Shown piece by piece: positions 1 to 64,000 of a stretch of 64,000 nt of DNA (its first letter is position 1; the number at the start of each line of letters is the position of its first letter). Under the pieces are notes generated by a model, which worked only from the letters and a program-made list of their open reading frames with translations, did not search any database and was not told the origin of the DNA. The DNA is from Martelella lutilitoris (lineage in GTDB: Bacteria; Pseudomonadota; Alphaproteobacteria; Rhizobiales; Rhizobiaceae): the NCBI RefSeq assembly GCF_016598595.1, contig NZ_CP066786.1, positions 1,387,501-1,451,500 of the forward strand, read 5' to 3'. Position numbers and translations under genes: made by a program.

Positions 1-1350
1 AAGTATTTCGGAACCGACGGTATTCGGGGACAGTCCAACACCTTCCCGATGACGCCCGATCTCGCCATGCGGGTCGGGATTGCGGTCGGCACGATCTTCC
101 GCCGCAACGACCATGCCCGCCGCGTTGTGATCGGCAAGGACACGCGGCTTTCGGGCTACATGCTGGAAAACGCGCTGGTCGCGGGCTTTACCGCCGCCGG
201 GCTCAATGTCTACCTGCTGGGCCCGATCCCGACGCCGGCCGTCGCCATGCTGACGCGCTCGCTGAGGGCCGATGTCGGCGTCATGATCTCCGCCTCGCAC
301 AATCCCTATGCCGACAACGGCATCAAGCTTTTCGGTCCCGACGGCTATAAGATGTCGGACGAGATCGAGGCCCGGATCGAGGCGCTGGTCGATCGCGACG
401 ATTTCTATTCCCAGCTTGCCCGTTCCAACGAGATCGGCCGCGCCAGCCGCGTCGAGGGCGACATCTACCGCTATATCGAATTCGTCAAGCGCACGCTTCC
501 CCGGGATGTGACGCTGCACGGTCTGCGCGTCGTCGTCGACTGCGCCAACGGCGCGGCCTACAAGGCGGCGCCGACGGCGCTCTGGGAACTCGGCGCCGAC
601 GTGGTGACGATCGGGGCGGAGCCGAACGGCCTCAACATCAACAAGGAATGCGGCTCGACCTATCCGAAGACGCTGCAGGCCAAGGTGCATGAGGTGCGCG
701 CCGATATCGGCATCGCGCTCGATGGCGATGCCGACCGGGTGATCATCGTCGACGAGAAGGGCAACATCATCGATGGCGACCAGCTGATGGCCGTGATCGT
801 CGGCAACCTTGCCGATGACGGCGAACTCAAGGGCAATGGCCTGGTCGCGACCGTGATGTCCAATCTCGGTTTAGAGCGCCACCTGAACGCCAGGGGGCTG
901 GAACTCGCACGCACGAAGGTCGGAGACCGCTACGTGGTGGAATACATGCGCAAACATGGCCACAATGTCGGCGGCGAACAGTCCGGCCATATCGTGCTCT
1001 CCGACTTCGGCACGACCGGCGACGGCCTCGTGGCCGCGCTGCAGATCCTTGCCGCCGTCAAGCGGGCGGACAAGCCCGTCAGCGAGGTTTGCCGCAAGTT
1101 CGAACCGGTGCCGCAGCTTCTGCGCAATGTCCGCATCGCGGCGGGCGCGGTGCCGCTGGAGGACGGCAACGTCAAACAGGCGATCGCCGATGCCGAGGCG
1201 GAGCTGAAGGGTCGCGGACGCCTCGTCATCCGCCCGTCAGGCACCGAGCCGCTGATCCGCGTCATGGCGGAGGGCGACGATCCGGCGCAGGTCGAGCGCG
1301 TCGTCTCCGGCCTGATCGATGTGATCGCCAACGTGCGCGACGCGGCCTGA
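1..1350 (+). CDS. glmM: Phosphoglucosamine mutase GlmM (5' end cut by window edge)
   Basis: Converts glucosamine-6-phosphate to glucosamine-1-phosphate, the cytoplasmic step before UDP-GlcNAc for peptidoglycan and LPS. The reading frame is open from base 1, beginning [10 protein letters not shown], so only about the first three residues are missing. The active-site phosphoserine motif ISASHNP is visible (catalytic Ser codon at 295-297), as are the metal loop DGDADR and the C-terminal phosphate-binding loop RPSGTEP. The 449 residues present match the usual length of about 450. The gene upstream lies outside the window (ftsH is a common partner in this group, not seen here). Ends TGA at 1350. 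SASHNP/DGDADR alone would also fit a phosphoglucomutase, but the YFGTDGIRG start is specific for GlmM. Confidence 0.96.
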
Positions 1351-1574
1351 GGCCATCCGAAAGACCGGACTTCTCACGATCTGAACGCGGGCGCGGCGAC
1401 TGGCGCGTTATATCCCGCGGTCTGGTGCATCCACCGAAGTGGCGGCGCCCTCAGGCATATTCTCTTCGGTTCTCTTGCCGGTTCGGTCGTGGCCGGACGA
1501 ATCTGGCCATATTCCTGTTGCAGGATCACCCGGCGCTACGGCGTTTCTGGGTTTTTAGGCAGGAGGACTGGCAG

Positions 1575-2027
1575 ATGTCTGTGGCAGCTTTGATTGTGGT
1601 GACCATTCTCGGCTGCGATGACAGCCTGACCCGGTGCCAGTATATCGATACCGCGCCGGATACCTATGAAAGCGTCGCTCTGTGCGACGAGGCGCTGGAG
1701 CGCGATCTCAGCCACTACAAATATTCCGAATATGCGAGCGTCATCGGAGTTTGCCGGTCCGAGGATGAGCCGATTGAAACGGCGCTCGGCGGCATGGCCG
1801 TGACAGGGATACCCGAAGAGCAGACAAGGCTTGCTGCCGGACCGCAGCCCGGGAATGACGGCCACGTGCCGGAGCATGGAAACAGGTTGCTGATCCTCGC
1901 AGACGGGGCTCTGGACAAGGCCGTTTCCGTTCTGCCAGACAAGGCGCAGGTCCGGGCCGTGCTCGTCGCGCCCGTCGACGCCGTGAAGGACGGCTATGCC
2001 TGGGCTGTGGGCCGGCTCGGCCTATAG
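1575..2027 (+). CDS. Hypothetical protein, 150 aa
   Basis: I do not recognise this protein. The ATG at 1575 is chosen because a strong ribosome binding site (AGGAGG, 1561-1566) sits 8 nt upstream; the frame is open further 5' but that part reads as out-of-frame glmM. The N-terminus (SVAALIVVTILGCDD) is hydrophobic but short. Residues 13-45 carry several Cys (GCDDSLTRCQYI, ALCDEAL). The C-terminal half, about residues 85-150, is Gly/Pro/Ala-rich and looks disordered before an AVLVAPVDAVKDGYAW stretch. No close operon partner. The ribosome binding site and the alphaproteobacterial codon use support a real gene; its function is unknown. Confidence 0.55.
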   Translation: MSVAALIVVTILGCDDSLTRCQYIDTAPDTYESVALCDEALERDLSHYKYSEYASVIGVCRSEDEPIETALGGMAVTGIPEEQTRLAAGPQPGNDGHVPEHGNRLLILADGALDKAVSVLPDKAQVRAVLVAPVDAVKDGYAWAVGRLGL

Positions 2028-2255
2028 CGCCAGAGGATCGCTGTCGCCTCCTTGTTCGCAAGTCCTTTACGGCCCGCCGGCTGCATGCGCCCCTCAGACC
2101 AAAATTGGGACTACCTCTTCTGGTTCGTTGACGCGGAAAAGATTGTCAAGCTATTGATTTTACTGGTCCGGGAGGTTGCAGGCACAGCGTCTTCAAGAGC
2201 TTCGCCTCGGTAATCGAAATCCATTGGATCGCCTCAATTGCAAGGATGAAGTTTC

Positions 2256-3362
2256 ATGAAAATCTTTTCTTCAAAGGGCAGGACCTTCATGGCGGCGGCA
2301 TTGGCTTCCGTTATGTTCTCCGCCTCCGTGGCCGAGGCCTGCACGGGCATCACGCTGACGGCCGAAGACGGCGATGTCGTGCGCGCGCGCACGATGGAGT
2401 TCAACGTCGATCTCGACGCCTCCGTCATCCTGGTGCCGCGCGGCACGCAACGCACCGGGGAAACGCCGGATGGCAAGACCGGCCTCGGCTGGGATGCGAA
2501 ATATGCCAGCATCGGCGCCAATCCGATGGGCTTGCCCTATCTTGTCGACGGCGTGAACGAGAAAGGTCTTTCCATGGGCCTTTTCTATTTTGCCCAGGCG
2601 GCAGAATACCAGCCCTACAAGCCGGAAGAGGCCGGCAAGACGATGGCGTCCTGGCAGCTTGGCTCCTACATTCTCGACAATTTCGCCACGGTCGACGAGG
2701 TGAAGGCGGCGCTTTCCGATATCGTCGTTGCGCCTGTCATCTTCAAGCAGTTCAACATGGTTCTGCCGGTGCACTTTGTCGTCACCGATGCTTCCGGCGA
2801 GACGATCGTGATCGAATATGTCGGCGGCACGCTGCAGGTGAGCGACAATCCGCTCGGCACCTTTACCAACAATCCGCCCTTCGACTGGCACATGACCAAC
2901 CTGCAGAACTACGTCAATCTCGGGGTCGACAATGTGCCGCCGCAAAAGCTCGGAGATGTGACAATCGAGGGGCTGGGGCAGGGCACGGGCCTGCTCGGCA
3001 TGCCGGGTGATTTCACCTCGCCGTCGCGCTTTGTGCGCGCCGCGATCTATTCGCACGGCGTGGAGGCGAGCGCGAGCGGCAACGACGCGATCTTCCAGGC
3101 TTTCCACATCCTCAACAATTTCGACATTCCGCGCGGCGTCGCGCGCGAAGAGGAGAAGGATGAACACGGCAACACGGTTTCCGACTACACGCAGTGGACG
3201 TCCGCCGTTGATACGGCCAACAAGCGCTTCTTCTTCCGCACTTACGAAAATAGCGATATCCGCTTTGTCGACTTGATGAAGCAGGACCTCGATGCATCGG
3301 GCATCAAGACCTGGACCATGGACGGCTACGAGACCGCCCACGAACTCGGCGCTCCGGAATAG
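2256..3362 (+). CDS. Secreted linear amide C-N hydrolase, choloylglycine hydrolase family
   Basis: An Ntn-hydrolase of the penicillin V acylase / bile salt hydrolase family (368 aa), which cleaves linear amide bonds. A signal peptide covers residues 1-28 and cleavage before Cys29 (AEA|CTGI) would expose the N-terminal nucleophile the family needs. Other family positions are visible: Arg45 in RARTMEF (the usual Asp nearby is Glu), Asn101 in GVNEKG, the NNPPFDW segment and SPSRFVRA near the C-terminus. It is therefore likely an active periplasmic or exported enzyme. The substrate cannot be read from sequence; N-acyl-homoserine lactones, penicillin V and conjugated bile acids are all known for relatives. 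AAGGATGAAG precedes the ATG, and a clear terminator follows at 3383-3406, so the gene looks monocistronic. Confidence 0.88.
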   Translation: MKIFSSKGRTFMAAALASVMFSASVAEACTGITLTAEDGDVVRARTMEFNVDLDASVILVPRGTQRTGETPDGKTGLGWDAKYASIGANPMGLPYLVDGVNEKGLSMGLFYFAQAAEYQPYKPEEAGKTMASWQLGSYILDNFATVDEVKAALSDIVVAPVIFKQFNMVLPVHFVVTDASGETIVIEYVGGTLQVSDNPLGTFTNNPPFDWHMTNLQNYVNLGVDNVPPQKLGDVTIEGLGQGTGLLGMPGDFTSPSRFVRAAIYSHGVEASASGNDAIFQAFHILNNFDIPRGVAREEEKDEHGNTVSDYTQWTSAVDTANKRFFFRTYENSDIRFVDLMKQDLDASGIKTWTMDGYETAHELGAPE

Positions 3363-3382
3363 GCGTGTGAAAACAAAGGCAA

Positions 3383-3406
3383 CGGGCGGCTTTGCGCCGC
3401 CCGTTT
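3383..3406 (+). terminator. Rho-independent terminator after the amide hydrolase gene
   Basis: Perfect 8-bp stem CGGGCGGC (3383-3390) / GCCGCCCG (3396-3403) with a 5-nt loop TTTGC, followed by TTT. It lies 20 nt after the stop codon at 3362 and separates this gene from serC. Confidence 0.75.
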
Positions 3407-3534
3407 CAATGCCCGCATGCTCAGGCCTGCCGGGCGCCATGGGCCTCCCTGCGGCCCAGAAGGCACATCTCAGCCCGCAGTCATCACCAAGTCATCTTTT
3501 CCCTTGCCTATTTTCAAAGCCTCCCGTATATCCG

Positions 3535-3586
3535 GCGGCGGGACACCTCTCCCCAACGAGAGGCTACTATCTGAAAGGGTAGAGAT
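3535..3586 (+). promoter_or_regulatory. Structured 5' leader of serC (candidate serC-leader RNA motif)
   Basis: Two hairpins lie directly in front of serC: CCTCTC (3546-3551) / GAGAGG (3558-3563) with loop CCCAAC, then CTAC (3564-3567) / GTAG (3579-3582). The second encloses the purine-rich GAAAGGG that should act as the ribosome binding site for the ATG at 3587. A conserved leader of this kind upstream of serC in alphaproteobacteria is catalogued (Rfam serC motif). The match to that family is made from memory of its position and layout, not from an alignment. Pairing of the second hairpin would hide the ribosome binding site, which suggests translational control of serine synthesis; the signal is unknown. 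Confidence 0.5.
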
Positions 3587-4756
<1,170 letters not shown>

Positions 4757-4848
4757 GCGAGGCGAATTGACAAGGCTCGCGCCGCCTTTGACGGAAAGGC
4801 GCGGGCTCATCATTCCCGACAATTACCCCATTTTGAAGGAGGCCCACC

Positions 4849-6444
4849 ATGGCACCTCGCGTACTCGTATCCGACGCCCTGTCGGAAGCCGCCGTCCAGA
4901 TCTTCAAGGATCGCGGCATCGATGTCGACTTCCAGCCGAAACTCGGCAAGGACAAGGAAAAGCTGCTCGAGATCATCGGCCAGTATGATGGTCTGGCCAT
5001 CCGCTCGGCCACCAAGGCGACCGAGAAGCTGATCGAGGCCGCGACCAACCTCAAGGTCATCGGCCGCGCCGGCATCGGCGTCGACAATGTCGATATCCCG
5101 GCCGCCTCGCGCCGCGGCATCATCGTCATGAACACGCCGTTCGGCAACTCGATCACGACCGCCGAACATGCCATCTCGCTGATGCTGGCCGTTGCCCGCC
5201 AGATCCCGGCCGCCGACGTTTCGACCCAGGCCGGCAAGTGGGAAAAATCGAAATTCATGGGCGTCGAGATCACCGGCAAGACGCTCGGCGTCATCGGCGC
5301 CGGCAATATCGGCTCGATCGTCTGCGACCGCGCCATCGGGCTCAAGATGAACGTGATCGCCTATGACCCCTTCCTGTCGCAGGAAAAGGCCGAGAAGATG
5401 GGCGTCACCAAGGTCGACCTCGACGAGCTTCTCTCCAAGGCTGATTTCATCACGCTGCACGTTCCGATGACCGACAAGACCCGCGGCATTCTCAATGCCG
5501 AGGCGCTGGCGAAGACCAAGAAGGGCGTCCGCATCATCAACTGCGCCCGCGGCGGTCTCGTCGACGAGGCAGCGCTTGCCGAAGCCATCAAGTCCGGCCA
5601 TGTCGCCGGCGCCGGCTTTGACGTGTTCGAGACCGAACCGGCCACCGAGAGCCCGCTCTTCGGCCTGGAAAACGTCGTCTGCACGCCGCATCTCGGCGCC
5701 TCGACCACGGAAGCCCAGGAAAATGTCGCGCTGCAGGTTGCCGACCAGATGTCGGATTATCTCTTGAAGGGCGCCGTCACCAACGCCATCAACATGCCGT
5801 CGATCTCGGCCGATGAAGCGCCGCGCCTGAAGCCGGTGATCAAGCTCGCCGAAGTGCTCGGCGAATTCGCCGGCCAGGTGACGGAAAACCCGATCAAGGA
5901 AGTCGAGGTTCTCTACGACGGCAATTTCGCGCAGATGAACACCACGGCGCTGACGAGCGCACTGCTCGCCGGCCTGCTGCGTCCGCTGGTGGCCGACGTC
6001 AACATGGTGTCCGCGCCGATCATGCTGAAGGACAAGGGAATCATCCTGCAGGAGACCCGTCGCGACAAGTCGGGCGTCTATGACGGCTATATCAAGCTGA
6101 CGATCACGACGGAAAAGCAGACCCGTTCGGTTGCCGGCACGGTGTTCTCCGACGGCAAACCGCGCTTCATCCAGATCAAGGGCATCAACATGGATGCCGA
6201 TGTCGGCCGTCACATGGTCTATATCTCCAACACCGACGTGCCCGGCATGATCGGTTTCATGGGCACGACGCTGGGCCAGGCCGGCGTCAATATCGCCAAC
6301 TTCCAGCTCGGCCGCGACAATCAGGGCGGCGATGCGATCGCGCTTCTCTATGTCGACGAACAGCCGTCCCCGGAAGTGCTCGACAAGCTGCTCGGCCATG
6401 AAGCCATCAAGCAGGCAAAGCCGCTGGAATTCTCCGTCGAGTAA
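4849..6444 (+). CDS. serA: D-3-phosphoglycerate dehydrogenase SerA
   Basis: NAD-dependent oxidation of 3-phosphoglycerate to 3-phosphohydroxypyruvate, the first step of serine synthesis. At 531 aa it is the long form: catalytic/NAD domain (about 1-310, dinucleotide loop GAGNIG near residue 150), intervening ASB domain (about 320-450) and C-terminal ACT domain (about 455-530) of the kind that binds serine. Catalytic Arg234 (CARGG), Glu263 (ETEP) and His281 (TPHLGAST) are present. A strong AAGGAGG lies 8 nt before the ATG. Feedback inhibition by serine is plausible from the ACT domain. A strong terminator follows at 6469-6503. Confidence 0.97.
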   Translation: MAPRVLVSDALSEAAVQIFKDRGIDVDFQPKLGKDKEKLLEIIGQYDGLAIRSATKATEKLIEAATNLKVIGRAGIGVDNVDIPAASRRGIIVMNTPFGNSITTAEHAISLMLAVARQIPAADVSTQAGKWEKSKFMGVEITGKTLGVIGAGNIGSIVCDRAIGLKMNVIAYDPFLSQEKAEKMGVTKVDLDELLSKADFITLHVPMTDKTRGILNAEALAKTKKGVRIINCARGGLVDEAALAEAIKSGHVAGAGFDVFETEPATESPLFGLENVVCTPHLGASTTEAQENVALQVADQMSDYLLKGAVTNAINMPSISADEAPRLKPVIKLAEVLGEFAGQVTENPIKEVEVLYDGNFAQMNTTALTSALLAGLLRPLVADVNMVSAPIMLKDKGIILQETRRDKSGVYDGYIKLTITTEKQTRSVAGTVFSDGKPRFIQIKGINMDADVGRHMVYISNTDVPGMIGFMGTTLGQAGVNIANFQLGRDNQGGDAIALLYVDEQPSPEVLDKLLGHEAIKQAKPLEFSVE

Positions 6445-6468
6445 GGCTTTTTTGGAAGAAAATGCAGG

Positions 6469-6503
6469 AAGCCCGGTTGCCTGAAACAGGCAGCCGGGCT
6501 TTT
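6469..6503 (+). terminator. Rho-independent terminator of serC-serA
   Basis: A stem of about 15 bp (6469-6483 with 6487-6501, one G-T wobble) around the loop AAA, ending in TTTT. It starts 24 nt after the serA stop codon. Confidence 0.88.
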
Positions 6504-6563
6504 CTTGTGGTCAGGATGCATTAGGTAACCCTTAGCGCATCGTTTAAGACGAGAGTTTTTTGA

Positions 6564-7319
6564 ATGTCCGGATCATGTATCGGATGCCTGAACGCCGAGA
6601 CCTTGCCGTTTGATTTTTCGATGGCTTTTCAGCCGATCGTCGATCTCAGGGACGGTTCGGTTTTCGCTTTCGAGGCGCTGGCGCGCGGAACGAAGGGCGA
6701 GGGCGCGGGAACGCTGTTCGCGCAGCTGAGCGATGACAATCTCTATGCCTTCGATCAGCAATGCCGGGTGAAGGCGATCGAGCTTTCGGCGCATCTCGGC
6801 CTGATGGAAACCGGGGCGAAGCTTTCGATCAATTTCATGCCGCGGGCGATCTACGAGCCGCGCGCCTGCATCCAGCTCACCCTCGAAACCGGCAGGCGGT
6901 GCGACGTGTCCAGCGACCGACTGATCTTCGAATTCACGGAATCGGAGGTTGCCGACACCGACAAGCTCAACGCGATCGTGACGCTTTACCGTGAGCTTGG
7001 TTTCCTGACGGCGGTGGATGATTTCGGCGCCGGTCATTCCGGTCTGTCGCTCTTGGCCAACATGCCGCCCGATATCCTGAAGCTGGATATGGAACTGGTG
7101 CGCGGCATCGACAAGAGCGCCGGGCGCGGCATCATGGTCAAGCATCTCGTCGCCATGGCGCGGGACATGGGGATCGATCTCGTCTGCGAAGGCGTCGAGA
7201 CTGCCGGTGAGCTTGCCATGCTGCGGGACCTGGGCGTGGAACTGGCGCAGGGCTATTTTCTCTGCCGCCCGGCCTTCGAGCATCTGCCGCATGCCGGCGA
7301 GGTGAGGTGGCGGCCCTGA
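6564..7319 (+). CDS. Stand-alone EAL-domain protein, probable c-di-GMP phosphodiesterase
   Basis: A 251-aa protein consisting of little more than one EAL domain (about 15-240), with no GGDEF or membrane segment. The catalytic set looks complete: E37-A-L, Asn90 (SINFMP), Glu123 and Glu126 (FEFTE), Asp152-Asp153 (DDFGAG), Lys173 (LKLD), Glu209 (EGVE) and Gln229 (QGYF). It should therefore be able to hydrolyse c-di-GMP to pGpG. The short N-terminus carries a C5-x-x-C8 pair (CIGC), which might sense redox state or bind a metal; that is inference. It starts 60 nt after the serA terminator, so it has its own transcription, and a small gene follows 47 nt downstream. Confidence 0.9.
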   Translation: MSGSCIGCLNAETLPFDFSMAFQPIVDLRDGSVFAFEALARGTKGEGAGTLFAQLSDDNLYAFDQQCRVKAIELSAHLGLMETGAKLSINFMPRAIYEPRACIQLTLETGRRCDVSSDRLIFEFTESEVADTDKLNAIVTLYRELGFLTAVDDFGAGHSGLSLLANMPPDILKLDMELVRGIDKSAGRGIMVKHLVAMARDMGIDLVCEGVETAGELAMLRDLGVELAQGYFLCRPAFEHLPHAGEVRWRP

Positions 7320-7366
7320 GTCCGTTTGGCGGGCATGACCGGGCAAGAAACAGGAGGAGATTTCTC

Positions 7367-7642
7367 ATGAGCAGCAACCAACTGGCAGCCCTTGACGCGG
7401 CGCTCGAAAGCCTCGCCAAGGCGGGCTTCGCCGTCGGTCCGGAATGGGAGGCGGTGCACGAAATCTGCCAGGCGCATGAGGGCGAGATGCCCTATGATGC
7501 GGCGCATGCGCTCTGCCATCGCATCGAAGGCGATACGTGGAACGCCGGCTACTGGTATCGCCGCGCGAAAAAGCCGGTTCAGAGCGGCGGTTTCGCTGAG
7601 GAATATGACGGACTGAAAGCGGAGATCGCAGCCCTGCGGTAG
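7367..7642 (+). CDS. Small hypothetical protein, 91 aa
   Basis: I do not recognise the family with certainty. The ATG at 7367 is preferred over upstream starts because AGGAGGAG (7352-7359) lies 7 nt before it. The protein is soluble and mainly helical in appearance, with Trp-rich segments (GPEWEAVHEICQ, GDTWNAGYWYRRA) and no signal peptide. The segment DAAHALCHRIEGDTWNAGYW looks like a compact conserved core. It follows the EAL gene by 47 nt and may share its transcript. A hairpin at 7674-7698 could end transcription. Confidence 0.7.
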   Translation: MSSNQLAALDAALESLAKAGFAVGPEWEAVHEICQAHEGEMPYDAAHALCHRIEGDTWNAGYWYRRAKKPVQSGGFAEEYDGLKAEIAALR

Positions 7643-7673
7643 ACGCGTCGGGCGAAAAGCAGCCACGAGTGCT

Positions 7674-7698
7674 CGGGAGAGGCGCGCGGCCTCTCCCG
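7674..7698. terminator. Hairpin between converging genes, possible two-way terminator
   Basis: Perfect 10-bp stem CGGGAGAGGC (7674-7683) / GCCTCTCCCG (7689-7698) with a 5-nt loop, between the 91-aa gene (plus) and yjhX (minus). There is no clean T-run on either side, so its terminator activity is uncertain. Confidence 0.4.
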
Positions 7699-7708
7699 TC
7701 TGCCGTTG

Positions 7709-7966
7709 CTACGTGTTGTCGGGCTGGCTTCTGACCAGCCGCAGCCCGCGTTCGGTGATCTGGTACGGCCTGCCGCCTTTGGAGCGGATGGCGCGTTTGG
7801 CCTTCAGCTTGCGAAACAGAGTGATGTCGAGGCCGGGATAGAGCCAGCCGTCGCGGGTGAAGCAGTCGACCTTCTCGATCTTTCGGGTTTCGGTGCGTGT
7901 CAGTTCGATCCTGCCGCCCTGTGCGAGCAGGTGCAGGATGCGCTGTTCATTGCGCGAGATGTCCAT
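7709..7966 (-). CDS. yjhX: YjhX-family protein (UPF0386; annotated as toxin family)
   Basis: An 85-aa protein closely matching the pattern of E. coli YjhX: MDISRNEQRILHLLAQGGRI at the start, then a DCFTRDGWLYPGLD core and a C-terminal GGRPYQITERGLRLVRSQ. The longer open frame upstream has an Arg-rich sequence unlike the family, so the ATG at 7966 is taken as the start. The fold looks like a small winged-helix DNA-binding protein (inference). The E. coli homologue has been listed as a toxin partnered by YjhQ, a GNAT protein. No antitoxin gene is adjacent on the same strand, although two GNAT genes lie beyond gatB. A regulatory or orphan role is as likely as a toxin role. Confidence 0.82.
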   Translation of the reverse strand: MDISRNEQRILHLLAQGGRIELTRTETRKIEKVDCFTRDGWLYPGLDITLFRKLKAKRAIRSKGGRPYQITERGLRLVRSQPDNT

Positions 7967-8273
7967 TGTCGTCAAATCCGGGTTGGCGCCGGGAAGGCGC
8001 ACAAAAACATGTTCCCGCTGACGCGTTCGTCGGCGGGGCTCATGGTTTCCGGCCGCTGCGCGCATCTTGCTTCAACAAAGCAAGGCGGGCAGGGCCCTTA
8101 CCGGGATTCCGATCGGTTTGACATCCAAACTCCAGGTTGACGCGAAGGAAATACGCCCGCAGGCGCGCAAGGTCAAGGTTTTTGGCGTGCGGCAGCGCAC
8201 CCTATCGCTTGCGTCTTGCCCCCATTTGCTCTACCTCACGAACAAGTTTCCGCAGATGAACGATGAGCTGACC
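7967..8273. other. Intergenic region between divergent yjhX and gatB
   Basis: 307 nt without a recognisable gene. It should contain the promoters for both divergent genes. The frame of gatB is open back to 8067, but that upstream translation is unlike GatB. A short inverted repeat (TTGCTT CAACA AAGCAA, 8069-8085) is the only structure I noticed. Confidence 0.5.
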
Positions 8274-9776
8274 ATGACCATTGTCGATACCCGCACGCCC
8301 GATCCCAAACGCCTGATCCCCGGCGCCACCGGCGACTGGGAAGTCATCATCGGTCTCGAGGTGCACGCGCAGGTCACGAGCAATGCGAAGCTGTTCTCCG
8401 GCTCCTCCACCACATTCGGCAAGGCGCCCAACGCCAACGTCTCGCTGGTGGACGCGGCCATGCCCGGCATGCTGCCCGTCATCAACGAGGAATGCGTCAA
8501 GCAGGCGGTGCGCACTGGTCTCGGCCTCAAGGCCAAGATCAACAGGCGCTCGATCTTCGACCGCAAGAACTATTTCTATCCCGACCTGCCGCAGGGCTAC
8601 CAGATTTCGCAGTACAAGGACCCGATCGTCGGCGAGGGCACGATCACCATCTCCCTCGGGCCGGACAGAGAGGGCAATTTCGAGGATATCGAAATCGGCA
8701 TCGAGCGCCTGCATCTGGAGCAGGACGCCGGCAAGCTGATGCATGACCAGCATCCCTCGTTCTCCTTCGTCGACCTCAACCGTTCGGGCGTGGCGCTGAT
8801 GGAGATCGTCTCCAAGCCGGATATGCGTTCCGCCGACGAGGCCAAGGCCTATGTCACAAAGCTTCGCACCATCGTGCGCTATCTCGGCACCTGCGACGGC
8901 AATATGGATGAGGGGTCGCTCCGCGCCGATGTGAATGTCTCCGTGCGCAAGCCGGGCGGTGAGTTTGGCACGCGCTGCGAGATCAAGAACGTCAACTCGA
9001 TCCGTTTCGTCGGCATGGCCATCGAAAGCGAGGCCCGCCGCCAGATCGACATACTGGAAGAGGGCGGCGTGATCGACCAGGAGACCCGCCTGTTCGATCC
9101 GGTCAAGGGCGAGACGCGGTCGATGCGCTCCAAGGAAGACGCGCATGATTATCGCTACTTCCCCGATCCCGACCTGCTGCCGCTTGAGTTCGACGATGCC
9201 TTCATCGAAGAGCTGGCGAAGGACCTGCCGGAATTGCCGGACGACAAGAAGGCGCGTTTTGTGGGCGATCTCGGCCTTTCCGTCTATGACGCCTCGGTGC
9301 TCGTCTCCGACAAGGCGGTGTCCGACTATTACGAAAAGCTGGTCGGCCTCTCCGATGCAAAGATTGCGGCAAACTGGGTCATCAATGATCTGCTCGGCGC
9401 GCTGAACAAGGCCGGCAAGGGCATTGACGAAACGCCGGTTTCGCCGGAACAGCTCGGCGCCATCCTGTCGCTGATCAAGGAAGGGGTGATCTCGGGCAAG
9501 ATCGCCAAGGACCTGTTCGAGATCGTCTGGAACGAGGGCGGCGACCCGAAGCAGATCGTCGAAGAGCGCGGCATGAAGCAGGTGACCGATACCGGCGCGA
9601 TCGAGAAGATCGTCGACGAGATCATCGCCGCCAATCCGGAGCAGGCCGCAAAGGTCAAGGACAAGCCCTCGCTTGCCGGCTGGTTTGTCGGCCAGGTGAT
9701 GAAGGCGTCCAAGGGCAAGGCCAATCCGCAGGCCGTGCAGGCGCTGGTGAAGGAAAAGCTGGGCGTTACGGAGTAA
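8274..9776 (+). CDS. gatB: Aspartyl/glutamyl-tRNA amidotransferase subunit B
   Basis: The kinase/transamidase-partner subunit of GatCAB, which converts misacylated Glu-tRNA(Gln) (and Asp-tRNA(Asn)) to the amide form. It has 500 aa from the ATG at 8274, whose N-terminus ([20 protein letters not shown]) fits rhizobial GatB; an in-frame ATG at 8256 is an alternative. Family signatures are clear: [51 protein letters not shown] and [10 protein letters not shown], followed by a C-terminal YqeY-like tail (about 410-500). gatA and gatC are not in the window. Two GNAT genes follow with 5-nt and overlapping spacing, so they are probably co-transcribed. Confidence 0.97.
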
Positions 9777-9781
9777 GCCTT

Positions 9782-10285
9782 TTGTTCTTCGTTCGCACAG
9801 CGATGGAAACCGATATTCCGGCCGTCTGCGCGCTGCTGGATACCTCCTGGCACGACACCTATGATGCGCTGCTGGGCGCAGAGAAGGTCAACCAGATGGT
9901 CGCGGGCTGGCACTCGCCAAAGGCGGTGAAGGACCGGCTGGAACGCAAGGGCGGGGAATTCCTTGTCGCCGACAACGGCACGCGCATCGGCGGCATGGCC
10001 TATGCGGCGCCTTCGAAGAAGCGTGCGGATGTCGTCAACCTGCACCAGCTCTACATCCATCCTGAATGCCAACGCCAGGGCATTGGCCGCGATCTCTTCG
10101 CCGAGATCGAAACCTGTTTTCCCAATGCGAAAAAGTTGGCGCTCGAAGTCGTCATCGGCAATGACGCCGCACTGGCCTTTTATCAGGCGCATGGCATGAG
10201 CGAGGCCGGGCGGACCGAGAATTGCGGCACCTGCGGTTCCGGCATTCCGGCGATCATCATGGAAAAGGACCTGCCCGGTGTCTGA
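9782..10285 (+). CDS. GNAT-family N-acetyltransferase
   Basis: A 167-aa single-domain acetyltransferase. The start is a TTG at 9782, supported by a GGAG (9769-9772) that overlaps the gatB stop and by family-like N-terminal sequence FFVRTAMETDIPAV; an ATG at 9803 is the alternative. The acetyl-CoA loop is LYIHPECQRQGIGRDLF (about 95-111), followed by ALEVVIGNDAALAFYQAHGM, the usual C-terminal GNAT pattern. The substrate is unknown. The 3' end overlaps the next GNAT gene by 8 nt. Confidence 0.88.
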   Translation: MFFVRTAMETDIPAVCALLDTSWHDTYDALLGAEKVNQMVAGWHSPKAVKDRLERKGGEFLVADNGTRIGGMAYAAPSKKRADVVNLHQLYIHPECQRQGIGRDLFAEIETCFPNAKKLALEVVIGNDAALAFYQAHGMSEAGRTENCGTCGSGIPAIIMEKDLPGV

Positions 10286-10754
10286 CATCGACGGTTTGGT
10301 GATCCGTGAGGCGGTGCCTGGCGATCTTGAGGCTTTGATTGCGATCTTCGCGGCGGATGACCTTGGCGGCCACGGCGATACCACCGATCCTGAAGCCTAT
10401 GGCGATTATCGCGCCGCCTTCGATGCGATCGCCGCCTCGGCCAATGATACGCTTTATGTGGCGGAGCTTGACGGCATGGTCGTCGGCACGCTCCAGACCT
10501 CCTTTACCCGAACCCTTACCGGTCGCGGCAGTGCAATGCTGACGATCGAGGCAGTGCAGACCCATCCCGATCGGCGCGGCCGCGGCATCGGCGCGAGGAT
10601 GATCGCGGCGGCGATCGCGGAGGCGAGGGCGAAGGACTGCCGGCTGGTGCAACTGATGTCGAACCGCAGCCGTACCGATGCCCATCGTTTCTATGAACGG
10701 CTCGGTTTCACGCCATCCCATCTCGGCTTCAAAATGAAGCTGAAAGGCGCCTGA
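10278..10754 (+). CDS. GNAT-family N-acetyltransferase
   Basis: A 158-aa GNAT protein beginning at a GTG (10278) inside the end of the previous gene, with AAGGA about 10 nt upstream, so the two are translationally coupled. The acetyl-CoA loop is TIEAVQTHPDRRGRGIGARM (about 90-109), with SNRSRTDAHRFYERLGF near the end. It belongs to a different subfamily from its neighbour, so the pair is not a simple recent duplication. The substrate is unknown. Confidence 0.87.
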   Translation: MSDIDGLVIREAVPGDLEALIAIFAADDLGGHGDTTDPEAYGDYRAAFDAIAASANDTLYVAELDGMVVGTLQTSFTRTLTGRGSAMLTIEAVQTHPDRRGRGIGARMIAAAIAEARAKDCRLVQLMSNRSRTDAHRFYERLGFTPSHLGFKMKLKGA

Positions 10755-10848
10755 GGCGGTCCGCCGCTCTGGACAAGCGCGCCATGACGCGCCATACACG
10801 AGTTTAGAAAATCGGCCGCGTTCGCGGTCCAAGACGTAAGGAAAGAGA

Positions 10849-11247
10849 ATGGCAAGCTTTCTGGCGAAGATGTTTACCTGGTGGAACGGCTCGACCATCG
10901 GCACGGATCTGTTCACGCGTCGCTTCGGCAAGAAGGTCGGCGAGGATCAGTTCGGGAACGTCTACTACGAAGGCGGCATGTCGACCTATGGCCTGAAGCG
11001 CCGCTGGGTCGTCTACAATGGCTATGCCGATGCTTCCGCGATTCCGCCCGGCTGGCACGGCTGGATGCACCACCGCACCGACACGCCGCCGACCAAGGCT
11101 GCCTACACGGCGCGCGAATGGGAAAAGCCGCATAATCCGAACCAGACGGGCACCGCGCTTGCCTATCGCCCCAAGGGCTCGCTCGCCGTTCAGGGCGAAC
11201 GCAACAAGGTAACGGGCGACTACGACGCCTGGACACCGGGCGCGTAA
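10849..11247 (+). CDS. NDUFA12/B17.2-family complex I accessory protein
   Basis: A 132-aa protein of the NADH:ubiquinone oxidoreductase 17.2-kDa family, found in alphaproteobacteria and mitochondria and associated with complex I. Recognisable segments are the N-terminal TIGTDLFTRRFGKKVGEDQFGN (about 15-36), YYEGG, RRWVVYNG (about 51-58), the PPGWHGWMHHRTDTPP block (about 66-81) and REWEKPHNPNQTGT (about 88-101). AAGGAAAGAG precedes the ATG. The nuo operon is not in the window. The next gene (DUF2155) follows after a terminator-like hairpin; this pairing is common in Rhizobiales. Confidence 0.93.
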   Translation: MASFLAKMFTWWNGSTIGTDLFTRRFGKKVGEDQFGNVYYEGGMSTYGLKRRWVVYNGYADASAIPPGWHGWMHHRTDTPPTKAAYTAREWEKPHNPNQTGTALAYRPKGSLAVQGERNKVTGDYDAWTPGA

Positions 11248-11300
11248 GGTTTTTGCCGCAATCTGACGGTAGGCTGGCCTTCATGTCAGTCTGTAAATGA

Positions 11301-11324
11301 AGCGCGGCATCGGTCGCGCTTTTT
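11301..11324 (+). terminator. Rho-independent terminator after the NDUFA12-like gene
   Basis: Stem AGCGCG (11301-11306) / CGCGCT (11315-11320) with an 8-nt loop and a TTTTT tail (11320-11324). It lies 18 nt before the DUF2155 start, so it separates or attenuates that gene. Confidence 0.65.
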
Positions 11325-11342
11325 GTTATCAAGGGATGATCC

Positions 11343-11753
11343 ATGGATTTCCGTGCATTGAGCCGTCTCATTACTCTTTCGCTCGGCCTTGCGGCGACGG
11401 GCCTTGTCGCAGGTCCGGCTCTTGCCGCGCGGGTGGAAAACCCGGTCGCCGTCTTCGGCGGCATCGACAAGATTACCGGGCGCACCTACACATTCGACGC
11501 CTATGTCGGCGAGACGGTGCAGTTCGGCCGCCTGCAGGTAACGCCGCGCGTCTGCTATTCGCGTGACGAGACCGAGGAACAGCAGGTCGATGCCTTTGTC
11601 CAGGTCGACAAGGTGTCGCTGCAGAACGAAGTCTCCCGCATCTTCTCCGGCTGGATGTTTGCCGATTCGCCGGCGCTCAATGCCGTGGAAGACCCGATCT
11701 ATGACGTCTGGCTGACCGATTGCGTCAGCGAGGCAAGCATTCCCGCTCCCTGA
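11343..11753 (+). CDS. Exported DUF2155-family protein
   Basis: A 136-aa protein with a clear signal peptide (about 1-28, hydrophobic core LSLGLAATGLVAG, cleavage after ALA). The mature part matches DUF2155: NPVAVFGGIDKITGRTYTFDAYVGE, FGRLQVTPRVCYSR, FSGWMFADSPALNAVEDPIYDVWLTDC. Two cysteines (in RVCYS and LTDC) may form a disulfide in the periplasm. The family has no established function but is widely conserved next to NDUFA12-like and aat genes in this order. Confidence 0.9.
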   Translation: MDFRALSRLITLSLGLAATGLVAGPALAARVENPVAVFGGIDKITGRTYTFDAYVGETVQFGRLQVTPRVCYSRDETEEQQVDAFVQVDKVSLQNEVSRIFSGWMFADSPALNAVEDPIYDVWLTDCVSEASIPAP

Positions 11754-11780
11754 TCTCCGAACATATTGCGAAGGCCCGCC

Positions 11781-13196
11781 ATGTCCGATGCGCGTCCCCA
11801 ACTGAGCGCCGCCGAGGCCGAGAAGTTTCACTATCTCGAAGTTCTGAAATATACCGGGCGCGCCGGGGCCGAATGCATCGACCCATGGGACCCTAAGGCG
11901 GATGCCTTCATGGCGGGCGGCGCCAAGGTGCGGGCGGATTATACCGTCGCCAAAGAAGGCGGAGACTTTTCCTCCGTCCAGATGGCCGTCAGCCAGGCCG
12001 TCCGTGATGCCGCCGCGGGCAAGAGGGGCGACCGCATCTATATTGCCGTTCGCCCCGGCATTTACGACGAGACGGTCATCGTGCCGCGCCTCATCGTCGG
12101 CGACCGGTCTGTCGCGATCACGCTGTTCGGAACGGGCAACGCGCCGCAGGAGACGGTGATCCGTGCCACGATTGATCAGGGCATGAGCGGGCCTGATTTT
12201 CTGGCAACCTTCGGGACAGCGGTTGATGATTACGCGCCCGAGATTGCTGAAATCTATCATGCCAATGCGGCGCTTGATCGTCTGTCGACGGAAAACGCCT
12301 GCGTGCTTAGGGTCGAAAATGATGGCTTTCAGGCGAAGAACCTCAGCATCCGGAACGCCTACAATTGCGATAGAGCGGACAAGAACTCGAAATGCGAGGA
12401 CGGCAAGGGCGGGCCGAAGAATGCGGCCGGCCAGTTCGCCAAAGGCTGGCACCAGGCCGTGGCGACGCTGGTCCACAATGCCGACCGCGTCCATTTCGAC
12501 CATGTGCGTTTTTCAAGCTTCCAGGACACGCTCTACTTCAAGGGCCGCGTGCCGGGCATGACGGTGCGCTCCTATTATTCCAACTGCGATGTCGAGGGCG
12601 ATATCGACTTTATCTTCGGCCGCGCGACCGCCTATTTCGATCGTTGCGAAATCCGTTCGCTCGGCAGCCGCGTCGACCATGCCTATGTGGTCGCCCCCTC
12701 GACCAACATGCACACGCGCTACGGCATCGTCTTCAACGAATGCGACTTTACCCATGACGGCAGCGAGGCCGCGCTTGCCGGCACATTCTCGCTTGGCCGG
12801 CAGTGGTTCCAGACGGTCAGGGCATCGCCCTACGGCATTGCGAATGTCAAGGGCTACCGCACGCGGCTTGCCGAAACCTCGGAATTCGATCATCCGCCGG
12901 AAGGCACGATTTCGCTTGATGTGCTGGAGGCCGTCGGCAAATGCGTGATCCTCAACTCCCGCATCGGCGCGCACATCAACCCGCAGGCCCCATGGGATGA
13001 CTGGAGCGGCGGCAGGCGCAATGCGGATGGAGAGTTCGTGCCCGGCGAATGGAACACGCGCTACAGGCCCGTGCAGTATAGCTCGGACGATTTCTTCCGC
13101 TATCTCGGAGACTGGCTGAAGGGCGAGGGGCTCGTCTTCCACAAGCCCGATCCGGCCGAACCCTGGCTCGCGGAGTTCAACAACCGGCAGGCATAG
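11781..13196 (+). CDS. Pectinesterase-family (CE8) protein without signal peptide
   Basis: A 471-aa right-handed beta-helix protein of carbohydrate esterase family 8. The pectin methylesterase active site is present: SSFQDTLYF (Gln248, Asp249), GDIDFIFGRAT (Asp276) and LGRQW (Arg340), equivalent to the catalytic Asp/Asp/Arg of known enzymes. The ATG at 11781 is chosen for its GAAGG at 6 nt; an in-frame TTG at 11766 is weaker. Neither start gives a signal peptide or membrane anchor, which is unusual for an enzyme whose polymer substrate is outside the cell. It could act on imported oligogalacturonides or another ester. It lies between DUF2155 and aat, genes that are usually adjacent, which suggests it was inserted. 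It ends only 7 nt from the converging aat gene. Confidence 0.88.
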   Translation: MSDARPQLSAAEAEKFHYLEVLKYTGRAGAECIDPWDPKADAFMAGGAKVRADYTVAKEGGDFSSVQMAVSQAVRDAAAGKRGDRIYIAVRPGIYDETVIVPRLIVGDRSVAITLFGTGNAPQETVIRATIDQGMSGPDFLATFGTAVDDYAPEIAEIYHANAALDRLSTENACVLRVENDGFQAKNLSIRNAYNCDRADKNSKCEDGKGGPKNAAGQFAKGWHQAVATLVHNADRVHFDHVRFSSFQDTLYFKGRVPGMTVRSYYSNCDVEGDIDFIFGRATAYFDRCEIRSLGSRVDHAYVVAPSTNMHTRYGIVFNECDFTHDGSEAALAGTFSLGRQWFQTVRASPYGIANVKGYRTRLAETSEFDHPPEGTISLDVLEAVGKCVILNSRIGAHINPQAPWDDWSGGRRNADGEFVPGEWNTRYRPVQYSSDDFFRYLGDWLKGEGLVFHKPDPAEPWLAEFNNRQA

Positions 13197-13203
13197 GCGG
13201 CGT

Positions 13204-13821
13204 TCACGGAAACGGCTGATCGGGCCAGACGAGCGCCGCATTCAGCAGCGTCATGTATTCTTCCTTGGGAATATCGATCGCGCCCATCGTCTTCAGATGG
13301 TCGGTGGTGAACTGCGTGTCGAGCAGCAGGAAGTTATTGGCGCGCAGGCGCTCCACCAGATGCACGAGGCAGATCTTGGAGGCGTTCGGGCGGCGAGAGA
13401 ACATGCTTTCGCCGAAGAAGGCCGCCTTCAGCGAGACGCCGTAAAGCCCGCCGACAAGCGCGCCGTCCTGCCAGGCCTCCACCGAATGGGCGCGGCCCAT
13501 GGCATGGAGCGACTTGTAGAGCGTGCGGATCTCGTGGTTGATCCAGGTCTGCGGTCGGTCGGGGGCCGGTTCCGCGCAGGCGGCGATCACGCCATCAAAA
13601 TCATGGTTGAAGCGGATTTCGTAAGGGGACCTGCGCATGAACTTGCGCAGGCTGTGGGAGACGTGCAGCTTGTTGAGCGGAATAATGCCGCGAATTTCCG
13701 GTTCGACCCAGAAAAGCTCGGTGTCATCGGCCGATTCGGACATGGGAAAGAGGCCGATGCTATAGGCATTCAAAAGCAGCTCCGGCGTAATCCTGCTGCT
13801 CTTTCCGGCGTTCTTTTCCAT
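13204..13821 (-). CDS. aat: Leucyl/phenylalanyl-tRNA-protein transferase
   Basis: Transfers Leu or Phe from aminoacyl-tRNA to the N-terminus of proteins with Arg/Lys starts, marking them for ClpS/ClpAP (N-end rule). The 205 aa contain the family blocks [14 protein letters not shown] (about 16-29), [15 protein letters not shown] (about 35-49), [27 protein letters not shown] (about 111-129) and [12 protein letters not shown] (about 137-148). It is the last gene of the aroQ-accB-accC-aat series and lies about 110 nt after accC. Confidence 0.96.
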
Positions 13822-13933
13822 GGCCTCTCAGTTGCTCAGAGCCCGTCTCTATCCGCCCGCAGCGGTTCGAAACGGGCATTATCCAATTGTTTGGTCGCCT
13901 GATCCCGTCGATCCGCGCTTTGCTCAGGCGGGA

Positions 13934-15283
13934 TTAGGCGTCAGCCTTGTCTTCCAGATAATGTTCCAGCCAGTGGATATCATAGTCGCCATTGGCGATG
14001 TCCTGGTTGGCGATCAGATCCTGAAAAAGCGGCAGCGTCGTGTCAATCCCGTCAACGACGAACTCATCCAGCGCGCGCTTGAGCCGCATCATGCATTCCA
14101 CGCGCGTGCGGCCGTGGACGATGAGCTTGCCGATCAGGCTGTCGTAATAGGGCGGAATCTTGTAACCCTGATAGACGCCGGAATCGATGCGTACGCCAAG
14201 ACCGCCCGGGGCGTGAAAATGGGTGATCGTGCCGGGCGACGGACGGAAGGTCCGGGCGTTTTCGGCATTGATGCGGCATTCGATCGCGTGGCCGGAGAAG
14301 GCGACATCCTTCTGGCTGACCGAGAGCCCGGCGCCGGCGGCAACACGGATCTGTTCATGCACCAGGTCGATGCCGGTAATGGCTTCGGTAATCGGGTGCT
14401 CCACCTGAAGCCGGGTGTTCATTTCGATGAAATAGAACGCGCCGTTCTCATAGAGAAACTCGATCGTGCCGGCGCCGCGATATTTCATCTTGCGCATCGC
14501 ATCGGCGCAGATCTCGCCGATCTGCATGCGCTGCTCGACATTGAGCGCCGGCGAGTTGGCTTCTTCCCAGACCTTCTGGTGCCGGCGCTGCAGCGAGCAG
14601 TCACGCTCGCCAAGGTGAATGGCGTCGCCTTCGCCATCGCCGAAGACCTGCACCTCGATATGACGCGGCTTGTCGAGATATTTCTCCATATAGACGGAGT
14701 CATTGCCGAAGGCCGCTGCCGCCTCGCCGCGGGCCGTGCTCCAGGCCTCCAGCAGATCATCGCGGGTGCGGGCAAGCTTCATGCCGCGACCGCCGCCGCC
14801 GGCCGTTGCCTTGATCAGCACCGGATAACCGATCTCGTCGGCGGTCCTGATCGCGTCCTCTTCCGTGTCGACCGAACCGCCGGAACCGGGGACGACCGGG
14901 ATGCCGAGATTTTCGGCGGTCGTCTTGGCGGTGATCTTGTCGCCCATCATGCGGATATGTTCGCTGGTGGGGCCGATGAAGGTGATGCCGTGGGCTTCCA
15001 GGATCTCGGCGAACTTGGCGTTTTCGGAGAGGAAGCCGTAACCGGGATGCACGGCGTCGGCGCCGGTGATCTCACAGGCGGCAACGATCTGGTGGATGTT
15101 GAGGTAGCTCTCGCGCGAAGACGGCGGGCCGATGCACACGCTCTCGTCGGCAAGGCGCACATGCATCGCGTTCGCATCTGCGGTGGAGTGCACGGCAACG
15201 GTGGCGATGCCGAGCTCCTTGCAGGCGCGCTGGACGCGGAGCGCGATTTCGCCGCGATTGGCGATGAGGATTTTGGAAAACAT
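13934..15283 (-). CDS. accC: Acetyl-CoA carboxylase, biotin carboxylase subunit
   Basis: ATP-dependent carboxylation of biotin on AccB, the first half-reaction of acetyl-CoA carboxylase and the committed step of fatty-acid synthesis. It has 449 aa, the usual length. Visible domains: N-terminal MFSKILIANRGEIALRV, central ATP-grasp with glycine loop KATAGGGGRGM (about 158-168), HIEVQVFGD, EMNTRLQVEHP (catalytic/metal region, about 286-296) and a C-terminal RIDSGVYQG region. The 13-nt gap to accB indicates one transcript. Confidence 0.98.
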   Translation of the reverse strand: MFSKILIANRGEIALRVQRACKELGIATVAVHSTADANAMHVRLADESVCIGPPSSRESYLNIHQIVAACEITGADAVHPGYGFLSENAKFAEILEAHGITFIGPTSEHIRMMGDKITAKTTAENLGIPVVPGSGGSVDTEEDAIRTADEIGYPVLIKATAGGGGRGMKLARTRDDLLEAWSTARGEAAAAFGNDSVYMEKYLDKPRHIEVQVFGDGEGDAIHLGERDCSLQRRHQKVWEEANSPALNVEQRMQIGEICADAMRKMKYRGAGTIEFLYENGAFYFIEMNTRLQVEHPITEAITGIDLVHEQIRVAAGAGLSVSQKDVAFSGHAIECRINAENARTFRPSPGTITHFHAPGGLGVRIDSGVYQGYKIPPYYDSLIGKLIVHGRTRVECMMRLKRALDEFVVDGIDTTLPLFQDLIANQDIANGDYDIHWLEHYLEDKADA

Positions 15284-15296
15284 TCTCTCTGACCCG

Positions 15297-15773
15297 TTAT
15301 TCGATCACGACAAGCGGTTCGTCGAACTCAACCGGCTGGGCGTCGTCGACGAGAATCTGGGTGACCTTGCCGCTCTTGGGCGCAGGGATCTGGTTCATCG
15401 TCTTCATCGCCTCGATGATGAGCAGGGTCTGGCCTTCCTTGACGTTCGCGCCAACCTCGATGAAGGGACGGGCGCCGGGGGCGGGAGCAAGGTAGACGGT
15501 GCCGACCATGGGCGCCTTGATGGCCTGGTCGAGATTGCTCGCGGCGGGCGCTGCCGGCGCTTCGGCCGCTGCCGGCTGGGGAGCTGCTGCCGGCGCTGCC
15601 GCCGGAGCCGGTGCATAGGCCATGGCCTGTTGCGGCGCGACGGTTATTTCACGGGCGACGCGAATGTGAAGGCCGTCCTGCTCGACCTCGATTTCGGTAA
15701 GGTCGGTGTCATTGAGGATAACGGCGAGTTCGCGCACCAGCTTCGCGTCGACTGCCTTCTTCTGATCTGCCAT
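15297..15773 (-). CDS. accB: Biotin carboxyl carrier protein of acetyl-CoA carboxylase
   Basis: Carries biotin between the AccC and AccAD active sites. The 158 aa are arranged as an N-terminal helix region (1-45), an Ala/Pro-rich flexible linker (about 46-80) and a biotinyl domain (about 82-158) with the biotinylation site EAMKTMNQI (Lys124). It is followed by accC after 13 nt and preceded by aroQ with a 22-nt gap, so aroQ-accB-accC read as one operon. Confidence 0.97.
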
Positions 15774-15795
15774 GGGTGGTGTTCCTTTTTTCTTT

Positions 15796-16233
15796 TTATT
15801 CCGAGAGCGTCTTCAGCGCACGAAGCGCAAGCAGGTAACTGTCCTGGCCGAAGCCGCAGATTACCCCCTTCGCCGCTGCCGATGTCATGGTCTTGTGGCG
15901 AAAGGGCTCACGGGCATGAATGTTGGAAATGTGAAGCTCCACGACAGGCACGCTGATGGCCCGTATGGCGTCGTGAAGCGCAATGGATGTGTGCCCGTAG
16001 GCACCCGGATTGATGGCGACACCGGCCGCCTTTTCGTTGGCTTCGTGAAGCCAGTCGACAAGAACGCCTTCATGATTGCTCTGGCGGCAGTCGGCCTCAA
16101 AGCCGAGCGATTCAGCCTCCCGGCGACAGGCCTCCTCAACGGCTTCCAGGGTCAACGCGCCGTAGATGCCCGGCTCGCGCTTGCCCAGAAGATTGAGGTT
16201 GGGTCCGTTCAGAACAAAGATTACGCGTGTCAT
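15796..16233 (-). CDS. aroQ: Type II 3-dehydroquinate dehydratase
   Basis: Dehydrates 3-dehydroquinate to 3-dehydroshikimate in the shikimate pathway. At 145 aa it has the type II pattern: [19 protein letters not shown] (catalytic Tyr24), the CRQSNHEG loop, [16 protein letters not shown] and [16 protein letters not shown]. Immediately upstream of accB, as in many Rhizobiales; the link between aromatic and fatty-acid synthesis is positional only. Confidence 0.97.
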
Positions 16234-16340
16234 CCGTCAATTCCAGTTTCGCCTTCACCTATAGACGTTCAGGTCATTCAGGAAAAGCCCAAAGACCGGA
16301 CGACGAAACGCCTTGGTTAAGCTTCGCACAGGCGAGAAGC

Positions 16341-17144
16341 TCAAGAGCAGGTTCCCTGTCCGCAGTCGCGGATGTTGTCGATCACCTGCTGGATGCGATC
16401 CGCGCCGATGGCGCCGTGCAGCATCGTGTCGCCGACGATATAGGCAGGCGTTCCGGTAACGCCGACGGCGCTTGCCAGCGCAAAATGCTCCTGAAGCGCG
16501 GCCTCGGGCGGGAACTCCGCCATCGCCGCGTCGATCTGGTCGCTGTTCACGCCGAAGGCCGAGGCGACGGCGCGGGCGCTTTCATCGGTGGCGCGGTTGC
16601 CCGCTTCCATCAGGGCGCGATGGAAATCCGGATATTTTTCCGGCGCAACCTTGAAGAAAGCGTAGGACACGCGCTGCGCGGCCTGCGATTCCGGCCCCAG
16701 AACCGGAATCTCCTTCAGGATGAAACGCACATCGTCATTGTCGGCGATGATCTCGTCCATGTCGGCAAGGGCGCGACGGCAATAGCCGCAATTGTAATCG
16801 AAGAACTCGACGACGGTGATGGCGCCGTCGGGATTGCCGAGCACCGCATCGAATTCAGGCTGGAAAATCCTGTCCTGGTTTTCCGCAATCGCGGCCTGCG
16901 CGGCCTGCTGCTGTTCCTCGGCCTGCTTGCGCTGCAGGGCAACCTGAACGTCAAGCAGCACTTCCGGATTGGCCACCAGATAGTCATGCACCCGCGTGCC
17001 GAAATCGTCGGTTGCGGGCGCTGCAACCTGCTCCCGCGGCTGCGGGGAAGCAAAACCGTAGATCGCGGCGGTCGTTGCCGCGGCAGACGCGACGGCGGTC
17101 GCGAAAATCGCGACGACGGCAAGCGTCAGTCCCTTTGATGACAT
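16341..17144 (-). CDS. Exported DsbA-family thiol oxidoreductase
   Basis: A 267-aa thioredoxin-fold protein with an N-terminal signal anchor (about 5-28). The ATG at 17144 is preferred because AGGAAGGGG lies just upstream; an ATG at 17162 is in frame but has no comparable site. The redox motif is C-G-Y-C in VEFFDYNCGYCRRALAD, followed by a DsbA helical insertion (about 150-210) and the cis-Pro segment VTGTPAYIVGD. A coiled, Gln-rich stretch (about 85-110, RKQAEEQQQAAQ) precedes the thioredoxin domain, as in DsbA-like proteins of this group (com1/DSBA type). It should act on periplasmic disulfides; whether it oxidises or isomerises is not clear from sequence. A gap of about 107 nt separates it from aroQ. 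Confidence 0.9.
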   Translation of the reverse strand: MSSKGLTLAVVAIFATAVASAAATTAAIYGFASPQPREQVAAPATDDFGTRVHDYLVANPEVLLDVQVALQRKQAEEQQQAAQAAIAENQDRIFQPEFDAVLGNPDGAITVVEFFDYNCGYCRRALADMDEIIADNDDVRFILKEIPVLGPESQAAQRVSYAFFKVAPEKYPDFHRALMEAGNRATDESARAVASAFGVNSDQIDAAMAEFPPEAALQEHFALASAVGVTGTPAYIVGDTMLHGAIGADRIQQVIDNIRDCGQGTCS

Positions 17145-17352
17145 GATTTCCCCTTCCTGCATGACACGATCATTTCAGCTAGAAACCAATTGTGCGCAAA
17201 AGGCGGCGATGTCCATAGCAAAGCCTTCAATTCCAGCGGCCAGGCCTGGAAATCCCGTTTTTTTGTTCGGAAGGATTGCAGAGGCCCCGGGAATGGTTCA
17301 ATCCCGATGGGGACCGTCCGCCAAGCGGACGTTGTGAAAGGGAAGAAGCAGA

Positions 17353-18513
17353 ATGCCGTCGAAACGCAGCGAAATCGATTCATTCCTGGCCATGGACGTG
17401 CTGGCGGAGGCGAACCGCCGCAGGAAGGCCGGACGTCCGGTGCTCTCGCTCGCCGTCGGCCAACCTTCCCATCCCGCCCCCGACCGCGCGCTTGAGGCGG
17501 CGCGTGCCGCCCTCGACCACGGTCGTCTGGGCTATACCGATGCTTTCGGCCTTCAAAGCCTGCGCGAGGCGATCGCGCGCGATTACCGGGTCCGCATGGG
17601 CGTCGATGTCGATCCCGCGCGCATCGCGGTGACGACCGGTTCGTCGGCGGGTTTTAATCTCGCCTTTCTGGCGCTGTTTGATGCCGGCGATGCCGTCGCG
17701 ATCGCGCGGCCCGGCTATCCCGCCTATCGCAACATTCTGAAGGCGCTGGACCTCAAGGTTGTCGAGGTGGAGGCGAATGAGCGGCACGCATTCACGCTGA
17801 CGCCCGAGGCGCTGGAGGAGGCGGAGCGCATTGAGGGCGTCGCCATCAAGGGCGTGCTTCTGGCAAGCCCGGCAAACCCGACGGGCACCGTCACCGGCCG
17901 GGCGGCGCTGAAGCGCCTTGCCGACTGGTGCGAAGCGCGCGGCACGGCCTTCATCTCCGACGAGATCTATCACGGGCTGGTGTTTTCCGGAGAGGAGGCC
18001 ACGGCGCTGTCCTTCACCGACGCGGCGGTGGTGATCAATTCGTTTTCAAAATACTATTGCATGACCGGCTGGCGCGTCGGCTGGATGGTGTTGCCGGAGA
18101 AGCTTGTCCGCGTGTTCGAGCAACTGGCGCAGAACATCTATATCAGCGCGCCCGAGCTCTCGCAGATCGCAGCCGAAGCCGCCCTCGATGCCCGCCCTCA
18201 GCTCGACGGCTACCGCGCAATCTACCGCGCCAACCGTGATTTCCTGATCAGGGCGCTGCCGGAGATCGGACTTCCCGTGGTCTCGCCCATGGACGGCGCT
18301 TTCTATGCCTATGTCGATGTCAGTGGTTATTCCAATGACAGCGTGGCATTCTCGCGCAAGATGCTGGCCGAAATCGACGTCGCGGCAACGCCCGGGGCGG
18401 ATTTCGATCCGCTGACCGGCGGTCGCTATCTGAGGCTTTCCTATGCGGGAACCGAGGCCGAGATCCGCCAGGCGGTGGAGCGCCTTGGCAACTGGTTGCC
18501 GGAGAAGGGTTGA
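17353..18513 (+). CDS. Pyridoxal-phosphate aminotransferase, class I/II
   Basis: A 386-aa fold-type I aminotransferase related to aspartate/alanine aminotransferases. The PLP lysine is in INSFSKYYCMTGWRVGW (about 230-246). Other family marks are SLAVGQPSHPAP near residue 30, TTGSSAGFNLAFL (about 96-108), LASPANPTGT (about 171-180) and RLSYAGTEAEI near the end. The substrate cannot be assigned. GAAGAAG precedes the ATG. The GFA-family gene begins 19 nt after its stop, so the two are probably co-transcribed. Confidence 0.9.
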   Translation: MPSKRSEIDSFLAMDVLAEANRRRKAGRPVLSLAVGQPSHPAPDRALEAARAALDHGRLGYTDAFGLQSLREAIARDYRVRMGVDVDPARIAVTTGSSAGFNLAFLALFDAGDAVAIARPGYPAYRNILKALDLKVVEVEANERHAFTLTPEALEEAERIEGVAIKGVLLASPANPTGTVTGRAALKRLADWCEARGTAFISDEIYHGLVFSGEEATALSFTDAAVVINSFSKYYCMTGWRVGWMVLPEKLVRVFEQLAQNIYISAPELSQIAAEAALDARPQLDGYRAIYRANRDFLIRALPEIGLPVVSPMDGAFYAYVDVSGYSNDSVAFSRKMLAEIDVAATPGADFDPLTGGRYLRLSYAGTEAEIRQAVERLGNWLPEKG

Positions 18514-18532
18514 AGAGCGGGGAGGGACGACG

Positions 18533-18946
18533 ATGCTGACGGGAAGCTGCCTGTGCGGCAAGGCGCGGTATCGCGTGGCGGATGATTTCGCCTATGCCGC
18601 ATTTTGCCACTGCAAGGACTGCCAGAAATCAACAGGGTCTGCCTTCAAGCCCTTCACCGGGATCGAGGCAGACAAGTTCGAACTTGTCTGCGAACCCGCA
18701 GATCTATTTCTCCACGGCGATGCCATCAATCATGATGCGCGCTGCGCCGCCTGCGGCGCGCTGCTCTATTCGCGCGTGCGCGACGGCGCCTATGTCCATG
18801 TGGCGATGGGAACGCTCGACACGGCTCCGACCATTCGCCCGGGCGACCACATCTTCGTGCGATCTAAGGCGCCCTGGCACCGGATCGCGGATGATCTTCC
18901 GCAATATGCAGGTCATGTCGCCGACGGCCCGCCGCTCAACCGCTGA
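18533..18946 (+). CDS. GFA-family (glutathione-dependent formaldehyde-activating-like) protein
   Basis: A 137-aa zinc-binding protein of the GFA/CENP-V fold. The start at 18533 has GGAGGGA (18521-18527) 5 nt upstream and yields the canonical beginning MLTGSCLCGKARY. Cys ligands are visible in GSCLCG (about 4-9), CHCKDCQKSTGS (about 25-36) and CAACGALLY (about 67-75). The founding member was proposed to join formaldehyde to glutathione, but most family members have no proven reaction. Convergent with rne, with a hairpin between them. Confidence 0.88.
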   Translation: MLTGSCLCGKARYRVADDFAYAAFCHCKDCQKSTGSAFKPFTGIEADKFELVCEPADLFLHGDAINHDARCAACGALLYSRVRDGAYVHVAMGTLDTAPTIRPGDHIFVRSKAPWHRIADDLPQYAGHVADGPPLNR

Positions 18947-18960
18947 AGCAACCTGAATAG

Positions 18961-18992
18961 AAAAAAAGCCGCCGTTTTGCGAAAACGGCGGC
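18961..18992 (-). terminator. Rho-independent terminator of rne
   Basis: An 11-bp perfect stem (18968-18978 with 18982-18992, loop of 3) followed on the minus strand by a run of seven T (18961-18967). The T-run is on the rne side, so it terminates the minus-strand transcript 27 nt after the rne stop. Confidence 0.88.
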
Positions 18993-19019
18993 GCTTCCAA
19001 TCTGTTCGGAATTTCAGGC

Positions 19020-22000
19020 TCAGAAGAACCCGCGACGCTGCCACCAGCCGCGCTTCGGCTTGGCGGGCTCGTCGTCGTTTTCCGCGCCGTTGGAGGTCAC
19101 GACCGGTTCCGAAGAGGCGATATTGGCGCCGCGATTGGCGCGCTTGGTTTCCGCCTTTTCATCATCGGCAGGCGTCTCCGTCGCTTCCGGCTCGGCTTCC
19201 GCGTCGGCTGTTGAGGCCTCCTCGGCCGAAGGCTGCTCTTCCTTCGCCGCGGGTGTTTCGTCCGTCTCCGGCTTAGCCTCGGCGGCTTCGGCGAGCGTTT
19301 CCTCGGCGACGGCCTCGGTCTTCTCGGCCTTCGGCTTGCGGCGGCGGCGCGGCTTGCGGCCTTCGATCTCGGCCATCGCCTCGTCTTCCGTAGTCTCGCT
19401 CGGTTGCTCGACGCTGGTCTCGGCTGCTTCCTCGGCCGGCTTTTCCGTCACGGTCTCGCCTGCCGCGTTCTCGGGTGCTTCCGCCGCGCTCTCCTGCGGG
19501 GCTTCAGACGCGTCAGCCGTTGCGGTTTCCTGCGGTTGTTTCTCGGCGACGGTCTCGGAGGCGTTGTCCTCGCCCTTCGCTTCGTCCGTATCGCCGGAGG
19601 TTTCCTGCTGCGCATCGTCTTCGCTGCGGTTGCGGCGACCGCCGCGCTTGCCGCGACGGCGCTTGCGGCGCGGCTTGTCGTCGTCATCGCCGCTGTTCGA
19701 GGCGTCCTGGGCGTTGTCGTCGGGCGATCCGCTGTCGTCATCGTCCTGCGACTGTTCGCTCTCTGCGCTGCTGCCGTTCTGCTGGCCGCCATTGCGGCCG
19801 CCCCGACGACGGCGGCGCTTGCGGCGCGAGCGGCCGCCTTCGTCGTCGCCATTGCTGTCGCTGGCATTGCTGCCATTGGCATTGCCGCTCGCCGGCGCGT
19901 TGTCGGTTTCATCCGCCTCGTCGGCATCCGGTATTTCGGCGACGTCTTCTTCCGGCTCGTCGATGAAGTTGAACAGCGCTTCGATCTTCACCGGATTTTC
20001 GACCGGATCGCGGCGATCGATCTCGAAATGGCTGTTCTCGAGATCGCCATCGGCCTCGACGATGATCTCGACGCCGAAGCGGTTCTCGTAATCGACAATG
20101 GTGTTGCGCTTCTGGTTGAGCAGATAGGGCGCGATCTCCGGCGTGGTGCGCACGGTGATGTTATGCGTGGTGTTCTTCAGCAGGTATTCCTCGACGCCGC
20201 GCAGCACGTGGAGCGCAACGGAGGACTGCGAGAGCACGTGGCCGGTGCCGCCGCAATGGCTGCAGACCTGGGTGGTCGATTCCAGAACGGATGCGCGGAT
20301 GCGCTGGCGCGACATTTCCAGCAGGCCGAAATGGGAAATCCGTCCGACCTGGATGCGGGCGCGGTCGTTCTTCAGACATTCCTTGAGCTTCTTTTCGACA
20401 GCGCGGTTGTTGCGCTTTTCCTCCATGTCGATGAAGTCGATGACGACAAGGCCGGCAAGGTCGCGCAGCCTCAACTGACGCGCCACTTCCTCCGCCGCCT
20501 CCAGATTGGTCTGGAGCGCGGTGTCCTCGATCGAGTGCTCGCGCGTCGAACGGCCGGAGTTGACGTCGATGGCGACCAGCGCTTCGGTCTGGTTGATGAT
20601 CAGGTAGCCGCCCGATTTCAGCGTCACCTGCGGCTGCAGCATGCGGTCCAGCTGCGCCTCGATGCCGGAGCGCGAATAGATCGGGTGAATGTCGCGATAG
20701 CGCTGAACCACCTTGGCGTGGCTCGGCATCAGCATCTTCATGAAGTCCTTCGCCTCGCGGTAACCCTCGTCACCGGAAACGATCACCTCGCTGATGTCCT
20801 TGTTGTAAAGATCGCGGATCGATCGCTTGATCAGGCTGCCTTCCTCGTAGACGAGGCAGGGCGCCGTCGATGTCAGCGTCTTGGAGCGGACGTTCTCCCA
20901 AAGCCGCATCAGATATTCGAAGTCGCGCTTGACTTCGGCCTTGGTGCGGTTGGCGCCGGCGGTGCGCAGGATCACGCCCATGCCCTGCGGCACTTCGAGG
21001 CCCTTGGCGACTTCCTTGAGCCGCTTGCGGTCGGCCGGATTCGTGATCTTGCGGGAAATGCCACCGCCGCGCGCGGTGTTCGGCATCAGCACCGAATAGC
21101 GGCCGGCAAGCGAAAGATAGGTGGTCAGCGCCGCACCCTTGTTGCCGCGCTCTTCCTTGGCGACCTGCACCAGCAGGATCTGCCGGCGCTTGATCACTTC
21201 CTGGATGCGGTACTGCTTGCGCATCCGGCGGTGGCCGTTGTCCGGCACTTCTTCCATCGCGTCTTCGGCGCCGACGGATTCGACGCTGTCGTCGTCATCA
21301 TCAACGTCTTCGGAAATCGTGTCGGCGTCGACCTCGGCCGCCATATGGGTCGGGCCGCCCTTGTTCTCGTCGTCGGAACCGTTTTCGCCCGAAGCCTGGT
21401 CTTCGGAAGCCGTATTGTCACCGCCTTCGGGCGCGGCTTCCGCTTCGCCTTTCGCTGCCTTCTTGGCGGCCGGCTTGCGGCGCCTGCGGGGCTTGGGCTT
21501 CGCCGTTTCCTCGGTGGCTTCAGTCGTTTCAGCGGTTGCCGCTGCCTCGGACGCGTCGTCGGATTTTGCTTCGGTCTTGGCCTTCGCCTCGGAAGCGTCC
21601 GCAGCCTCTGCCGATGCTTCGGCGCCTGCGGCCTTTTCCGGTTCCTGCGTCGCCTCGTCGGCCTTGCTGTCGGCCTTGTTCGAGCGCGACTTCGCCCGGC
21701 CCCTGCGGGTGCGGGGCTTCGGCTTGCCGTCGGCCTCGGCTGCCTTCTCGGAGGCCTCGGCCGGCTCGGTGATGGAGGCCTCGGCGTCGTCGCCGTCATC
21801 TTCCTCGCTTGCTTCCTTCAGAAGGGCTTCGCGATCGGCCAGCGGGATTTGGTAATAGTCGGGATGGATTTCCGAAAAGGCCAGGAAGCCATGGCGGTTG
21901 CCGCCATAGTCGACAAACGCGGCCTGAAGAGAGGGCTCGACCCGCGTGACCTTTGCAAGATAGATGTTGCCGCGCAGCTGTTTCTTGTGCTGCGATTCGA

Positions 22001-22088
22001 AATCGAACTCCTCTATGCGATTTCCACGAACAACGACGACGCGCGTCTCTTCTTCATGAGAGGCGTCGATGAGCATTTTGTCTGCCAT
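19020..22088 (-). CDS. rne: Ribonuclease E
   Basis: Endoribonuclease and degradosome scaffold (1022 aa). The N-terminal S1 domain (starting MADKMLIDASHEEETRVVVV) is interrupted at about residues 92-285 by a charged, Ala/Glu/Lys-rich insert. Its remainder (RRMRKQYRIQEVIKRRQILL) resumes near residue 288. The DNase I-like catalytic part carries the metal-binding aspartates in VAIDVNSGRS (about 507) and VVIDFIDMEEKRN (about 549), and the Zn-link motif CSHCGGTG is near 608. The C-terminal third (about 720-1022) is low-complexity, alternating acidic and Arg/Lys-rich blocks (RRKRRRRRGGRNGG, RRKRRRGKRGGRRNR) that should bind RNA and partners. It ends in GWWQRRGFF. GAGGAG precedes the ATG. Confidence 0.96.
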   Translation of the reverse strand: MADKMLIDASHEEETRVVVVRGNRIEEFDFESQHKKQLRGNIYLAKVTRVEPSLQAAFVDYGGNRHGFLAFSEIHPDYYQIPLADREALLKEASEEDDGDDAEASITEPAEASEKAAEADGKPKPRTRRGRAKSRSNKADSKADEATQEPEKAAGAEASAEAADASEAKAKTEAKSDDASEAAATAETTEATEETAKPKPRRRRKPAAKKAAKGEAEAAPEGGDNTASEDQASGENGSDDENKGGPTHMAAEVDADTISEDVDDDDDSVESVGAEDAMEEVPDNGHRRMRKQYRIQEVIKRRQILLVQVAKEERGNKGAALTTYLSLAGRYSVLMPNTARGGGISRKITNPADRKRLKEVAKGLEVPQGMGVILRTAGANRTKAEVKRDFEYLMRLWENVRSKTLTSTAPCLVYEEGSLIKRSIRDLYNKDISEVIVSGDEGYREAKDFMKMLMPSHAKVVQRYRDIHPIYSRSGIEAQLDRMLQPQVTLKSGGYLIINQTEALVAIDVNSGRSTREHSIEDTALQTNLEAAEEVARQLRLRDLAGLVVIDFIDMEEKRNNRAVEKKLKECLKNDRARIQVGRISHFGLLEMSRQRIRASVLESTTQVCSHCGGTGHVLSQSSVALHVLRGVEEYLLKNTTHNITVRTTPEIAPYLLNQKRNTIVDYENRFGVEIIVEADGDLENSHFEIDRRDPVENPVKIEALFNFIDEPEEDVAEIPDADEADETDNAPASGNANGSNASDSNGDDEGGRSRRKRRRRRGGRNGGQQNGSSAESEQSQDDDDSGSPDDNAQDASNSGDDDDKPRRKRRRGKRGGRRNRSEDDAQQETSGDTDEAKGEDNASETVAEKQPQETATADASEAPQESAAEAPENAAGETVTEKPAEEAAETSVEQPSETTEDEAMAEIEGRKPRRRRKPKAEKTEAVAEETLAEAAEAKPETDETPAAKEEQPSAEEASTADAEAEPEATETPADDEKAETKRANRGANIASSEPVVTSNGAENDDEPAKPKRGWWQRRGFF

Positions 22089-22805
22089 TTATAGTGAGCT
22101 CCTCGGCGCAGTCGCTCGCCGGTCTCCGAAAGGACGCTCGTCCTGTCCCGGAAACGGTTGCCTGCAGTTGCGCCGGATGAATGTGCGTTCGACCGGTGCA
22201 ACGAAACGCGGGCGGCTGCTTCTCGAATCAGTCCGTCGCCGCTTGCGGGCGGAAAGGCCGATGGAAGAAATTGACGCTTCGTTCTCATATGAAACCAGTC
22301 GAAACCAATATTAACGGGCCTCTCGAGTAGAGAGGCGATGAATATGCCCTCAGGGGATCGCCCGAAGAGCATTGACCCTTACGCCGAAACGATTTTTGAG
22401 AAACACGTATAACGGCGAAGATATTCTGTTCGGTGGTGGAAGGACGCGGGTGATCCGTCACTCCATATGGCGCCAATCAACAAGAGACCGGCTGCCCTTG
22501 CGCGCAATCGTCCCGTCATAAATCTCCACCTGAACCACATTAGTATGTATTCCATGCTGCAATAGCAAGAAAAATCCAATCCCCGGTTATATTTGAGCGA
22601 TCGACGAATCATGGCACTGAAGGGCCGCGTTCGGCAGCGACCGCTTTCGGTTTTGTCCGCCGGAGATCGCGAAAGGCCGGCGGGCCATTGTTTCGCCATC
22701 ACCGTGGCGTTCATGGTCCTGGCCTTGTCGGCGGGGCGGCATTTACGGTAATACACGGATGAAGTGCATCTTCGCGGCCGGGGCCTGCGAAAAACGAGAG
22801 GTGGC
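22089..22805. other. Long intergenic region between divergent rne and amidase genes
   Basis: 717 nt without a convincing gene. On the minus strand it would give rne a long 5' untranslated leader, as known in other bacteria where RNase E controls its own message there. A lower-GC patch around 22520-22600 is the likeliest promoter area; I could not settle -35/-10 boxes with confidence. A small hairpin GGAC GCTC GTCC lies at 22132-22143, about 45 nt upstream of the rne start. Confidence 0.5.
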
Positions 22806-24065
22806 ATGACGGGACGCAATGTGGCCGGCGGCAAAGGTCTGTTCGAATATGCGTTCGCAGCGCGCCTGCTTGCGTTCACGGCGCTGCTGGTCCTGCTTGC
22901 AACGGCCGTTGCGCCGGCTGCGCGCGCCAGCGCGCAAGACGCGGATGCCGAGGCGCCGCTGATCGCCTATAACGCGCTTCTTGTCGGCGATGATGCGCGG
23001 GCCCGCCTCGTGGTCGACTTCGACCGTTCGCCGGAATTCAGCTATCATTACCTCAAGGATCCCGCCCGGCTGGTGATCACCCTTCCGAGCACGGCCTTCG
23101 GGTTTGCCGCCGACGCGGTCGAACCGCGCGGGCTCGTCAGCGATGTGCGCTACGGCGCGACCGGACCGGGCCAGTCCCGCATCGTGCTTTCGGCGCGCGA
23201 GCCGATCCAGATGACGCTCGGCGAGGTTCGGCAGGAGGAGGGGGGCAGCGCCCGTCTGGTGATCGATCTAGCGATTGCCGACGCCGCGCGCTTCGCCGCC
23301 CTCTTGGAGCGCCGGCAGTCCGAGGCGGGCGACGCCTTCACCGACAGCCTTGCGACGCCCGTCGACGACGACACCTATGTCGTCGCCGTCGATGCCGGTC
23401 ATGGCGGCATCGATACCGGCGCGATCGGCGAGGACACGAAGACGCTGGAAAAGACGATCACGCTCGATTTCGCCCGCGCCTTTGCCAGGCGATTGGCGCA
23501 GGAGCCGGGATACGAGCCTTTTCTGACCCGCGATTCGGATGTCTATCTTTCGCTCTCCAGGCGGGTGGAGCTGGCGCGACAGCACGGCGCCGACCTTTTC
23601 ATCTCGTTTCACGCGGATTCGCTCGACCAGCCCGAGATTTCCGGCGCGACGGTGTACACGCTCTCCGACCGCGCTTCCGACCGGCTTGCCGCTGCCCTTG
23701 CCCGGCGCGAAAACCTGTCCAACGAGATCATGGGGATCGAGACCGACAACGAGCCCGAGGAGGTGACCGACATCCTGCTCGATCTCACGCGACGCGAGAC
23801 CCAAAGCTTTTCGATTTCGCTTGCCGACAGGGTCGTTGCCTCGTTCAGCGGGCAGATCGGACTGATCAACAATCCCCATCGCTTTGCGGGCTTCATGGTG
23901 CTGAGGGCGCCGGACATTCCCTCGATCCTGCTGGAGATCGGTTTCCTCTCCAATGCCGAGGACGAGAGGCGCATGCTCGATCCGGAATGGCGCGACCGGC
24001 TGGTGGACCGGCTGGTGGAGGCGGTCAAGCGGTATCGACACCCGCTCGTCTCCGGTGGCGGATGA
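22806..24065 (+). CDS. amiC: N-acetylmuramoyl-L-alanine amidase (AmiC-like)
   Basis: Periplasmic zinc amidase that cuts the bond between N-acetylmuramic acid and the peptide stem, used in splitting daughter-cell walls. The ATG at 22806 (GAGAGGTGG just upstream) gives 419 aa; an in-frame GTG at 22764 is possible but less well supported. Domains: signal sequence (about 20-43), AMIN domain (about 50-160) that targets the septum, and Amidase_3 (about 190-410) with the zinc ligands His in DAGHGGIDTGAIG, Glu in TLEKTITLDFA, His in ISFHADS, and the catalytic Glu in LLEIGFLSNAED. mrcA follows about 210 nt downstream in the same direction. Confidence 0.94.
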   Translation: MTGRNVAGGKGLFEYAFAARLLAFTALLVLLATAVAPAARASAQDADAEAPLIAYNALLVGDDARARLVVDFDRSPEFSYHYLKDPARLVITLPSTAFGFAADAVEPRGLVSDVRYGATGPGQSRIVLSAREPIQMTLGEVRQEEGGSARLVIDLAIADAARFAALLERRQSEAGDAFTDSLATPVDDDTYVVAVDAGHGGIDTGAIGEDTKTLEKTITLDFARAFARRLAQEPGYEPFLTRDSDVYLSLSRRVELARQHGADLFISFHADSLDQPEISGATVYTLSDRASDRLAAALARRENLSNEIMGIETDNEPEEVTDILLDLTRRETQSFSISLADRVVASFSGQIGLINNPHRFAGFMVLRAPDIPSILLEIGFLSNAEDERRMLDPEWRDRLVDRLVEAVKRYRHPLVSGGG

Positions 24066-24273
24066 GCAACAGCCGCACCGGATCGATCCATGCGTCGAAA
24101 CAACATTTTAGCGGCGTCGCAAAAAGCGCACATTCGTTGTAAAAAGGTGCTCGGGGTGTTTTCAACACGGGCTCGGGGCGGTATCTGCGGTCATTTGGAA
24201 AATGCGCCGGCATGAGACCATTTCGGCACGAGGGAAGTTCGGCCAGCCTCGCCAGAGACAGGATTCAACAGAC

Positions 24274-26730
24274 GTGAACGTGATCAAGCTTATCGGATAT
24301 CTTTTCGGCCTCGCCTGCGCGCTTTTTGTCGTGGTGGCGATCGGCGTCGGGATTTATCTGAACAATGTCGCCAAGGATCTGCCGGACTACGAGGTGCTTG
24401 CGCAATATACGCCGCCGGTCACGACGCGCATCTACGCCGGCAATGGCGAACTGATGGCCGAATACGCCCATGAGCGCCGCCTGTTCCTGCCGATCGACGC
24501 CATCCCGATGCGCGTGCGCGGCGCCTTCCTGTCGGCGGAAGACAAGAATTTCTACTCCCACCCCGGCGTCGACGTCGTCGGCCTGACGCGCGCGATCATC
24601 ACCAATGTGCGCAATATGGGCACCGGTCGCCGCCCCGTCGGCGCTTCGACCATCACCCAGCAGGTCGCCAAGAACTTCCTTCTGTCGTCGGACCAGACCT
24701 ATGAGCGCAAGGTCAAGGAGGCGATCCTGTCCTTCCGCATCGAGCAGGCCTACTCCAAGGATACGATCCTCGAACTTTACCTCAACGAGGTCTATTTCGG
24801 CCTGAACGCTTACGGCATCGCCGATGCCGCGCTTTCCTATTTCGACAAGCCGGTCTCCGACCTGACGATCGCCGAGAGCGCCTATCTCGCGGCCGTTCTC
24901 AAGGGGCCGGCCAATTACGATCCCTACCGCCATCCCGAAGCCGCGATCGAGCGCCGCAACTGGGTGATCAGCCGGATGGAGGAAAACGGCTACATCACCG
25001 CCGAGGAAGCCGAAACGGCGCGCGCCGAACCGCTCGGCGTCGTCTCGACGCACCGCAACCGGCCGATCGCGGGCGATGAATATTACGCCGAGGCCGTCCG
25101 CCGCGAGCTGAAGGACAAGTACGGCGAGGAGATGCTTTATGAAGGCGGGCTTTCGGTGCGCACCTCGCTTGACCCGAAGATGCAGCTCGATGCCCAGAAG
25201 GCGCTGCGCGATGGCCTGATCAACTATGACGAGGCGGCCGGTTTCCGCGGACCGATCGCCGAGGTGTCGATCACCGGCGACTGGGGCCCGGAGCTTGCCA
25301 AGATGCGGCCGCTCTGGGATGTGCCGGACTGGAAGATCGCAGTTGTGCTCGGCGTGAGCGGCGAGGGAGCCGAGATCGGCATCCGCCCGCAGATCGATGC
25401 CGCCGGCAAGGTGGATACGGCGCGCGAGACCGGTTTCATCCCGGCCGATGACATGAAGTGGGCCTATCGTTTCCTCGAAAAGGGCAAGCCGAATGCAAAG
25501 AGCCCCGAAGGCGTGCTGAAGCCCGGCGATGTCGTTTATGTGGAAGCGACCGGCGAGGGCGACACCTACCGGCTGCGGCAGGTGCCGAAGGTCCAGGGCG
25601 GCCTTGTCGCCATGGACCCGCAGACGGGCCGCGTTCTGGCCATGGTCGGCGGCTTCGCCTTCTCCGAAAGCCAGTTCAACCGCGCGACGCAGGCCTATCG
25701 CCAGCCGGGCTCCTCCTTCAAGCCCTTCGTCTACGCCGCGGCGCTCGACAATGGCTACACGCCGGCCTCCGTGGTCATGGATGCGCCGATCGAGATCGAG
25801 TCCGGCGGCGAGTTGTGGAAGCCGCAGAACTATGCAGGCGGTTTTTCAGGTCCGCAGACGCTGCGAACCGGCATCGAGAAGTCGAAGAACCTGATGACCG
25901 TGCGCCTCGCCAACGACCTCGGCATGGAAACGGTTGCCGATTATGCCGAACGTTTCGGCATCTACGATCACATGGATCCGGTGCTCGCCATGTCGCTCGG
26001 CTCCGGCGAAACCACCGTCATGCGCATGGTTTCCGCCTATGCGGTGATCGCCAATGGCGGCAAGCAGGTCAATCCGACGCTGATCGACCGCATTCAGGAC
26101 CGCTACGGCAAGACCATCTTCAAGCATGAGGAACGCATCTGCGAGAACTGCGATGCGCCGGAGTGGTCCGGTCAGGCCGAGCCGATCCTGATCGACGACC
26201 GCCAGCAGGTGCTCGATCCGATGACGTCCTACCAGATCACCTCCATGATGGAGGGCGTCGTCCAGCGCGGAACGGCGGCCAGCGCGGTCAAGCTCGATCG
26301 CCCGGTCGCCGGCAAGACCGGCACCACCAATGACGAGAAGGACGCCTGGTTCGTCGGCTTCACGCCGAACCTCGTGGCCGGCCTCTATATCGGCTTCGAC
26401 CAGCCGGCGACCCTTGGCCGCCATGGCACGGGCGGCGGTCTCGCCGCGCCGATCTTCAACGAATTCATGACCGATGCGCTGAAGGAACTGCCGGTTGAAA
26501 ACTTCATCGAGCCGGAGGGCATGACCAACATTCTGGTCAACCGCTCGACCGGCATGCGCGCCGGCGGTTCCGGGCCCGGCGTCATCGCCGAGGCCTTCAA
26601 GCCCGGCACGGGGCCCGCAGAGGCGCTCGATATCATCGACATGAGCGGCTATGTGCCGCCGGAGCAGATCCTGCGCGACTCCTCGCAGGCCAACAAGGCG
26701 ATCTCGACCGGCTCCAGCGGCCTCTACTGA
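24274..26730 (+). CDS. mrcA: Penicillin-binding protein 1A (bifunctional glycosyltransferase/transpeptidase)
   Basis: Builds and cross-links peptidoglycan. A GTG at 24274 is taken as start, giving VNVIKLIGYLFG and a membrane anchor at about residues 4-27 (818 aa); a GTG at 24280 is an alternative, and the frame is open to 24202 without a good ribosome binding site. The GT51 domain (about 50-230) has AEDKNFYSHPGVD with the catalytic Glu, and GASTITQQVAKN. An OB-like insert follows (about 330-450). The transpeptidase domain has PGSSFKPF (Ser nucleophile, SxxK), SKNLM (SxN) and KTGTTND (KTG). About 90 nt before prfB. Confidence 0.95.
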   Translation: MNVIKLIGYLFGLACALFVVVAIGVGIYLNNVAKDLPDYEVLAQYTPPVTTRIYAGNGELMAEYAHERRLFLPIDAIPMRVRGAFLSAEDKNFYSHPGVDVVGLTRAIITNVRNMGTGRRPVGASTITQQVAKNFLLSSDQTYERKVKEAILSFRIEQAYSKDTILELYLNEVYFGLNAYGIADAALSYFDKPVSDLTIAESAYLAAVLKGPANYDPYRHPEAAIERRNWVISRMEENGYITAEEAETARAEPLGVVSTHRNRPIAGDEYYAEAVRRELKDKYGEEMLYEGGLSVRTSLDPKMQLDAQKALRDGLINYDEAAGFRGPIAEVSITGDWGPELAKMRPLWDVPDWKIAVVLGVSGEGAEIGIRPQIDAAGKVDTARETGFIPADDMKWAYRFLEKGKPNAKSPEGVLKPGDVVYVEATGEGDTYRLRQVPKVQGGLVAMDPQTGRVLAMVGGFAFSESQFNRATQAYRQPGSSFKPFVYAAALDNGYTPASVVMDAPIEIESGGELWKPQNYAGGFSGPQTLRTGIEKSKNLMTVRLANDLGMETVADYAERFGIYDHMDPVLAMSLGSGETTVMRMVSAYAVIANGGKQVNPTLIDRIQDRYGKTIFKHEERICENCDAPEWSGQAEPILIDDRQQVLDPMTSYQITSMMEGVVQRGTAASAVKLDRPVAGKTGTTNDEKDAWFVGFTPNLVAGLYIGFDQPATLGRHGTGGGLAAPIFNEFMTDALKELPVENFIEPEGMTNILVNRSTGMRAGGSGPGVIAEAFKPGTGPAEALDIIDMSGYVPPEQILRDSSQANKAISTGSSGLY

Positions 26731-26819
26731 GCCTGGTGGAGGGGTGAGGCGGGGTTTACATCCGCGCCTTGCCCCCTTATTCACCGGCCATCACAATCTT
26801 GAAAGAAGCAGAAAGAACC

Positions 26820-27951
<1,132 letters not shown>

Positions 27952-28260
27952 TCGTCGTTGCCCGGCGCGTTGTCTTAAAGCAGGACGCGCCGGAGCGCCG
28001 GCCTCTTCGGACCGGGGGTATCGGCTTTTCCGTCTTTCCTCTTTTCATCCCGGGCAAAAAGCCGTAAAGACGGCCCCATGATGACTGGGATACGGTTTCG
28101 CATCATTCGAATTATCGGCCCGGCTTTCCGCGCAGCCTGACAGGGCGCCGGAAGGTCCGGGATTTCGGCGTTTGTCACGCCCCTGCCACCGACAGTTTTC
28201 CTAAAGACTTGCGAGAGCGCGCCGTTTCAGGCGCCGCACCAGAGAAAAAGCCGCGAAACC
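27952..28260 (+). other. prfB-ileS intergenic region with interleaved complementary arms
   Basis: 309 nt with no gene I can support. It holds two 8-nt arms in tandem, A CGGCTTTT (28022-28029) and B CCGTCTTT (28030-28037), whose exact complements A' AAAAGCCG (28057-28064) and B' AAAGACGG (28066-28073) occur in the same order downstream. A-A' and B-B' therefore cross: they can form only one at a time as plain hairpins, or together as a pseudoknot. Since it precedes ileS by about 190 nt, it could be part of the ileS leader or the end of the prfB message. Function is not known. Confidence 0.45.
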
Positions 28261-31212
28261 ATGAGCGATACAAGAGACACGATCGACTATTCCCAAACCC
28301 TCTACCTGCCGAAGACGGACTTCCCGATGCGCGCGGGCCTTCCCAAGAAGGAGCCCGAGCTTGTCGCCCGCTGGGAGGAGATCAATCTTTACAGGAAGAT
28401 GCGCGAGGACGCCGCCGGGCGCGAGAAATTCGTGCTGCATGACGGCCCGCCCTATGCCAACGGCAACATCCATATCGGCCATGCGCTGAACAAGATCCTG
28501 AAGGATGTGATCACCCGTTCCTTCCAGATGCGCGGTTACGATTCCAACTACGTGCCGGGCTGGGACTGCCACGGCCTGCCGATCGAATGGAAGATCGAGG
28601 AAGCCTATCGCGCCAAGGGCCAGAACAAGGACGAGGTGCCGATCAACGAATTCCGCCAGGAATGCCGCGACTTCGCCCAGCACTGGATCGACGTGCAGAC
28701 GGCGGAATTCAAGCGGCTCGGCATCGAGGGCGATTTTGAAAAGCCCTACACGACCATGGCGTTTCATGCCGAGGCGCGGATCGCCGGCGAACTCCTGAAG
28801 ATCGCCAAATCCGGCCAGCTCTATCGCGGCTCCAAGCCGGTGATGTGGTCGGTGGTCGAGCGCACGGCGCTGGCCGAGGCGGAAGTCGAATATCACGAGG
28901 TCCAGTCGGACACGATCTGGGTGAAGTTTCCGGTGGTCGAGGCGAGTGTCAACGAAGCTCGCCGCCTCAACGACCCAGATAAGGCTTCCGAACGTTTGGC
29001 TCAGCTCAAGTCAGCTTTTGTCCTTATCTGGACTACCACTCCTTGGACGATACCCGGCAACCGTGCCATCAGTTATTCGCCAAACGTAGCGTATGGGCTT
29101 TACGAGGTCACGGCTGCAGAAAACGAGTATGGGCCGCAACAGGGAGAGCGCGTTGTTTTGGCAAATAGCCTTTATGAGGAGTGCGCAGCCAAAGCTAAAG
29201 TCAAGTTGGAGATGCTTACCCATCTCGAATCCGATGAAGTCGCGAGTATCACATGTGCTCATCCGCTCGCAGCTCTAGGCTACAATTTCGAAGTACCGTT
29301 GCTAGCTGGAAACCATGTCACCGACGATGCCGGTACGGGCTTTGTCCACACCGCCCCCGGCCATGGCCGCGAGGACTTTGACGCGTGGATGGATCGTGCC
29401 CGCGACCTCGAAGCGCGCGGCGTCTCGGCCAAGATCCCGTTCACGGTGGGAGACGATGGCTTCTACACCGACGAGGCTCCGGGCTTCGGTCCGTCGGCTG
29501 AAGGCGGGGCTGCCCGCGTCATGGACGACAACGGCAAGAAGGGCGATGCGAACGACCGCGTCATCAAGGCGCTGATCGCCGCCGATCGTCTGTTTGCCCG
29601 CGGCCGGATCAAGCACGACTATCCGCATTCCTGGCGCTCGAAAAAGCCGGTCATCTTCCGCAACACGCCGCAATGGTTCGTCTATATGGACAAGGACCTC
29701 GGCGATCAGACGACGCTGCGCTCCCGCGCGCTTTCGGCCATCGACGATACGCGCTTCGTGCCGGCCGCCGGCAAGAACCGTCTCAACGGTATGATCACGA
29801 CCAAGCCCGACTGGGTGCTCTCGCGCCAGCGCGCCTGGGGCGTGCCGGTATGCCTGTTCGCGAACAAGGCCGGTGAGGTGCTGGTCGACGAGGCCGTCAA
29901 CCGCCGCATCCTCGAGGCCTTCGAAAATGAAGGGGCGGACGCCTGGTTTGCCGAGGGCGCGCGCGAGCGTTTCCTTGGAAGCCGGGCGAATGAGGAATGG
30001 GAAATGGTCACCGACATTCTCGATGTCTGGTTCGACTCGGGCTCGACCCATTCCTTCGTCCTTGAAGACCGTCCGGACCTGAAATGGCCGGCCGATGTTT
30101 ATCTCGAAGGCTCCGACCAGCATCGCGGCTGGTTCCAGTCCTCGCTTCTGGTCGGTTGCGCCACGCGCGGCCGCGCGCCCTACAACGCCGTCGTGACCCA
30201 TGGCTTCACCATGGACGAGCAAGGCCGCAAACAGTCGAAATCGCTGGGCAATCAGGTGTTCCCGCAGGATGTGATGGCGAAATCCGGCGCCGATATCCTC
30301 CGGCTTTGGGTGATGACCACGGATTACTGGGAAGACCAGCGCCTCGGCGAAACGATCATCAAGACCAATGTCGACACCTATCGCAAGCTTCGCAATACGC
30401 TGCGCTGGATGCTCGGCACGCTTGCCCATGACGAGGGCGAGGAGATCGCGATCCCCGAGATGCCGGAGCTGGAGCGGTTGATGCTGCACCGGTTGGCCGA
30501 ACTCGACCAGCTCGTGCGCAAGGGCTATGACGACTTCGAATTCAAGAAGATCGCCCGCGCGCTGACGGATTTCGCCAATATCGAGCTTTCGGCCTTCTAC
30601 TTCGACGTCCGCAAGGATGCGCTCTACTGCGATGCGCCGTCCTCGCTGCGCCGCCGCTCGGCCCTCGTCGTCATCCGCAGGCTGTTCGACTGCCTGGTGA
30701 CCTGGCTTGCGCCGATGCTGCCGTTCACCATGGAAGAGGCCTGGCTGTCGCGCAATCCGGAGGCCGTTTCTGTTCATCTGGAACAGTTCCCGACCGTGCC
30801 CGCCGACTGGAAGGACGAGGCGCTTGCGGCCAAGTGGCTGAAAGTCCGCGAGGTCCGCAAGGTCGTCACCGGCGCGCTGGAAGTCGAACGTCGGGACAAG
30901 CGGATCGGTTCATCGCTGGAAGCGGCTCCGGTCGTCTACGTCAACGACAAGACGCTTCTGGCCGCGCTGGATGACCGCGATTTCGAGGAGATCTGCATCA
31001 CCTCGGCGATCACGGTGAAGGAAGGCGAGGGACCGGTAGAGGCTTTCCGCCTGCCCGACGTCGCCAATGTCGCCGTCGTGCCGGCGCTTGCCGAGGGCCG
31101 CAAATGCGCGCGCTCCTGGCGGATCACCGATGATGTCGGCTCGGATCCCGATTATCCGGATGTCTCCGCGCGCGATGCGGCGGCATTGCGGGAACTGGCC
31201 GGCAAGGCCTGA
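28261..31212 (+). CDS. ileS: Isoleucyl-tRNA synthetase
   Basis: Charges tRNA-Ile and edits mischarged valine. The 983-aa class I synthetase has [15 protein letters not shown] (HIGH motif, about 63-77), a CP1 editing domain (about 200-400, with LIWTTTPWT and [16 protein letters not shown]), the KMSKS-equivalent [11 protein letters not shown] (Met replaced by Gln) near residue 660, and an anticodon-binding C-terminal part. The C-terminus has only one Cys of the usual zinc cluster (EGRKCARSW), as in other alphaproteobacterial enzymes. The segment 28940-29330 has lower GC and a different codon style from the rest of the gene (see separate entry), but the frame is intact. Confidence 0.97.
28940..29330 (+). 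other. Compositionally atypical segment inside ileS (editing domain)
   Basis: About 390 nt within ileS use codons rare in the flanks (TTG, CTA, TTA-rich wobble choices; GCT, ACT, CTT, AGT, GTA), while the protein stays a normal IleRS CP1 editing domain. A hand count of 28981-29280 gives about 52% GC, against about 60-67% in the 60-base lines sampled either side (28441, 29341). The change is abrupt on both sides, near ASVNEARRL and just before [11 protein letters not shown]. This fits gene conversion or homologous replacement by DNA from a relative with other codon preferences. Limits are approximate. Confidence 0.65.
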
Positions 31213-31481
31213 GCGAACAGGACAGCCGGGCGAAATTTCGTCCGGCTGCAATTCCTTGGACGAATTGCGAAAAAGACCGTTCTGCGGTAGGAATGTCGCG
31301 TTTTCGCCGGATTTGTCGCCGAATGATGGCAGATCGCCGGAAGAGTAAGTGGCGCCAGCGGTGCCGGAGTGCGTCGGGTCGAACCGGATTTTCGGGAGAC
31401 CGGCGCGCCAGGGAAAGAACGAGATCGGCGGCCGGCCCGGGATGCGGTGGCTTGCTGATCGAAGGAGTGGTAGTAGAGCGC

Positions 31482-32150
31482 ATGACCTTTGTTTTCCGTT
31501 CGATGAAACTTGCACTCGCCCTTGCGGGCGCCGCTTCGCTTGCTTCCTGCGTCAGCGCGCCGACCTATGGCACCGGCACGTCCGCCACCACGCAGCTGGT
31601 CGAGGATCTGGGAGAGGCTGTTCTGGTGATCAATCCGGATAAGCCCGATATCGACTACGAGGCCCGGCCGGAACTGGTGAAGCCGTCGAAGAACATGGCC
31701 GGCCAGCCGCTTGTCCCGCCGCAGAAATCCGTGGCCTCTGTCGACAATCCGAACTGGATCGAATCGCCGGAAGAACAGCGCGAGCGCGTCTATCAGGAGA
31801 TCGAGGACAATGAGGACAACCCGTTCTACAAGTCGCCGCTCGTCGGCGCGAAGAGCACGGGCCAATTGACCGAGAAGGAACAGCTCGAGGCCTTCCGCAA
31901 GGCCCGCACGGAGGCCAATTCGATCGACATCACTCAGCGGCGCTACCTGATCGATCCGCCGGAGGAATACCGCACGCCCTCCAGCCCCGAGGCGCTCAAT
32001 GACCTGGGCGATCCCGAGCGCGCCAAGGAACGCCGCCGGCAGAAGCTGGCCGAGGGCAAGGATCCGGACCGCTGCTTCCTGTTCCTGAACTGCAAGAGCG
32101 GCAAGACCGAGGACTTCCTCGATTCGTCCAAGAACGCCGGCCAGGAGTAG
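31482..32150 (+). CDS. Putative lipoprotein, Rhizobiales-type hypothetical
   Basis: A 222-aa protein with an N-terminal export signal and lipobox LASC (cleavage before the Cys at about residue 23 from the ATG at 31482; an ATG at 31503 is an equally possible start and closer to a typical lipoprotein signal). GAAGGAG at 31461 supports initiation in this area. The mature part is polar and probably extended: NPNWIESPEEQRERVYQEIEDN, NPFYKSPLVGAKSTGQLTEKEQ, RRYLIDPPEEYRTPS, and a C-terminal DRCFLFLNCKSGK with two Cys. I do not recognise a functional domain. A GNAT gene follows 20 nt downstream. Confidence 0.8.
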   Translation: MTFVFRSMKLALALAGAASLASCVSAPTYGTGTSATTQLVEDLGEAVLVINPDKPDIDYEARPELVKPSKNMAGQPLVPPQKSVASVDNPNWIESPEEQRERVYQEIEDNEDNPFYKSPLVGAKSTGQLTEKEQLEAFRKARTEANSIDITQRRYLIDPPEEYRTPSSPEALNDLGDPERAKERRRQKLAEGKDPDRCFLFLNCKSGKTEDFLDSSKNAGQE

Positions 32151-32170
32151 GCGGGTCTTTTCCGGGGAAT

Positions 32171-32653
32171 ATGATGAACCATTTGATCCGGCCGGCAGAG
32201 CGCGCCGACGCGGCTACCATTTATCGCTTTGTCTGCGAGCTCGCCGAATTCGAAAAGGCGCTGGACAAGGTCGAGACCACCGAAGAGGGGCTCGCCGAGG
32301 CGATCTTCGGCGAGGGCTCGGTGACGGGCGGCCTGATTGCCGAGATTGACGGCAAGCCCGCCGGTTTCGCGGTCTATTATTTTACCTTCTCCACCTGGCA
32401 GGGGCGCAACGGCATCTATCTGGAAGACCTCTATGTGTCGCCGGAGTTTCGCGGCGCGGGGCTGGGCAAGGCGCTGATGCGCGCCGTTGCCGAGGTTGCG
32501 GTGACAAGGAATTGCGGCCGCATGGAATGGAGCGTGCTCGACTGGAATGTCGATGCGATCCGCGTTTATGACGGCGTCGGCGGCAAGCCGCAGAGCGAAT
32601 GGATCCGCTACCGCCTGGAAGACGAGGCGCTCTCGGCCTTTGCCGGCCAATGA
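32171..32653 (+). CDS. GNAT-family acetyltransferase, spermidine/thialysine acetyltransferase-like
   Basis: A 160-aa GNAT protein resembling the SSAT group: IRPAERADAATIYRFVCELAEFEK at the N-terminus, then GFAVYYFTFSTWQGRNGIYLEDLYV, the acetyl-CoA loop SPEFRGAGLGKALM (about 94-107) and MEWSVLDWN. The pattern YFTFSTWQG-GIYLEDLYV is characteristic of SSAT-like enzymes acting on polyamine or thialysine amines; the exact substrate is unproven. Two adjacent ATGs (32171, 32174) could serve as start. Confidence 0.87.
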   Translation: MMNHLIRPAERADAATIYRFVCELAEFEKALDKVETTEEGLAEAIFGEGSVTGGLIAEIDGKPAGFAVYYFTFSTWQGRNGIYLEDLYVSPEFRGAGLGKALMRAVAEVAVTRNCGRMEWSVLDWNVDAIRVYDGVGGKPQSEWIRYRLEDEALSAFAGQ

Positions 32654-32660
32654 AGCCTAC

Positions 32661-32763
32661 AGCATCGGCCCGAAAATCGGAATCGATTTTCGGAAAGCAC
32701 GATGCGTAGATTCAATAGGTTAGAGCGTCCTTTGTGCATCCGAATGGATGCACGGCGCTCTAG
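32661..32763. repeat. Rhizobiales-type intergenic palindromic (mosaic) repeat element
   Basis: Between the converging GNAT and tadA genes lie two strong palindromes: CCGAAAATCG (32670-32679) GAAT CGATTTTCGG (32684-32693), and GTGCATCC (32734-32741) GAAT GGATGCAC (32746-32753). The second is enclosed by TAGAGCG (32721-32727) / CGCTCTA (32756-32762). Both use the same GAAT loop. The sequence pattern (AAAGCACGATGCG, TTAGAGCG, CGGCGCTCTAG) resembles short dispersed elements common between genes in Rhizobiaceae. Only one copy is in this window, so its repetitive nature is recalled, not shown here. The right end overlaps the tadA stop. Confidence 0.7.
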
Positions 32764-33209
32764 CGACGCTCGCTGAAGAAGTCCTTCAGAAGCGCCGCAG
32801 CGCGGGTTTCCGAAAAGCCGGAATAGACCTCCGGCCGATGGTGGCAGGTCGGCTGGTCGAAGAAGCGGCCGCCGTGATCGACGCCGCCGCCCTTCGGATC
32901 TGCAGCGCCATAGTAGAGCCGCGCAATGCGGGCGAACGAGATCGCCGCCGCGCACATGGCGCAGGGTTCAAGCGTGACGTAGAGATGGGCGCCGGGAAGC
33001 CGTTCCGAGCCGATGATCTCGCATGCGGCGCGGATGGCGAGGATTTCGGCATGGGCCGTGGGGTCATTCAGTTCGCGCGTGCGGTTGCCGGCCGCGGCGA
33101 TGACCGTTCCGTCCAGCGCGATGACGGCGCCGATCGGCACCTCGCCGCGCGCGCCGGCGGCCTCCGCCTCATCGAGCGCCAATGCCATGAAATCGCTGCC
33201 CGCGGCCAT
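32760..33209 (-). CDS. tadA: tRNA-specific adenosine deaminase TadA
   Basis: Zinc enzyme that deaminates A34 to inosine in tRNA-Arg(ACG), essential for reading CGN codons. From the ATG at 33209 (AGAGGA about 10 nt upstream) it has 149 aa, beginning MAAGSDFMALALDEA; the open frame runs far upstream, but that part is antisense to rluB and not protein-like. The deaminase motifs are TAHAEI (His53 ligand, Glu55 proton shuttle) and EPCAMC (Cys83 and Cys86 ligands). Divergent from rluB with a gap of about 70 nt. Confidence 0.95.
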   Translation of the reverse strand: MAAGSDFMALALDEAEAAGARGEVPIGAVIALDGTVIAAAGNRTRELNDPTAHAEILAIRAACEIIGSERLPGAHLYVTLEPCAMCAAAISFARIARLYYGAADPKGGGVDHGGRFFDQPTCHHRPEVYSGFSETRAAALLKDFFSERR

Positions 33210-33278
33210 TTTGACAAGTTTCCTCTTAACCAATTCTTCCTGTCCTGTTAGAGGATCGGGATCAACAGGCAAAGCGAA

Positions 33279-34784
33279 ATGAACCAGAAAGACAAATTCC
33301 CCAAACGCGGCGGAAAGCCTTCGGGCAAGCCTGCCGGCAAGCCGGCATCGGCCAAGGACGCGCCGAAGGCGCAGGCCGATGAACGCGCGCCGGAGCGTAT
33401 CGCCAAGATCCTGGCGCGCGCCGGCGTCGCCTCCAGGCGCGATGCCGAGCGGATGATCCTCGACGGCCGCGTCAAGGTCAACGGCAAGGTGCTGGAAAGC
33501 CCGGCCGTGAACGTGACGCTTGCCGACAAGATCGAGGTCGATGGCGAGGAAATCCGCGGCATCGAGCGCACGCGGCTGTGGATCTATCACAAGCCCGCCG
33601 GCCTGGTGACGACCAATGCCGATCCGGAAGGCCGGACGACAGTGTTCGAGAAGCTGCCGAAGGACCTGCCGCGCGTCATCTCGATCGGCCGTCTCGACAT
33701 CAACACCGAAGGCCTTCTTCTCCTGACGAATGACGGCGGGCTTGCGCGCGTGCTGGAACTGCCGGCCACAGGCTGGCTGCGCCGCTACCGCGTGCGCGCC
33801 CATGGGCGGATCACGCAGGACGACCTCGACAAGCTGAAGGACGGCATTGCCGTCGACGGCGTGCTCTACGGCGCGATTGACGCGACGCTGGATCGCGAGC
33901 AGGGATCGAATGTCTGGATCACCATGGGGCTGCGCGAGGGCAAGAACCGCGAGATCAAGAATGTGCTCGGCGCGCTCGGTCTCGAGGTCTCGCGCCTGAT
34001 CCGCATCTCCTACGGGCCTTTCCAGTTGGGCGAGCTGGCCGAGGGCAATGTGCTGGAAGTGCGCGGACGCACGCTGCGCGACCAGTTGGGGCCGCGCCTG
34101 ATCGAGGAATCCGGCGCCAATTTCGATGCGCCGATCTATCATGACGGCGAGGCCGCCGTGCCGAAGCCGGCTGAGGCCGAGGCGCCGAAGCGTGGCCCCC
34201 GCAGGGAAAAGCTTGACCGGCAGGAGCGCGCCGAGCGTGGCCGCGACCGGCTCGATACCAAGCGCAGGGGCGAGGAAAAGCCGGTGCGCGATGTCGAGCG
34301 CAATACCCGCTCCGCCAATGTCTGGATGGCCGCCGGTGCCCGTCCGCTCGGCCCCAAGGCGAAGAAGAAGGCCGAGGACAAGGCCCGTGAGGACGCCCGC
34401 CGCGACGCCCGCAAGGATTCACGCCGCCGGGGCGAGGGCGATAGCCCGCGCGCAGCACGCCCGGCTGGTTCAAGGCCGGCAAGAGGCGGCGGAAAACCGC
34501 AGGGCGGCAAGCCCGGCGGCGGTTTTGTCAAGGGGCCGCGCAAGCCGCGCGCCGAGGGTGATGCGGCGGCCGGAGGCGAAAAGCGTTTCTCCGGGCCGAA
34601 ACGTCCGGCCGGCGAAGGCCGTCCGCCGCGCGGTGAAGGCCGTCCGGCAGGCGGGCGTCCTTCGGGCGACAAGCGCGCCGCACGTCCCGACAACGGCAAG
34701 CGCGGCAAGCCGGAGGGCAATAACCGGCCACGCGGTGGTGCAGGCGGCAAGGGGCCGAGGGGCAATGCGGATCGTCGGCGGTGA
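33279..34784 (+). CDS. rluB: Large-subunit pseudouridine synthase RluB-like with long basic tail
   Basis: RsuA/RluB-type enzyme, expected to make a pseudouridine in 23S rRNA. A short Lys/Gly/Pro-rich N-terminus (1-35) leads to an S4 RNA-binding domain (about 38-95, RIAKILARAGVASRRDAERM), then the catalytic domain (about 98-275) with Asp140 in SIGRLDINTEGLLLLT and KNREIKNVLGALGLEVSRLIR. After residue 285, about 215 residues are a low-complexity Arg/Lys/Gly/Pro tail, making the protein 501 aa, much longer than the roughly 290 aa of E. coli RluB. The last 20 nt overlap rsmD. Confidence 0.92.
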   Translation: MNQKDKFPKRGGKPSGKPAGKPASAKDAPKAQADERAPERIAKILARAGVASRRDAERMILDGRVKVNGKVLESPAVNVTLADKIEVDGEEIRGIERTRLWIYHKPAGLVTTNADPEGRTTVFEKLPKDLPRVISIGRLDINTEGLLLLTNDGGLARVLELPATGWLRRYRVRAHGRITQDDLDKLKDGIAVDGVLYGAIDATLDREQGSNVWITMGLREGKNREIKNVLGALGLEVSRLIRISYGPFQLGELAEGNVLEVRGRTLRDQLGPRLIEESGANFDAPIYHDGEAAVPKPAEAEAPKRGPRREKLDRQERAERGRDRLDTKRRGEEKPVRDVERNTRSANVWMAAGARPLGPKAKKKAEDKAREDARRDARKDSRRRGEGDSPRAARPAGSRPARGGGKPQGGKPGGGFVKGPRKPRAEGDAAAGGEKRFSGPKRPAGEGRPPRGEGRPAGGRPSGDKRAARPDNGKRGKPEGNNRPRGGAGGKGPRGNADRRR

Positions 34785-35322
34785 GTTTCGCGGGCGTTCG
34801 CTCGCGACTCCGAAATCCTCTGAGATCAGGCCGACGACGGATCGCACCCGCGAAAGCCTGTTCAACATCCTGGCCCATGGCTACCCGGATGCGGTGGAGG
34901 GCGCGCGCGTGCTGGAGCTTTTCGCGGGCACCGGCGCGGTGGGCCTCGAAGCCGTCTCACGCGGGGCAAGGGCCGCGACCTTTGTCGAAAACGGCGTCGA
35001 GGGGCGCGGTCTGATCTGGGCCAATATCGAAGCGCTCGGGCTCGCAGGCCGCACCCGCATCATGCGCCGGGATGCAACGAAGCTCGGCAGCGTCGGCAAG
35101 CTGGAGCCCTATGATCTGCTGTTTGCCGACCCGCCCTATGGCAAGGGGCTCGGCGAAAAGGCGATTGCGGCGGCCGGCGAGGGCGGATGGCTGAAACCGG
35201 ATGCGCTCGTCATTCTGGAGGAGACGGCCGACGTCAGCCCTGCGCTTCCTTCGGCATTTGCGCCGTTGGAAGAGCGCGAATTCGGCGATACGCGGATGCA
35301 TTTCTACCGGTACCAGCCTTAG
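34765..35322 (+). CDS. rsmD: 16S rRNA (guanine966-N2)-methyltransferase RsmD
   Basis: SAM-dependent methylation of G966 in 16S rRNA. The start is the ATG at 34765, giving the family beginning MRIVGGEFRGR, and lies inside the 3' end of rluB, so translation is coupled; GAGGGG precedes it by 5 nt. Motifs: IRPTTDRTRESLFNIL (about 21-36), SAM loop LELFAGTGAVGLEA (about 50-63) and the catalytic ADPPYGKGL (about 121-129). 185 aa is normal. Converges with hmuV. Confidence 0.95.
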   Translation: MRIVGGEFRGRSLATPKSSEIRPTTDRTRESLFNILAHGYPDAVEGARVLELFAGTGAVGLEAVSRGARAATFVENGVEGRGLIWANIEALGLAGRTRIMRRDATKLGSVGKLEPYDLLFADPPYGKGLGEKAIAAAGEGGWLKPDALVILEETADVSPALPSAFAPLEEREFGDTRMHFYRYQP

Positions 35323-35340
35323 GCTTTCAGCCGTCAGCCT

Positions 35341-36135
35341 TCACAGTGCGCTGTGCGGCAGGACGAAGGTTGTGCCGTCCGTTGGTGCTTGGTTGACGAC
35401 AAGCCGTGCGCCGAAGACGGCGTAGAGATTGTCGTCGGTCAGCACATCCTTTGGCGTACCGGCTGCGGCGACGCTTCCATCCTTCATCAGGACGATCCGG
35501 TCGGCGAAGAGCGCCGTCAGGTTGAGATCGTGCATGACGGCGATGACGCCGCCGCCGGCGCGGCAGAAGCTCTGTGCAAGGCGCATGATCGCCAGCTGGT
35601 GGAGAATGTCGAGGCTTGCCACAGGCTCGTCGAGGAGAAGCCAGCGCGGCGAGCCGTCGGCGACCGGCGCCTCGATCTGGCAGAGCACGCGGGCAAGCTG
35701 GACGCGCTGCTGCTCGCCGCCGGAAAGCTCCTGGTAGAAACGCCCCTCGAAGCCGTTGAGATCGACAGCCTTCAGGGCCTTTGCTATGGTCTGCCGGTCG
35801 GCTTCACCCGCGCGGTGGCTGCGGCCCGAAAGACCCATGCGCAGCACTTCGGTCACGGTGAAGGGGAAGGCGAGATTGGACGCCTGCGGCAGCACGCCGC
35901 GCAATTCGGCAAGCTGCCACGGCGCAAGCGCTGCGATATCCGCGCCATTGATGGCGACCTTGCCGCTCTCGGATTTCAGATCGCCGGCAATCGCCTTCAG
36001 CGTCGTCGTCTTGCCGGAGCCGTTCGGGCCGCAAATGGCGGTCAGTTCACCGGCGCGCGCCTCGAGCGAAACGTCGTTGAGAACCGGGCGGCCGGAAAGC
36101 GCCACGGAGATCCGGGAGGTGGTGATCATGGTCAT
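35341..36135 (-). CDS. hmuV: Hemin ABC transporter ATP-binding protein HmuV
   Basis: The ATPase of the heme importer HmuTUV at the inner membrane. Walker A is GPNGSGKTTT (about 36-45), the signature LSGGEQQRVQLARVL (about 139-153), Walker B WLLLDEPVASLD (about 167-178), and a switch His in AVMHDLNLTALFAD. Length 264 aa. It is the last gene of the hmu operon, 4 nt after hmuU. Other FecCDE-type importers share these motifs; the assignment to heme rests on the neighbouring hmuS and hemP. Confidence 0.94.
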   Translation of the reverse strand: MTMITTSRISVALSGRPVLNDVSLEARAGELTAICGPNGSGKTTTLKAIAGDLKSESGKVAINGADIAALAPWQLAELRGVLPQASNLAFPFTVTEVLRMGLSGRSHRAGEADRQTIAKALKAVDLNGFEGRFYQELSGGEQQRVQLARVLCQIEAPVADGSPRWLLLDEPVASLDILHQLAIMRLAQSFCRAGGGVIAVMHDLNLTALFADRIVLMKDGSVAAAGTPKDVLTDDNLYAVFGARLVVNQAPTDGTTFVLPHSAL

Positions 36136-36139
36136 GCGG

Positions 36140-37240
36140 TCACAGGTTGAGGCGCGAGCGGTTCTTCAAGAGGATCCACAGGAAGAAGGGGCCGCCGGCG
36201 GTTGCGGTGATGATGCCGATCGGCAGTTCGGCGGGCGCGACGATGGTGCGCGCGAACAGATCGGCCAGCACCAGAAGCGCGCCGCCGAGAAGGGCGGAGG
36301 CCGGAAGCAGATAGCGATGGTCCGGGCCGATGACGAGGCGCAGGAGATGCGGCACGACGATGCCGACAAAGCCGATGCCGCCGGAAACGGCAACGCCCGC
36401 GCCGGTCGCGGCCGCCACCGCGACAATGGTAATGTTCTTCAGCCGCTGCACGGGAATGCCGATGTGGTAGGCCGTCGCCTCGCCAAGCGTGATGGCGTTG
36501 AGCCCGCGCGCCATGAAAGGCAGGACGGCAAAGGCCGCCAGCATGATCGGCGCGATCGCCCAGATCTTGGTCCAGGTGGCGCCGGCGAGCGATCCCATCG
36601 ACCAGAAGGTGAGGTCGCGCAATTGCTGGTCATTGGCAAGGTAGACGAGAAAGCCGGTGGCGGCTCCGGCCAGAGCGGACAGCGCAATGCCCGCAAGCAG
36701 CATGGTGGCAACGGATGTCTGGCCGTGCCGCGTCGCGATCCGGTAAAGCGTCAGCGTGGTTGCCAGTCCGCCCAGGAAGGCGGCGGCGGGAAGAGCATAG
36801 AAGCCGAGGAGATTGGTCAGCGGCGCGGCGACCGTGCCGCCGAGCACGATCATCACCACCGCGCCAAGGCCCGCGCCGGCGGAAACGCCGACCAGGCCGG
36901 GGTCCGCCAGCGGATTGCGAAAGAGGCCCTGCATGGCCGTGCCGCAGACCGCGAGCGATGCGCCCACCAGAAAGCCCATGATGGCGCGGGGCAAACGGAT
37001 ATCGAAGACGATGATGCGGTCGCGCGCGGCGAGTGCATCATCCGCATTGCCGGTGAGGATAGCCCGACCGACATCGAAGACCGAGGCATCCGATGCGCCG
37101 TTGGCCACGGAGACCAGAACCGCGAAGACCGAGGCCACGGCAAGCACCAGTATGGTGAAAGCCGCGATATGCGAGCGGTCGCCGCTTTCGCGCCAGTTGA
37201 GCCGCCTTCCGGCCGATGTCAGCGTGTCGATCACCACCAT
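36140..37240 (-). CDS. hmuU: Hemin ABC transporter permease HmuU
   Basis: FecCD-family inner-membrane permease (366 aa) with many hydrophobic segments, probably ten. The first is near residues 26-46 (HIAAFTILVLAVASVFAVLVS). Typical features are RLPRAIMGFLVGASLAVCGTAMQGLFRNPLADPGLVGVSAGA (LPRAI, about 84-88; NPLADP, about 112-117) and the C-terminal GGIGFVGIVVPHLLR. It lies 7 nt after hmuT and 4 nt before hmuV. Confidence 0.94.
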   Translation of the reverse strand: MVVIDTLTSAGRRLNWRESGDRSHIAAFTILVLAVASVFAVLVSVANGASDASVFDVGRAILTGNADDALAARDRIIVFDIRLPRAIMGFLVGASLAVCGTAMQGLFRNPLADPGLVGVSAGAGLGAVVMIVLGGTVAAPLTNLLGFYALPAAAFLGGLATTLTLYRIATRHGQTSVATMLLAGIALSALAGAATGFLVYLANDQQLRDLTFWSMGSLAGATWTKIWAIAPIMLAAFAVLPFMARGLNAITLGEATAYHIGIPVQRLKNITIVAVAAATGAGVAVSGGIGFVGIVVPHLLRLVIGPDHRYLLPASALLGGALLVLADLFARTIVAPAELPIGIITATAGGPFFLWILLKNRSRLNL

Positions 37241-37247
37241 GCGCGCT

Positions 37248-38129
37248 TTATTCTCCGTAGATTTCAGCCGTCAGCTTCGACAGGTTCTCGCCGAAGCGCG
37301 GGCCGAAATTCATCATGCCGACCGGATCGATGCGGTAGATCGCCATGGCCTCGCCGGCCGGCGTCAGGGCCAGGGCCGGCTGGGATGCGATATCCTCGTT
37401 CTTCGGTACGTGGTTGCCGGCCGCGCCATCCATCAGCAGAATGACATCGGGGGCCGCCTCGATGACTGCCTCGTCGGACAGCGTCTTGTAGCCCTCGATA
37501 TCGCCGAAAGCATTTTCGAGGCCCGCGGCCTCGATCACGCCATTGGCGGCCGTGCCTGTGCCCGATCCCATCACCTTGCCGCCGCGCAGGCTGAGGATGA
37601 AGATCGCGCTCTTTCTTTCGTCCGGCGCGCGTGCGGCGTTTCTGGCGAGAATCGGATCCAGTTCGGCGGCGATCTCGTCGGCAAGCGTACTGGCCCTGTC
37701 CTCAAGGCCAAGTAGCGTGCCAATGGCGGTGACCTTCCCGATGATGCCGTCTCGGCTGTAGTCTTCGGGAACGATGGCGAGGTCGACATCGGCCTTCTCC
37801 ATCACCTCCATCGTCTCCGGCGGCCCGGCGCCCTCGATGCTGATGATGGCGGAGGGATTGACGGAGAGGATACCCTCCGGGGAAAGCTGGCGCATATAGC
37901 CGATATCGGGGAGCGCGAGCGCTTCCGGCGGATAGGTGCTGGTCGTGTCGCGGCCGATCACGGCATCGCCCGCGCCGAGCGCGTAGACGATCTCGGTGAC
38001 GGAGCCGCCGATGGTGACGAGCGCCGACGTATCCTCGAGCGGCTCGGCGGCCGATGCCGTCGTGGCGTCGGCCAGAAGAAGGCCGGCGATGAGGGGCGCG
38101 GTCTTCAGCGCGGATAAGATGGCAGACAT
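37248..38129 (-). CDS. hmuT: Periplasmic hemin-binding protein HmuT
   Basis: Substrate-binding protein of the heme importer (293 aa), with a signal peptide of about 27 residues (TAPLIAGLLLADATTASA). The fold is the class III binding-protein type: VTIGGSVTEIVYALGAGDAVIGRDTTSTYPPEALALPDIGYMRQLSPEGILS at about 39-90. It ends in MMNFGPRFGENLSKLTAEIYG. A Tyr in the TSTYPPEA segment is at the position of a heme-ligand Tyr known for this family (from family knowledge). Between hmuS and hmuU in one operon. Confidence 0.92.
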   Translation of the reverse strand: MSAILSALKTAPLIAGLLLADATTASAAEPLEDTSALVTIGGSVTEIVYALGAGDAVIGRDTTSTYPPEALALPDIGYMRQLSPEGILSVNPSAIISIEGAGPPETMEVMEKADVDLAIVPEDYSRDGIIGKVTAIGTLLGLEDRASTLADEIAAELDPILARNAARAPDERKSAIFILSLRGGKVMGSGTGTAANGVIEAAGLENAFGDIEGYKTLSDEAVIEAAPDVILLMDGAAGNHVPKNEDIASQPALALTPAGEAMAIYRIDPVGMMNFGPRFGENLSKLTAEIYGE

Positions 38130-38137
38130 GTCTCTCC

Positions 38138-39199
38138 TCAGGCGGCTGCGGTTTCGTTGCGGCGCGGCAGGCTTTCGGCCAGCGCCCGCCAGGCCGGACG
38201 CTCTGCATAGCCTTCCATGCGCTTGCCGAAGAACTGGATGATCATCTCGCCTTCCGCGTTGAAGGCCTCGACAGAGGTGACGTGGCCGTCGCTCGTCGGC
38301 TTGCGCACCAGCCAGGCCTCGGCAATGTGGTCGCGGCGCAGATGCAGGTGGAAGGTCGGGTCCATGACATTGATCCAGGGCCCCATCTCGACGATCTTCT
38401 TCACCGGACCGGAATGGATCTGCACGATGCCGTTATTGTTGACGAACACCATGATCGGCAGGTCTTCATCTTCCGCGGCCTTGTGCAGCATCGTGCCGAC
38501 CGCATCATCGGCAAGGCGGAAGGCGTAGTCGTCGCCAACCGTCGAAATGGCGGTCTGGCGGTGCACCTTCAAGTCATTCAGCATGCCAAAGAACTGGTGG
38601 GTGTCGGTCAGCGCCGTCCAGCGGTCGCGCAGAAGTTCGACATCGACGGCCTGCGGGTCGCGGGCGTGATCGGCATCGTGGGCCATGATCTCGCCCGTCT
38701 CGATCGTCTGGCTATCGTCATCCAGCCTGTGAGCCTCGATGAAGGCGCGATAAGCGTCGATATTGGATTTCGGACGCCAATGCACCTTGAAGACGGCGGC
38801 GCCGGTGACGTCAAAATATTGCAGGCTCAGCTTTTCACGGCCTTCGTCATCCGTCTTGGTGACGGCAAAGGCGTGGGCCCAGCGGCTGGGGAATATCCTG
38901 AGGTCGATATTCTCGCCCAGCACGATCGCGGCCTTCTTGCCGCTCCTGATGTTTTCGAAGACGCCGATCTTCTCATGCACCGCGCTCTCGTTGCGCGACA
39001 GCGCCATGATCTCGCCGAAGCCTTCGGCATGCGCCAGAAGGTGGGCCGGTTCGGGAGAGATGCGGGTTGCCGTGAGGCCGACTTCGGCGGCAACGAGTTC
39101 TGCTTCGGAAATGCCGAGCTGCGAGGCTATATCGCGCTCGCGCATCTTCGGGTTGTCACGGCGGAAGGCGCGGATATCCTCGGGTGTCTTGGTCGTCAT
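38138..39199 (-). CDS. hmuS: Hemin-degrading/handling protein HmuS
   Basis: A 353-aa cytoplasmic HemS/ChuX-superfamily protein with two tandem copies of the heme-binding fold (about 1-175 and 185-350). Relatives bind imported heme and pass it on or degrade it. Recognisable: IRAFRRDNPKMRERDIASQLGISEAELVA at the start, GPWINVMDPTFHLHLRRDHIAEAWLVRKPT near residues 270-300, and VEAFNAEGEMIIQFFGKRMEG. It follows hemP by 15 nt and precedes hmuT by 8 nt. Confidence 0.94.
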   Translation of the reverse strand: MTTKTPEDIRAFRRDNPKMRERDIASQLGISEAELVAAEVGLTATRISPEPAHLLAHAEGFGEIMALSRNESAVHEKIGVFENIRSGKKAAIVLGENIDLRIFPSRWAHAFAVTKTDDEGREKLSLQYFDVTGAAVFKVHWRPKSNIDAYRAFIEAHRLDDDSQTIETGEIMAHDADHARDPQAVDVELLRDRWTALTDTHQFFGMLNDLKVHRQTAISTVGDDYAFRLADDAVGTMLHKAAEDEDLPIMVFVNNNGIVQIHSGPVKKIVEMGPWINVMDPTFHLHLRRDHIAEAWLVRKPTSDGHVTSVEAFNAEGEMIIQFFGKRMEGYAERPAWRALAESLPRRNETAAA

Positions 39200-39214
39200 C
39201 GGTCTCGTCTCGTC

Positions 39215-39382
39215 TTACTTGTTCAGAATTAGTTTGCCCTGGCGGGTGATCTTCATGCGGTAGTCGGAGCCCTGGTGGCGAATGATGACCTCATTGCCGC
39301 CTTTGAAGAGCGTCTCGCTTTGAAGCACGGGTGCGCCGTTTTCGCTTGCTTCGGCCCGTCCGGCCGTTTTGTCGTCATTCAT
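39215..39382 (-). CDS. hemP: Hemin uptake protein HemP/HmuP
   Basis: A 55-aa protein too short for most gene finders. It starts at ATG 39382 (AGGATG context) with MNDDKTAGRAEASENG and has the family core LFKGGNEVIIRHQGSDYRMK followed by ITRQGKLILNK, stopping at TAA (39215-39217). HemP proteins stand first in hmu operons. In Bradyrhizobium and Sinorhizobium the homologue HmuP is needed to express the heme receptor gene hmuR, acting with Irr. It lies 15 nt before hmuS, so this is most likely the first gene of hemP-hmuSTUV. No hmuR is in the window. Confidence 0.93.
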   Translation of the reverse strand: MNDDKTAGRAEASENGAPVLQSETLFKGGNEVIIRHQGSDYRMKITRQGKLILNK

Positions 39383-39441
39383 CCTGATCGATATTGTCTG
39401 TTCGGGTTAAAACTTGAATCTTCGAATCCTGTTTTATAAGT

Positions 39442-39456
39442 TGACTCTATTAGTCA
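39442..39456. promoter_or_regulatory. Candidate RirA iron-responsive operator (IRO box)
   Basis: The near-perfect palindrome TGACTCTATTAGTCA has the TGA-N9-TCA form of the IRO box bound by the Fe-S regulator RirA in Rhizobium. It sits 60 nt upstream of hemP and 116 nt upstream of the divergent gene at 39572, so it could control the heme operon and perhaps the tonB unit. On the plus strand TTGACT also resembles a -35 box. Assignment to RirA is inference from the motif and the genes it faces. Confidence 0.6.
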
Positions 39457-39571
39457 CCTTTGTCTATCCACGCAATAGACGTTTTCCGAAGTGAGCGATA
39501 GGATGGGGTGTCGCCGGGCAGCACGTCCGCCGCCCGACACTTCCGATCCAAAACCGCCGGAGATTTGAGAA

Positions 39572-40015
39572 ATGAAAATTTTCCCATGCGCCGCCGCCGC
39601 GCTTTTCGCCCTGTCGCAGCCGATCCTGGCCCAGGAGACCGCCACGGGCGATGCCGCCATGCCGGCGGACGGAAAGGCGGGACTTTCGATCTCGCTCAAT
39701 GCGCTGGATACGACCGACAATGGCTGCAAGCTGACCTTCCTGGTGGAAAACAACCTGTCGGCGCCGATCGACAGCCTGCAGGCTGAAGTGGCGCTGTTCG
39801 ACACGGAGGGCGTCGTTGACAGGCTGACCATGCTCGACTTCCTGTCGCTGCCGGCCGGCAAGATGCGGGTGCGCCAGTTCGAACTGCCGGGCGCGGGCTG
39901 CGATGCGCTTGGCGGCCTGCTGCTCAACGACCTCAAGGTCTGCGATGTGGCCGGAGCCGATTGCATGGCAGAGCTTGAAACCGGTTCGAAAGCCGGCATT
40001 CCCTTCGACGGCTGA
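39572..40015 (+). CDS. Small exported hypothetical protein upstream of tonB
   Basis: A 147-aa protein with a signal peptide (about 1-20, MKIFPCAAAALFALSQPILA). The mature part looks like a beta-sandwich domain: KAGLSISLNALDTTDNGCKLTFLVENNLSAPIDSLQAEVALFD, then LDFLSLPAGKMRVRQFELPG. Several Cys (GCK, GCDAL, KVCDVAG, ADCMAE) suggest disulfides. I do not know a named family for it. It precedes tonB by 77 nt in the same direction and shares the intergenic region with hemP, so a role in the iron/heme system is suggested by position only. Confidence 0.8.
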   Translation: MKIFPCAAAALFALSQPILAQETATGDAAMPADGKAGLSISLNALDTTDNGCKLTFLVENNLSAPIDSLQAEVALFDTEGVVDRLTMLDFLSLPAGKMRVRQFELPGAGCDALGGLLLNDLKVCDVAGADCMAELETGSKAGIPFDG

Positions 40016-40092
40016 GACGCCGGTCGACAAGACACTGCGCGCTCTGCGCCAAGACCAATAAGACAATAAGACATGCCAAGACGAAGCTGCCG

Positions 40093-41610
40093 ATGACGGA
40101 TGACAGGGCGATGTTTGCGATGGGTTTGCCGGGCGGTGTCCGCGACGCGGAGCCGGTGGAGCCCGTTTCTCCTCCGCAAACCGCGGCAAAGGCGGATGCG
40201 CCTGTCGTGGCGCCGGCCAGCCGCAAGCCTGCCGATCTCGACGCCGTCGTCCTGGAACTGAAGGCGGCAGCCGGTGTTGCCGCCGCAACCAAGGCCGATG
40301 AGCCTGCGTCGGCCGAAGATGTGCCTGAACTGGCAGCCGAACAGGAAGATTTCGGCAGCATCCCCCTGCCGCGCGTCAATGGCGGCAACGAAAAGGCCTC
40401 GACAGGCAGACGCCTGCCTGTGGCTGCGCTGGTTTCCGTTCTCTTTCATGGCGCGGTCTTTGCCATGGCCATGCATGTGACTGAAATCATTCCCGAAGCG
40501 CCGCAGGAAGAGGGCGGAGCCGTCGTCAGCGTCGTGATGCTGGGCAATGGCGATGTCGATGCGGCTGCCAGTGGCGCGGAAGAGGCTCAGCCAACCGAGG
40601 TCGAGGCCCAGCCGGTTCCGGTGGAACAGGCGGCTACCGCCGAGGTCGAGAGCCTGAGCCCCGAAGTCTCCGAACCGCCGCCGGTCGAAACGCTCGCTGA
40701 GACCACGCCGGCAGCCGAAACGGTAACTGCAGCGCCGGTTGAGGCGGCCGAGGCGGTTCCCACGGAAGCGACCGAAGCAGCACCTGCGGCAGCGCTTTCT
40801 AGCCCCGAACCCGAGGTGCTGGCTGTCGCGCCAAGCGAAGCGACGGCCCCGGACACTGTGGCCCCTGCAGCGCCGCTCGTCTCCGAGGTCGCGCCACCGC
40901 CCGAAACCGAAGTGGCCGCTCCGCCCGAATTGGCTTATGCCGCGCGCCCCGAGACCGAGGAGGTCGAAGCGCCGCCGCCAGTCGAGAGACTTGCAGCGCA
41001 GATGCCGCAGGCGGAGACGATTACGGCGCAGGAAGATGACCCTGAACTTGCCTATGATATCGCGCCGCCGGTTCCTCAGCCCAACCCCTGGGAATCAGAG
41101 CCGCTTCCTGAAGACCAGGTGGCAACCCGTCAGGCCCAGGCAGAGCGCCAGCGTGAACAGGCCGCCGAGCAGAGAAGGGTTGCGCAGCGTCAGAGCGCCG
41201 GTTCCGGCGGCCAGTCGGCGCGCGATGCGCGCCGTGGGTCTGTCAGCGGCACATCCGAGCGGGGAGCCACCCAGGCAGCCGAATCGCGCAGCGGTTCGTC
41301 AGGCGATGGCGCGGCGGCAATGGCAAATTATGCGGGCAGGGTACAGGCACGGCTTGCCCGGTCGGTTGCGGCGGAACGCTATTATCGTGATCTCGGTCCA
41401 CTCACGACCACGGTGACCATCCGGCTGACGCTCAACCGTTCAGGCAATATCGCCGCCCTGTCGCTGGCGCGTTCCTCGGGAAACAGCCAGGTGGATGCGG
41501 TTGTCCTGCAGCGCGCGCGGGCAGCAGGCTCCTTCGGGCCGTTTCCGGAAAGCTACGCGGGCGCGCAGAAGAGCTTCACCCTGCCGGTCAATCTCACGCT
41601 GCGCCGATAG
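40093..41610 (+). CDS. tonB: TonB-family energy transducer
   Basis: Couples the proton gradient of the inner membrane (through ExbBD) to outer-membrane receptors. The 505 aa comprise an unusually long cytoplasmic N-terminus (about 1-107), one membrane segment (about 108-128) with the S-x3-H pair Ser115/His119 (SVLFHG) that TonB needs for ExbB/D coupling, a long Pro/Glu/Ala periplasmic spacer (about 130-415), and a C-terminal TonB domain (about 415-505, YAGRVQARLARSVAAERYY ... IRLTLNRSGNIAALSLARSSG). exbB and exbD are not adjacent. The neighbouring hmu operon suggests it serves heme uptake. Confidence 0.92.
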   Translation: MTDDRAMFAMGLPGGVRDAEPVEPVSPPQTAAKADAPVVAPASRKPADLDAVVLELKAAAGVAAATKADEPASAEDVPELAAEQEDFGSIPLPRVNGGNEKASTGRRLPVAALVSVLFHGAVFAMAMHVTEIIPEAPQEEGGAVVSVVMLGNGDVDAAASGAEEAQPTEVEAQPVPVEQAATAEVESLSPEVSEPPPVETLAETTPAAETVTAAPVEAAEAVPTEATEAAPAAALSSPEPEVLAVAPSEATAPDTVAPAAPLVSEVAPPPETEVAAPPELAYAARPETEEVEAPPPVERLAAQMPQAETITAQEDDPELAYDIAPPVPQPNPWESEPLPEDQVATRQAQAERQREQAAEQRRVAQRQSAGSGGQSARDARRGSVSGTSERGATQAAESRSGSSGDGAAAMANYAGRVQARLARSVAAERYYRDLGPLTTTVTIRLTLNRSGNIAALSLARSSGNSQVDAVVLQRARAAGSFGPFPESYAGAQKSFTLPVNLTLRR

Positions 41611-41619
41611 AATATCCGC

Positions 41620-42480
41620 TCACGCACTGCCGATTGTCCGCTGCAGGCCCTGCAGCGCCGGCTGATAGTTCGGGTTCAGCCTCTTGGCTTGCTGATAATA
41701 GGAGGCCGCCTTGGTGAAATCGCCCTGGCGCTCGAAGATCAGGCCGAGATTGGCCCAGCTCTCGGCATTCTGCTGGTCGAGCGCCAGCGCCTTGTCGAAA
41801 TCGGCGCGGGCGTTCTGGTCGTCATTCAGCGCCAGATAGGAGACGCCGCGACCATTATAGGGCTGCGGAGCCTTGGGCGAGAGCGAGATCGCCTTGGAGA
41901 AATCGGCGATCGCCAGCTCCTGCTGGCTGCGCTGCTGGTAGATCAGGCCACGATTGTGATAGGCGCGCGCATCGGTCGTGTTGAGCTGGATCGCTCGCGT
42001 GAAATCGTTGAACGCATCGTTCTGCTGGCCGGCCTCGCGGTAGAGATTGCCGCGCCCGATATAGGCGACGTCGTAGTTCGAATTGATCTGCAGGGCCCGG
42101 TTATAGTCGTTCAGCGCGTCCATCCGCTGGCCGAGGCTGCGCTCGATCAGCGCGCGGTTGGCATAGGCCTGGTAGTAATTCGGGTTGAGCGCGATCGCCT
42201 TGTTGAAGTCTTCCATCGCGCGCCGGTCCTCGCCGGCCCGGCCATAGGCGGCGCCGCGCACATTATAGGCTTCCGGATCGTTGGGGTTGGCGGCGATCAC
42301 ATTGGTCAGGGATGCGATGTTCTGCTCCGAACCCTGAGTCGCGTCGATCGAGACGACGTTCTGGTTCATCATCTGGGAGCTCTGGCAGGCAGCGAGCATG
42401 CCGACGGCGCCGAAGAGGAGGGCGAGCCTCAGCTTCCGGCCGGCGCCTGTCATGAATGTGCCAGCAGTCATCTCAGTCAT
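41620..42480 (-). CDS. TPR-repeat lipoprotein
   Basis: A 286-aa protein with a lipoprotein signal: hydrophobic LRLALLFGAVGML then lipobox LAAC (Cys at about 32), so it should be anchored in a membrane. The rest is at least six 34-residue tetratricopeptide repeats from about residue 55 (for example AYNVRGAAYGRAGEDRRAME, AYANRALIERSLGQRMDALN, AYHNRGLIYQQRSQQELAIA), a scaffold for protein partners. GAGGGA precedes the ATG by 5 nt. Its partners are unknown; NlpI-like roles in the envelope are one possibility. It lies downstream of rpsU but after a terminator. Confidence 0.9.
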   Translation of the reverse strand: MTEMTAGTFMTGAGRKLRLALLFGAVGMLAACQSSQMMNQNVVSIDATQGSEQNIASLTNVIAANPNDPEAYNVRGAAYGRAGEDRRAMEDFNKAIALNPNYYQAYANRALIERSLGQRMDALNDYNRALQINSNYDVAYIGRGNLYREAGQQNDAFNDFTRAIQLNTTDARAYHNRGLIYQQRSQQELAIADFSKAISLSPKAPQPYNGRGVSYLALNDDQNARADFDKALALDQQNAESWANLGLIFERQGDFTKAASYYQQAKRLNPNYQPALQGLQRTIGSA

Positions 42481-42560
42481 ATCCGTCCCTCGTTTCGTGT
42501 CTCGTCGCGCGCAAAGTGCAGACGCGCGGGCATCGTTACCGTCGCAAGGTAAATATCTAG

Positions 42561-42592
42561 CAAATAAAAAGGCGGGGGCCTACGCTCCCGCC
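42561..42592 (-). terminator. Rho-independent terminator of rpsU
   Basis: A 9-bp stem with one G-T wobble (42571-42579 with 42584-42592, loop CTAC) followed on the minus strand by TTTTTATTTG (42570-42561). It lies about 35 nt after the rpsU stop and before the TPR gene. Confidence 0.85.
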
Positions 42593-42627
42593 ATCACAAC
42601 ATGTTCAATGTGCCGAAATAACGACAA

Positions 42628-42840
42628 TCAGCGCGAAACCAGACCTTCGCGGATGGCGCGCTTGCGGGCCAGCTTGCGAACGCGGCGGATCGCCTCGGCC
42701 TTTTCGCGGGCGCGCTTCTGCGAGGGCTTCTCGTAGAAATCACGCATCTTCATTTCGCGGAAGATGCCTTCGCGCTGCATTTTCTTCTTCAGAGCGCGGA
42801 GAGCCTGGTCAACATTGTTGTCGCGGACAAGTACTTGCAC
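42628..42840 (-). CDS. rpsU: 30S ribosomal protein S21
   Basis: A 70-aa basic protein of the small ribosomal subunit, acting near the 3' end of 16S rRNA in initiation. The sequence is typical: [20 protein letters not shown] at the start, [20 protein letters not shown] in the middle, and a very basic end [15 protein letters not shown]. The start codon is GTG (42840-42838), supported by AAGGAACGGG about 9 nt upstream. A terminator follows. Confidence 0.98.
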
Positions 42841-43203
42841 GTGTATCCCGTTCCTTAAATTTCGTTGGTGTCGTTCAGCCTGGCAAATACTTGCGCGTCA
42901 GGCAGTGTTGCTTGTCATCGTCGGGTTCTGCCCGACATTTGGCGTCGCGAGTATCAGATTTCGGCGGTGAAGTCCAGCCCCCGCGCGCTGGATAGCAGGC
43001 GATTGCGCCCGTTTCGCCGCAGAAGCTTCGGGCCCGAAACGCGGCGCGTCGTTAGCGCGCTTGCCGTCCGCGCGCAACCCCGAAAATTTCGATGTCGAGC
43101 GCAGGCGGCAAAAGCGTCGCAAAAAGGACGTTGCGTCACTTTCCGATTTGCGATTGGTATAGGGTAAGGACAAACAGGCAAGCCGGCCCGAGGGAGCATT
43201 CCG
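42841..43203. other. Intergenic region between divergent rpsU and soxB
   Basis: 363 nt with no supported gene. It should carry both promoters. A hairpin GTCGGG TTCTG CCCGAC lies at 42920-42936, in what would be the 5' part of the rpsU transcript. GAGGGAG at about 43190 is the ribosome binding site of soxB. I did not find a convincing operator for a sarcosine- or glycine-responsive regulator. Confidence 0.5.
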
Positions 43204-44457
43204 ATGCGCAAATATTCCGTTTTCGCCCTGGCGCGCGAGGCCATGCGGCACCATACGGGCTGGGAAAAGCACTGGACCTCGCCCGAGCCGAAGCCGGAAT
43301 ACGACGTCATCATCATCGGCGGCGGCGGCCACGGCATGGGCGCGGCCTACTATCTCGCCAAGGAACACGGCATCACCAATATTGCCGTGATCGAAAAAGG
43401 CTGGGTCGGCGGCGGCAATACCGGCCGCAACACCACCATCGTCCGCTCCAATTATCTCTATGACGAGAGCATGGATATCTACGAGCATTCCCTGAAGCTC
43501 TGGGAAGGCCTCGCGTTGGATCTCAACTACAATGTCATGTATTCGCCGCGCGGCGTGATGATGCTGTCGCATAACGAACATGACCGCCAGTCGTTCAAGC
43601 GCCACGTCCACGCCAACCGGCTCTACGGCATCGACAATGAATGGCTGACGCCGGTCCAGGCGAAGGCGTACTGTCCGCCGCTCGATATCGCGGCCACGGC
43701 GCGCTATCCGGTCAACGGCGCGGCTCTGCAGCGGCGCGGCGGCACGGCGCGCCACGATGCGGTTGTCTGGGGGTATGGCCGCGCGGCCTCCGACCGGGGC
43801 GTGCATATCATCCAGAACTGCGAAGTAAAGGGCATTCGTCGCGGGGCGGACGGGGCCGTTGCCGGGGTTGAAACCTCGAAGGGTTTCATCGGCGCCAGGA
43901 AGATCGGCGTCTCCGCCTCCGGCCACAATTCGGTGGTGATGGCGATGGCCGATGTCCGCCTGCCGCTCGAAAGCCAGCCACTGCAGGCGCTCGTCTCCGA
44001 GCCGCTGAAGCCGATCTTTCCCTGCGTCGTCATGTCGAATTCGGTGCATGCCTATATCTCGCAGTCCGACAAGGGCGAACTCGTCATCGGCGCCGGAACC
44101 GACCAGTATAATTCCTATTCCCAGACCGGCGGCCTGCAGATCATCACGCATACGCTCGACGCGATCTGCGAGCTTTTCCCGATCTTTCGCCGGGTGAAGA
44201 TGATGCGGCAATGGGGCGGGATCACCGACAACACGCCGGACCGCTCGCCGATCCAGAGCGTCACGCCGGTGCCGGGGCTCTTCGTCAATTGCGGCTGGGG
44301 CACGGGCGGTTTCAAGGCGACGCCGGGGTCTGCCCACCTCTTCGCCCATCTGATCGCCAGGGGCGAGCCGCACAGGCTTGCCGCCGGGTTGACGCTTGAC
44401 CGCTACCGCAGCGGCCGCCTGATCGACGAGGCGGCAGCTGCCGCCGTCGCGCATTAA
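43204..44457 (+). CDS. soxB: Sarcosine oxidase beta subunit
   Basis: The catalytic flavin subunit of heterotetrameric sarcosine oxidase, which demethylates sarcosine to glycine with H2O2 and a one-carbon unit. The 417 aa begin MRKYSVFALAREAMRHHTGW, with the FAD-binding DVIIIGGGGHGMGAAYYLA at about 34-52. His184 in RRGGTARHDAVVWG is at the position of the histidine that binds FMN covalently in this family. FVNCGWGTGGFKATPGS lies near the C-terminus. It is first in the sox operon; normally soxD follows directly, but here two other genes come between. Confidence 0.96.
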   Translation: MRKYSVFALAREAMRHHTGWEKHWTSPEPKPEYDVIIIGGGGHGMGAAYYLAKEHGITNIAVIEKGWVGGGNTGRNTTIVRSNYLYDESMDIYEHSLKLWEGLALDLNYNVMYSPRGVMMLSHNEHDRQSFKRHVHANRLYGIDNEWLTPVQAKAYCPPLDIAATARYPVNGAALQRRGGTARHDAVVWGYGRAASDRGVHIIQNCEVKGIRRGADGAVAGVETSKGFIGARKIGVSASGHNSVVMAMADVRLPLESQPLQALVSEPLKPIFPCVVMSNSVHAYISQSDKGELVIGAGTDQYNSYSQTGGLQIITHTLDAICELFPIFRRVKMMRQWGGITDNTPDRSPIQSVTPVPGLFVNCGWGTGGFKATPGSAHLFAHLIARGEPHRLAAGLTLDRYRSGRLIDEAAAAAVAH

Positions 44458-44473
44458 TTAATAGGGGGGTGGT

Positions 44474-45097
44474 ATGCGATCCGTAAGGGGAACTTCCTTT
44501 GCTTCCTTGTCTCAAGCGGTTGTCATCGATGTCGAAACGACTGGGCTTTCGCCATCGCGAGATAGAATAGTTGCTGTAGGAGCCATACGAGCCGACTTTG
44601 ATGCCCTCTTAAGTGATCAAGAGGCAGAGCTTCCGAACTACTATGGTCTCTTTGATCCTGAGCGGAGCATCCCCACCGAGGCGTCCAATATTCACGGAAT
44701 CTTTGATTTCGATGTCGAGGGTGAGGGCAACTTTGCCGAGAACGCAGAGATGCTGCTAGAGTTTCTAGAGGGCCTTCCCATAGTTGCTCACAACTGTGAA
44801 TTTGACGCTGGTTTCCTTTCGCGTGAGTTTGAGAGGGCTGGTTTTAAGCACGCAATCGAGCGTCCACTCTACTGTACTATGAAACGAGCATGTCACTATG
44901 TCTCGCGGAAAGGCAAAAATAGAACTCGAATTTCCTTGGAAGATGCTTGTTCAGAGTTTCGAGTTCCATTCTATCGAGGCGGCTATCATGATGCTATGGA
45001 AGACGCTGTCGCTGTAACGAAGTTGGCCGGTACTCTTGTTGCATACGATCGTGAGGCTACGAAAAAGGTAAAACGAAACAAATGGACGGGGTATTGA
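44474..45097 (+). CDS. DEDDh 3'-5' exonuclease-domain protein, low GC, probably acquired
   Basis: A 207-aa stand-alone exonuclease of the DnaQ/epsilon type. The DEDDh set is complete: Asp19 and Glu21 in VIDVETTGLSP, Asp111 in AHNCEFDAGFL, and His172/Asp177 in YHDAMEDAVA. There is no polymerase or other domain; the basic end (ATKKVKRNKWTGY) may bind DNA or RNA. Hand counts of sampled 60-base lines give about 43-50% GC, well below the neighbours, with AGA, TTA and CTA codons rare elsewhere in the window. GGGGGG stands 3 nt before the ATG. It lies 16 nt after soxB and 1 nt before the hydrolase gene, which looks like an insertion in the sox operon. Role unknown. Confidence 0.88.
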   Translation: MRSVRGTSFASLSQAVVIDVETTGLSPSRDRIVAVGAIRADFDALLSDQEAELPNYYGLFDPERSIPTEASNIHGIFDFDVEGEGNFAENAEMLLEFLEGLPIVAHNCEFDAGFLSREFERAGFKHAIERPLYCTMKRACHYVSRKGKNRTRISLEDACSEFRVPFYRGGYHDAMEDAVAVTKLAGTLVAYDREATKKVKRNKWTGY

Positions 45098-45098
45098 T

Positions 45099-45935
45099 AT
45101 GCTCTGGACCGTCAACAACAAGACAGAAACGAGTGCAGGCACGGTTGCCTGGGGGTCGGCCGGCGAGGGGCCGCCGCTGGTACTGGCCCATGGCTGGCCG
45201 TGGTCGTCCTTTTCCTGGCACCGGATGATCCTGCCGCTGTCAAAAGCCTATACCTGCTATTGGTACGACATGCCGGGGTTTGGCCGCTCGGCCAAGGATC
45301 CCGGGCAGGCGACCGGGCTCGATGTGCAGGGCCGCGTCTTCAAGGAGGTGGTCGAGTTCTGGGAGCTCGACCGACCCAGTGTCTTTGCCCATGATTTCGG
45401 CGGCGCGGTGACGCTCAGGGCCAATCTCCTGCATGACGTCGCCTTTGCCGATCTTCTGTTGATGAACGTCGTGGCCGTCAGCCCCTGGGGATCTGAATTT
45501 TTTGAACATGTCAGCCGTCATATCGATGCCTTCACGCCGCTTCCGCCGCACATCCATTCGGCCATTGTCGCAGCCTATATCCGCAGCGCGCTGGTGAGCG
45601 AGCTCGATGAGCACGAGCTGCACGAACTCGCCTCGCCCTGGCTGACGCCCGAGGGGCAGGCGAGCTTCTACAGGCAGTTCGCCCAGGCCGACGAGCGTTT
45701 CACCGACGAATTTGCCGACAGGCTGAAGACGATTGACTGTCCGGTCACCGTGATCTGGGGCGAGAAGGACCCGTGGATCCCGATCTCGCGCGGCCACCAG
45801 CTCGCCGGCGCCATCGGCGTCCAGCTTCATGCGCTTGAAGGCGTCGGCCATATGCCGCAGCTGGAGGCGCCGCGTCCGCTGCTCGACATGATCCTCTCCT
45901 TGCCCGAAGCCCTGCCCGAACTGGAAGGGAACTAG
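45099..45935 (+). CDS. Alpha/beta hydrolase with Asp nucleophile (haloacetate dehalogenase/epoxide hydrolase-like)
   Basis: A 278-aa alpha/beta-hydrolase. The nucleophile elbow is FAHDFGGAV with Asp99 in place of Ser, as in haloalkane/haloacetate dehalogenases and epoxide hydrolases. Other marks are the oxyanion segment LAHGWPWSSFSW (about 29-40), the acid Asp in GEKDPWIP (about 220-227) and the general-base His in EGVGHMPQLEAP (about 250). The substrate is unknown. Codon use is like the host genes. It is placed 4 nt before soxD, so it is expressed with the sarcosine oxidase subunits; such a gene is not a standard part of sox operons. Confidence 0.88.
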   Translation: MLWTVNNKTETSAGTVAWGSAGEGPPLVLAHGWPWSSFSWHRMILPLSKAYTCYWYDMPGFGRSAKDPGQATGLDVQGRVFKEVVEFWELDRPSVFAHDFGGAVTLRANLLHDVAFADLLLMNVVAVSPWGSEFFEHVSRHIDAFTPLPPHIHSAIVAAYIRSALVSELDEHELHELASPWLTPEGQASFYRQFAQADERFTDEFADRLKTIDCPVTVIWGEKDPWIPISRGHQLAGAIGVQLHALEGVGHMPQLEAPRPLLDMILSLPEALPELEGN

Positions 45936-45938
45936 AAC

Positions 45939-46241
45939 ATGCTGCTCATCCACTGTCCCTATTGCGGCGAAGCGCGAAGCGAGCTGGAATTTGCCGCCGC
46001 CGGCGAAGCCCATATCGCCCGACCGGAAAATATCGCGGAGATTTCCGACGAGGCGTTTGCGGACTATTTTTTCATGCGCGCCAATCCCAAGGGCATTCAC
46101 TACGAGCGCTGGCGCCATGTCCATGGCTGCGGCCGCTTCTTCAACGCCGTGCGCGACACCGTGTCCGACCGGTTCCTGAAGATCTACAGGACCGGCGAAC
46201 CGAAACCCGAGCGCGCGGATTTTGAGGGAGAAGGCCGATGA
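45939..46241 (+). CDS. soxD: Sarcosine oxidase delta subunit
   Basis: The small zinc-binding subunit (100 aa). LIHCPYCGEARSELEF at the start gives two Cys ligands (C6, C9), and His and Cys in RHVHGCGRFFNAVRDT (about 59-63) complete the site. It overlaps soxA by 4 nt (ATGA), showing tight coupling. Confidence 0.96.
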   Translation: MLLIHCPYCGEARSELEFAAAGEAHIARPENIAEISDEAFADYFFMRANPKGIHYERWRHVHGCGRFFNAVRDTVSDRFLKIYRTGEPKPERADFEGEGR

Positions 46242-49195
46242 GCGGCGCATTGCGCATTGCCGGCAAGGGACGGCTCACGCCGGCCAGGACCATCCGCTTT
46301 TCTTTCGACGGCAAGACCTATACGGCCCTTGAGGGAGATACGCTCGCCTCCGCGCTGCTGGCCAACGGCGTGCATCTGGTCGGCCGCTCCTACAAATATC
46401 ACCGTCCGCGCGGCTTCCTGACGGCCGGTTCGGAAGAGCCGAATGCGCTTTTCGACATTGCCCGCGACAGCGCCAGACGTCAGCCGAATGTGCGCGGCAC
46501 GGTACAGGAGGTTTTCGATGGCATGAAGGCGTCCTCGCAAAACCGCTGGCCGTCGCTCTCCTTCGATGCCGGCGCGGTGAATGATTTCCTCTCCCCCTTC
46601 TTCATCGCCGGCTTCTACTACAAGACCTTCATGTGGCCGCGTATTGCCTGGCACAGGCTTTATGAGCCTTTGATCCGCAGGGCCGCGGGACTCGGCGAAG
46701 CGCCGACCGAGGACGATCCGGACACCTATGCCTGCCGCTATATCCACTGCGATGTGCTGGTGGTTGGCGCGGGTCTTGCCGGGCTGACGGCAGCCCTTTC
46801 CGCAGCCAGGACAGGTAAGGATGTGATCCTTTGCGATGAAAAGCCGGAGCCGGGCGGGGCGCTTCAATATGAAAGCGGCACGACCATCGACGGCATGCCG
46901 GGCTATGAGTGGGCGCTTGCCGCCGTGGAAGAGTTGAAAGGCATGGACAATGTCCGCGTCCTGCCGCGCACGACCGCCTTCGGCTATTACAACCACAATT
47001 TCGTCGCGCTTTGCGAACGGCTGACCGATCACCTGCCGAATGCCAGGGCCAAAGGCCCGCGCGAGCGGCTGTGGCAGGTGCGCGCGGGCGAGGTTATCCT
47101 CGCCACCGGCGCGATCGAACGGCCGATGGTGTTTCCGGAAAACGACCGGCCCGGCATCATGCTGGCCTCTGCCGCACGGACCTATCTCAATCATTATGGC
47201 GTTGCCGTGGGCAGGCGCATCGGCGTCTTCTGCGCCCACGATTCGGCCTATGAGGCGGCCTTTGACCTGAAGAGGGCCGGTGTCGATGTCTCTGTCATCG
47301 TCGACAGCCGGATGGAGGCGGGCGCAGGACTTGACGAAGAGGCAAGGGCGCTCGGCATCAAAATTCTTGCCAACAACACCGTTGTTGGAACGAAGGGGCG
47401 GCTCCGCGTCTCCTCCATGAAGGTGAAGGACAAGGATAGCGGCAAGACGCGCAGCTTCGATGTCGACGCGCTGATCACCTCCGCCGGCTGGACGCCGTCC
47501 GTCCATCTCTTTTCCCAGGCGCGCGGCAAGCTGGTTTTCGATGCTGATGAGCAGCGCTTCGTTCCCGGCACGCATGCGCAGAATTCCGTCTGCGTCGGCG
47601 CCTGCAACGGCACGGACGCGATTCACGCCATCATCGGCGAGGCGGCTGCGGCCGGCGGCGGCCTTGCCGATATAGCGGCCGAAAACGCCCGTACGTGGAC
47701 CGGCGGCATGCTGGGCGAAGACGAGAGCGCCGACAGCCATGCCCGCGCCTTCATCGATTATCAGCACGATGTCTGCGCCAAGGATATCCGCCAGGCCGTG
47801 CATGAGGGCATGGCTTCGATCGAGCATATCAAGCGCTTCACCACAAATGGCATGGCCTCCGACCAGGGCAAGCTTTCCAACATGCACGGTCTCGCCATCG
47901 CCGCCGAGATGCTGGACCGGCCGATCCCGCAGGTGGGTTTGACGACGTTCCGGCAACCCTTCACGCCGGTGACCTTCGGCACGCTGATCGGCCATTCGCG
48001 GGGGGCTCTTTTCGATCCGGCCCGCAAAACGCCGATCCACGAATGGGCGGAAGGCGAGGGCGCGGCATTCGAGGATGTCGGTAACTGGAAGCGTGCCTGG
48101 TATTTCCCGCGTCCCGGCGAGACCAAGCATGATGCGGTCAATCGCGAATGCCGGACGGTGCGCGAGGCGGCCGGCCTTTTCGATGCCTCGACGCTCGGCA
48201 AGATCGAGGTGGTCGGACCGGATGCCGAGGCCTTCATGAACCTGATGTATTCCAACGCCTGGTCGACGCTGAAGCCCGGCAAGTGCCGCTATGGTCTGAT
48301 GCTGCGCGAGGACGGTTACATCTATGACGACGGTGTTGTCGGCAGGCTTGCGGAGGACCGCTTCCACGTGACGACCACGACCGGCGGCGCGCCGCGTGTT
48401 CTCAACCTGATGGAAGACTATCTGCAGACCGAGTTTCCGCATCTAAAGGTGTGGCTGACGTCTGCGACCGAGCAATGGGCCGTCATCGCCGTGCAGGGGC
48501 CGAAGGCGCGCGAGATCATCACCCCCTTTGTCGAGGGCGTCGATATTTCCGCCGATGCCTTCCCGCATATGAGCCTTGCCGAATGCACCGTCTGCGGCGT
48601 TCCGGCACGGCTCTTCCGGGTGTCGTTTACCGGCGAACTCGGCTTCGAGATCAATGTGCCGGCCGATTACGGGCTTTCCGTCTGGAAGACGATTTTCGAG
48701 CGTGCCGAGCGCTTCGGGGCCTGCGCCTACGGTACCGAGACCATGCATGTGCTGCGCGCGGAAAAGGGCTATATCGTCGTCGGTCAGGATACCGATGGCA
48801 CGGTAACGCCGTTCGATGCCGGCATGGGCTGGGCGGTGTCGAAGAAAAAGCGTGATTTCGTCGGTATACGCGGGCTCAAGCGCCCGGATCTCGTCGCCGA
48901 GGATCGCAAGCAGCTTGTCGGCCTGCTGGTCAAGAACAATCCGCGGCTGGTGCTGGAGGAAGGCGCGCAGATCGTTGCCGATCCGAATTCGGCCAAACCG
49001 GTGCCCATGCTCGGCCATGTGACGTCGGCCTACTGGTCGGAGGCATTGCAGAGCGGCATCGCCATGGCGGTGGTCAAGAACGGTCACGCGCTGAAGGGCC
49101 AGACGCTCTACGTGCCGATGCCGGACCGCAATATCGCCGTCGAGGTGGTTGATACCGTATTCTATGACAAGGAAGGAGCGCGCATCCATGGCTGA
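46238..49195 (+). CDS. soxA: Sarcosine oxidase alpha subunit
   Basis: The large subunit (985 aa). The N-terminal ferredoxin-like module (about 15-100, FSFDGKTYTALEGDTLASAL, HRPRGFLTAGSEEPNAL) precedes a dinucleotide-binding domain that holds NAD (CDVLVVGAGLAGLTAALSAA, about 170-188). From about residue 590 there is a GcvT-like aminomethyltransferase domain (SFTGELGFEINVP, about 790-800; GTETMHVLRAEKGY, about 830) that binds tetrahydrofolate and captures the methyl group as 5,10-methylene-THF. The electron flow and folate transfer are from the known Arthrobacter/Corynebacterium enzymes. The end overlaps soxG by 8 nt. Confidence 0.96.
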   Translation: MSGALRIAGKGRLTPARTIRFSFDGKTYTALEGDTLASALLANGVHLVGRSYKYHRPRGFLTAGSEEPNALFDIARDSARRQPNVRGTVQEVFDGMKASSQNRWPSLSFDAGAVNDFLSPFFIAGFYYKTFMWPRIAWHRLYEPLIRRAAGLGEAPTEDDPDTYACRYIHCDVLVVGAGLAGLTAALSAARTGKDVILCDEKPEPGGALQYESGTTIDGMPGYEWALAAVEELKGMDNVRVLPRTTAFGYYNHNFVALCERLTDHLPNARAKGPRERLWQVRAGEVILATGAIERPMVFPENDRPGIMLASAARTYLNHYGVAVGRRIGVFCAHDSAYEAAFDLKRAGVDVSVIVDSRMEAGAGLDEEARALGIKILANNTVVGTKGRLRVSSMKVKDKDSGKTRSFDVDALITSAGWTPSVHLFSQARGKLVFDADEQRFVPGTHAQNSVCVGACNGTDAIHAIIGEAAAAGGGLADIAAENARTWTGGMLGEDESADSHARAFIDYQHDVCAKDIRQAVHEGMASIEHIKRFTTNGMASDQGKLSNMHGLAIAAEMLDRPIPQVGLTTFRQPFTPVTFGTLIGHSRGALFDPARKTPIHEWAEGEGAAFEDVGNWKRAWYFPRPGETKHDAVNRECRTVREAAGLFDASTLGKIEVVGPDAEAFMNLMYSNAWSTLKPGKCRYGLMLREDGYIYDDGVVGRLAEDRFHVTTTTGGAPRVLNLMEDYLQTEFPHLKVWLTSATEQWAVIAVQGPKAREIITPFVEGVDISADAFPHMSLAECTVCGVPARLFRVSFTGELGFEINVPADYGLSVWKTIFERAERFGACAYGTETMHVLRAEKGYIVVGQDTDGTVTPFDAGMGWAVSKKKRDFVGIRGLKRPDLVAEDRKQLVGLLVKNNPRLVLEEGAQIVADPNSAKPVPMLGHVTSAYWSEALQSGIAMAVVKNGHALKGQTLYVPMPDRNIAVEVVDTVFYDKEGARIHG

Positions 49196-49742
49196 AGAAC
49201 ATGTTGCGACACGCGCATTTCCGCTTGCCGGCGCCTTTGGCGGCTCGGGCCTTGCCCGCCTCGTGGTCGCCGCCGATGCCACGCGGCTTTCGCTCAGGGC
49301 CGGGGAGACTGCGCTCGGGGCGCTTTCCGGCGCCCTCGAGATCGACCTGCCGCGCGCGCCGCTGTCATCGGCCATGAAGGATGGCCGCTATGCCTTCTGG
49401 CTGGGGCCGGATGAATGGCTGGTGATCAACGAATATGGCGACGATCTGATGTCGCGGCTTCAGGGGATCGAAACGCCGTTCTCCGCCGTTGACGTCTCCC
49501 ACCGCAACGTCGCGGTGATGGTCGACGGGCCGGGTGCGGCGGCAGCGATCAACGCCGCCTGCCCGCAGGACCTGAGGCTTGCCAGCTTTCCCGTCGGCAA
49601 GGTGGTACGCACCGTTCTCGGCAAGGCCGAGATCGTGCTGTTCCGCAAGGAGGAGAACACCTTCCGCGTGGAATGCTGGCGCTCCTTCGCGCCTTACGTC
49701 TTCGGCCTGCTCGATCAGGGCGCGAAGGACGCGGTCCGGTGA
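49188..49742 (+). CDS. soxG: Sarcosine oxidase gamma subunit
   Basis: 184 aa, the last subunit of the sox operon. The ATG at 49188 is inside the end of soxA and has AAGGAAGGAG about 8 nt upstream; starts further upstream overlap soxA more and look less protein-like. Family blocks are WLGPDEWLVI (about 67-76), AVDVSHRNVAVMVDGPGAA, CPQDLRLASFPVGKVVRTVLGKAEIVL and FRVECWRSFAPYVFGLL. It is distantly related to GcvT/YgfZ folds. Convergent with the MaoC gene 6 nt away. Confidence 0.94.
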   Translation: MAEEHVATRAFPLAGAFGGSGLARLVVAADATRLSLRAGETALGALSGALEIDLPRAPLSSAMKDGRYAFWLGPDEWLVINEYGDDLMSRLQGIETPFSAVDVSHRNVAVMVDGPGAAAAINAACPQDLRLASFPVGKVVRTVLGKAEIVLFRKEENTFRVECWRSFAPYVFGLLDQGAKDAVR

Positions 49743-49748
49743 GGCCGG

Positions 49749-50237
49749 TCAGGCCGTTTCCGGGCGATCTTCGGCGGCAAACTGGACAAGCGTGATCCAG
49801 TCGGCGGTCAGCGCCGGCTTCCGTTCGCCCTCGATTTCGACGCTCACGGTGTAATTGATCGCCAGCAGCTCGGCCCCGCGAAAACGTGCGTCCCTGAGCG
49901 TGAAGCGGCCGCGCACGCGCGCGCCACTTTTGACAGGGGTCATGAACCGCACCTTGTCGAAGCCGAAATTGATGCCCATGGTCTGTTCGCGCACCTTCGG
50001 CACGCAATCATAATTCATCGCCGAAAGCAGCGAGAGCGTCAGGAAACCATGGGCGATCGTACCGCCGAAAGCCGTTTCGGCTCGGGCGCGTTCCGGATCG
50101 GTATGGATGAACTGATGGTCGAGCGTGGCGTCGGCGAAGGTGTCGATCATCGTCTGGTCGACGGTGAACCAGCGCGACAGACCGACCTCATGGCCGATAT
50201 AGTCCTTCACTTCAGAGAGCGAAATGTCTTTGGCCAT
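49749..50237 (-). CDS. MaoC-family hydratase (R-specific enoyl-CoA hydratase-like)
   Basis: A 162-aa hot-dog-fold protein of the MaoC dehydratase/NodN group. The hydratase motif is ATLDHQFIHTDPERA (Asp40 and His45 as catalytic pair), then FGGTIAHGFLTLSL (about 57-70). Enzymes of this kind hydrate 2-enoyl-CoA to (R)-3-hydroxyacyl-CoA; NodN of rhizobia is a close relative with an unclear role. It lies between the convergent sox operon and glgX, with a 38-nt gap to the latter. It may be the distal end of the glycogen transcript, but there is no functional link. Confidence 0.9.
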   Translation of the reverse strand: MAKDISLSEVKDYIGHEVGLSRWFTVDQTMIDTFADATLDHQFIHTDPERARAETAFGGTIAHGFLTLSLLSAMNYDCVPKVREQTMGINFGFDKVRFMTPVKSGARVRGRFTLRDARFRGAELLAINYTVSVEIEGERKPALTADWITLVQFAAEDRPETA

Positions 50238-50275
50238 GGTCTACTTTCGGCTGCGCACGGTTGTTGTTGGTTGGC

Positions 50276-52252
50276 CTATCCGGCCTCGGAGAGCATTTCC
50301 GCATAAAACGATACCGAACGGGGCGCAAGCGCGATCTCGACGATGCCGCGTTTCCGGTCGGCGAGGCTGTGCCACCCGTGGGCGTCGCGCTCCGGCAGGC
50401 GGAAGGCCATTTCCCCATGGCTGCGATTGATCAGTATGGCAAGACGCGTCGGACGTCCGCTGGCGCGCTCCGTGGTCGAGAGCACGACGCTCAGGCTGTC
50501 GCATTCCGCCGCCTCCCAGTCCTCGACGGACATGCTATCGCCGTCCGGACGCAGCCAGGTCACCTCGTCCTCGGTGAAGAACCCGGTTTCGGAGAAGACC
50601 GAGAACTGCCTGCGCAGGGCGGCCAGCTCTCCGGTATAGGCGATCAGGTCGTCATCCATTGCATGCCAGTCGATCCAGGTGGTCTCGTTGTCCTGGCAAT
50701 AGGCATTGTTGTTGCCGTACTGGGTCATGCCGCCCTCGTCGCCGGCCTTCAGCATGATCGCGCCGCGACTGGCAAACAGGGTGGCAAGCAGCGCCTTGAT
50801 GTCCTGCCGGCGGCGTGACAGCACCACGCCATTGTCGGTTTCGCCCTCGATGCCGTTGTTCCACGAAAAGTTTTCGTCGTGGCCATCGCGGTTGCTCTCG
50901 CCGTTGGGCCCGTTGTGCTTGTGCACATAGGCGGTCACGTCGTGCAGCGAAAAACCGTCATGGGCGGCGATGAAATTGACCGAGCGGGTCACATGCTGGT
51001 CGCGCACGGAGAAGATGTGCGAGGAGCCCGACAGGGCGTCCGCGAGCAGGCCGGTCATGTTCGGATCGCCGCGCCAGAACCGGCGCATGTCGTCGCGCGC
51101 GCGGTCGTTCCACTCCAGAAAGGGCGCCGGGAAGTGCCCAAGCTGGTAGCCGCCGGGACCTATATCCCAGGGTTCGGCGATCATGGTCCTGCCCTTCAGC
51201 GCCGGGTCCGAGAGAATGGCATCCAGCGTCTCGGCATGGGTATCGAAGCCTTGCCGGGTGCGCCCGAGGATGGGCGCGAGATCGAAGCGGAAGCCGTCAA
51301 TGCCCGCCTGGGTGGCGAAAAAGCGCAGGCTGTCGATGATATAGCGGCGCACCATCGGGTGGTCGCAGGCGATCGTGTTGCCGCATCCGGTGTCGTTGAT
51401 GAACACCGAAGGGTCGTCTTCGGCCAGACGGTAATAGGTCGCGTTGTCCAGACCGCGGAAGCTCAGCGTGCCGCCGAACTGGTCGCTTTCGCCGCTGTGG
51501 TTGAAGACGAGATCGAGGATTACGGCGATACCGGCCTTGTGCAGGGCTTCCACCGCCTCGCGCAGTTCGGCGATTCCGCCAGGGCAGAGCCGCGGGTCGG
51601 GCGCCATGAAGGTCACCGGATTGTAGCCCCAGGCATTGGTAAGTCCGAGATCCCTGAGATGGCGCTCGTCGATCCACGCCGTCACCGGCATGAGTTCGAT
51701 CGCGTCAGCCCCGATCTTCTGCAGATGCTCCACCACGGCGGGATGTCCGAGGGCCGCGACAGTGCCGCGAATGCTTTCGGGCACGTGCGGATTGAGCTTC
51801 GTCAGTGATTTTACTCCGGCCTCGTAGATGAAGGCCCCGTCCGGCAGGTCGATATGGCCGGGTTCGTCGCCCAGATCTGGAACCACCACGCTTTTCGGCA
51901 CGATGTCGGCCGTCTCGACGCCATATTGTCCGAGCCTGGGATCATAGCGGTAGGGTGCATCGATTTCGCGCGCGTACGGGTCCACAAGAAGCTTCGAGGA
52001 ATCGAACCAGTGTCCGGCCATCGGATCGTACCGTCCGAAGGCGCGGTAGCCGTAGCGCTGGCCGGGCTTCAGCCCGTCAACGAGCAGGCGGAACATATTG
52101 CTACGCTCGTGCGACATCGGAAGATGCGCGGTCTCCGTGCCGTCCGGGGTAAACAGGCAGAGTTCCATACCTGCCGCATTCTCCGAATAGACGGAAAATT
52201 CGACGCCCCGGTCGAGAACCCTCACGCCGGGTCTTGCTTCATGGTCACGCAT
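50276..52252 (-). CDS. glgX: Glycogen debranching enzyme GlgX
   Basis: Isoamylase-type GH13 enzyme that removes the short branches left by GlgP. The 658 aa show an N-terminal CBM48 domain (about 10-95, GVEFSVYSENAAGMELCLF), then the TIM barrel with DLVFNHSGE (about 250), the nucleophile Asp in GFRFDLAPILG (about 330), the acid Glu in MIAEPWDIG (about 365) and the third acid Asp in AAHDGFSLHD (about 437), and a C-terminal beta domain. It lies 7 nt after pgm at the end of the glycogen cluster. Confidence 0.95.
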   Translation of the reverse strand: MRDHEARPGVRVLDRGVEFSVYSENAAGMELCLFTPDGTETAHLPMSHERSNMFRLLVDGLKPGQRYGYRAFGRYDPMAGHWFDSSKLLVDPYAREIDAPYRYDPRLGQYGVETADIVPKSVVVPDLGDEPGHIDLPDGAFIYEAGVKSLTKLNPHVPESIRGTVAALGHPAVVEHLQKIGADAIELMPVTAWIDERHLRDLGLTNAWGYNPVTFMAPDPRLCPGGIAELREAVEALHKAGIAVILDLVFNHSGESDQFGGTLSFRGLDNATYYRLAEDDPSVFINDTGCGNTIACDHPMVRRYIIDSLRFFATQAGIDGFRFDLAPILGRTRQGFDTHAETLDAILSDPALKGRTMIAEPWDIGPGGYQLGHFPAPFLEWNDRARDDMRRFWRGDPNMTGLLADALSGSSHIFSVRDQHVTRSVNFIAAHDGFSLHDVTAYVHKHNGPNGESNRDGHDENFSWNNGIEGETDNGVVLSRRRQDIKALLATLFASRGAIMLKAGDEGGMTQYGNNNAYCQDNETTWIDWHAMDDDLIAYTGELAALRRQFSVFSETGFFTEDEVTWLRPDGDSMSVEDWEAAECDSLSVVLSTTERASGRPTRLAILINRSHGEMAFRLPERDAHGWHSLADRKRGIVEIALAPRSVSFYAEMLSEAG

Positions 52253-52259
52253 CGGTATC

Positions 52260-55338
<3,079 letters not shown>

Positions 55339-55341
55339 GTC

Positions 55342-56604
55342 TTAGTTATCCAATCTGTCGATCATCGACTGTGTAATCAGGCAAATGCCGTTTTCCGAGC
55401 GGCGGAAACGGCGGGCATCCAGGTCCGGATCCTCGCCAACGACGAGGCCTTCGGGAATATGGACGCCGTGGTCGATGACCACGTTCTTCAGCCGCGCGTG
55501 CCGTCCGATATGGACATGGGGGAGAATGACGGCGCCTTCGAGGCGGGAATAGGAATTCGCCCTGACGCCGGTAAACAGCAGGCTCTTGTAGAGCTGCGAA
55601 CCGGAGATGATGCAGTCGCCAGAGACCACCGAGGAGATGGCCGAACCGCGGCGGTTCTCGTCGTCATGGACGAATTTCGCCGGGGGCGTCACCTCCGAAT
55701 AGGACCAGACCGGCCAGGACTTGTCGTAGATGTCGAGTTCGGGGACGATGGCGGTGAGGTCGATATTGGCCTGCCAATAGGCGTCGATCGTACCGACATC
55801 GCGCCAATAGGCTTCCTTCTCGAAGCTCGAGCGCACGCAGCTTTGCGAGAAGCGATGCGCCATCGCCTTGCCGTTCTTGACGATGTAGGGAACGATGTCC
55901 TTGCCGAAATCGCGGCTCGATGTCGGGTCGGCTGCATCGCGGTAGAGGCATTCGAACAGGAACTTGGTATTGAAGACGTAAATGCCCATGGAGGCGAGCG
56001 ACATCTTCTCGTTGCCCGGAATGCCCGGCGGATTGGCAGGCTTCTCGACGAAATCGACGATCCTGTCGGTGGCGTCCACATGCATGACGCCGAAGCCCTT
56101 GGCATCTTCCACCGGGACTTCCAGGCAGCCGATGGTGATGTCGGCGCCCTCGTTGACGTGCTGCTGAAGCATCGCCTCATAGTCCATCTTGTAGATGTGG
56201 TCGCCGGCCAGGATGATCATGTATTCCGGGCCATAGGAATCGATGATGTCGATATTCTGATAGACCGCGTCGGCCGTGCCCTCGTACCACTGCGTTTCCG
56301 AGACGCGCTGGGAGGCGGGAAGCACGTCGAAACTCTCGTTTCGTTCAGGCCGGAAGAAGTTCCACCCCTGATGCAGGTGTCGGATCAGCGAGTGCGCCTT
56401 GTATTGCGTGGCGACGCCGATGCGCCGGATGCCGGAATTGAGCGCGTTCGACAGCGCGAAGTCGATGATGCGGGTCTTGCCGCCGAAATAGACCGCGGGC
56501 TTTGCACGCGTGTCGGTCAGCTCCTTCAATCGGCTGCCGCGACCGCCGGCCAGAACATAGGCCATGGCGTCACGGGCCAGGGGGTATCCAGTGCGCGTAT
56601 TCAT
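55342..56604 (-). CDS. glgC: Glucose-1-phosphate adenylyltransferase GlgC
   Basis: Makes ADP-glucose, the committed step of glycogen synthesis. The start is the ATG at 56604 (GGGAGG 5 nt upstream), giving 420 aa and the known rhizobial start with [19 protein letters not shown]; an in-frame GTG at 56625 overlapping the end of glgB is a weaker option. Nucleotide loop [19 protein letters not shown], substrate site [22 protein letters not shown], and a C-terminal left-handed helix domain (about 295-420). The Agrobacterium enzyme is allosterically regulated by fructose-6-phosphate and pyruvate. Confidence 0.97.
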
Positions 56605-56621
56605 CCTTCCCTCCCTCTCAC

Positions 56622-58835
56622 TCACTCTTCCGGTTCCAGCATGATGGTTGCAAGCGGCGGCAGAAGCAGGGTGGCGGAAATGCCGCCGTGGCCATGGACG
56701 TCGGCGCGCACGCGCCCGCCATTGCCCTTGCCGCTGCCGCCGTAGATTTCGGCGTCGGTATTCAGGATTTCGCGCCAGATCCCGGCCTTGGGCACAGGGA
56801 CGTGATAGTCCTCGCGCGGAACAGGCGTGAAATTGCAGATGACGATAACCGGCTTTTCGCCCGGCGCCTTGCGCTGCCAGGCAAAGACGGAATTGTCGTG
56901 ATCATCGACGATCGTCCACTCGAAGCCCTCCGGCTCGCAGTCGCGCGCATGCAGCGCCTTCTTGGAGCGGTAGGTGAAATTGAGATCGCGCACCAGGCGG
57001 CGCATGCCCTCGTGGGTCGGATAGTCGAGCAGGTTCCAGTCCAGTCCGCGGGCCTCGCTCCATTCGCTCCACTGGGCAAATTCCTGGCCCATGAACAGAA
57101 GCTTCTTGCCTGGATAGCCCCACATGAAGGCGTAATAGGCCCTCAGATTGGCGAATTTCTGCCAGTCGTCGCCAGCCATCTTAGCAATCAGCGAGCCCTT
57201 GCCGTGCACCACCTCGTCGTGGGAGAGCGGCAGGACATAGTTCTCGGCGAAGGCATAGAGCAGGCCGAAGGTGATTTCCTGGTGGTGATGCTTGCGGTAG
57301 ATCGGCTCGCGCGCGAGATAGCTCAGCGTGTCGTGCATGAAGCCCATGTTCCACTTGAAGCCGAAGCCGAGACCGCCTTCGTGCACGGGCTGCGAGACCT
57401 TGGGCCAGGCGGTCGATTCCTCGGCGATCGTCATCATCTCCGGATGATTGCCGTAGACGGCCTTGTTGGTCTCCTGGATGAAGCGGACGGCGCCGAGATT
57501 TTCATTGCCGCCATATTCGTTCGGCACCCATTCGCCGTGCTTGCGCGAATAGTCGAGGTAAAGCATCGAGGCGACGGCATCGACCCTGAGCCCGTCGACA
57601 TGAAACCGCTCGCCCCAGTAGAGCGCGTTGTTCAGGAGAAAGGAGGCGACTTCGGTGCGGCCGAAATTGTAGATCGCCGTGTTCCAGTCCGGATGAAAGC
57701 CCTGGCGCGGATCGGCATGCTCGTAAAGCGAGGTGCCGTCGAACTGCCGGAGGCCATGCTCGTCGGTCGGGAAATGGGCGGGCACCCAGTCGAGAATGAC
57801 GCCGATGCCGACCTTGTGGCAGCCATTGACGAAACGGGCGAATCCTTCCGGCTCGCCGAAACGGGCCGTCGGCGCATAAAGCCCGGTCGTCTGGTAGCCC
57901 CAGGACGGATCATAGGGATATTCGGAGACCGGCAGGAATTCAATATGGGTGAAGCCCATGTCCGAACAATAGGGGATCAGCCTGTCGGCGAGTTCGTCCC
58001 AGGAGAGGAACGAGCCGTCATCATGGCGCTGCCAGGAACCGGCATGGACCTCGTAGATCGAGATCGGTTCGCGTCGCCGGTCAACGCTCGCCCAGTGTTC
58101 ACGGTGGGCCTCGTCGTCCCATTCCTGCTCCAGGTCGGCGGCCGTCAGCGAGGCGGTCTGCGGGCGCAGCTCGCTGCGGCGGGCAAAGGGGTCCGCCTTC
58201 AGCGGCAGGAGATTGCCGTCGGCGCCGATGATCTCGAACTTGTAGGGCTGGCCGGGCTCGACCTCGGGCGCGAAGATTTCCCAGACGCCGGAATCGCGAC
58301 GGAACCGCATCATGTGGCGCCGTCCGTCCCAGCCGTTGAAGGACCCGACGACCGAAACGCGGCGGGCGTTCGGCGCCCAGACGGCGAAGTGAAAGCCCTT
58401 CACCCGCTGATGGGTCATCTGGTGTGCGCCGAGCTTGTCGAACAGTCTCAGATGCGAGCCCTCGCGGACGTAATAGTCATCCATCGGGCCGAGCACGGGC
58501 CAGAAACTGTAGGGATCGGTCACCGTCCATTCCGCCCCGCCGCGTGTGGCGTGGTAGCGGATCGGCACGAAACCGGGGATGTCGACGGGGCCGGCGAAGA
58601 ACCCGGCTTCATCGAGGCATGTCAGCTTGCCGAGAGGCTTGCCGTCGAGGTCGAATGCCTCGACGGTTTCCGCCCCCGGCAGAAAACACCGTGCGACGTG
58701 ACTGCCGTTGATATCGTGGATGCCGAGCACGGAGAAGGCATCCCCGTGGGTGGCATTCAGGATCGCGTTGATTTCCTCCCGCGCGGGGAAACCGCCCCGC
58801 GCCTGTTCCGGACCGTCTGATTCCGGCTTTTTCAT
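56622..58835 (-). CDS. glgB: 1,4-alpha-glucan branching enzyme GlgB
   Basis: Forms the alpha-1,6 branches. From the ATG at 58835 it has 737 aa; that start overlaps the glgP stop by 4 nt (ATGA), and GGAG stands 7 nt upstream. Domains: N1 and CBM48 (about 10-220; [22 protein letters not shown]), catalytic GH13 barrel with the nucleophile Asp in [19 protein letters not shown] (about 410-428), acid Glu in [11 protein letters not shown] (about 465), third Asp in [13 protein letters not shown] (about 533), and a C-terminal beta domain. Confidence 0.97.
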
Positions 58836-61294
58836 AAAGCACTCCAGATGTCGTGTGCATACTCCCTGATCGTCCTGTCGGACGAGAACCATCCCATGCG
58901 GGCAGTATTCCTGATTGTCTTAACGTTCCAGGCGGTGCGATCGTTCCAGATCGCATCGACTTCGCGCTGGGCGGCGGCATAGGCATCGAAATCGGCGGCG
59001 ACCATGAACCAGTCGTGGTCGTACAGTCCGCCGATGAGGTCGACATAGCGGCCCGGATCGTCATGCGAGAACACGCCCGAGGAAATGGCCGACAACGCCT
59101 GCGAAAGCTCCTTGGAACCCTCGATGATCTCGCGCGGATTGTGACCTTTCGCGCGCGCCTGTTCAACCTCTTCTGCCGTCAGTCCGAAAATCACCATGTT
59201 TTCAGCGCCGACCCAGTCGCGCATCTCGACATTGGCGCCGTCGAGCGTGCCGATGGTCAGCGCGCCGTTGATGGCGAATTTCATGTTGCCTGTGCCCGAC
59301 GCCTCCATGCCGGCCGTGGAAATCTGCTCGGAAAGGTCGGCGGCGGGGATCATCACCTCGGCCGTGGAGACGTTGTAGTTCGGAATGAAGACGATCTTCA
59401 GAAGCCCGCGCACCGACGGGTCGTTGTTGATGACGCGGGCCACGTCATTGGCGAGCTTGATGATCAGCTTGGCGTTGTGATAGCTCGGCGCCGCCTTGCC
59501 GGCGAAGAGCTTGACCCGCGGCACCCAGTCCATCTCCGGATGCGAGCGGATCTGGTCGTAAAGGGCAACCGCCTCGATGATATTCAGAAGCTGGCGCTTG
59601 TATTCATGGATGCGCTTGATCTGGATGTCGAACATGGCCGACGGATCGATGCGGGTGCCCATGCGTTCGCCGATGAGATTGGCAAGGCGCGCCTTGTTCT
59701 CGCGTTTGACGGCGTGGAATTTCTCCTGAAAGGCCTTGTCCTCGGCGAGGCTGTTGAGCGCCTGCAATTCCTCGGCGTCATCGAGGAAATCGTCGCCGAT
59801 CGCCTCGCGGATCAGGCCGGTCAGGCCCGGATTGCACTCCTTGAGCCACCGTCGCGGGGTGATGCCGTTGGTCTTGTTGTTGATGCGGTCGGGATGAAGG
59901 CGATGCAGATTGTAGAACACCGTCTCCTTCATCAGCTCCGTATGGAGCGCCGAGACGCCGTTGATCGAATGCGAGCCGAGAAAGGCGATATTGCCCATCC
60001 GCACGCGCCGTTCGCCGCCCTCGTCGATCAGCGAGATCTGGCGGATGGCGTCGTCGGTGGCGTTCGCCTCCTTGCGGGCCTTCAGCAGGATCTTGGCGTT
60101 GATCGCGTAGATCAGCTGCATGTGGCGCGGGAACAGGCGTTCGAACAGCGGCACTGGCCAGGTTTCCAGCGCTTCGGGCAGAAGCGTGTGGTTGGTGTAG
60201 GCGAAGGTGCCGACGGTCAGCTCCCAGGCATCGTCGAACTCGACGCCGTAGATATCGACCAGGAGACGCATCATTTCGACGATGGCGATCGCGGGATGCG
60301 TGTCGTTGAGGTGGATGGCGGCCTTTTCCGGCAGAAGCTTGATGTCACCGAACTGCTGCATGTGCCGGTTCAAGATGTCCTGCAGCGAGGCGGAAGAGAA
60401 GAAGTATTCCTGTCTCAGGCGCAGTTCCTGCCCCGCCGGGTTGGCGTCGGCCGGGTAGAGAACGCGGGTCAGCGTCTCGGCCTTGGTGCTTTCCTGCAGC
60501 GCGCCGATATGGTCGCCGGCATTGAACTTGTCGAGCAGGATCGGGTCGATCGGCTCGGCCGACCACAGCCTCAGCGTATTGACGCGCTTGGCGCGCCAGC
60601 CGACCACCGGCGTGTCATAGGCCTCGGCGATCATGCGCTCGGCCGGCTTCCACACATAGCGCGGCTCCTTGCCTGCCTCCTCGATGATGTCGACCTTGCC
60701 GCCGAAATTGATCTCATGCGTGCTTTCGCGGCGATGGAACTCCCAGGGGTTGCCGTGGGAAAGCCAGTTCTCCGGCAGTTCCACCTGCCAGCCGTCGGCG
60801 ATTTCCTGCCGGAACAGCCCGTTCACATAGCGGATGCCGTAGCCATAGGCGGGCACGTCGACCGTCGCCATGGAATCCATGAAACAGGCGGCAAGCCGGC
60901 CGAGACCGCCATTGCCGAGCGCCGCATCCGGTTCCAGTCCTGCAAGCGCGGCGAGGCTGACGTCGAATTTCGCCAGCGCCTGGTTGATCGCCTCGATCAT
61001 CTCGAGGTTCGAAATGGCGTCGCGCAGAAGCCGGCCGATCAGGAATTCGAGCGATAGATAATAGACGCGCTTGGAGCCGGCCTCGTAGGTCTTGCGGGTC
61101 GATTCCATCCATTTGTCTGTGATCCGGTCGCGTACCGCCAGGATGACGGCGCGCAGCCAGTCATGCGGCTGGGCGACGATCGTGTCCTTTCCAACCTGGT
61201 AGGTCAGCTTTTCCAGAATGTCGGCAGCCAGTCCGTCAACATCGTGGGGGCGGGGCGTCGGCAGGGGCAGGTCGGGATGGGTCAGTTTGCTCAT
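58832..61294 (-). CDS. glgP: Glycogen phosphorylase GlgP
   Basis: PLP-dependent phosphorolysis of glycogen to glucose-1-phosphate (820 aa). Marks are LEFLIGRLLRDAI (about 82-94), LGNGGLGRLAACFMDS (about 128-143), GLSHG-type substrate region NWLSHGNPWE, and the PLP lysine in ASGTGNMKFAINGALTIG (about 655-672). It is first in the glg cluster and coupled to glgB by a 4-nt overlap. The N-terminal phosphorylation site of the animal enzyme is absent, as in bacteria generally. Confidence 0.97.
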   Translation of the reverse strand: MSKLTHPDLPLPTPRPHDVDGLAADILEKLTYQVGKDTIVAQPHDWLRAVILAVRDRITDKWMESTRKTYEAGSKRVYYLSLEFLIGRLLRDAISNLEMIEAINQALAKFDVSLAALAGLEPDAALGNGGLGRLAACFMDSMATVDVPAYGYGIRYVNGLFRQEIADGWQVELPENWLSHGNPWEFHRRESTHEINFGGKVDIIEEAGKEPRYVWKPAERMIAEAYDTPVVGWRAKRVNTLRLWSAEPIDPILLDKFNAGDHIGALQESTKAETLTRVLYPADANPAGQELRLRQEYFFSSASLQDILNRHMQQFGDIKLLPEKAAIHLNDTHPAIAIVEMMRLLVDIYGVEFDDAWELTVGTFAYTNHTLLPEALETWPVPLFERLFPRHMQLIYAINAKILLKARKEANATDDAIRQISLIDEGGERRVRMGNIAFLGSHSINGVSALHTELMKETVFYNLHRLHPDRINNKTNGITPRRWLKECNPGLTGLIREAIGDDFLDDAEELQALNSLAEDKAFQEKFHAVKRENKARLANLIGERMGTRIDPSAMFDIQIKRIHEYKRQLLNIIEAVALYDQIRSHPEMDWVPRVKLFAGKAAPSYHNAKLIIKLANDVARVINNDPSVRGLLKIVFIPNYNVSTAEVMIPAADLSEQISTAGMEASGTGNMKFAINGALTIGTLDGANVEMRDWVGAENMVIFGLTAEEVEQARAKGHNPREIIEGSKELSQALSAISSGVFSHDDPGRYVDLIGGLYDHDWFMVAADFDAYAAAQREVDAIWNDRTAWNVKTIRNTARMGWFSSDRTIREYAHDIWSAL

Positions 61295-61614
61295 TGGCTT
61301 TTTCCGTCAAACTCTTTTCAGTCAAAAATGGCTGGAATTTTCGAAATACGCGGCGCCGTAAAACAGTCTCCCCGCTGAGGAGGACCGGTATGCTGTTATC
61401 CTTGCGTCCAATTTATGCACTGATATGACGCGCTTGCAACAAACCGATGAGTTCGCATCGGAAATTCTCGTCATACCATCAAATGCCGCTGTTCTAACCG
61501 CGGTTGTGCGGCAGCAAGATGGCAATCCGTCGCGCCTTCCCGTGAGGAGAGCGTCGCGGAGCGTATGCCGCGAGCGCGGGGGCGGCTGATATTGCGCCGC
61601 AACAGCGCGATGCG
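61295..61614. other. Intergenic region upstream of the glycogen cluster
   Basis: 320 nt with no supported gene. It lies downstream of the transglutaminase gene and upstream of glgP, both minus strand. It should contain the glg promoter (candidate at 61412-61439). I saw no clear terminator for the transglutaminase gene. Confidence 0.5.
61412..61439 (-). promoter_or_regulatory. Candidate sigma-70 promoter for the glg cluster
   Basis: On the minus strand TTGCAA (61439-61434) and CATAAA (61417-61412) are spaced by 16 nt, each matching four of six consensus bases. They lie about 120 nt before the glgP start in a locally AT-richer stretch. This is a weak match found by eye. Confidence 0.3.
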
Positions 61615-62511
61615 TCAGGAGGCGGACTGGGGTTGCTGGACGGGAATCACGTCCACGGCCTGGGTCGCCTGGTGTTCGCCATAGGTCTTCATCATCCCGA
61701 GCACCGGCGCCACGTCGCCATAGTCGCGGCCATAGCCGACGACGATATGGTCGGCGCCGGCTTCCATGTTGTTGGTCGGGTCGAACTCGACCCATCCAGT
61801 GGCAATGCCACACCAGACCCGCACCCAGGCGTGCATGGCGTCCGCGCCCTCAAGGCGCGGCCTGCCGGGCGGGGGGGTCGTCCGCAGGTAGCCGCTGACA
61901 TAGCCCGCGGGAATGCCGATCATCCGAAGCGCGGAGATCATCACATGGGAGAAATCCTGGCAGACGCCGCGGCGCAGCGCGAAGGCCTCCGCCGGCGTGC
62001 TGTCGACGGTCGTTGCCTCGCCGTCATAGGCAAAATCCTCGAACACCCGCGCGCAGATCGTCCTGGCGATGGCGTAGACGCTGCTGTCGGCAGCCGCGAG
62101 GCTTCGCCCATAGGCGCCGATCTTCCGGTCGAGCGGAATGCGGGGGCTCGGGCCGATGAAATGGTGCGGCGAATCCCGGCCGAGATCGAGCACGCGGTCA
62201 TATTCGCCCTTCAGTTCGGCAAGCGTCGTGGCGAATTCCAGCATGGTGCGCGGCGCGTCGATGCTGACGCGGGCCTTCATCATGATGGCGAAACGCTGAT
62301 GCGGCTGGTTGACCAGCGTCGCGATCGCCGGATGGCCGAAGAAGTCGATGAAGCCGCGTTCCTCGTCGGGCTCGGGGTCGAACTTCACATGGCCGGCGAT
62401 CAGCCGCTGTCGCCCGGCGATCGAGAGCGGCATCACGCGGGTAATGTGGCGGGCGAGCGAGGCCGGCGTGTCGTAGCGGTATTCCATCTTGAGGGAGAGG
62501 TCGTAAAGCAT
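61615..62511 (-). CDS. Transglutaminase-like cysteine protease family protein
   Basis: A 298-aa protein with an N-terminal beta domain typical of bacterial transglutaminase-like proteins (about 1-130; KMEYRYDTPASLARHITRVMPL) and the papain-like core. The catalytic triad is Cys184 in RRGVCQDFSHVMI, His227 in ADAMHAWV and Asp244 in EFDPTNNM. No signal peptide. It starts 6 nt after the alpha-E gene with GAGGG between, so they are translated together. Families of this set (ATP-grasp, alpha-E, transglutaminase, often Anbu protease) were predicted by genome comparison to make and process a peptide; the product is unknown. Confidence 0.92.
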   Translation of the reverse strand: MLYDLSLKMEYRYDTPASLARHITRVMPLSIAGRQRLIAGHVKFDPEPDEERGFIDFFGHPAIATLVNQPHQRFAIMMKARVSIDAPRTMLEFATTLAELKGEYDRVLDLGRDSPHHFIGPSPRIPLDRKIGAYGRSLAAADSSVYAIARTICARVFEDFAYDGEATTVDSTPAEAFALRRGVCQDFSHVMISALRMIGIPAGYVSGYLRTTPPPGRPRLEGADAMHAWVRVWCGIATGWVEFDPTNNMEAGADHIVVGYGRDYGDVAPVLGMMKTYGEHQATQAVDVIPVQQPQSAS

Positions 62512-62517
62512 CGTCCC

Positions 62518-64000
62518 TCACAGATAGTTTCGGGCAAGACAGTCGGACAGCGCCTCGAAATCGCGCTCCAGCGTCAGGTAGTAATCCGTCGAAACCGTGT
62601 CGGCGGTCATTACCGCGAGGCCCGCCTGCACCCGCACCGTCTCGCGGTGCAGCGGCGACATCTGCGTCGGGTAGCCGTGGTCGGGCAGCTTCTCGACCTC
62701 GGCGAGGATCTGATTCAGCTGGAACAGCACGGATCGCGGGTTGAGCGGATCGAGCGCCAGAAGATCGGTGATCGTCAGGTGATCCGTATAGACATTGTAG
62801 TGGCGCCGGTGGGTCATCACGTTGTCGCCGATCTCGAGCAGCATGTCGAGCGCGCCGTCGGGTGCGTCCGCGCCCGAAAGCTCGCCCAGAAGCCGGGTCA
62901 TGTGCAGACCGCGTTCCAGATAGCGGCCGATCGAGAGAAAACGCCAGCCCGTGGAACGGTACATGTTTTCGTGCACCAGACCGGCAAAGCCGGCAAGCTT
63001 GCGCAGCAGCACGGTCACGGCATGGGCGGCGTCATCGCCGGGCTTGACCCGGTCGACGAAGCGTCGCGCGGTCTTCGACAGGTCATTCAGCGCCAGCCAG
63101 CCATCGGGTGAGAAACGGTCGCGGATATTGCCGGCGGAATAGACGGCGCTGTCGATGTCGCGCAGGAGGCTCGGCGGCAGGGCGGCCTCGGAAAGGTCGA
63201 GGCCGATCTGGTCGAGATAGGCTTCCACCCGCGTCAGAAGCGCCTGGCCGCGATCGTCCACCTCGGCAAACCGGCCGTGCCATGCGCGCAGGATGCGCAG
63301 ATTGCCTTCCGCGCGCTCGATATAGCGGCCAAGCCAGAACAGGTTGTCGGCGGCCCGGCTCGGCAGGTTTGCCGGCTTGTTGCGCGGGATGCGGCTTTCC
63401 TGCGTCAGAAGCGTCGGGCGCGCGACCGGCGTCTGGCTGACAACCCATACGTCCGCGGCCCTGCCGCCGGACTGCATGGCGATCGCGGCGACGTCGTCGG
63501 AAGAGCCGATGCGGGCGAAACCGCCGGGCATCAGCTTCCAGCCGTCGCGGGTGCGGGCGGCGAAGACGCGCAGCGAGAAGGGATGCGGCGCCAGCTTGCC
63601 GTCAATGAAGGCGGGCGCGGTCGACAGTTTGACCGCTTCCTGGCCGACAAGCCAGGGGCCACGCTTGTCGAGCCAGCGGGCAACCGACCCCTCTTTGCGC
63701 GCGCGCAATCGCTCGCCGGTAAAGGATTGCCCGGAATCGTCAAAGAACGGCATGCGCGAATAGGCCGGGCCGATGAGCATCTGGTCGAGGTTCTCGGCCA
63801 CGTGGCGACGCTCGTTTTCCTGGCCGCACCACCAGGTGGCGACGGACGGGATTTTCAGTTCCTCGTTCAGAAGGCGACGCGACAGGGCCGGCAGGAAGGC
63901 GAGCAGCGCGCGCGTTTCCACCATGCCGGAGCCGAGCGCATTGACCATGGTGAGATTGCCGGCGCGAATGGCGCTGACGAGGCCGGGCGTGCCGATGCGC
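62518..64000 (-). CDS. Circularly permuted ATP-grasp / alpha-E fusion (N-terminus beyond window)
   Basis: The frame stays open to the edge (RIGTPGLVSAIRAGNLT, then MVNALGSGMVETRALLAFLP), so the ATG at 63948 is internal and the gene continues outside. The first about 200 residues present are the C-terminal half of a circularly permuted ATP-grasp, with VNALGSG and SLRVFAAR. After a linker (RIPRNKPANLPSRAADN) comes an alpha-E helical domain (about 215-490; NLFWLGRYIERAEGNLRIL ... STGWRFLSIGRYLERGLHM, then TDHLTITDLLALDPLNPRSVLFQLNQI). ATP-grasp/alpha-E proteins are predicted peptide ligases. Coupled to the transglutaminase gene. Confidence 0.9.
   Translation of the reverse strand, partial: RIGTPGLVSAIRAGNLTMVNALGSGMVETRALLAFLPALSRRLLNEELKIPSVATWWCGQENERRHVAENLDQMLIGPAYSRMPFFDDSGQSFTGERLRARKEGSVARWLDKRGPWLVGQEAVKLSTAPAFIDGKLAPHPFSLRVFAARTRDGWKLMPGGFARIGSSDDVAAIAMQSGGRAADVWVVSQTPVARPTLLTQESRIPRNKPANLPSRAADNLFWLGRYIERAEGNLRILRAWHGRFAEVDDRGQALLTRVEAYLDQIGLDLSEAALPPSLLRDIDSAVYSAGNIRDRFSPDGWLALNDLSKTARRFVDRVKPGDDAAHAVTVLLRKLAGFAGLVHENMYRSTGWRFLSIGRYLERGLHMTRLLGELSGADAPDGALDMLLEIGDNVMTHRRHYNVYTDHLTITDLLALDPLNPRSVLFQLNQILAEVEKLPDHGYPTQMSPLHRETVRVQAGLAVMTADTVSTDYYLTLERDFEALSDCLARNYL

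Follow-up and report, generated by a model that had tools for sequence, protein, structure and literature searches.

The window, a 64,000-nucleotide stretch of contig NZ_CP066786.1 of Martelella lutilitoris, contains a complete ileS gene (28261..31212, + strand) that encodes a type-1 isoleucyl-tRNA synthetase (IleRS) of 983 amino acids, as indicated by its open reading frame, the Pfam families PF00133 and PF08264, and the nearest solved structures. The product is a full-length class I synthetase with an anticodon domain and is closest to solved type-1 IleRS, such as 8c9e and 1qu2; the latter, a complex with tRNA and mupirocin, is among its best structural matches. Both editing motifs are present (WTTTPWT and a second motif of 15 residues). 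Judged from its sequence, the enzyme is the type-1 bacterial form, and the original prediction that it stays a complete IleRS with editing motifs holds.

The middle of the gene differs in composition from the remainder. Three 300-base windows inside 28900-29399 have a GC content of 0.51-0.55, compared with 0.59-0.67 for ileS windows that do not overlap this region. The low-GC patch noticed by the original prediction is therefore real, and the 52% GC counted there by hand comes close to the computed value. The GC3 of the segment is 0.52 versus 0.82 for the rest of ileS (z = -8.8 against windows of the same length in the same gene, the lowest of which otherwise reaches 0.74), in agreement with the odd codon usage described earlier. 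The borders proposed at that time (28940-29330) are correct to about a dozen bases.

The segment, hereafter the cassette, extends over 28936..29318 (+ strand, residues 226-352), with a right border placed within tens of bases, and comprises most of the CP1 editing domain. It is preceded by the left joint (28876..28935, + strand), 60 nucleotides that are the same in the congeners G011 and G010, show one change in G002, and end with the motif WVKFPV. The cassette starts with a hypervariable linker after WVKFPV (28936..29013, + strand, residues 226-251), whose length varies between alleles. Next comes an editing motif of 14 residues (29026..29067, + strand, residues 256-269), which is nearly invariant in protein, followed by a second hypervariable patch (29164..29292, + strand, residues 302-344). 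The right joint, together with the second editing motif (29319..29379, + strand, 21 residues), is near-invariant between alleles in its amino acids and varies at silent sites. The cassette does not include the HIGH and KMSKS motifs.

To place ileS within its genome, we set 464 kb of it against Martelella sp. AD-3, using open reading frames from a simple script. Among the 142 genes that passed a filter (lowest window at least 30 codons from both ends, remainder at least 0.85 identical), ileS ranks first, with a drop of 0.32 in its most divergent 100-codon window and a drop of 0.19 for the next gene. In the unfiltered baseline, ileS is 7th of 259; of the six higher-ranking genes, five reach their lowest identity in a window at codon 0-20 of the ORF, and the sixth is just 0.71 identical in its remainder. 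Among 181 genes of at least 300 codons, a single one loses more than 0.2 in GC3 in its most divergent window, and the value listed for ileS is -0.26; the drop in ileS is therefore more than chance. The other place of low identity common to three congeners lies in the window at 40093-41610, in a proline/alanine-rich gene that appears TonB-like by eye.

We compared 13 Martelella genomes, including the one that holds the window. The left break is sharp, because the sequence switches after codon 225 (between 28935 and 28936) with respect to G010 and G002, and a conserved island adjoins the breakpoint. From 28936 on, the silent sites of the window are unrelated to those of G010 and G002. Four-fold sites, counted in codons with the first two bases in common, differ from G010 at 26/37 positions in the cassette and 63/420 in the flanks, and from G002 at 22/29 and 83/409 positions, respectively. 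Whereas the divergence of the flanks from these two genomes is just 0.15-0.20, the cassette is saturated.

The comparison with Martelella radicis (G011) gives the reverse picture, with four-fold differences at 0/62 sites in the cassette and 59/422 in the flanks. Over the 35,051 bases that align between the window and M. radicis (90.0% identity), the longest perfect run is 500 nt (28819..29318, + strand) and the next longest is 158 nt. The chance of a 500-nt run at this place is ∼2e-7 when computed from the mismatches in the 5′ part of ileS (17/558) and ∼4e-13 when computed from those in the whole of ileS except the run (136/2449). The perfect match stops at 29318. At the first differences beyond it, M. 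radicis agrees with G010 and G002, so that its cassette ends at ∼29318. The window carries some silent changes of its own just past this position, so that its right border is less exact and may lie some tens of bases beyond 29318.

Separate phylogenies, proposed by the original prediction as a check, gave a strong conflict in one direction only. The flanks reject the cassette tree (AU p 1.8e-59), whereas the cassette, because it is saturated, rejects the flank tree weakly (AU p 0.042, SH p 0.055); a control segment does not reject the flank tree (AU 0.126). From the saturated silent sites, the 500-nt run, and the tree tests, it follows that the window and M. radicis recently shared the cassette, directly or via a common source, and that the ancestry of the cassette differs from that of the surrounding ileS. 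The same three observations bear out the homologous replacement from another lineage that had been suggested for this gene, and we regard an exchange of the cassette as close to certain.

The exchange goes beyond M. radicis and the window. At the cassette, 6/13 Martelella genomes have a GC3 dip below -0.20, and none has one in windows that do not overlap it. The dip is absent from the other 7/13, so that a codon shift common to all near relatives, named earlier as a result that would speak against replacement, was not seen. The six dipped cassettes represent five different sequences. In an independent pair of genomes (G001 and G006), four-fold sites differ at 28/43 positions in the cassette and at 58/413 in the flanks. 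Mean pairwise nucleotide identity in 40-codon windows across the 13 genomes is 0.61-0.70 for ileS windows starting at codons 221-321, compared with 0.78-0.91 for other ileS windows.

As controls, we analyzed valS and leuS from the same 13 genomes. Identity ranges from 0.78 to 0.91 in valS windows and from 0.74 to 0.92 in leuS windows, none of which is as low as the ileS cassette. Small GC3 dips (below -0.2) appear in valS at the codon 241 window (3/13) and the codon 261 window (1/13), and a GC3 dip appears in leuS at the codon 641 window (1/13); identity is not lost at any of these places. The diversity is therefore not a general property of CP1 domains, as the CP1 domains of valS and leuS lack it in the 13 Martelella genomes. 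Recurrent exchange involving multiple alleles is very likely, and a recurrent, multi-allelic exchange site is a point beyond the single replacement that had been envisaged.

At the protein level, we compared the cassette and four ileS control segments of equal length across 330 IleRS proteins (54,285 pairs); this set mixes cassette- and flank-similarity searches and contains some same-organism duplicates (e.g. P0082 and L004), and its pair counts are descriptive. In the 339 pairs with a flank identity of 0.97-0.99, the cassette has a mean identity of 0.79 and a minimum of 0.46, whereas the controls have means of 0.97-0.99 and minima of 0.86-0.94. Even at a flank identity of at least 0.99 (115 pairs), the minimum is 0.50 for the cassette versus 0.97-0.99 for the controls. 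For pairs of at least 0.9, flank identity correlates with cassette identity at a rank coefficient of 0.30 and with control identity at 0.58-0.83. At deep divergence, CP1 is somewhat faster-evolving in this set.

The decoupling is pronounced among Agrobacterium vitis-type proteins. We hand-picked the 15 with the best flank scores (14 named A. vitis, and P0136 labeled MULTISPECIES), which are database cluster representatives chosen on flank score and not a random sample. Their flanks have a median identity of 0.979, whereas the cassettes have a median of 0.667 and fall into 10 clusters at a 90% cut; a wider group of 30 proteins, which includes unnamed metagenome proteins, has 21 cassette clusters. 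Such a number of deep alleles in closely related members of one species would be expected of a balanced, diversifying multi-allele locus. Two A. rosae proteins (P0177 and P0178) are 0.994 identical in the flanks and 0.61 identical in the cassette. The cassettes of the A. vitis proteins P0123 and P0141 resemble A. rosae (0.80 and 0.81) more than they resemble the protein with the most similar flanks (0.66 and 0.64), which points to exchange between species; a close protein, P0136, also holds the cassette of P0123, at 0.95. Outside the vitis group, cassette identity is at most 0.75 in 127/483 pairs with a flank identity of at least 0.96.

To follow the cassette further, we used the GC3 dip, which flags solely cassettes of lower-GC origin. 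In a sample of the order (40/130 genomes, roughly every third row), a dip below -0.20 was found at the cassette in 3/40 genomes and in none of the non-overlapping windows. Further relatives from the family and order gave 2/21, and the class at large gave 1/60, the latter sample being 60/134 genomes picked partly on score and size and including G111, which belongs to the order itself. The strongest dip was that of Methylobacterium haplocladii (0.42 versus 0.86). Dips outside the order were seen in a member of the Rhodobacteraceae (L097) and in Hyphomonas (L087), both at -0.24. In a set selected by the cassette, dips occurred in 10/80 at the cassette and in 2/78 at an N-terminal window; one sequence (L115) was dropped from the GC3 counts, as it has no alignable segment. 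As far as sampled, the GC3 mark is concentrated in Hyphomicrobiales.

The comparison for deep alleles covered Rhizobiaceae and Escherichia coli. Close relatives within the Rhizobiaceae do hold deep alleles; no comparable ones were seen in E. coli in the proteins of three strains. There, the editing region varies more at the DNA level than two other parts of ileS: it is 90-95% identical to that of K-12 in 1115/5375 records and 80-90% identical in 3, and no record falls below 95% in the other two parts. The three strains differ from K-12 by merely 2 to 4 residue changes between residues 181 and 335. As the protein sequence of this region hardly varies among the three strains, we rejected cassette diversity as a general bacterial property.

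We also searched for the donor of the cassette. Among 394 Rhizobiaceae genomes, the window's own genome aside, the best matches reached 69% identity across 305 nt (in the same genus) or 79-81% across 115-135 nt; M. radicis was not among the matching genomes and so was absent from this draw. The best 120 protein matches listed included nothing close beyond M. radicis. A plasmid donor was rejected, as 37 plasmid records match with a best identity of 64.9%, and the 20 listed are replicons of 0.26-5.4 Mb. A phage donor was likewise rejected (12 matching records, all under 60%), as was a viral carrier (24 and 11 IMG/VR loci with best segments of 31-56% and 34-51%). The source lineage is probably alphaproteobacterial.

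Silent copies as the source were discarded, since each of the 13 Martelella genomes has one match. Second ileS copies were discarded as a common source, since just one of 130 order genomes (G607) lists two near-full-length matches, of equal score. Among the 394 family genomes, G434 and G397 have two ileS copies; in G434, the second ileS lies beside a second leuS on another contig. According to the alignments and the single copy in the 13 genomes, like is replaced with like at the cassette, with no extra sequence or element genes. The added sequence expected of an inserted mobile element or intein is thus not seen in these alignments.

To locate the variation within the domain, we aligned 173 cassettes that differ mutually by >10%, taken from 257 Rhizobiaceae-like sequences. 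The columns 256-269 and 350-366 (17 residues in the window) are invariant or nearly so, and the motifs WTTTPWT and GTGFVHT are invariant. The original prediction that the segment could alter proofreading is not favored, because the editing motifs are nearly invariant. Variation is largest in the linker and at residues 302-344. In 21 A. vitis-type proteins, entropy stays close to zero along most of the sequence, with its peaks at residues 221-340.

We inspected the variable patch in a full-length AlphaFold2 model (mean pLDDT 74.5; 83-90 over residues 221-350, except for 57 at residues 231-240), which places a helix at residues 302-312, a strand at 314-322, and a helix at 324-328. Variable positions in 302-344 are frequently polar and interspersed, in an alternating pattern, with hydrophobic positions that are conserved, as would be expected of one exposed face. 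For residues 254-349, the 18 columns with an entropy of >2 have an average hydropathy of -1.5, and the 57 columns with an entropy of <1 have one of +0.6. The rank correlation between entropy and hydropathy over the same residues is not significant (rho -0.08, p 0.42), and we therefore infer the exposure of this face rather than take it as established.

According to these data, a piece of ileS from another lineage replaced the resident piece; we propose that it entered through homologous recombination, with joints in or close to two conserved motifs, WVKFPV and a second one of 18 residues. Rhizobiaceae and, judging from GC3, other Hyphomicrobiales have exchanged this segment repeatedly for different sequences, so that close relatives hold many alleles. 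The incoming piece keeps the editing motifs and alters mainly polar, probably exposed residues, which probably leaves the editing chemistry intact and gives the domain a different outer face. The piece would be kept because the outer face of CP1 changes, under diversifying or rare-allele selection by an agent that recognizes the CP1 surface, such as a toxin, a peptide antibiotic, or a phage protein. Overall, an exchangeable editing-domain cassette whose diversity is kept by a CP1-recognizing agent is the best explanation, and we hold it with moderate confidence. Deep alleles in one domain, sharing across species, a conserved active site, and unaffected sister enzymes would be the pattern expected of recognition by an antagonist; as the driver of diversity, an antagonist is a tentative assignment on which our own judgment is almost evenly split. 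More speculative is a model in which an undescribed antagonist directed at Hyphomicrobiales targets the CP1 surface of IleRS and ileS behaves like a self/non-self locus, with rare cassettes favored and circulating between species by homologous exchange.

The main rival is a neutral recombination hotspot, at which conserved flanking motifs let divergent DNA pair and no selection for diversity acts. The conserved island next to the left breakpoint and the invariance of WTTTPWT and GTGFVHT fit such a hotspot, but ileS has further conserved islands, as do valS and leuS, and neither the four ileS control segments nor the CP1 domains of valS and leuS have such diversity. Moreover, neutral exchange among close relatives should homogenize the locus, yet the 15 A. 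vitis-type proteins hold 10 deep alleles, and we consider the hotspot unlikely. Adaptive tuning of editing specificity toward valine, norvaline, or toxic isoleucine analogues would account for the position of the cassette over the editing domain and for the many differing alleles. However, the motifs are near-invariant and variation peaks in the linker and at residues 302-344, which makes such tuning improbable.

Homing endonucleases and inteins can leave localized exchange at a conserved site, and a selfish agent of this type, now possibly lost, might have cut ileS and driven co-conversion. The alignments contain no intein-like insertion (the largest insertion, in P0128, is ∼50 amino acids), and the left edge is sharp instead of decaying, so that we give this explanation little credence. 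Fast evolution in place under relaxed CP1 constraint, with codons drifting to AT, is in line with CP1 being the faster part of the protein at deep divergence. This explanation was rejected as very improbable in view of the 500-nt identity with M. radicis, the saturated silent sites, and the near-complete conservation of the editing motifs over 173 alleles. The chance of an assembly or annotation artifact is negligible, as the identical segment is found in the independent genome of M. radicis and other species hold their own versions.

An exchangeable cassette in an essential gene has a counterpart in the mosaic penicillin-binding protein genes of Neisseria and pneumococci, in which parts of essential genes are replaced from related species. 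In both cases, part of an essential gene is exchanged homologously, many alleles exist, and motifs are kept. In the penicillin-binding proteins, β-lactams are the driver and the blocks are variable, whereas the ileS block recurs at one domain and encodes part of an aminoacyl-tRNA synthetase.

For an antagonist acting on a synthetase, one parallel is agrocin 84, which attacks LeuRS in agrobacteria and to which strain K84 is immune via the variant LeuRS AgnB2, as outlined in PMC4307249. As proposed for the ileS cassette, a rhizobial antagonist there meets a CP1-bearing synthetase and a variant enzyme confers immunity; unlike the cassette, AgnB2 is a whole second leuS on a plasmid, and the target is LeuRS (PMC4307249). 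The agrocin 84 target gene, leuS, is not hypervariable in the 13 Martelella genomes. Synthetic benzoxaboroles bind the CP1 domain of LeuRS, and resistance mutations to AN2690 map to CP1, as described in the same source (PMC4307249). CP1 editing domains can thus be drug targets and change under selection, although the AN2690 case concerns a synthetic drug, point mutations, and LeuRS (PMC4307249).

Inhibitor resistance via the cassette, also raised by the original prediction, is possible. Mupirocin is an unlikely agent, since its docking place is the synthetic active site (PMC4307249), the HIGH and KMSKS motifs of which are not part of the cassette. Mupirocin-type resistance resembles our proposal in that a natural product selects on ileS (PMC13095176), but as described there and in the structure titles of 8c8u and 8c9e, it involves staphylococcal codon 588 or a whole type-2 IleRS and not a CP1 cassette. 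Trifolitoxin acts specifically on alphaproteobacteria by a mode of action that is stated to be unknown in the account of PMC8816728; we name it solely as a candidate agent, and that it might act on IleRS is speculation.

In the open-license PMC literature, a scope that leaves most subscription papers and all preprints aside, we found no description of ileS cassette exchange. Aminoacyl-tRNA synthetases are regarded as housekeeping enzymes that change slowly. In the case of ileS, one domain is as divergent between close relatives as between genera, whereas two sister enzymes from the same genomes are not. If the antagonist is real, the alleles would indicate an unknown attack on translation and would provide a ready panel of natural variants for finding it. 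When ileS is used as a phylogenetic marker in these bacteria, residues 226-352 should be removed first.

The 5′ part of ileS in the window (28261–28818) shares 97.0% identity with the congener M. radicis, compared with an aligned average of 90.0%. This raised identity suggests that a longer and older exchange surrounds the recent one. Further downstream, the KMSKS loop of the encoded protein (residues 657–661) has the sequence KQSKS, where a 57-sequence alignment gives KMSKS as its consensus.

Local variants were also observed in other IleRS proteins. The A. vitis enzyme P0128 carries an insertion of ∼50 residues within the CP1 cassette, between HPL and YSF, and is otherwise ordinary for A. 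vitis. The ileS of the soil strain E. coli SC434 (L258) contains a local patch, covered by the windows that begin at codons 331 and 361, with 83–84% nucleotide identity to K-12. Ten residues differ from K-12 within 336–388, and these changes include the conversion of the editing motif HTAPGHG to HTAGGHG.

The best match to the window IleRS in G051, a genome of the same order, reaches only 29% identity across residues 25–865, yet G051 scores 851.6 bits against the ileS family model, so that its enzyme may represent the other, type-2-like form. The Rhizobiaceae genome G434 possesses an extra complete leuS adjoining an extra complete ileS (L328:4963–10643), distinct from the ileS on its locus L327. 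The pair lies among NhaA-thioredoxin, peroxiredoxin, glyoxalase, and TPP-enzyme genes, a setting that could point to a stress or inhibitor-tolerance island.

Elsewhere in the window, a proline- and alanine-rich gene (40093–41610), TonB-like by eye, falls to 0.63–0.78 identity in its lowest windows against three congeners, which is ordinary for such proteins.
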